The translations under genes were made by a program, and so were the position numbers. A stretch of 23,998 nucleotides of DNA from a virus. Position 1 is the stretch's first letter. Every line of letters begins with the position of its first letter. Shown here one piece after another: positions 1 through 23,998 of this stretch. Location of the stretch: positions 1-23,998 of IMG/VR virus record IMGVR_UViG_3300027969_000419; one strand, 5' to 3'. Under the pieces are notes generated by a model. It was not told the origin of the DNA and did not search any database. It saw only the letters and a list, made by a program, of their open reading frames with translations.

Positions 1-2
1 CA

Positions 3-158
3 GCAGAATTCCAAGTCGTGCGTCTTAAGAAGGACCTTAACGAAACTAAGCTTAAGGAAATCCGTATGTACAGGCCCGAAGTATGGCGGCGTATGTCGGA
101 TATCATCACCATGAAACCAGCCAAGGTTTCAGTATCAATTGAAAGGATTGAAGAATAA
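3..158 (+). CDS. C-terminal end of an unrecognised phage protein (5' end outside window)
   Basis: An open frame runs from the window edge to a TAA at 156-158 and encodes about 51 residues, ending in SVSIERIEE. The stop overlaps the ATG of the next gene (TAATG), the same junction style used elsewhere in this genome, which supports it as a real upstream member of the recombination operon. The visible part is basic and charged, with no motif I recognise. In phages with a Sak4/DUF669 module this position is often held by a Gp157-like or other small recombination-accessory protein, but the C-terminus seen here does not look like Gp157, so no function is assigned. Confidence 0.6.
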   Translation, partial: AEFQVVRLKKDLNETKLKEIRMYRPEVWRRMSDIITMKPAKVSVSIERIEE

Positions 159-895
159 TGGCGTTTGATCTTAAAAGTATCAAGCGAAACGCGACAATCG
201 CCGCCCCTCGCATCATGGTTTATGGTGTCGAGGGGATCGGCAAAACGACGTTTGCTTCCGGTGCACCTGATCCAATTTTCATCCTTACCGAGGATGGGCT
301 TGGATCGCTAGACATTGCCCATTTCCCTTTGGCTGCTAATGCCGAAGACGTTATGGATGCAATTGCCACGCTGTATAGCGAGGAACACGCTTTCCAGACG
401 GTGGTAGTCGATAGCCTGGATTGGCTAGAGGCTATGATCCAGAAGGAAATCGAATCCAAGTATGACGCCAAAGACCTAGCCTATGGCAAAGGCGCTATCA
501 TTGCGGCGCAGAAATGGCGCGATGTTTTGGACGGTTTAAACGCCTTGAGGAACGATAAGGGCATGTCGGTTATCCTGCTAGCCCATACCGCTATCAAGCG
601 TTTTGATAGCCCAGAGGTCGAACCATATGACCGCTATCAGCCCAAGCTACAGGAACGCTCTAGTTCCGTTGTGCGCGAATGGGCGGATGCCGTGCTATTT
701 GCCAACTACAAGACCATCGTCAAGAAGGACGATGTTGGATTCAACAAGACGAGCAACCGGGGAATCTCCACGGGCGAAAGATTGTTGTTTACGAGCGAGC
801 GGCCAGCCTATATGGCCAAGAACCGCTACAGCCTGCCAGACACCATACCAATGATCTGGTCCGAATTTTCAAACTCCATCAAAAAGGGAAACTAA
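158..895 (+). CDS. Sak4-like RecA/Rad51-family ATPase (single-strand annealing recombinase)
   Basis: Predicted ATP-binding protein of the phage Sak4 type, a RecA-core protein that promotes annealing of single-stranded DNA during phage recombination and replication. A Walker A motif is visible at residues 23-31 (GVEGIGKTT), and a Walker B-like strand ends in Asp85 (VVVDSLD). A later strand, SVILLAHT, fits the sensor region of this fold. The 245-aa length is usual for Sak4-type proteins. The start is the ATG overlapping the upstream stop, behind a purine-rich GGATTGAAGA. The next gene is its usual partner (DUF669), followed by a nuclease, which strongly supports a recombination role. Assignment to the Sak4 family is by motif and context; other small phage AAA/RecA ATPases remain possible. 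Confidence 0.85.
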   Translation: MAFDLKSIKRNATIAAPRIMVYGVEGIGKTTFASGAPDPIFILTEDGLGSLDIAHFPLAANAEDVMDAIATLYSEEHAFQTVVVDSLDWLEAMIQKEIESKYDAKDLAYGKGAIIAAQKWRDVLDGLNALRNDKGMSVILLAHTAIKRFDSPEVEPYDRYQPKLQERSSSVVREWADAVLFANYKTIVKKDDVGFNKTSNRGISTGERLLFTSERPAYMAKNRYSLPDTIPMIWSEFSNSIKKGN

Positions 896-898
896 ATC

Positions 899-1354
899 AT
901 GGCTAAGGTCCATTTCGATATTTCTACCTATGAAGCGCCAAAGAGCGATTACGATCCATTGCCCAAGGGAGAGTACATGGCAATGGTCACAGAAAGCCAG
1001 ATGAAGGTCACCAAGGCAGGTACGGGCGAATATCTTGCCTTGACTATGCAGATCATCGAAGGCAAGTATGCCGACCGCAAGATTTGGGAAAACCTCAACC
1101 TACATAACCCTAACGAGGTTGCCGAAAACATTGCCCGCGCAAACCTTAAGGCCGTTTCCGAGGCTTGCGGCTTTGCGGAACTCGATGACACCGACCAGCT
1201 TAACGATATCCCGTTTATTCTGGTTCTAGACATTGACCGCAAGGACCCCACCAGGAACCGCGTGATGGGCTACAAGCGTGCAGGGTCTGGTGCGGCATCG
1301 TCTGCATCGTCAACGGCTTCAGCGACCGCCGCTAAGCCTTGGGAGCGCAAGTAA
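899..1354 (+). CDS. DUF669-family protein, probable ssDNA-binding partner of Sak4
   Basis: This 151-aa protein has the layout of DUF669 proteins: an N-terminal beta-rich segment with YDPLPKGEYMAMV, then a middle region around residues 45-75 (IIEGKYADRKIWENLNL) and a helical NPNEVAENIARANLKAV segment. The tail from about residue 122 is a low-complexity Ala/Ser/Thr stretch ending in KPWERK, reminiscent of the flexible acidic or aromatic tails of SSB-like proteins, although here it is basic. DUF669 proteins occur next to Sak4 ATPases and are thought to act as OB-fold single-strand binding proteins. The gene begins 3 bases after the ATPase stop with an AAGGGA ribosome site. The family is recognised with good confidence; the DNA-binding role is known from relatives, not shown here. 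Confidence 0.87.
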   Translation: MAKVHFDISTYEAPKSDYDPLPKGEYMAMVTESQMKVTKAGTGEYLALTMQIIEGKYADRKIWENLNLHNPNEVAENIARANLKAVSEACGFAELDDTDQLNDIPFILVLDIDRKDPTRNRVMGYKRAGSGAASSASSTASATAAKPWERK

Positions 1355-2368
1355 ATGAGCAAGCCCGATCAAGTGACGACCGCTAGCCAAATCTTTGGCT
1401 GGTATGAAGCCAAGACCGAGGATTTCCGGGAACACCTTGGTGCGTCCTTGATCGGGCATAACTGCAATCGATACCTATGGCTCAATTTCCGCTGGGCCGT
1501 TAAACCGAAATTTGAGGGGCGTATCCTGCGCCTCTTTAATACCGGGCATCGAGAGGAAGCCCGAATCCATGAAGAATTGCGCGGCATTGGCGTAGAGCTT
1601 CATGTGGAAGAAAACGGTAAACAGATAACTTGCAGAAATGACTCTGGTCATTTTGGCGGGTCTGTCGATGGCGTAGGAAAAGGTTTTGTCGAAAATCCTA
1701 ACGTCTGGGCCGTCCTCGAATGCAAAACCATGGGAGAAAAGGCATTCACCAAGCTATATCCTTGGGGCGTCGAGACTGAAAAGCCACAACATTTTGCTCA
1801 GATGCAGGTCTATATGGGCCTGCTGAAGCTTGACGCGGCCATGTATATCGCGATCAACAAAAATACCGACGCGATCTACACGGAGTGGATCACCGCAGAT
1901 TCTGCGGTGTTTAAGCAATATAATCACCGCGCCAACACAATTGTTGAGGCTAAGACTGCACCACTAAGACTAAGCGATGATCCTACATATTGGGAATGTA
2001 AGTTTTGCGATATGTATCGGCTTTGCCACCATGCAGAGCCAGCGCAAGTCAATTGCCGTACCTGCGCCCATTCAACGCCCGTTGCCGACGGCAAATGGCG
2101 CTGCGAATTGGCCGATACGTTCTTGACGGGCGCGGATCAGCGCAAGGGTTGCGACCAGCATCTATTGATTCCAGACTTTGTACATGGCGCGGAACCAATA
2201 GATGCTGGCGTCAACTTCATTGAGTACAAGAACAAAGAAACTGGCGAGATCTTCACCCACGGCAAGAAAGTAACAGCGCCAAGGGACAGCCTCGCCAAGC
2301 GCCAGGCCGAAGGCCGCAAGCGCGGCTCCAACAATGGCCTACCCTTCAACGATGAAATTCCTTTTTAG
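1355..2368 (+). CDS. PD-(D/E)XK exonuclease with Cas4/AddB-like Fe-S cluster motif and extra zinc-type cluster
   Basis: The nuclease core is visible as Asp105 in GGSVDG and Glu122-Cys123-Lys124 in VLECKTM, followed by a KPQHFAQMQVYMG helix matching the QhxxY motif of RecB-type nucleases. Cys37 (GHNC) together with Cys215, Cys218 and Cys224 (C-x2-C-x5-C) reproduces the split four-cysteine iron-sulphur pattern of AddB and Cas4. A second group, C-x2-C followed by two distant cysteines (NCRTC, WRC, GCDQH), spans about residues 232-265 and could bind zinc. The C-terminus is basic. The gene starts at TAAATG directly after the DUF669 gene with a GGGAG ribosome site. It probably resects DNA ends to make the single strands used by the annealing pair upstream. 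Polarity and substrate cannot be read from the sequence. Confidence 0.85.
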   Translation: MSKPDQVTTASQIFGWYEAKTEDFREHLGASLIGHNCNRYLWLNFRWAVKPKFEGRILRLFNTGHREEARIHEELRGIGVELHVEENGKQITCRNDSGHFGGSVDGVGKGFVENPNVWAVLECKTMGEKAFTKLYPWGVETEKPQHFAQMQVYMGLLKLDAAMYIAINKNTDAIYTEWITADSAVFKQYNHRANTIVEAKTAPLRLSDDPTYWECKFCDMYRLCHHAEPAQVNCRTCAHSTPVADGKWRCELADTFLTGADQRKGCDQHLLIPDFVHGAEPIDAGVNFIEYKNKETGEIFTHGKKVTAPRDSLAKRQAEGRKRGSNNGLPFNDEIPF

Positions 2369-2378
2369 GAGAAAACAC

Positions 2379-2783
2379 ATGGCTCAATCACTGAATCCTA
2401 CCTTTAAGAAACTGACCGCTATCGACATTGTAAATGTGTCCGATCTTTTTAAGCAGCATCTTACCGTTACAGGGGATGGCGCTGTTTATGCAGACGGTTG
2501 GGACGATGACCGCGTAGCTAAAGAGGCAATTCCCAATTACACCGGGAACGCCCGTGCAGCCGTGGGAAAGTACCGCATTACGCTTGGTTATGGCTTGCTT
2601 GCCACCACCAGCAAAAAAACCGTTTCTTCTGAATATGAAGAATTACAAGGGCAAATCTATCGCGTTGCATTTAACGCGGAGGAAAGATTTTGCAGATTAG
2701 AAGATCGTATTGAGCGTTTGGAAAGGTCTCACTTTGCAATCAGTTCCGCTGAATTGCAATTAAGGCATATGAAAAATGGCTGA
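2379..2783 (+). CDS. Hypothetical protein with C-terminal coiled-coil-like helix
   Basis: The start is placed at the ATG at 2379 because AGGAG lies 7 bases upstream and follows the nuclease stop; an upstream in-frame ATG at 2334 would sit inside the nuclease gene with no ribosome site. The 134-aa product has no family signature I recognise. The first half is mixed alpha/beta with a GDGAVYADGWDDD stretch. Residues from about 95 form a charged heptad-like helix (EERFCRLEDRIERLERSHF), suggesting oligomerisation. The gene overlaps the next one by 8 bases, so it is translated within the recombination operon. Function unknown. Confidence 0.8.
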   Translation: MAQSLNPTFKKLTAIDIVNVSDLFKQHLTVTGDGAVYADGWDDDRVAKEAIPNYTGNARAAVGKYRITLGYGLLATTSKKTVSSEYEELQGQIYRVAFNAEERFCRLEDRIERLERSHFAISSAELQLRHMKNG

Positions 2784-3612
2784 TCCATACAAAATTGAAG
2801 GGCCAGCCATTGTATCTTTCAGTGGCGGCAGGACTTCTGGGTATATGCTTCGCAAAATCATTGAAGCATATGATGGCGCATTGCCAGACACCGTGGTTCC
2901 TGTTTTTGCCAACACTGGCAAGGAACGCAATGAGACCCTTGATTTTGTAGAGAAATGCTCAAGCCAATGGGGCGTTAAGGTTCATTGGCTTGAGTTTTCT
3001 AAGCGGTCTGGCGAAAAGTCCGAGCGTTATCAAACTGTTGACTATACAACAGCGTCTAGAAACGGGACGCCATTTGCCAAGTTAATAGAATCTAAAAAGT
3101 ATGCCCCAAATTCCATGATGCGGTTTTGCACCGAAGAACTTAAGGTCAACACAATCCGTCATTTTGTCGAGCAACATCTTGGCTGGACAACATGGAAAAA
3201 TGTTGTTGGGCTTAGGCATGATGAAGGCCATAGGTGCCTAAAGGCTTACGCTAGAAACGCAGAAGGTAAATCGCCTTGGGTTACCCTTTGCCCAATGGAT
3301 AAGGCCAAGGCCACTAAGCGTGATGTTATGGCGTTCTGGGCTGCACAAAATTTTGATCTTGGCCTTAAAGGATATGAAGGCAATTGCGATATGTGCTTCC
3401 TGAAAGGCCGCAAAATCCTGCGCGTTCTTGAACAAGAAAACCCCGGCATGGCCCAATGGTGGACTGATCAAGAAGCAACGGGCGTACAATTCAACAAAGA
3501 AGAAACGTATCAACAATTACAAAAACAAGCATACGACCAGCCAAATCTTTTTGACGCATTGCAAGAAGATTTTGACGCTGAGTGTGGCTTGGTTTGTGGA
3601 GGCGATGAATGA
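2776..3612 (+). CDS. PAPS reductase-like PP-loop (adenine nucleotide alpha-hydrolase) protein
   Basis: The N-terminus carries the PP-loop signature SGGRTSGYM at residues 16-24, which binds the pyrophosphate of ATP or an adenylylated substrate. FANTGKERNETLDFV follows, matching the second strand and helix of PAPS reductase-like proteins. Cys118 (RFCTEE) and the pair Cys204/Cys207 (NCDMCFLKG) are candidates for sulphur handling or metal binding; the latter motif recurs in phage members of this family. The 278-aa length is typical. Phage relatives are usually labelled phosphoadenosine phosphosulphate reductase, but few have proven substrates. Members of the superfamily include sulphate assimilation enzymes, tRNA-thiolating enzymes and DndC, the DNA phosphorothioation protein. 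Its place between recombination genes favours a nucleic-acid-linked role, which is inference only. Confidence 0.83.
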   Translation: MADPYKIEGPAIVSFSGGRTSGYMLRKIIEAYDGALPDTVVPVFANTGKERNETLDFVEKCSSQWGVKVHWLEFSKRSGEKSERYQTVDYTTASRNGTPFAKLIESKKYAPNSMMRFCTEELKVNTIRHFVEQHLGWTTWKNVVGLRHDEGHRCLKAYARNAEGKSPWVTLCPMDKAKATKRDVMAFWAAQNFDLGLKGYEGNCDMCFLKGRKILRVLEQENPGMAQWWTDQEATGVQFNKEETYQQLQKQAYDQPNLFDALQEDFDAECGLVCGGDE

Positions 3613-4070
3613 CACCCATCATAGGCGTTGATCCAGGTCTCTCTGGAGCCTTGGCTCTATTGACCGACGATGGATTGGAAATCTTCGACATGCCCACCTT
3701 GCAGGACGGCACCAAGCGGCGTGTAGACCATGCCCAGCTTGCGGTTATCTTGGACGTATGGGCGAAAAACCAAGGCATTAGGTGCATCATAGAAAAGGTT
3801 GCATCTATGCCGGGGAACGGTCACGCCGGGGCGTTTACATTTGGACGCGCTGCCGGGGTGGTTATAGGTGCCGTTGCGGCTAACTTTATTCCGATTATTG
3901 AGGTAACGCCTCAAGTCTGGAAGAGGGTTACCAAGACGCCAACTGATAAGGATGGGGCGCGGCTAAGAGCATCTGAACTCATGCCGCGCCAGTCTCACCA
4001 ATGGCCACTTAAAAAGCATGATGGTAGGGCAGAAGCTGCCATCATCGCTTATTATGGGACGCTTGTTTAA
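3609..4070 (+). CDS. RuvC-like Holliday junction resolvase
   Basis: This 153-aa protein has the RNase H-like resolvase layout. Asp8 lies in the opening IIGVDPGLSGA strand, Glu62 in IIEKVASMPG, and Asp138 with Glu142 in the C-terminal KKHDGRAEAAIIA helix, giving the acidic residues expected for two-metal cleavage. The MPGNGHAGAFTFGRAAGVV segment is the conserved helix region of phage RuvC-like proteins. The gene starts by an ATGA overlap with the PP-loop gene. Its product probably cuts branched recombination or replication intermediates before packaging. Its last 29 bases overlap the 3' end of the endolysin gene on the other strand, so early and late transcripts converge here. Confidence 0.88.
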   Translation: MTPIIGVDPGLSGALALLTDDGLEIFDMPTLQDGTKRRVDHAQLAVILDVWAKNQGIRCIIEKVASMPGNGHAGAFTFGRAAGVVIGAVAANFIPIIEVTPQVWKRVTKTPTDKDGARLRASELMPRQSHQWPLKKHDGRAEAAIIAYYGTLV

Positions 4071-4575
4071 GCATCGTCTTGGCTCGCCTTGATACCTCGT
4101 CAACGCGTCGTTCCCAGCCCTTGCCGAATGTTTTCCATGTCGGCAAGGCGCTGAGGAAATTCAGACGCGCCTCGCAGTATGTTTCAATCAGGGTTTCCTG
4201 ATTCTTCTTTAAAATAGCAGCAAGGGTTTTAGGTCCAATGCCCCCGTCCGTGATAAGACCGAGGCTAGATTGAAGTACCTTAACCGCCCGCATAGGCCCC
4301 GAATTAACTGCAAAGTCGAATATCGCATAGTCAACTCCCTCAGGCAAAGCATCGCCGCTTATCTTATCCCAGTAATTGTCTCTGTAGAAGGGCGTGACGG
4401 CTCTGGGCGTTAAGGCTCGCATATCAGCCTCGTGACATGTCTCGCCCGTGTACGCCTCCCACGCGGCCTTGGTAACGCCCAGGCAGGTCATACCGCCCGG
4501 ATCGATAGGATGGTTTACGAAACCGCCTTCAGACTTAAGCAAAAGCCGCAGGGATTCGTCAAAGTTACCGATCAT
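4042..4575 (-). CDS. Endolysin, glycoside hydrolase family 108 muramidase with peptidoglycan-binding domain
   Basis: The 177-aa product starts with a helix leading to Glu16-Gly17-Gly18 (LLKSEGGFVNHP), the catalytic EGG motif of GH108 N-acetylmuramidases. DPGGMTCLGVTKAAWEAY and FYRDNYWDKISGDALPEGVDYAIFD follow and are family hallmarks. From about residue 90 (NSGPMRAVKVLQ to GWERRVDEVSRRA) it matches the C-terminal peptidoglycan-binding type 3 domain. No signal peptide is visible, so it should need the holin for release. Its start overlaps the holin stop region by 4 bases (4572-4575), forming a holin-endolysin cassette at the very end of the late operon. Length is normal for the family. Confidence 0.93.
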   Translation of the reverse strand: MIGNFDESLRLLLKSEGGFVNHPIDPGGMTCLGVTKAAWEAYTGETCHEADMRALTPRAVTPFYRDNYWDKISGDALPEGVDYAIFDFAVNSGPMRAVKVLQSSLGLITDGGIGPKTLAAILKKNQETLIETYCEARLNFLSALPTWKTFGKGWERRVDEVSRRAKTMLKQASHNKR

Positions 4576-4964
4576 TTTGAAGCAACGCCTTTTAGTTTTT
4601 CAAATGTACGCAGACCGCCCATGCCCAGCATACCGAACATTAATTCCCATAGGCTGTTATCAAGCGAGGGCGGCGTAGGAAGGGCATAATGCGCCATGCC
4701 CGCAATCCATACCGCAATGGGCGACAAGGTGTATTGGTACATAAGGGCAATGGCACAGACCCAGCCAATGGCAGGACGCCAGCCAGCAACAAACACCGAT
4801 GAGTTATTGGCTTCGGCCGCATTGACGGTGTTTTGTTGTGCATCCCAAGCTAGTAGGGATTCACGCAATGCGGCCTCGGCCTTAATTTTTTCCGCCGGAT
4901 CGGGAACGAACTTATCTACAATCTTTAAACCAGCCGCAATCGCATCGCTAACGCCAAAACCCAT
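4572..4964 (-). CDS. Holin of the 3TM (GTA-holin-like) type
   Basis: The start is set at the ATG at 4964, which has GGGAG 6 bases upstream and lies 1 base after the phosphoesterase stop; an earlier in-frame start at 4982 would lie inside that gene. The 130-aa protein has an N-terminal charged helical region (residues 1-55, PDPAEKIKAEAALRESLLAW). Hydrophobic segments follow at about 58-92 (GWRPAIGWVCAIALMYQY, then SPIAVWIAGM) and 103-120 (SLWELMFGMLGMGG). This matches the GTA-associated 3TM holins common in alphaproteobacterial phages and gene transfer agents. It would permeabilise the inner membrane to release the adjacent GH108 endolysin. Confidence 0.88.
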   Translation of the reverse strand: MGFGVSDAIAAGLKIVDKFVPDPAEKIKAEAALRESLLAWDAQQNTVNAAEANNSSVFVAGWRPAIGWVCAIALMYQYTLSPIAVWIAGMAHYALPTPPSLDNSLWELMFGMLGMGGLRTFEKLKGVASK

Positions 4965-4965
4965 A

Positions 4966-5940
4966 TTATTCTCCCGACGCATCTATAACTGCCTGGCCCC
5001 TAAAGTAAGCCACGTTATCAATAACTTCTACCAACTCAGGCGGAAGCAACATGCCATTCCTAAACGTCAAGACCGCAAAGCCTGAGCAATGTGGGCTTGG
5101 GTTATTCTCGGCATAGTCAAATTGCGAGCCATGCGGATCCGATAGCGTGCCGGTATCAACGCCATACCTACGTCCGTTATAATCGCCCCACGGCGTTACG
5201 ATCAGCCTGTGAAGGTGCCCGGTTACGATTGACCGACCAGATTTCATCGCATTGTTGTACGCGGCATGTGCGCCATTATGGTAACGGTGCTTGATCATCG
5301 TATGGTCATTGACGTTAAGCGACCATGCAAAGTTCCAAGCATGGAAGCGTTCGTCTAGCCTTTGAACCACACCTTCAAAGCCAGGAACAGCCATACACAA
5401 AGTACGGTCCAACCGCATATCGTGATTGCCAACATTCCAGAATAAATCCGCCTTTGTCTTGGATGCCATTACGATTTCATGCAATCGCTCATCGCAGATT
5501 TCAAGTTCTTCTTTTACGGAAGGCAGCTTGGACCAGCCAAGGGGCGGATGGCGGCTAACGCCCGCCCCGTCAAATATGTCGCCATTGGCGATAATGGTCT
5601 TGGGATTAAGTTCTTTGATCAATTCTACTAGCGCCATATTGGCTACGGTCTGGTTGTGATCAGGCCAGAAATGCGCGTCTGAAAAGACGATAATAGTACC
5701 GTTGTCGATGTTGTAGTCATTTTGCCTTGCATAAGCACGGCCAACATCTGTACGCCAAGTTTTGTCTTGGCCTTTTGTAACTTCGTTTGGTGTTGTCGTT
5801 AAGATTATGCCCTTATTGGCCATTTTAGCTCTGCGTCTATAGACGCTGCGAATATCCATTTCAATGATACCGCTTAAGACTATTGGGCTTCCACCGCTCT
5901 TTTGCCAAGCGGCGATAAACTCGTCATCCGTATAAGACAC
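4966..5940 (-). CDS. Calcineurin-like metallophosphoesterase with N-terminal HTH-like segment
   Basis: The metal-binding motifs appear in order: Asp88-Ala-His90 (FSDAHF), Gly120-Asp121 (IANGDIFDG), Gly171-Asn-His-Asp174 (NVGNHDMR), a histidine region near 218-225 and Gly-His-Leu-His at 241-244. The first ~50 residues look like a small helix-turn-helix (LSGIIEMDIRSVYRRRAKM), an arrangement seen in phage phosphoesterases and suggestive of DNA contact. The start is a GTG with AAGGA upstream. Substrate unknown: relatives cleave nucleic acids, cyclic nucleotides or phosphoproteins. The gene sits in the late operon just before the holin, so it should be made with virion and lysis proteins. It ends 1 base before the holin start codon. 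Confidence 0.87.
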   Translation of the reverse strand: MSYTDDEFIAAWQKSGGSPIVLSGIIEMDIRSVYRRRAKMANKGIILTTTPNEVTKGQDKTWRTDVGRAYARQNDYNIDNGTIIVFSDAHFWPDHNQTVANMALVELIKELNPKTIIANGDIFDGAGVSRHPPLGWSKLPSVKEELEICDERLHEIVMASKTKADLFWNVGNHDMRLDRTLCMAVPGFEGVVQRLDERFHAWNFAWSLNVNDHTMIKHRYHNGAHAAYNNAMKSGRSIVTGHLHRLIVTPWGDYNGRRYGVDTGTLSDPHGSQFDYAENNPSPHCSGFAVLTFRNGMLLPPELVEVIDNVAYFRGQAVIDASGE

Positions 5941-5958
5941 ATAGGTTCCTTACTTTGG

Positions 5959-6312
5959 TTATTTCAGGTTCACTAGCTTGTAATGGGTTGAGGAGTAAAG
6001 TTGCATAAGATCGTCAATTAGGTTTTCCATCATCGTATTATTTTTGGCGATCTTGCTGCGATTGGTAGCAATCCAGGCCAGTTCATCCCTGATCTTGCTG
6101 GTTATATCATCCTTTGGCATCATAAGGATACGAACTTCTCCAATTAAGCCATACCAGCCTTGATACGCCTCTACGATGGCATCAATTTTATCAATCAATT
6201 CATCATAAAATTTGCCGAGGGCCTTATGCTCGCTATAAGACTTTGTAGCCCAATGCGCCGTATGGGCAGCGTTACGCATGGCAAAAACGTGAGATACAAG
6301 TTCTTCAATCAT
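5959..6312 (-). CDS. Small Dps/ferritin-like helical protein (DUF5856-like)
   Basis: The 117-aa protein begins with a helix containing HVFAMRNAAHTAHWATKSYSEHKALGKFYDELIDKIDAIVEAY. Its His/Trp spacing, followed by the acidic Asp/Glu residues of YDELIDKID, strongly recalls the ferroxidase-centre helix of Dps proteins. It is shorter than bacterial Dps (about 150-170 aa) and more like the small Dps-like DUF5856 proteins found in phages. The predicted structure is almost entirely helical. AAGGA lies 9 bases before the ATG. Possible roles are metal binding or DNA protection late in infection, but the gene sits among tail and lysis genes and could also be a virion or lysis accessory. The fold call is by eye; function is inferred. 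Confidence 0.6.
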   Translation of the reverse strand: MIEELVSHVFAMRNAAHTAHWATKSYSEHKALGKFYDELIDKIDAIVEAYQGWYGLIGEVRILMMPKDDITSKIRDELAWIATNRSKIAKNNTMMENLIDDLMQLYSSTHYKLVNLK

Positions 6313-6323
6313 TTCAAATATCC

Positions 6324-6545
6324 TTAATGTGCGTTAAACAGTTTGAGTTTGATAACGCTAAACAAAATAGCAAATGCCCCGGCAATGCTGGCAAGCCATT
6401 TCATAAATGACACAACGCCATTGGCTGTTTTCCAAGCCTGAACCAAGCCCTCAATGTCGCTAGATTGCTTGGCAACGGCCTTGGTCAATGCTGCCATATC
6501 CGCTTGGAGCAAAGCAATCTGGGTTTCAACTGATTGATCGTTCAT
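6324..6545 (-). CDS. Small coiled-coil membrane protein, possible lysis accessory
   Basis: The 73-aa product has an N-terminal soluble heptad-rich helix (residues 5-35, IALLQADMAALTKAVAKQ). A single hydrophobic segment at about 43-66 (VVSFMKWLASIAGAFAILFS) follows, ending in a short Lys-rich tail. This coiled-coil-plus-one-helix layout resembles XhlA-type haemolysin or holin accessory proteins and other phage membrane proteins of unknown role. It lies between the second fibre locus and the Dps-like gene, close to the lysis cassette, which fits a lysis or membrane role. It starts at TAAAATG directly after the preceding gene. No spanin lipobox is present. Confidence 0.72.
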   Translation of the reverse strand: MNDQSVETQIALLQADMAALTKAVAKQSSDIEGLVQAWKTANGVVSFMKWLASIAGAFAILFSVIKLKLFNAH

Positions 6546-6546
6546 T

Positions 6547-6957
6547 TTAGGCCCACTCAGCGGTTAGATTTATTGACGCAGTTGTCAAAACGGTTGTGGT
6601 TCCAATCAATCGAATATCAACAGTTATACCAGCAGTTGTAATGCCTGTTGATGTTCTGTTTCTAGACCAAGACCTAGTTACTGACAATGCTTGCCATACC
6701 CCAGACGTACCGCTTGTAAGGGTTCCAGATGTAACAGTTACAAGGGCCTCGTAATTTGAAGCAGAAGTACCTGGCACAACCCAATTTCCCAATGAGGTTG
6801 TGCCGCCTGTATTTTTGATGGAATTAATTACACCAGCAGACGTTAATTGATAAGTAGCGGATGCCGTTCCGCCAGTAGTAGTATCATAAATGTTGACATT
6901 AGAAATTTTAACTATGTCTCCACCACCCGCAAGCAGCATCATGCCAACGCCGCTCAT
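6547..6957 (-). CDS. Small beta-rich virion protein of the second fibre locus
   Basis: The 136-aa product is rich in Thr, Ser, Gly and Val (DTTTGGTASATYQL, TVTSGTLTSGTSG) and is predicted to be all beta, as in small phage fibre tips or adhesin-associated proteins. There is no enzymatic motif. The start overlaps the stop of the upstream fibre gene (TAATG), so the two are probably translated together and may form one appendage. The opening MSGVGMMLLAGGG is short and hydrophobic, but too short and Gly-rich for a convincing signal peptide. Exact role unknown. Confidence 0.72.
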   Translation of the reverse strand: MSGVGMMLLAGGGDIVKISNVNIYDTTTGGTASATYQLTSAGVINSIKNTGGTTSLGNWVVPGTSASNYEALVTVTSGTLTSGTSGVWQALSVTRSWSRNRTSTGITTAGITVDIRLIGTTTVLTTASINLTAEWA

Positions 6958-7940
6958 TAGGAGACTCCAGCGCCGCTAATGTACCATGCCGTTGCCGTAA
7001 CCTTGATAATGGTCGCAACCGCGCCCACGGCCAATGTACGCGTCCCTGTGGTCGTTCCGCCAGCAAGGGTTAGGGTGTCGCTTGTAATTGGAACCGTCCA
7101 GGTCACGCTTGCACCATTGACTATGGAAATGGTTGTGCCGATTTGGAATGCTACAGACGCATTGGCCGGGATCGTAACCGATTGTGAAGCCGTAGAACCC
7201 GTCAGATAAACGTGATGGCCAGCATCCGCCAAGGCCAAGGTATAGCTAGCGGTCTTAGCGACTTGCGGAACGCCACGATAGCCAATGCTGCGGACCGACG
7301 TTGGCGCATATGCGGCGGTGAACAGCCCGTCCGCGCTCATCGTGGTAACGCCAGAAGCGCCGAGCGTTGTAAACAAACCAGCCGCCGCAGTCGTTGCGCC
7401 GACCGTGCCGTCAATTGCGCCAACGAAACGCGTATTGGCGGTAATGGTCGTCCCAGTAATGGTGGTCCCGTTGATAGTGGTCCCGGTAATGGCAGCAGCC
7501 GCCGTACCGCCAATGGCAGGGGGCGATGCAAAGTAAGCCGTGAACCCTGCGCCGCTTACCGTGCTAGACGCCGATAGGGTCGTGAACGCGCCCGTGCTAG
7601 GCGTTGTAGCGCCAATGGTGGTGCTGTTAATGGTCGTGCCAGTAATGCCGCCAGAAAGCGTTACGGTGCCTGTAATCGTAAGGTCATTCAGCGTGGCATT
7701 AAGACCATAGGCCAACGCATCGCCTGACACCGTGGCCTGGCCGACGCCCGTTAACTTATAGCCGCCAAGCTTGATGTTGTTGGTCGGGGTAGACTGCCCG
7801 TCCTTGGTCAAGGTATTGGTCAAGCCGTTGCCAAGGTCAGCCGTAAGGGCGTTGAACACGGTCGAACTAATGGTCGTGCCCGTGACAACAGGTTGACCGC
7901 TAGTGTTGATGTTGAATGTACCAGTGCCGTTGAAACTCAT
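6957..7940 (-). CDS. Tail fibre-like protein with stalk repeats and conserved C-terminal beta domain
   Basis: The 327-aa protein carries repeated Thr/Gly stalk elements: ATTPSTGAFTTLSAS near residues 112-126, a related ATTAAAGLFTTLGAS near 182-196, and runs of GTTINGTTITGTTIT. This type of repeat is common in fibres of aquatic phages. The N-terminus (FNGTGTFNINTSGQPVV) resembles fibre attachment ends. From about residue 220 (GYRGVPQVAKTASYTL to TAWYISGAGV) there is a beta domain that recurs at the ends of phage fibres. The gene overlaps the upstream ejection-type gene by ATGA. It is probably a virion-attached receptor-binding or stalk component; the receptor cannot be predicted. Confidence 0.78.
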   Translation of the reverse strand: MSFNGTGTFNINTSGQPVVTGTTISSTVFNALTADLGNGLTNTLTKDGQSTPTNNIKLGGYKLTGVGQATVSGDALAYGLNATLNDLTITGTVTLSGGITGTTINSTTIGATTPSTGAFTTLSASSTVSGAGFTAYFASPPAIGGTAAAAITGTTINGTTITGTTITANTRFVGAIDGTVGATTAAAGLFTTLGASGVTTMSADGLFTAAYAPTSVRSIGYRGVPQVAKTASYTLALADAGHHVYLTGSTASQSVTIPANASVAFQIGTTISIVNGASVTWTVPITSDTLTLAGGTTTGTRTLAVGAVATIIKVTATAWYISGAGVS

Positions 7941-9496
7941 TGTTCTTGATCCTTGTTCAAGTCAGCCTGAACAGCGTTATATATCGTTCTTACATTTTTA
8001 TCATTAGTTGCTAAGTCAGCCAACTTTGACAAAGCAATTCGTTTGTCGCCAGCATTGGACGCCGCATAAATCTTGTTAAGCAATCCAATGGTGTTTTTGT
8101 TATACAAAGCAACAGTGGGAACCGATTTTGCAAGTCCCGTTAAAGCCCCTATAATGGGTGATTGCATAAGACTTCTATATGCTGTTCCCGAGTCGGGAAC
8201 AGTCCTTGGCAAAACTTCAGAACCAGCTTCTGATAGGTCTTGCATAAGGGCTTCACCCCTTGCGTACCTTGAATTACGAGGCCCGCCCTCATAACGCTTA
8301 ATAGCCGCAGCCAATTGCGCTGGCGTAAAGTTTCCGCCTGGCGCTCCTGCGCTAGCCGACGCTTCTTCAACGCGAATCAATCGGGCTTTAGCAGCATCTG
8401 CTGCCTTCTTCCCCGCCAATGCATCTGGATTGGTTCTAGCCAAAAGATTGTCTAATTCTGTTCTAAGGCCAGAAAGGCGGTTTTGAAGTTCACGGCCCGT
8501 AGGGGAATTTGGCGCACTCCTAATTTGAGCGCCTAGTTCTTCATCAATCAGTTTCAATTCCTTACCGCTAATGGGTCCGGTAAAGTTTTTGTTAATATTA
8601 TCAATCGCCGTTAGAAAATCATCATTTAAACTACCGCGTATTGGCGTTTGCGATGCTGCTGCTAAAGCAGTTGCAAATTGTGCATCTGGTGCAACGGTTA
8701 CCGTACCTAAAGCATCATCATAAGCGTTGCTTACAATTTTATTGGCAGCGGAAATTCCCTTTCTACCAATATCAATATTGGTAGGGAGCCTTGCGCCCAA
8801 TGGATTAAGGGCCTGATCAATAGCAACCCTATTATAAGTTTGAACGCTGCGGTTTTGAGCGGACTTAATAATATCCCCAGCGATAGGGGCGCTGGTAGAA
8901 GCATCTTCTATGCGCTGTAAAGCGCCGCCAGTCATTTGCCCTGGCGTTAATTGAACCCCAGCGCGAGAAAGCTGCTTGCCAGCCGAAGGATTTGCCAAAG
9001 CATTTGCAAGCGCACGACCACCGCTTTGTGCAACCGACCTAACAACAGGCGCAGCAATAGCCGAAACAACGCGTCCTACAGGAACGCCAATAGCGTTTCC
9101 TGCAACATCCTTTACCACATTTGTAACTTGTTGCATGGGCGTTTGAGGTTTTTCCCAACCCATTCTTTGGGCAAGAACATCATAGGCTTGACCGCCGATC
9201 CCTGCGCCTAGACCAACACCAGCCGCTTCAGTAGCAACACCACCAAGGCCCATTGTTGGGATAGATGCAAGCCCAGCAAAGGGCGCTGCAACCAAACCGC
9301 CTACGGTTCCACCAGCAAGCGTTGCCAATTCACGGCCATGCTTTTTACCATAATCAATCGCTTGATCTGCAAAAGACGGTTTTGTTTCTTTGGCTTTTGC
9401 GTCCCTATACATTTGCGCCAGACGAGCAGCATCTTTAGTGTTGCCGGAATCATGGGCATTTCTAAGTGCTTGCATAATTTCAGAAGATGAAGCCAT
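7937..9496 (-). CDS. Probable internal virion (DNA ejection) protein with Gly/Ala-rich membrane-active segment
   Basis: This 519-aa protein is largely helical and Ala-rich. Residues from about 57 to 105 form a Gly/Ala-rich hydrophobic region (LATLAGGTVGGLVAAPFAGL, then GVGLGAGIGG), a layout typical of podovirus ejection proteins that insert into the host envelope. The remainder contains helices and a QLSRAGVQLTPGQMTGG segment that often appears in phage internal proteins. No enzymatic motif is evident. It is placed just after the muralytic-domain protein and before the fibre genes, as ejection proteins are in related phages. It starts at TAATG. The function is inferred from composition and position. 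Confidence 0.65.
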   Translation of the reverse strand: MASSSEIMQALRNAHDSGNTKDAARLAQMYRDAKAKETKPSFADQAIDYGKKHGRELATLAGGTVGGLVAAPFAGLASIPTMGLGGVATEAAGVGLGAGIGGQAYDVLAQRMGWEKPQTPMQQVTNVVKDVAGNAIGVPVGRVVSAIAAPVVRSVAQSGGRALANALANPSAGKQLSRAGVQLTPGQMTGGALQRIEDASTSAPIAGDIIKSAQNRSVQTYNRVAIDQALNPLGARLPTNIDIGRKGISAANKIVSNAYDDALGTVTVAPDAQFATALAAASQTPIRGSLNDDFLTAIDNINKNFTGPISGKELKLIDEELGAQIRSAPNSPTGRELQNRLSGLRTELDNLLARTNPDALAGKKAADAAKARLIRVEEASASAGAPGGNFTPAQLAAAIKRYEGGPRNSRYARGEALMQDLSEAGSEVLPRTVPDSGTAYRSLMQSPIIGALTGLAKSVPTVALYNKNTIGLLNKIYAASNAGDKRIALSKLADLATNDKNVRTIYNAVQADLNKDQEQ

Positions 9497-11484
9497 TATC
9501 TTTTTCCTGGCTTTGTTGGATATTGCTTAAGAAGGTCATCATCAGAAAGTTGTTGTTTACCATTAGGTTGAACAACAGAAGGTTTTGCAGAAGTTGTTGG
9601 AGCAGACTCAAATAAACCGTTATCGGCACTTAAACCCTTAACGGCCTTTTCCATTTCTGGTGTCCATGCTTTTCCGGCTTTACTTTTTGAATCAATAACA
9701 AGTGCATTAAAACGCTCATTTTTTGATGCTCGTGTTTCTGGCTTGTCTGAAAACGCAGGAATAAAAGATTCAATTTGACCTTGACGTTGTTCTTTATTGT
9801 ATGCTGCGCCCGTGGATAGATTTAGCAAAGCGTCCACTATATCTCGTTGTACCGCTGCTACAATTTGACGATTAGAGCTTCGTGTAAAATTTACAGCCTT
9901 ATCAACAACTGGGATGGCCCCAACGGCGGCTTCCAAAGCATTGGGTGCAATTGCGCTAGGGTCTTTTTTGAGTGCTTTTTTTATTTCCACGGCACCCCTC
10001 AATATGCGCCCAATGTTATATACTGCTGTTTGTTCAGCAGCGGTTGGCGCTTCAGGTTTTGGAGGAACAGCAATCAATGGCTTTGGCGGACCTTTAGGGG
10101 CGGGCGCAGCAGTAGGCGCAGGTGTGCGTTGCCCCGTTTCAAACTGACGCATGGCTTCGGTTAATTTTGGAATGTCTGCGGCAGTAATTTGTTGACCAAG
10201 CGACAGGCCTGTTTTTTGCACCAAATACGTTTTGTAACCAGAGCGGCTTTCAAATGAATTTTCGGAGCCTTTACCCAAATATTTGTCAACAATTGCGTCA
10301 ATTGTATTGACGCCTTTCCCAACATAATCATTTGCAATTAAAGCGGTTTGCGCTTGGATGCCAGCCTCAGGCGTTGGGAATCTTGCAAAACGCCCATCTT
10401 CAGAAACAACCGCACCATACTTTTTCATCCAAGGACGATATTCTAAAGCGCCGGGATTATTGTTTTCTACAATTGATGGCACATTAGCTGTAGGGGTGGC
10501 AGCAGCAGGCGTTCCAGCCGTAGGGGCAGGTTGCGCGGTTGGTGGAGGATTTGTTCCAGTTAAGGTTCTAGTATCATATACTTGACCGCCCGCAGTGACC
10601 GCAATTGTTTTTGGATTTGCAAATTGTACATAATCCATAAACGATCCGGGATAACCTTGTGCTACTGCTGCTTTATAATCTCTTTGAAGGGACGTTGTTT
10701 CTTCAGGCTCAAACATTTTTCCTACAGCACTTTTTAATGCTGTTGAACCAAGAGCCGAAATTAATGTTAATTTGTCTTTTACCTCTTTTGGTGCATCTTT
10801 GACCGCTGGATTATCAAGAATACGCTGCACTTCCGCCTGATCAGCAGCCTCAGCAACAGCACGATCATATTCAGGCTTGGTAGCAGCCGCAGCATATTCG
10901 TTGCCGCTCATTTGCGCTTGTAGGGCCATAGCCATACGTTCTTGCGGCGTTCTTTCCCGGCCGGGCATAACCGTAGCCTGTGGCCCTGCATATGTAGATG
11001 GCTGGGCATTGTTATACACTTGCGGCATAGGCGCTTGCACGGCTGCGGTAGGCGTAACATTGCCTTGCATATCTGGAATGCCGCCCACTTGCATCATTTC
11101 AGGAGGACCGGCGGGCGCAACAGGCGTCAATGCAGGGACAGCGGCTTGCTGCATTGCCTCTTGCGCCGACACAGGAGTTTCAAACCTGCCAATGTCTGGG
11201 GTACGCTTCATGCTCTCAAGATAACTAACCGCTTCCTCACGCGCCGTCTTACGCGCTTCCTTCTCACCCTTTATCGCATCAGCCGCTTGCTTCGCGCCCA
11301 TGTAGGTTTGCAGCACCTTGGCTAAGGCCGAGAACGGCGAGATAGGGGCCTGGATGCCCTTGTAGGACTGGACCTCAATAGGTGCAGCACCTTGAGCCGA
11401 AAGGGCCTCAGCAAGCTTCTGACGGCGCTGAAGTTCTGCAATCTGGGACGCGGTATCGGTAAGGGCGATGCTAGAATTTTGCAT
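9496..11484 (-). CDS. Large virion protein with muralytic (NNPGAL-type) domain
   Basis: The ATG at 11484 is chosen over an in-frame TTG at 11499 because an AGGA lies 7 bases before it; this gives 662 aa. Residues about 338-450 hold a domain beginning ENNNPGALEYRPWMKKYGA (Glu340), with GRFARFPTPEAGIQA and a later YLVQKTGLSLGQQI. It matches the virion-associated muramidase or transglycosylase-like domain of phage structural proteins, so it probably thins peptidoglycan during DNA entry. The flanks are Pro/Ala-rich linkers and helices. Residues 33-66 repeat the module found in the 117-aa protein encoded directly upstream. It is most likely an internal or ejection protein. The catalytic assignment rests on motif resemblance. 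Confidence 0.75.
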   Translation of the reverse strand: MQNSSIALTDTASQIAELQRRQKLAEALSAQGAAPIEVQSYKGIQAPISPFSALAKVLQTYMGAKQAADAIKGEKEARKTAREEAVSYLESMKRTPDIGRFETPVSAQEAMQQAAVPALTPVAPAGPPEMMQVGGIPDMQGNVTPTAAVQAPMPQVYNNAQPSTYAGPQATVMPGRERTPQERMAMALQAQMSGNEYAAAATKPEYDRAVAEAADQAEVQRILDNPAVKDAPKEVKDKLTLISALGSTALKSAVGKMFEPEETTSLQRDYKAAVAQGYPGSFMDYVQFANPKTIAVTAGGQVYDTRTLTGTNPPPTAQPAPTAGTPAAATPTANVPSIVENNNPGALEYRPWMKKYGAVVSEDGRFARFPTPEAGIQAQTALIANDYVGKGVNTIDAIVDKYLGKGSENSFESRSGYKTYLVQKTGLSLGQQITAADIPKLTEAMRQFETGQRTPAPTAAPAPKGPPKPLIAVPPKPEAPTAAEQTAVYNIGRILRGAVEIKKALKKDPSAIAPNALEAAVGAIPVVDKAVNFTRSSNRQIVAAVQRDIVDALLNLSTGAAYNKEQRQGQIESFIPAFSDKPETRASKNERFNALVIDSKSKAGKAWTPEMEKAVKGLSADNGLFESAPTTSAKPSVVQPNGKQQLSDDDLLKQYPTKPGKR
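11287..11388 (-). repeat. Copy 1 of a duplicated 34-codon module (in the 662-aa protein)
   Basis: This segment encodes residues 33-66 of the muralytic-domain protein and shares VQSYKGIQAPIS, AKVLQ and YMGA with the second copy at 11645-11746; 25 of 34 residues are identical. The DNA is also visibly similar (for example GGATGCCCTT and TAGGACTGGACCT on the plus strand in both), pointing to a real duplication and not only shared amino-acid constraint. Confidence 0.85.
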
Positions 11485-11485
11485 T

Positions 11486-11839
11486 TTACGATCCTGCAAA
11501 CATGTTTTTTAGAAAGTCCATAGAAGGCTTAGGCTTGTTGATCTGATTTCCGGTAATGGCATCAAGCGCACCACCGCCCGTATAGTTCGTGTCGCCAACG
11601 GATATACCTGTATTGCCCATAGCCCTGTTCAGGATGGCGTCCTTTTGCCTTGCGCCCATATAGGACTGCAATACCTTAGCAATAGCTTCACCGCCCGATA
11701 TAGGGGCTTGGATGCCCTTATAGGACTGGACCTGCATAGGCTCGGCACCAGCGTCCTGCATAGCCTGAGCGCGACCCAAGCGGGCCTGTTCTTCAGGCGT
11801 AAGGGCCATGCCCGCAAGGTTGACGTTCTGGTTATACAT
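11486..11839 (-). CDS. Small virion-type protein sharing a duplicated module with its larger neighbour
   Basis: The start is placed at the ATG at 11839, overlapping the previous stop (TGATG); a GTG at 11842 is the alternative. The 117-aa product carries VQSYKGIQAPIS and AKVLQSYMGARQ within residues 32-65. These match residues 33-66 of the 662-aa protein encoded immediately after it at 25 of 34 positions. The rest is short, with a Gly/Thr-rich middle and a helical end (SMDFLKNMFAGS). It looks like a stand-alone copy of the N-terminal docking part of the larger protein. Function unknown; a role in assembling the ejection complex is inference. Confidence 0.75.
   Translation of the reverse strand: MYNQNVNLAGMALTPEEQARLGRAQAMQDAGAEPMQVQSYKGIQAPISGGEAIAKVLQSYMGARQKDAILNRAMGNTGISVGDTNYTGGGALDAITGNQINKPKPSMDFLKNMFAGS
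11645..11746 (-). repeat. Copy 2 of the duplicated 34-codon module (in the 117-aa protein)
   Basis: This segment encodes residues 32-65 of the 117-aa protein. It is in direct orientation with copy 1 and lies 358 bases away start to start. It differs mainly after the Ser of QAPIS (Gly-Gly-Glu in place of Pro-Phe-Ser). Confidence 0.85.
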
Positions 11840-12930
11840 CACAGGATTCCGTAATTAACCATCTTGAAGCCGCTAGCATGTTCAGCAACAGCCTCTGGCA
11901 TAATTTGTTCAACTTCCTGAGCAAGCACACCGATCTCGTGCCGATCAAAAATGTCATATTTATAAATGCCAAAGCCGCGCTCATGTGTTCCAATACGTTC
12001 GATATTGGACTTAAGGCGAACGTCACTAAACGCCATTGCTGCTGCGCCGCCAAGGCTTGCAAGTCCTTGCATATTAGCATTGGCCGCATTTTGCTTGATG
12101 CCATACAGGTCCATAGCCGCTTGATTCTGGGCTTGGACGCCTTGGAACACAGGAGCCGCCGCAACATTAGAACCCGTATATTGTTGGAACTGCGGGTTCT
12201 GGATTTGCGATCCCGACATGAGGGCCGTAACCTCATTGATAGGCTGATTACGCAAAGCCGTCTGCTGGGCCAAAGACTGCTGCAAGGCCGTGTTGCCAAA
12301 CTGGCCAGATTGCAGGGCTTGGTTATAGCCTTGGTTATTAGCAGACATATCAAGGTTGAGGCCCTGCAAAGCCGCTTGGGTCAACAGATCGTTTTGCTGA
12401 TTGCCTTGGGTACGCATGGCATTGTTGTATGCCTCGCTACCAGGCGTAATGCCTTGGTTGGCAAGCTGTTGTGCCAATGCCTCTTGCTGTTGCTGAATCT
12501 GAGGTTGAAGCCTAGACATAATGGCCGCTTGACCCGTCATCCCTGCATTGACGGGCATGGCCGCAACGCCAGACGTATCAAGACCCGTTTGTAAATTAGG
12601 CAGGTTAGGATTGAACGCCTTGCTTAACGTATCCTGTGCATTTCCAATGCCCGTTTCGCCAAGGTTGGCAAACTGGTTTTGAACGCGCTGTTGCGACTCT
12701 AGCGTGGCCTGGGCCTCAGGCGTAAGCGTTTGAGTTACAGTGGCCTGTGGAACATTACCTGGCGCACCCGTGCTATTCCACGTTACGGTCTGATTGCCGT
12801 AAGGACTGATGATATTAGGGTTATTGCTGACATTGCTTTGCGTTGCCGCCTTTTCGTTGGCAATGCCTTGTTCCCGTGCAGCCGCCGCATAATCGGGCGC
12901 TGCTGGTGCTTTGGGGCTATGGAAACACAT
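11839..12930 (-). CDS. Gln/Asn-rich virion protein with C-terminal S74 intramolecular chaperone domain
   Basis: The 363-aa product opens with MCFHSPKAPAAPDYAAAAREQ, a style of N-terminus seen in internal or tail-associated proteins of podoviruses. A long Gln/Asn/Ala-rich helical region follows (LQPQIQQQQEALAQQLANQ). From about residue 303 (FSDVRLKSNIERIG, GIYKYDIFD, IGVLAQEVEQIMPEAV, KMVNYG) it ends in a compact Peptidase_S74 domain of about 60 residues. The Ser-Asp of FSDVRLK is the conserved self-cleavage site. S74 domains fold and trimerise phage fibres and are then cut off, so this protein may form a fibre-like trimer despite its helical body. The gene has a modest AGAG ribosome site and starts 1 base after the GNAT-like gene. 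Confidence 0.8.
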   Translation of the reverse strand: MCFHSPKAPAAPDYAAAAREQGIANEKAATQSNVSNNPNIISPYGNQTVTWNSTGAPGNVPQATVTQTLTPEAQATLESQQRVQNQFANLGETGIGNAQDTLSKAFNPNLPNLQTGLDTSGVAAMPVNAGMTGQAAIMSRLQPQIQQQQEALAQQLANQGITPGSEAYNNAMRTQGNQQNDLLTQAALQGLNLDMSANNQGYNQALQSGQFGNTALQQSLAQQTALRNQPINEVTALMSGSQIQNPQFQQYTGSNVAAAPVFQGVQAQNQAAMDLYGIKQNAANANMQGLASLGGAAAMAFSDVRLKSNIERIGTHERGFGIYKYDIFDRHEIGVLAQEVEQIMPEAVAEHASGFKMVNYGIL

Positions 12931-12931
12931 T

Positions 12932-13375
12932 TTATTCTCTTTCGTATCTATACATGGCGCTGACCAAGCTATAACCAGCGCGATCCATTGCGGCGGGCAA
13001 CTTATTGTTTACAACAAGATGAGCCGCAAATACATCCTCTATGCCGCAAACCTGCAAATGCTTTGCAGCAAACCTCAACAGGTTGCTAATTTCATGCGTC
13101 CCACGATGTTCAGGCAGCACATAGAAGAATGAATCTGTTGCCGTCAAACATCCAAAGAACGGACAATCGGTAATCCTATAGCCAACATGGCCGCATAGTT
13201 TGCCTAGATCGTCACGCATAGTGTAATAGGCAAACTGTCCAGCCTTTTCCAGGGTTTCCACAGCCTTCCAATTGGCCCTAAACTTTTTCTTACCGAAAAG
13301 TTCTTCCCAATGCATCGTGACAAACATGGCACATTCGGTCGAGCAATCAGCAAACTTTTCATTTGCAAAAATCAT
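12932..13375 (-). CDS. GNAT-fold acetyltransferase-like protein in the head-tail gene cluster
   Basis: The start at 13375 makes an ATGA overlap with the nozzle gene and a G-rich ribosome site (GGGCGGG) precedes it; a longer frame from 13420 lies inside that gene. The 147-aa product shows GNAT features: a strand ending FGCLTATDSFFYVLPEHRG, where the basic R-x-x-G-like turn would hold acetyl-CoA, then a helix EISNLLRFAAKHL, a strand VFAAHLVVNN and a final GYSLVSAMYRYE strand. Podophages of the T7 group encode a GNAT-like protein (gp13) near their internal virion proteins, and this gene has a comparable position. Whether it is catalytic or structural is unclear. Confidence 0.68.
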   Translation of the reverse strand: MIFANEKFADCSTECAMFVTMHWEELFGKKKFRANWKAVETLEKAGQFAYYTMRDDLGKLCGHVGYRITDCPFFGCLTATDSFFYVLPEHRGTHEISNLLRFAAKHLQVCGIEDVFAAHLVVNNKLPAAMDRAGYSLVSAMYRYERE

Positions 13376-14940
13376 ATGCCCGCCCACCCTTGTTGGTACA
13401 CTATGTCGGTCGAAGCCCATTGAACCTCAATGCCGGAACTTAGCGTTTTAAACTGGATGCCACCGCAATAACCTATTCCGGTAATGCCAAGCCAGACGTT
13501 TGAAACGCTATTGCCAGCGCCCCATACATCTACGTCCCATGTCGCCGTATTCCAATTTGCATAAGAAGTTGGCGTAAACGCAATAGGCGCGGTCGTATCG
13601 GAAACATCAAAATCGATGTTCATGCCAAGCGAAACGCTAGGATTACCATTGGTATAAAGGCTAGGCCGAGCGCGGGTAAAATACTTCTTGACGCCGCGAT
13701 TGCCAAAATAGTTAAACGCTTGGATGGTCTGGGTAGTGATATTGCTGCCATTGTCCGAAAACGTATTGGTCCAAGCTTTGCCTACAAAACCATCGCCGCC
13801 AAAGTACGGATTGTCAAAAAAGGTTTCCCAACAGAACGCGCCCCAGCCCGTAAATTGGCACCAAGACTTTGTGATGGTGTTCATCACATATTGTTCTTGT
13901 TGATTATCGGCTACGGGGACGTTGATCCAGACCGCATTGTTCTTGGCGTTATAATAAACTTGCCAACCAACCGCAGCATGGTTGCCGCCGTAAGACGTGG
14001 TTGCCGCCGTAATGGCCCCTTGAATCTTGTCAGAGAGGGCTACACGGGGATCAAGCCTAGATGACTGCAATGACCCCGCCATAGGCATAAGGCCGTCATA
14101 CGTCAAAATGAGAAGGTCGCCGCCCCATTTAAGGGTACTACGACCGCCAATCGGCGAACCTAACTTCCAAGCGCCGATAAGCGACCATGTAGCCGCGCTT
14201 GCGGGATCGGTCCCGCTATATAAGATGACTTCGCCTTCGCTTGTTATAAAAGCAAGGTTATCGTCAACGCCGTAGCCTGCATCAATTGTCCAGGTGTCAA
14301 TTGCCACAATATGACCGCCAAAACGGGCGATGGATTGCAGGTTAAGCTGTTGAGCCGCGCCGCCTACCGATGACGTTGGCAAGTACCATGCTGTTAGCGT
14401 GTTGCGGTCAATGAACCAAACGCGATTCTTAAACAGGCAGATATTGCCTAGTTTTGTGGTTGTAACGCCCGTAATGTTAATTGCCCCGACACCGGAAATA
14501 CGAACCCATGTCGTTCCGTCGTAAAGCAAGGGCTGATCAGGCGCGGCGATATTGACGGCATAAAGATAATTACCGCCGGATGTAGATACGTTAATATAGT
14601 TCCATATGCCGCCAGCAAGCCCAGTAACTATTGCAGCACCTACCGCACCGCCGCTGCTAACATCGTAAAGTTTGCCTGTGGACGTTACCGCAAACAACGC
14701 TGAGGTCGTACCGCCCGAATAGGACATTAGGGTTTGAACCTGACCGTCTAGGCCAGTCGTATACCTTTGGTATCCGCCGCGCATCGTAAGGTTTGATACG
14801 GTTGGAAACATATTGATCATGGTAACGGCGTCTGCCGGGTCCATATTGGCAAACGAATCCCGTGCGTTCCAACCGCCTATGGGCGCAGGAATCGAGGCAA
14901 CATTTGCAGTAGTTTGCTGAACCAGTCGGCGCGTATCCAT
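13372..14940 (-). CDS. Tail nozzle/stabilisation protein, beta-propeller-like (P22 gp10-type)
   Basis: The 522-aa product begins with IPAPIGGWNARDSFANMDPADAVTMINMFP, the classic opening of podovirus tail nozzle proteins. Repeated beta blades follow, with Gly/Trp-rich turns (YLYAVNIAAPDQPLLYDG, NRVWFIDRNTLTAWYLP, GEVILYSGTDP, KNNAVWINVPVAD). Such proteins form the hexameric nozzle below the adaptor ring and close the DNA channel. Length is close to P22 gp10 (about 470 aa). It is the gene right after the adaptor in the operon, as expected, except that a homing endonuclease gene on the other strand now separates the two. A GGGATGG sequence precedes the ATG. Confidence 0.82.
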   Translation of the reverse strand: MDTRRLVQQTTANVASIPAPIGGWNARDSFANMDPADAVTMINMFPTVSNLTMRGGYQRYTTGLDGQVQTLMSYSGGTTSALFAVTSTGKLYDVSSGGAVGAAIVTGLAGGIWNYINVSTSGGNYLYAVNIAAPDQPLLYDGTTWVRISGVGAINITGVTTTKLGNICLFKNRVWFIDRNTLTAWYLPTSSVGGAAQQLNLQSIARFGGHIVAIDTWTIDAGYGVDDNLAFITSEGEVILYSGTDPASAATWSLIGAWKLGSPIGGRSTLKWGGDLLILTYDGLMPMAGSLQSSRLDPRVALSDKIQGAITAATTSYGGNHAAVGWQVYYNAKNNAVWINVPVADNQQEQYVMNTITKSWCQFTGWGAFCWETFFDNPYFGGDGFVGKAWTNTFSDNGSNITTQTIQAFNYFGNRGVKKYFTRARPSLYTNGNPSVSLGMNIDFDVSDTTAPIAFTPTSYANWNTATWDVDVWGAGNSVSNVWLGITGIGYCGGIQFKTLSSGIEVQWASTDIVYQQGWAGI

Positions 14941-14966
14941 TGCTATTCCATCCCAATATGTATAGT
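14940..14966 (+). promoter_or_regulatory. Possible promoter for the homing endonuclease gene
   Basis: TTGCTA (14940-14945) and TATAGT (14961-14966) resemble -35 and -10 boxes, separated by 15 bases. Transcription would start a few bases before the ATG at 14976, giving an almost leaderless message, consistent with the lack of a clear ribosome site there. The spacing is short and the match partial, so this is tentative. Confidence 0.25.
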
Positions 14967-14975
14967 ATGGGCATT

Positions 14976-15455
14976 ATGGAAAACTGGAAGCCCGTTATAG
15001 GATTTGAAGACATTTACGAGGTGTCTGATTTTGGCCGTGTTCGATCTAAAAATACTGAAAAAATTAAAAATTTTACCATTGGCAGCAATGGTAGGCCATA
15101 TTTGGGACTTTGGAACAAAAACCGACAAAAAATTGTTAAACCGCATACTCTTGTATTGGAAGCATTTGTTGAAAAACGTCCGCATGGAATGGAATGTTGC
15201 CATAATGACGGAAATCCTCAAAATAACAATTTGAGCAATCTTCGTTGGGACACTAGCAAAAATAATCATGCCGACAAAATTAAACATGGTACTACAAATC
15301 GCGGAGAACGTTGTGGTACGGCAAAATTGACGGAACAACAAGTTTTTGAAATTCGAAAAGATAACCGACTTCAACGTGAAATTGCTGTCGATTATGGTGT
15401 TGCTGCCAACACCATAAGCCGCATTAAGAATAGAAAAAGATGGGCTTATTCGTAA
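14976..15455 (+). CDS. HNH homing endonuclease (NUMOD4-HNH), antisense to the late operon
   Basis: The 159-aa product begins with MENWKPVIGFEDIYEVSDFG, the NUMOD4 DNA-binding motif. Next come an HNH_3-type nuclease core (LVLEAFVEKRPHG, CCHNDGNPQNNNLSNLRWDT, NNHADKIKHGT) and a C-terminal helix-turn-helix (LTEQQVFEIRKDNRLQREIA, TISRIKNRKRW). This is the usual architecture of free-standing phage homing endonucleases, which cut an allele lacking the gene and spread by repair. The ATG at 14976 is chosen because it opens NUMOD4; ATG 14967 and TTG 14940 are in-frame alternatives. It occupies the only large gap in the late operon (14941-15465), and positions 15061-15300 are about 35% GC against 53-57% in sampled flanking lines, a sign of separate origin. 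Confidence 0.9.
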   Translation: MENWKPVIGFEDIYEVSDFGRVRSKNTEKIKNFTIGSNGRPYLGLWNKNRQKIVKPHTLVLEAFVEKRPHGMECCHNDGNPQNNNLSNLRWDTSKNNHADKIKHGTTNRGERCGTAKLTEQQVFEIRKDNRLQREIAVDYGVAANTISRIKNRKRWAYS

Positions 15456-15465
15456 CATTTTCATT

Positions 15466-16371
15466 TTAACGGCCAAAACCGCTATCAGGAATATTGTCGT
15501 AGCCAATAAGGATATTGCCCGGTCTTGGCGCGAACGAAAGGTTGGCCGCACTGGTGTCCTGCGCCATAGCCGTTTCAAGCTCTGTAAGATAATCTCGGTA
15601 AAGCGCCGTCGTATCAAAGCCTTTGGCCTGGAAATACTTAAGCTTGGTGCTTAAGACCATAACCCGATCTGGATAAATGCAGGTGTCGGTATCAAGCGTA
15701 AAGCTATTCTTTACGGTTCCGCCAGCAGCCCGTGCCCATCCCTTGCTACGGTATTCGTATCCAAGATATTCGTTGGTGGAAAATCCGGGCCAGATTTGAA
15801 AATAATTGCCATAGAGACGCCACCGGATACGCGGTCCGGTGCTGATATAACCGCTAAGCAGCCATTCCCATTGCTGGGCGTCTTCAGGGCCAAGCATTTC
15901 CCAATGTTTGGACTTGTCCCATTGAGTACGAGGCACAATAGAATCATAATCATCTGGAAGGTCGTATTTTACTTTTTGGAAATAAATGACGCCATCCGTA
16001 GCGGTTTCAGTCGAATAGGTAGAAGCCGTCACTTGCGTGGCGGAATCAACGCTTTCGATGAATGTGGCATTAGGAAAGCCGTTGCCTACAATCATGTAGG
16101 TGGTGTCAAGACCACTGGTACTTGGAATACCAGTGATCTGACGGGTTACGGTGTCATAGGTTCCGGTGGTCGTCGTATATTCCGTAAAGAAACTGTTGGG
16201 CATCGTGAGTGCCCGCCAGTCGCTTTTACGCAATAATTCGTAACCACTAGCGTTCATCAATGCGAGTATTTGGATAACATCCTGATTGGTGTTTCCCGCA
16301 ACCGAAACTGGCGTTGGGATACCAAGTTCGTTAGTGACCTGCGTCACCAACTGGAGCATCGTACTCGGCAT
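15466..16371 (-). CDS. Head-tail adaptor protein (P22 gp4 / T7 gp11-like)
   Basis: The 301-aa product has an N-terminal helical start (MLQLVTQVTNELGIPTPVSVAG) with ILALMNASGYELLRKSDWRAL, the typical opening of podovirus adaptor proteins that form a dodecameric ring under the portal. The middle is beta-rich (residues about 60-130). The later region has LPDDYDSIVPRTQWD, IRWRLYGNYFQIWPG and LGYEYRSKGW, all common in this family, and the end reads ILIGYDNIPDSGFG. The coding region looks intact to its natural C-terminus despite the nearby endonuclease insertion. Its start lies inside the preceding gene, overlapping by 41 bases. Confidence 0.82.
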   Translation of the reverse strand: MPSTMLQLVTQVTNELGIPTPVSVAGNTNQDVIQILALMNASGYELLRKSDWRALTMPNSFFTEYTTTTGTYDTVTRQITGIPSTSGLDTTYMIVGNGFPNATFIESVDSATQVTASTYSTETATDGVIYFQKVKYDLPDDYDSIVPRTQWDKSKHWEMLGPEDAQQWEWLLSGYISTGPRIRWRLYGNYFQIWPGFSTNEYLGYEYRSKGWARAAGGTVKNSFTLDTDTCIYPDRVMVLSTKLKYFQAKGFDTTALYRDYLTELETAMAQDTSAANLSFAPRPGNILIGYDNIPDSGFGR

Positions 16372-16933
16372 TTGTTTCTTCCTTCTTTGGCCGTCCTGGC
16401 CTACGAGGTTCTTCTGCCTTAACGGCTTGAGGCAATTGAGCCATAAGCAGGGCCATTTGGGACTTTAGTTCATCAAGTTCGCTGCGGGTCTTTTCAAGTT
16501 CGGAATTGCTTTCGGTCTTGTTCTTGGCCGAAAGATATTGCCTAGCCCGTTCCCGCATACCAAAGCCACCCATACCAACGCGCTGCATTTGAGCGTCCGA
16601 GGCAGTAGCAATTTGTTCCACCGTTTGGAACTTAAGAATATGCATTTCAGACATTTGCATATGGTTAAATTCTTTGGGTTGATCTTCATTCCACTTTTCT
16701 AAAGGCGTACCAATAAAGGCAGCGCCGGAGTTTTTAGATTGGAAATGTAGCCATTGGCGGGCAAATCGAGTCTTATGATCTTCCCGCAAAGGCTGTTCTA
16801 CAATGTTTGTCTTGTCGCCTGGATTCATAATCCTAACAAAAATTGACCCCGGATAATCAGAGTCATAATTGTTTTCGTAAAACTCCACCATCATGAAGGA
16901 GTCGGCGTTAGAAACATCGCTATCCAAATTCAT
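16331..16933 (-). CDS. Phage protein of unknown function with HhH-like region and AT-hook-like tail
   Basis: The 200-aa product resembles a group of uncharacterised podovirus proteins encoded between capsid and adaptor genes. The N-terminal half is compact and beta-containing (VRIMNPGDKTNIVEQP, FARQWLHFQSKN). The middle (FQTVEQIATASDAQMQRVGM, MRERARQYLSAK) looks like a helix-hairpin-helix. A charged heptad-type helix follows at about 140-170 (LEKTRSELDELKSQMALLMA), then a basic segment at residues 177-184, RRPGRPKK, that matches the AT-hook core. DNA binding is plausible from the hook-like motif, but a purely structural role is equally possible. It extends 41 bases into the adaptor gene. Confidence 0.75.
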   Translation of the reverse strand: MNLDSDVSNADSFMMVEFYENNYDSDYPGSIFVRIMNPGDKTNIVEQPLREDHKTRFARQWLHFQSKNSGAAFIGTPLEKWNEDQPKEFNHMQMSEMHILKFQTVEQIATASDAQMQRVGMGGFGMRERARQYLSAKNKTESNSELEKTRSELDELKSQMALLMAQLPQAVKAEEPRRPGRPKKEETNAEYDAPVGDAGH

Positions 16934-16936
16934 ACA

Positions 16937-17296
16937 TTATGCTCCGATAAGGGAGACCCAGGTTGTATCGCTGGTTCCCCAGAAAATACGCCGTTTAGTA
17001 GGCGCAATTTGAACTGATGCCGCACCGTCAATGGTGGACCCGGTAGGTGGATAAACCACAATTGTATTTGTGGCAGCATTATTGGCAACAACCATACATG
17101 CGCCATTTTCGGTCTTTAGCAACTTAACACCAGCTAAGGCAGCGGTGGTAGTTATAACGCTAAATGAAGTCTCAAGTTGAAATGCGGTGCCTGCTGTTGT
17201 GCCAGCAGGCGCAACGCCAACGGTGGCCGTGCCGCAAATGGATTGCGTAGCAAGGGGCGAGATACCCGAACCCAAGACGCGAGAAGGAATAGTCAT
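16937..17296 (-). CDS. Small beta-rich virion-type protein after the capsid terminator
   Basis: The 119-aa product is rich in Thr, Ala, Val and Gly with alternating hydrophobic strands (TIVVYPPTGSTIDGAASVQI, KRRIFWGTSDTTWVSLIG). Proteins with such endings are common small structural components near phage capsid genes. It has an AAGGGG ribosome site and is the first gene after the intrinsic terminator at 17321-17356, so it should be made at a lower level than the capsid protein unless readthrough is high. No enzymatic motif. The structural role is inferred. Confidence 0.72.
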   Translation of the reverse strand: MTIPSRVLGSGISPLATQSICGTATVGVAPAGTTAGTAFQLETSFSVITTTAALAGVKLLKTENGACMVVANNAATNTIVVYPPTGSTIDGAASVQIAPTKRRIFWGTSDTTWVSLIGA

Positions 17297-17320
17297 GTTA
17301 AACCCCTTTCCGAGGGAGAT

Positions 17321-17356
17321 AAAAAACGAGGGGCAATTTTCAAGATCGCCCCCCGT
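17321..17356 (-). terminator. Rho-independent terminator after the capsid/decoration genes
   Basis: On the minus strand a 12-base stem, ACGGGGGGCGAT pairing with ATTGCCCCTCGT (ten Watson-Crick pairs and two G-U pairs), closes a 7-base loop and is followed at once by a run of six T. It lies in the 66-base gap between the 88-aa decoration-like gene and the 119-aa gene, one of the few real gaps in the late operon. Confidence 0.88.
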
Positions 17357-17362
17357 TTATTA

Positions 17363-17629
17363 TTAAAGAGGCGACGTGGTCTTATAGACCCAACCGTATT
17401 CGCCCGAAGCAAAGGCCGTAGCGGCGGTATAGCTACCAGCCGTGTCGGTAAGGTTGAAAGACGAGTCAACCGAACAGGTGCCAGTGGCAACCGCTTCCGT
17501 AGCCTTAACGTAGACCCAAGTGTCGTTTTGGTTGCCCAGCATAGGGGTACCAACAGCAAAAGCAGGGATGGTGTTGCGGTCGGTAAATGTAACGCCAATG
17601 CTAGGAGTTGCAGCAAAAGTACTAGCCAT
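17363..17629 (-). CDS. Small decoration-like virion protein
   Basis: The 88-aa product is a short all-beta protein (NTIPAFAVGTPMLGNQND, TWVYVKATEAVATGTCSV, SGEYGWVYKTTSP) of the type found next to major capsid genes, often as capsid decoration or cementing proteins. GGGAG lies 9 bases before the ATG. Its place directly after the capsid gene and before a strong terminator suggests high expression together with the capsid protein. Decoration function is inferred from position and composition. Confidence 0.72.
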   Translation of the reverse strand: MASTFAATPSIGVTFTDRNTIPAFAVGTPMLGNQNDTWVYVKATEAVATGTCSVDSSFNLTDTAGSYTAATAFASGEYGWVYKTTSPL

Positions 17630-17646
17630 GATTCAAATCTCCCTGA

Positions 17647-18648
17647 TTAAGCGATCAACACGCCTTGGAACTGAGCGCCGGAGCAGGTCAAGTTACCCGC
17701 CCAACCGATCAGTTTCACAATGGCATCTTGGTTAACGGCTTGACGTTCGCCGCCGATTGGAACGAAGTTACGGTCAACGTGAGGACGGAACATCAAATAC
17801 TTGGTGTTCAGGAACCACATGTGGTTCGCGGTAGCGGCAGAACCGATACCACCATCAAGCACAACGTCCGAAGCCATACCAGCACCGTAATACTTCAGCG
17901 AGGCAAAGCCAGCGCCAGCGGCGGTCGAACCGGAATCCGAAATACGCTGGATGGATTGCAGAGACTGAAGATACAGGCGGTAATAGTTGCTGTCGGCCAC
18001 AATCAGGTCAGGCTTATCCGTACCACGGATAAGTTGGACGGCGAGTGCGTCCATGTACTGCTGAATGTTGGAAGCCGTAACAGCCGAACCACCGTCGGTA
18101 CCGCCCGAATACTTAACGGAGCGCCAGAAGGAGAACGAAGCGCGGTTAATACCGCCGTAGGTGCCGGAAGAAGGCGCATCAGGCACAGCCGCAGCCAGAC
18201 CCGTGATGTTCTTGCCGCTATTGCCAGTCCCATCAAGATAGATGTCGCCGCCAAGACGGTTAGCCAATTGAGCTTCAGCCACGTTCATGCGACCGTCAAG
18301 CAGGTCAATAATGGCTTCCTTGCCGCTGTTTTGGATCATTTCCAAGCCGGAAATGGTAACAGCCGAAGCATATTGAGTGATGCTAAATTGAGCAGCCGAG
18401 ATTGGCGAATTTTGCGAAACGTTCAACACTTCATAGCCGGAATAGCTGTTGGTGTTGTTGGTCGTGGAGTCGTTGTACATGATTTCTTGCAAAATCACGT
18501 TACCACCGGAAAACGTCTTGACGTTACCACGGTCCTTAAGACGGCGGAGCAAGGCGTTGTTGTTCGTCACGTTGTCAGCGAGTTCACCACTGCGGCTTTG
18601 GATATTAGTCGCAATGATGTCGCTGATCGAGGAATTGGCAAATGCCAT
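17647..18648 (-). CDS. Major capsid protein
   Basis: The 333-aa product has the layout of podovirus major capsid proteins of the HK97 fold. A helical N-terminus (ISDIIATNIQSRSGELADNVTNNNALLRRLKDRGNVKTFSGG) leads to a stretch like the E-loop (QEIMYNDS, YSGYEVLNVSQ) and the P-domain helix (SGLEMIQNSGKEAIIDLLDGRMNVAEAQLANR). A segment with DLIVADSNYYRLYLQSLQSIQRI follows, then a beta-rich end (FLNTKYLMFRPH, VKLIGWAGNLTCSGAQFQGVLIA). A strong GGGAGAG ribosome site precedes the ATG. It follows the scaffold gene, as is usual. I cannot assign a more exact capsid subfamily. Confidence 0.87.
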   Translation of the reverse strand: MAFANSSISDIIATNIQSRSGELADNVTNNNALLRRLKDRGNVKTFSGGNVILQEIMYNDSTTNNTNSYSGYEVLNVSQNSPISAAQFSITQYASAVTISGLEMIQNSGKEAIIDLLDGRMNVAEAQLANRLGGDIYLDGTGNSGKNITGLAAAVPDAPSSGTYGGINRASFSFWRSVKYSGGTDGGSAVTASNIQQYMDALAVQLIRGTDKPDLIVADSNYYRLYLQSLQSIQRISDSGSTAAGAGFASLKYYGAGMASDVVLDGGIGSAATANHMWFLNTKYLMFRPHVDRNFVPIGGERQAVNQDAIVKLIGWAGNLTCSGAQFQGVLIA

Positions 18649-18668
18649 ATTAATCTCTCCCAGTTAAA

Positions 18669-19631
18669 TCAAAGACGGTCATTCATACTGTTGAACTGCT
18701 CAAACAGCATTGTCCGTCTGTCTTGCGCTTTGGTAGCCGTGGGAACTCCTGGTGTGGAACTTCTAACGCTGACCGCTGCTGCCTTAGCCGCTTTCGCAGC
18801 CCGATTGGCCGAATCCCTTCTTTCCGTTTCCAGTTTGGCTTGTTGGCTTTGCTGAATTTCAGAAAAAAGATTGTCGTCAAGGCGGATAGCCTTTTCATAG
18901 GCTTCTTCTAGAGTGTTGACAATACCGTTTTGGAGAAGCTGGATCATAGTTGGCCGCGCTTCTTCAAAATATTCTGCTTTTTGTGCAAATTGATCAATCT
19001 GCGAAAGCAAGCCTTGCGTTTCTGCTTCTTCCTGTTGTTGCTTCCAGCCGGAAACTTCACCACGGATATTGTTAAGTTCGTTCTGAAGCGCGATGACCTT
19101 TGGGTCAATCGGACCCGTTTGAAGCGGTGCCGCGCCGTTCAAATCAATGCCGTAATTGTTGGCTAAGCTAAGCAAGAAGTTTTGCTTTTCTTGTGGATTG
19201 CCAAACCGCATAACGCGATCCGCTTCCATAAGGCCCTTAATGGCGTCAATAGGATTAGAACCATTACCGCGAATGGTGTCCATATATGGCTCAAATGCCT
19301 TTTGCACTTGATCGGCATACTGGGCTTTGGTGATAAGGGGTTCAACACCCTTACGCATTTCTTCTTCACGCTGCCAAGCATATTCCTGTAGCTTAGGATC
19401 GGCGGTCTGCCAGGTTTCGTGAAATTCTTTTTTCCAACTTGAAGGAGGGCGCTTCCAAACAGGCTCCTCAGCTTCTTCCTCGGTTTCTTCTTCTATTTCT
19501 TCGGATTCAACGGCTTCAATTTCTACAGGATCGTCTTGCTGTTCAGATACCTCATCAAACTGCTGAGCAAGCAATTCCTTGCGATCAATTGCAGAATCAT
19601 CGACCTCGTGACCAGTTTCTTCGATACTCAT
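18669..19631 (-). CDS. Scaffolding protein
   Basis: The 320-aa product is strongly acidic at its N-terminus (residues about 30-57, rich in Glu), then has KRPPSSWKKEFHETWQTADPKLQEYAWQREEEMRKGVEPL, a signature-like stretch of phage scaffold proteins that precede capsid genes. The remainder is helical (about 90-170), with a Gln-rich coiled region and a basic C-terminus (AAKAAAVSVRSSTPG, AQDRRTML) that could contact the capsid protein. Length, charge pattern and position immediately upstream of the major capsid gene all fit. An AAGGA ribosome site lies 6 bases before the ATG. Confidence 0.85.
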   Translation of the reverse strand: MSIEETGHEVDDSAIDRKELLAQQFDEVSEQQDDPVEIEAVESEEIEEETEEEAEEPVWKRPPSSWKKEFHETWQTADPKLQEYAWQREEEMRKGVEPLITKAQYADQVQKAFEPYMDTIRGNGSNPIDAIKGLMEADRVMRFGNPQEKQNFLLSLANNYGIDLNGAAPLQTGPIDPKVIALQNELNNIRGEVSGWKQQQEEAETQGLLSQIDQFAQKAEYFEEARPTMIQLLQNGIVNTLEEAYEKAIRLDDNLFSEIQQSQQAKLETERRDSANRAAKAAKAAAVSVRSSTPGVPTATKAQDRRTMLFEQFNSMNDRL

Positions 19632-19639
19632 ATTATTCC

Positions 19640-19990
19640 TTACTTTCTAAGTTGCGCCAGTATCTTGTTGGCCTGGCGGTCGCTCATGTCACCTAATTGA
19701 CGGTGCAATGCTATACGCCGATCCATTGACGATGGTGGTGTCGGTGGACGGCTTTCCATTTTCTCGTTACCCACCTCAAAGCAATTGTGGCGCTTAAGAT
19801 GTTCACGATGATGAGATCGGCTGGTAATCATGCTACCATCGACCATGCTTTGATATGGCTCAATGTCCCTAATGACTTGCGGGCCTGATTCGGTTTCTTG
19901 CCCGTAATCATCACGCATAAAAACGACTTCATCATTTTCAATTTCGTATAGCAACCCGCGTGAATCATATATTGCGCGATACCTAGCCAT
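19640..19990 (-). CDS. Small basic protein between portal and scaffold, unknown function
   Basis: The start is set at the ATG at 19990, 1 base after the portal stop; the longer frame reaching 20083 lies within portal. The 116-aa product is MARYRAIYDSRG followed by an acidic stretch and the motif DIEPYQSMVDGSMITSRSHH, then REHLKRHNCFEVGN. Similar Gly-Ser-Arg-Ser and REHLKRH motifs occur in small proteins encoded after portal genes in other podoviruses; these are sometimes labelled FmdB-like, but the Cys pattern of a zinc ribbon is absent here (one Cys). The C-terminal half is helical and basic. Function not known. Confidence 0.75.
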   Translation of the reverse strand: MARYRAIYDSRGLLYEIENDEVVFMRDDYGQETESGPQVIRDIEPYQSMVDGSMITSRSHHREHLKRHNCFEVGNEKMESRPPTPPSSMDRRIALHRQLGDMSDRQANKILAQLRK

Positions 19991-19991
19991 C

Positions 19992-22064
19992 TTAAAATTG
20001 TTGTCCTTGTGAATTCTGGTTGGCAGAAATTTGAGCAATTGCAATTTTGGTCGTTGCATCAAGTTCGGCTTTGAACTTTTCAAATTGTTCCTTGGCCGCT
20101 AATTCTTGAAGCTTAATCTGACCTTCATACTGTTGCTTTTGTAACTCAATTTGACCCGCCGCTTGAGCCTTCATCTGCTCAATTTGCATGTTGGTTTGGG
20201 CACGCATTTGTTCAATCTGCATGTCAGCCTGAATCTGGGCCTGTGCGGCCTGTTGCTCGGCTTGCATCTTAATCTGTTCAGGAGACGGTTGTGGAGGCTG
20301 TTGCTGGGCCTTCAGCGCACCCTGTTCAAACTGTTGCAAGGCAACGTCAATGGTGCCCTCAATGGCCGCAGCCTGTTTAAAACCGCCAACGCCAAAGCGC
20401 ATCATTTCCATGATCATTGGCACCATTTCAGGAGCCTGTTGACCCATTGGCAATGCCTCACGCAGAAAATTAGAGAACGCATTAAGGAAGTCCATGCGGT
20501 CCTGCTTAGTTTGCGTCTCGTCAAGCTGCACTAAGCTATCGGCAGCAACCTCAATTCGGAAAGCCCGCAAGGGCGAGTTTTGCAGCAGTTGCAGGGCTTG
20601 CGGAATCATTTGTTGATCCGCCTGGCTCATTTGAGCCGCGCCCGCATATTCAAGGATGGTTTGCGGTTGGAACTTGGTGCAAATGATTTGCGCCTTCATA
20701 CGCAGGAGTTCACTTGCAAACATGGCAACGCCGTCTTGCATGGCGCGTAGACGCAGACCCGCATACTGGCCCTTGATCTGTTGGGCCGTAGCAGTTTCGG
20801 ACGCTGCGGTTTGGCCCCGGATAATATCAGAAATACCCGTGATTTCGTAGATTTGGCCCTTGATCTGGGATTGCGCTTGGTAGCATTGGATTAGCACCGC
20901 AGCCAGCGTATCAATGGGCAAAAGGTCAATAGCGCCCTTAAGCCCGCCTTTTTCGCTAAACGCCATCCATTTATCAACGGGAATAAGCGTATTGTTGTCG
21001 CCCTCGGTCAAAAGGCGTTGTAGGGCAGGTTGGCTAGCATCGTACACGCCGCGCACGCGTAGGGCCTTTACAAGGCCGTCAATGCGGTCTGTAAGAATGT
21101 CCAGTTCGTTTGCCTGATCTTGGTAAAGCACAAAGTCGGCAACGGGGATAAGCGTATCGCTAGTTGTTGTGGCGTAAAGTGGCTTAGGACATGGAAAGAA
21201 GTTTTCCAATTCTAGCGGATCTTCACGCTCGTCGATAATGTCTGGATAGCTTTCGGAAAGCCAATAGACCTTTTGCGTTTCTTTGTCCCAAAGTTCGCAA
21301 ATCCGAGCGCGGTCATTATTCTTGCTGTTTTGGCCAGATTTGCTTAGGGTTTCAGGTGAACTATCAAACGGCATCTTTTTGGCAATTTCTTCGCCAAAGC
21401 GTTCCGTAAGGGCATCTTTGGTCATATAGACCCAGCGCCATACGCAAGTTACTTCTTCCCAAGTCCGCGCCGTGGAATGGCCAAAATCTTTCCAATGAAC
21501 ATAATCAGCAGGAGAACACTCATATTCAATCTCCTCGGGAACCTCCTGCATAGCCGCTGTATGGTCTTGCGGATAAAGCGGTGATTGCCCAGCGCCCTCG
21601 GCGGATTCGCCTTCCTCAACGTCCTCAGTGATCTGGTAGCCGTCTTCAGGAACGTCCTGTTTACGGATATGCGGATCATAACGCACCCAAGCCGTACCGC
21701 GACCGCCAAGGAACCGATCCTCGACTGCGTTCTTCATAGCCGAACGGAAATCGGAATAATGTTCAATCTCGTAATCAAGCGCCCGCTCAACCAACAGCGC
21801 CGCAACCCGGCCTACGGGATCATTGTCGCTAAAGCGCCTGGCCACTGACGCCTTGGGCATACGGGCATAAACCGCAGGGACAAGCGTCTGCACATTGGAC
21901 CAAAGGATGTTGAACTTGGCCGTCTCATTGCCAGACGCGCTGCGCGTATCATCCCGGTACCGCCGAATGATCTTTGTGGATCGCTCGCACCACTTCTTAA
22001 ACTCGTTGTCATATGTATGAATGACACCAAGATATTTTTGCAAAGTAGAGGTTGGAGGAAGCAT
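19992..22064 (-). CDS. Portal protein (P22-like) with long C-terminal hendecad helix
   Basis: The 690-aa product is close in length to the P22 portal (725 aa). N-terminal markers are CERSTKIIRRYRDD and AKFNILWSNVQTLVPAVYAR. The wing contains acidic and Trp-rich stretches (YECSPADYVHWKDFGHSTAR, WEEVTCVWRWVYM). The stem/clip zone includes LYQDQANELDILTDRIDGLV, and EITGISDIIRGQTAASETATAQQIKGQYAGLR is a classic portal signature at about residues 400-430. The last 80 residues form a Gln/Met-rich helix with an 11-residue repeat, suggesting a helical barrel extending into the capsid. A good AAGGA ribosome site precedes the ATG. It forms the dodecameric DNA gate of the head. Confidence 0.92.
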   Translation of the reverse strand: MLPPTSTLQKYLGVIHTYDNEFKKWCERSTKIIRRYRDDTRSASGNETAKFNILWSNVQTLVPAVYARMPKASVARRFSDNDPVGRVAALLVERALDYEIEHYSDFRSAMKNAVEDRFLGGRGTAWVRYDPHIRKQDVPEDGYQITEDVEEGESAEGAGQSPLYPQDHTAAMQEVPEEIEYECSPADYVHWKDFGHSTARTWEEVTCVWRWVYMTKDALTERFGEEIAKKMPFDSSPETLSKSGQNSKNNDRARICELWDKETQKVYWLSESYPDIIDEREDPLELENFFPCPKPLYATTTSDTLIPVADFVLYQDQANELDILTDRIDGLVKALRVRGVYDASQPALQRLLTEGDNNTLIPVDKWMAFSEKGGLKGAIDLLPIDTLAAVLIQCYQAQSQIKGQIYEITGISDIIRGQTAASETATAQQIKGQYAGLRLRAMQDGVAMFASELLRMKAQIICTKFQPQTILEYAGAAQMSQADQQMIPQALQLLQNSPLRAFRIEVAADSLVQLDETQTKQDRMDFLNAFSNFLREALPMGQQAPEMVPMIMEMMRFGVGGFKQAAAIEGTIDVALQQFEQGALKAQQQPPQPSPEQIKMQAEQQAAQAQIQADMQIEQMRAQTNMQIEQMKAQAAGQIELQKQQYEGQIKLQELAAKEQFEKFKAELDATTKIAIAQISANQNSQGQQF
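20058..20222 (-). repeat. Five tandem 11-residue units in the portal C-terminus
   Basis: Residues 615-669 of the portal read as consecutive 11-mers: MQIEQMRAQTN, MQIEQMKAQAA, GQIELQKQQYE, GQIKLQELAAK, EQFEKFKAELD. Hydrophobic and Gln positions recur in register. Eleven-residue (hendecad) periodicity predicts a straight or slightly right-handed coiled coil. Confidence 0.75.
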
Positions 22065-22076
22065 TTAACTTTTCCT

Positions 22077-22337
22077 TTAGGCCCAAACGCGCCAGGGGGT
22101 TACAGGAGACGTTTGCAGGGCCGCTAGGGCCTCTGGTGCTTCATCCGCATAGATGAGCCTTAGGTTGACAAAATAGCCACGCTCGGTGCTGTCAGCGGGC
22201 GAAGGGCCAACCCTATCAATTAGAATGCTTGAATTAACGGGATTTAATTCACCGTCAAAATCTTCAAACAATTCCGACGCCAACAATGCCGCGTCCATCT
22301 TGGCCTTACTGGTGGCTTTTAGATAAAGGTCGATCAT
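22077..22337 (-). CDS. Small phage protein between fibre and portal genes, unknown function
   Basis: The 86-aa product (MIDLYLKATSKAKMDAALLA start, TPWRVWA end) resembles small uncharacterised phage proteins encoded next to tail fibre genes, with a mixed alpha/beta pattern and an internal NLRLIYADEAPEALAAL. It starts by an ATGA overlap with the fibre gene and ends 12 bases before portal, whose ribosome site lies in that gap. It has no enzymatic motif. A fibre-associated or head-assembly role is possible but not shown. Confidence 0.7.
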   Translation of the reverse strand: MIDLYLKATSKAKMDAALLASELFEDFDGELNPVNSSILIDRVGPSPADSTERGYFVNLRLIYADEAPEALAALQTSPVTPWRVWA

Positions 22338-23998
22338 GCTGTTATCGCCTGTAATAAAGTGTTCGTAAGGCGGGTGTTGTAGTAGGAAATGGATTTGATA
22401 TGGTTGGATGTATAGTTTGCGGCTAGCAAACGATCATCCGCACCAATGTTCAATTGGGTCAGTGAAACAGGCAATGCTCCGCTTGTAATTGAAGTGCCCA
22501 AAACGCCATTGCGTGAGGCCGCAAAGTCATTGACCGCATAGGCAGTAGCAATCCTGTTTACTGCCCCGACTGTGCCAATTGCAGTCAAGCCTATTGTTGC
22601 AACAGCTGTGCCACCAGAATAATAAACAGCCCGCATGTTTCCGGTGTCGTTATCAATATGCAAAGAGTTTTGCGTAATTGTTCCGTTAGACGCAGACACA
22701 TATGTTGCATTACTATTAGCCGAAGCATCAAACGAAACCGCAAGAGTGCCGGTGGTTTGGTTGTACCAATTGGAGAAGTTATTGCCTACCATTGTAGCAA
22801 CGTCAGCCGAGCGGGTAACAGATGCGCCTACAGTAGGAATATGCGATGTTGCAAATCCACCCGCTTCAACTTGTGCGCCATATACATAACCGCCTAAACC
22901 TGTTGAGACAGGAGTGTAGGTAGCATTAAAAGTTGTTACTGAAGCTGGTTTAAATGACGCTGAAAAAACATAGTTTCCAGAAGTTATAAGCGAAGTTGCA
23001 GTAACTGTACAACGATACCAGCCATTACCGACAGGTGTAATGGTAGCGGTTGAACTACCACCAGTAACAACTACTGTTCCATTTGCTAAATCAAACAAAG
23101 CGCCTGTGGCGGTTAAAAAGGATGTGTTTTCAAAATTAATTTGAGCGCGGGTATATTCGCCCGCTTTTAAATATGCTGAACCACAATATGTTGTACTTAC
23201 GGCTCCAGTATAAAGTTTAAAAATTGCATATCCACGATCTGCAAGAGTGGCATCATTAGTAGTAAGTTTTGTGGCATTAGTTGTTCCATCGGGACTGATA
23301 GCAGAATTTGCTGTTATAGCTACTATGCTAGCAGGAGACATGGACCAACCAGTCACATCCGATGGGTACATCAGGTTTGTTCGTGCTTCCTCAATCAGTA
23401 AACCCAATGGCGCAAGCGTGGTGGGGCTATAATCAAACCGTGGGCCGTAATAGGCCGTTGATGTCAGGGCTGCGGCTGGGTTATAGACATACGGGTCCAC
23501 TGACGCGCTATCAGACAGTTGAGCGCCCCAAACAAGAACGCCGTCGGTGCCGTTGCCCGCCCAACCAAATTGATTGTTGGCGCTTTGTGCATAAATATCA
23601 CCCGACAAAACAGCAGTGCTGGATGCGGCCCGAGTTACGGAACAACGAAACCAACCATTGCCAACATTTTCAATAGTGTTGTTTAACATTGTTCCGGTAC
23701 CGCCAATTGTACCATTTAGAACATCAAAGAATGTATACCCGCCGCCCGCTGCGCTTCCAAAACTTAAACGAATAAAATTATATCCGTCTGCTTTGGCGTA
23801 AACAGAAAAATTATAAATGATACCAGATTGAACCGTTCCAATACCTGCGCCGACTGAGTGATCCGCGCTTGTCGTATTTGGTATCAATTTGTCAGCAGTA
23901 GTTGTGCCATTAGGCGCTACAGATGTATTAGCGCTAATGGTAAGATTAGTTTTTCCCCAAGCCGCATTATTAAATTCTTCGGTAAAGCCAAGCAGGTT
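22334..23998 (-). CDS. Tail fibre/adhesin with two carbohydrate-binding-like modules and lectin-like end (5' end outside window)
   Basis: The frame is open to the window edge, so at least 554 residues are encoded and the true start is missing. Two related modules are visible. The first opens NLLGFTEEFNNAAWGKTN and includes NFSVYAKADG, VGNGWFRCSVT and VWGAQLSD. The second opens EEARTNLMYPSDVTGWS and includes YLKAGEYTRAQINF, VGNGWYRCTVT and VYGAQVEAG, closing with HIPTVGASVTRSADV. This pairing is typical of carbohydrate-binding modules in phage fibres. The final ~140 residues (GTLAVSFDASANS to YYNTRLTNTLL) look like a LamG/concanavalin-type lectin domain. It probably binds a surface polysaccharide. 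The order fibre before portal is unusual. Confidence 0.82.
   Translation of the reverse strand, partial: NLLGFTEEFNNAAWGKTNLTISANTSVAPNGTTTADKLIPNTTSADHSVGAGIGTVQSGIIYNFSVYAKADGYNFIRLSFGSAAGGGYTFFDVLNGTIGGTGTMLNNTIENVGNGWFRCSVTRAASSTAVLSGDIYAQSANNQFGWAGNGTDGVLVWGAQLSDSASVDPYVYNPAAALTSTAYYGPRFDYSPTTLAPLGLLIEEARTNLMYPSDVTGWSMSPASIVAITANSAISPDGTTNATKLTTNDATLADRGYAIFKLYTGAVSTTYCGSAYLKAGEYTRAQINFENTSFLTATGALFDLANGTVVVTGGSSTATITPVGNGWYRCTVTATSLITSGNYVFSASFKPASVTTFNATYTPVSTGLGGYVYGAQVEAGGFATSHIPTVGASVTRSADVATMVGNNFSNWYNQTTGTLAVSFDASANSNATYVSASNGTITQNSLHIDNDTGNMRAVYYSGGTAVATIGLTAIGTVGAVNRIATAYAVNDFAASRNGVLGTSITSGALPVSLTQLNIGADDRLLAANYTSNHIKSISYYNTRLTNTLLQAITA

Follow-up and report, generated by a model that had tools for sequence, protein, structure and literature searches.

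The stretch analyzed here (referred to as the window) is an IMG/VR virus record of 23,998 nt, in which a repeat-bearing open reading frame (ORF) of 690 amino acids (aa) lies at positions 19992 to 22064 on the minus strand. In a profile search, the ORF product matched PHROG 12082 (portal protein; E value, 2.8e-189; best stretch, residues 6 to 488). A structural aligner listed 50 PDB entries for a model of this protein, of which 49 were structures of phage portals, connectors, or portal-tail complexes (best Z score, 16.4, with an rmsd of 15.2 over 340 aligned residues; another hit, Z score of 14.2 with an rmsd of 4.8 over 356 aligned residues), and a Foldseek comparison gave an E value of 1.9e-5. 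The product is thus a phage portal protein, as an earlier sequence-only reading had proposed. The model itself, an AlphaFold2 monomer built from an alignment with 53 relatives, was of low confidence (mean pLDDT, 54.0; pTM, 0.37); it aligned with the portals of P22, Sf6, and crAss001, and several other portals stood above the P22 entries in the structural listing, where rank is not evidence of distance. Pfam returned no match for 10 window proteins, including the portal, and when the portal profile was searched against PDB sequences, no portal was returned, only ATP synthase b. The features considered below are as follows.

19992 to 22064, minus strand: portal protein gene, 690 aa (ORF; PHROG 12082; phage portals at the top of the structural comparison)
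20280 to 20300, minus strand: proline-rich linker that joins the crown to the helix, residues 589 to 595, QPPQPSP (sequence)
20061 to 20282, minus strand: hendecad stave of 74 residues, from the last proline (Pro595) to Leu668, i.e., six 11-residue units plus 8 residues (lag-11 and spectral tests; 11-step length ladder)
20022 to 20282, minus strand: predicted single continuous helix, residues 595 to 681 (AlphaFold2 monomer, low confidence)
20190 to 20222, minus strand: reported unit 1, MQIEQMRAQTN (sequence)
20157 to 20189, minus strand: reported unit 2, MQIEQMKAQAA (sequence)
20124 to 20156, minus strand: reported unit 3, GQIELQKQQYE (sequence)
20091 to 20123, minus strand: reported unit 4, GQIKLQELAAK (sequence)
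20058 to 20090, minus strand: reported unit 5, EQFEKFKAELD (sequence)
19995 to 20060, minus strand: short C-terminal end, residues 669 to 690; most relatives continue for about 70 residues to an RGxDG motif (motif count)

Two neighboring ORFs are on the same strand. One of 116 aa (19640 to 19990) starts two bases past the portal stop codon; a relative of it with a DGSMITSRS motif lies downstream of the portal of a related locus (L055), and the longest ORFs just after the portals of four other loci (L005, L007, L014, and L018) differ from it. Two genes upstream of the portal, an ORF of 517 aa (22334 to 23887) matches the tail-protein family PHROG 5939; given its TTG start near the end of the record, it may be cut.

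Translation of positions 20058 to 20222 (residues 615 to 669) yields the five successive 11-residue units listed above, as the sequence-only reading had described them. Identity at lag 11 was 19/44 in this interval, a value reached by none of 4,000 shuffles (best of lags 5 to 29), and 25/63 over the whole 74-residue helix, reached by none of 20,000 shuffles (best of lags 5 to 19); the shuffles used for these and the spectral tests preserved composition. The array begins at Pro595, approximately 20 residues ahead of the reported interval, and the stave is therefore longer than first noted. Nothing comparable was found in a scan of the other 29 window ORFs (lag-7/lag-11 score of 0.49 in the portal; next best, 0.24). 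These results confirm the 11-residue period in the portal C-terminal helix. The earlier preference for a hendecad over a heptad also held, with a strong signal at lag 11 and no significant 2/7 signal in the window; a heptad reading was rejected on this ground and because helix lengths scatter modulo 7. The low-confidence model predicts residues 595 to 681 as one unbroken helix past the portal crown (block-mean pLDDT, 51 to 74 over residues 601 to 670), which agrees with the helical tail that had been proposed.

Related portals were collected in four IMG/VR searches. As at most 80 loci were kept per search, the resulting set of at least 251 loci (L002 to L252, with some contigs repeated) is a sample; together with the window, it comprised 158 sequences distinct in their last 400 residues. 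The helix was measured in 154 of these (144 with a first anchor and 10 more with a looser anchor), the remainder being three sequences at contig ends (L042, L185, and L191) and one with an early stop (L128). Among the matches listed, 149 of the 154 helix lengths were 8 or 4 modulo 11, i.e., they fell on two ladders of 11-residue steps: 63, 74, 85, or 96 residues (96 sequences) and 37, 48, 59, 70, 81, or 92 residues (53 sequences). The number on the ladders was 146 before the helix start was shifted by two residues in four sequences in which proline is followed by SAE or NLE. The five off-ladder lengths were 73, 84, 89, 99, and 99 residues. By eye, two of these helices (L134, 99 residues; L188, 73 residues) seem to include additional 7-residue segments (LEQTKMQ-like and AEQGKMQ-like), i.e., heptads within hendecads.

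On a tree of the portal cores (148 tips; parsimony with unit costs, giving one of possibly several equal reconstructions), we counted 32 changes in helix length, of which 16 were multiples of 11, 13 were at 7 or 4 modulo 11, and 3 were neither. If the changes are taken as independent, the binomial chance of 16 of 32 at 1 in 11 is 3e-9. The same count in three control regions yielded no multiple of 11 (0/25 in the proline linker, 0/49 in a loop of the N-terminal half, and 0/37 in the region after the helix). Changes of 1 to 3 residues made up 22/25, 28/49, and 13/37 of the changes in these regions, respectively, and 1/32 in the helix; the distance from IEG to the last proline of the linker ranged from 23 to 29 residues among the relatives. 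Portals with cores 97 to 99% identical had helices 11 or 22 residues apart (L199/L202, L051/L115, L044/L045/L049, and L216/L219). Helix length is thus quantized in 11-residue steps, and the number of units varies among the related portals. Length variation between strains had been suggested from the window alone, and the comparison of unit number bears it out in exact 11-residue steps between near-identical cores.

We then tabulated the helical register for the 8-modulo-11 length class only (86 unique helices out of 96 sequences). Gln occupied 55, 74, and 80% of positions at 196, 229, and 262°, i.e., within one 66° sector. The sector opposite carried K/R (89% at 33°) and D/E (59 and 62% at 65 and 98°, respectively), and hydrophobic residues or Ala were found mainly at 295 to 0° and at 131 to 164°, weakly so at 164°. 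The centers of these two hydrophobic seams lie near 328 to 330° and 149 to 151°, i.e., 177 to 181° apart as measured on the Gln side. Each unit therefore has four sectors: a Gln stripe, a seam, a charged stripe, and a second seam. In spectral terms, Gln peaked at 3/11 and hydrophobic residues at 5/11 in the related portals; the Gln peak was at a period of 3.67 residues among the relatives and 3.70 in the window. In the window alone, Gln at 3/11 and hydrophobic residues plus Ala at 5/11 were each reached by 0 of 5,000 shuffles. The latter class gave P = 0.24 at 3/11 in the window, i.e., no single hydrophobic core stripe was found there, and the hydrophobic peak near 5/11, which corresponds to two opposed seams, ruled out a one-sided amphipathic helix. 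Of the regular straight-helix pattern first envisaged, the 11-residue period stood; the hydrophobic residues form two seams and not one core. A low-complexity, Q-rich tail with a periodicity due to chance or composition has next to no probability: Q, A, M, and E are indeed abundant in the tail, but shuffles never matched the lag-11 or the Gln 3/11 signal of the window, and the Gln signal at 3/11 among the relatives was 13.1 versus a maximum of 1.31 in 200 shuffles.

A ladder of this kind could be mutational only, with 33-bp repeats gained and lost by unequal recombination or slippage in a flexible tether that tolerates any in-frame change. Units 1 and 2 of the window, which had been taken as nearly identical, share 8/11 residues but only 21/33 nucleotides; the closest relatives among the matches listed (L002 to L004; 97 to 98% identity) have the same units and the same length as the window, so there is no sign of recent growth there. 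In another relative (L005), the unit aligned to the look-alike units reads VQMEQAKMQAD. A recent duplication of these two units, as had been proposed, was rejected on the basis of the nucleotide identity. Elsewhere, adjacent 33-base stretches reached 29/33 identity in 4 of 153 relatives (L168, L159, L006, and L005), and the extra unit that separates L159 from L161 is 26/33 and 29/33 identical to its two neighbors, which, among the relatives compared, most clearly shows a unit recently gained or lost. These observations are what a mutational ladder would produce. The median best identity between neighbors was, however, merely 23/33 nucleotides, and the block missing between L219 and L216 (201/210 positions matching around the gap) is 14/33 and 19/33 identical to the stretches one and two units earlier and is no copy of them. 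The four-sector pattern is kept across units whose DNA has diverged, and the 1- to 3-residue changes common in the control regions are nearly absent from the helix. We thus regard a purely mutational ladder as improbable. For L044/L045, 170/177 positions matched around a 33-base gap; other pairs, e.g., L115/L051 (183/255), were too diverged within the helix for the gap to be placed.

Whole staves also differ between near-identical cores. L068 and L159, whose cores are 99.5% identical, have highly dissimilar staves (85 and 48 residues, respectively) that no simple insertion or deletion relates. Unlike staves (85 or 96 versus 48 residues) on cores 98 to 99.5% identical were seen for L068 versus L159, L149, and L135 and for L063 and L088 versus L168. 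The pattern resembles recombinational swapping of the entire C-terminal module. The helices of L159 and L161 (48 and 37 residues, respectively) are built of a different, purer hendecad (SEAAMKQAQI-like).

Beyond the stave, the window lineage is shortened. Of 149 near-complete sequences among the matches listed, the window being counted, 140 had the RGxDG motif in their last 60 residues, and nine lacked it (the window, L002, L003, L004, L013, L128, which has an early stop, L134, L031, and L133); the ends of L031 and L133 resemble an altered motif. No RGxDG turned up when the six reading frames of the window were searched for the pattern. The portals of the window and L002 to L004 stop 22 to 34 residues past the stave, and that of L013 stops 55 residues past it, having lost only the last part of the distal end. 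The sole distal end that we modeled, that of L055 (AlphaFold2; mean pLDDT, 55.6; pTM, 0.35), has a stave helix at residues 592 to 700, a second helix at 706 to 760, and strands at 763 to 767 and 773 to 778, and a PDB sequence search with this region returned only designed repeat proteins and two matches at an E value of 1.4. As the last 50 residues of the P22 portal are described as dispensable (PMC4992974), there is a precedent for loss of the distal end in the window lineage.

Long C-terminal helices after the crown are also found in the portals of P22 and crAss001, where they are reported to form a 12-fold tube into the capsid (PMC5290284, PMC4992974, and PMC10172136). According to PMC5290284, the P22 barrel (residues 603 to 725) is about 200 Å long in the crystal, is unfolded in solution and in the procapsid, is formed in the mature virion, and has been proposed to assemble during filling of the head with DNA; that of crAss001 is given as about 80 Å long (PMC10172136). 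In the window portal and its relatives, the C-terminal helices are probably the staves of a straight portal tube whose length evolves in 11-residue steps, and by analogy with P22, a dodecameric barrel is likely in the window portal. The helices of the portal subunits (twelve, if P22 is a guide) would stand side by side from the crown toward the capsid interior, each 11-residue unit making three helical turns and the two seams packing against the left and right neighbors. At 1.5 Å per residue, tube length would change in steps of about 16.5 Å, ranging from roughly 55 to 150 Å across the relatives (37 to 99 residues) and reaching about 110 Å in the window. Because the faces repeat exactly every 11 residues, units can be gained or lost without rotating the remainder of the stave, and length would evolve in steps. 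Length steps of exactly 11 residues suggest that the register is important throughout the helix, in keeping with a tube folded at some stage. Changes of 4 or 7 residues, which nearly keep phase, may be the source of the second ladder.

The likeness to P22 is one of architecture. The P22 barrel sequence showed neither the 11-residue period (lag 11, P = 1.0) nor a Gln stripe (Gln at 3/11, P = 0.415), whereas the window portal has 11-residue units and a Gln stripe, the lengths of its relatives step by 11, and most of these add the distal RGxDG end. The P22-like C-terminal helix of the sequence-only reading is thus retained insofar as the model places a long helix after the crown, but a shared sequence pattern is not. 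For crAss001, the comparison concerns architecture only.

Instead of a closed tube in the virion, the helices might extend as long arms or gather in small bundles to which ejection or scaffolding proteins are recruited, with the hendecad aligning a binding stripe. According to one proposal, about half of the P22 barrel lacks order in the virion and binds ejection proteins (PMC4992974), and the isolated barrel is reported to be monomeric in solution (PMC5290284). The dispensable P22 end and the loss of the distal part in the window lineage would also suit such arms. On the other hand, two opposed seams per helix suggest contact with two neighbors, an arrangement expected of large barrels or helical sheets, and binding arms would have no obvious need for 11-residue steps. 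We consider arms or bundles unlikely and retain the tube as the preferred reading.

Within a tube, one polar face would line the DNA bore, and the other would meet the packed genome and ejection proteins. We infer the lumen side and the role as a DNA conduit, and favor Gln inside and charge outside. The fuller proposal, i.e., a straight twelve-stave tube that has a Gln-lined DNA bore and whose length natural selection adjusts by whole hendecads, is put forward tentatively, as a possibility that falls somewhat short of even. The seams are 177 to 181° apart, versus 150° for an ideal dodecagon, and this geometry fixes neither the copy number nor the lumen side. The same tube could be turned over, with the charged K/E stripe inside the bore and the Gln stripe toward the packed DNA; the seam geometry is symmetric within error, and both faces fit. 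Two analogies stand against this arrangement: the outer surface of the P22 barrel is described as mildly acidic (PMC5290284), and the lumen of the phiX174 H tube is reported to be mostly amide and guanidinium (PMC7354561). A turned-over tube therefore appears rather doubtful, though a serious competitor to the orientation with Gln inside.

The phiX174 H protein forms a decameric helical DNA tube with hendecads, in which 18 of 23 inward positions are N, Q, or R, and friction between tube and DNA has been suggested (PMC7354561). Gln is the commonest inward residue of that tube (PMC7354561), and one face of the stave in our relatives is 55 to 80% Gln in the register table. In the best rotation, Q1, E3, Q8, and D/E10 of the phiX174 hendecad fell on the Q, E, Q, and D/E registers found here. 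Against column permutations, the match of the phiX174 H hendecads to the register profile had P = 0.16, so there is a likeness of design at most; kinship was dropped, and we claim no sequence relation. The H tube also differs in being a decamer with three hendecads followed by heptads that spans the cell wall and delivers single-stranded DNA. Rotary ATPase stalk subunits are hendecad coiled coils, and weak sequence matches were obtained to V-ATPase subunit G (E values, 2.3 and 8.8) and ATP synthase subunit b (E value, 0.0069). On a repetitive, Q-rich helix, such matches are taken to reflect pattern and not descent, and kinship with either subunit was likewise dropped; unlike in hendecad coiled coils, hydrophobic residues here form two seams and no single core. 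A hendecad portal barrel was not found in the literature searched, which included few subscription papers.

The pattern reaches unevenly into more distant relatives. We analyzed six of ten distant phage matches (H4, H5, H7, and H10 being outside the set), and the P values for individual sequences are nominal and uncorrected. Lag 11 was significant in two of the six (a Bradyrhizobium phage and Stenotrophomonas phage BUCT555) and insignificant in Mx9, ctMlz233 (lag 7 instead), RHph_I3_18, and Ruegeria phage 45A6. The Gln stripe at 3/11 was significant in five (Bradyrhizobium phage, BUCT555, ctMlz233, RHph_I3_18, and Mx9; P < 0.05, uncorrected), while the two-seam signal at 5/11 was significant in Mx9 only, of five phage relatives tested. 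The weakness of the two-seam signal in these phages slightly lowers our confidence in the barrel-stave explanation. In the Bradyrhizobium phage (ppBjS10J-1; L253), the portal match runs across two annotated ORFs with a gap, and the second ORF contains the hendecad tail.

Among 11 relatives on genome contigs, 10 were read; L264, whose match does not extend past residue 380, was left out. Lag 11 was significant, uncorrected, in 4 of the 10 (L260, L261, L262, and L266) and insignificant in L263 (P = 0.084), L265, L267, L268, L269, and L270; the highest-scoring lag was 7 in L262, L263, and L267. Helix lengths could be read in three (92, 77, and 74 residues), of which the 77 of L262 is off both ladders. 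For L268, L269, L270, and Ruegeria phage 45A6, the tail piece was the longest proline-free stretch, which looks unlike the stave. Five of the contigs (L260 to L264; 52 to 73% identity) are in metagenome bins labeled Lysobacterales, Paludibacter, Chloroflexota, Acidithiobacillales, and Nitrosomonadales, and these scattered labels suggest misbinned phage contigs.

In our best reading, a hendecad-built portal barrel is a variant on the known P22/crAss001-type barrel. The stave of the window portal offers a clear natural case of two opposed hydrophobic seams in an exact hendecad register. Both the state of the P22 barrel in the virion, a folded tube or for the most part disordered, and the role of its length are under debate (PMC4992974 and PMC5290284). 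Near-identical portals that differ by one or two units provide matched pairs for this question of folding and length, and the repeat rule indicates which length changes should preserve function. If the proposed tube is correct, the 11-residue steps would be evolutionary evidence for a barrel folded at some functional stage, a point disputed for P22, and the relatives would form a natural length series for what barrel length sets, e.g., docking of ejection proteins, headful sensing, or drag on the DNA.
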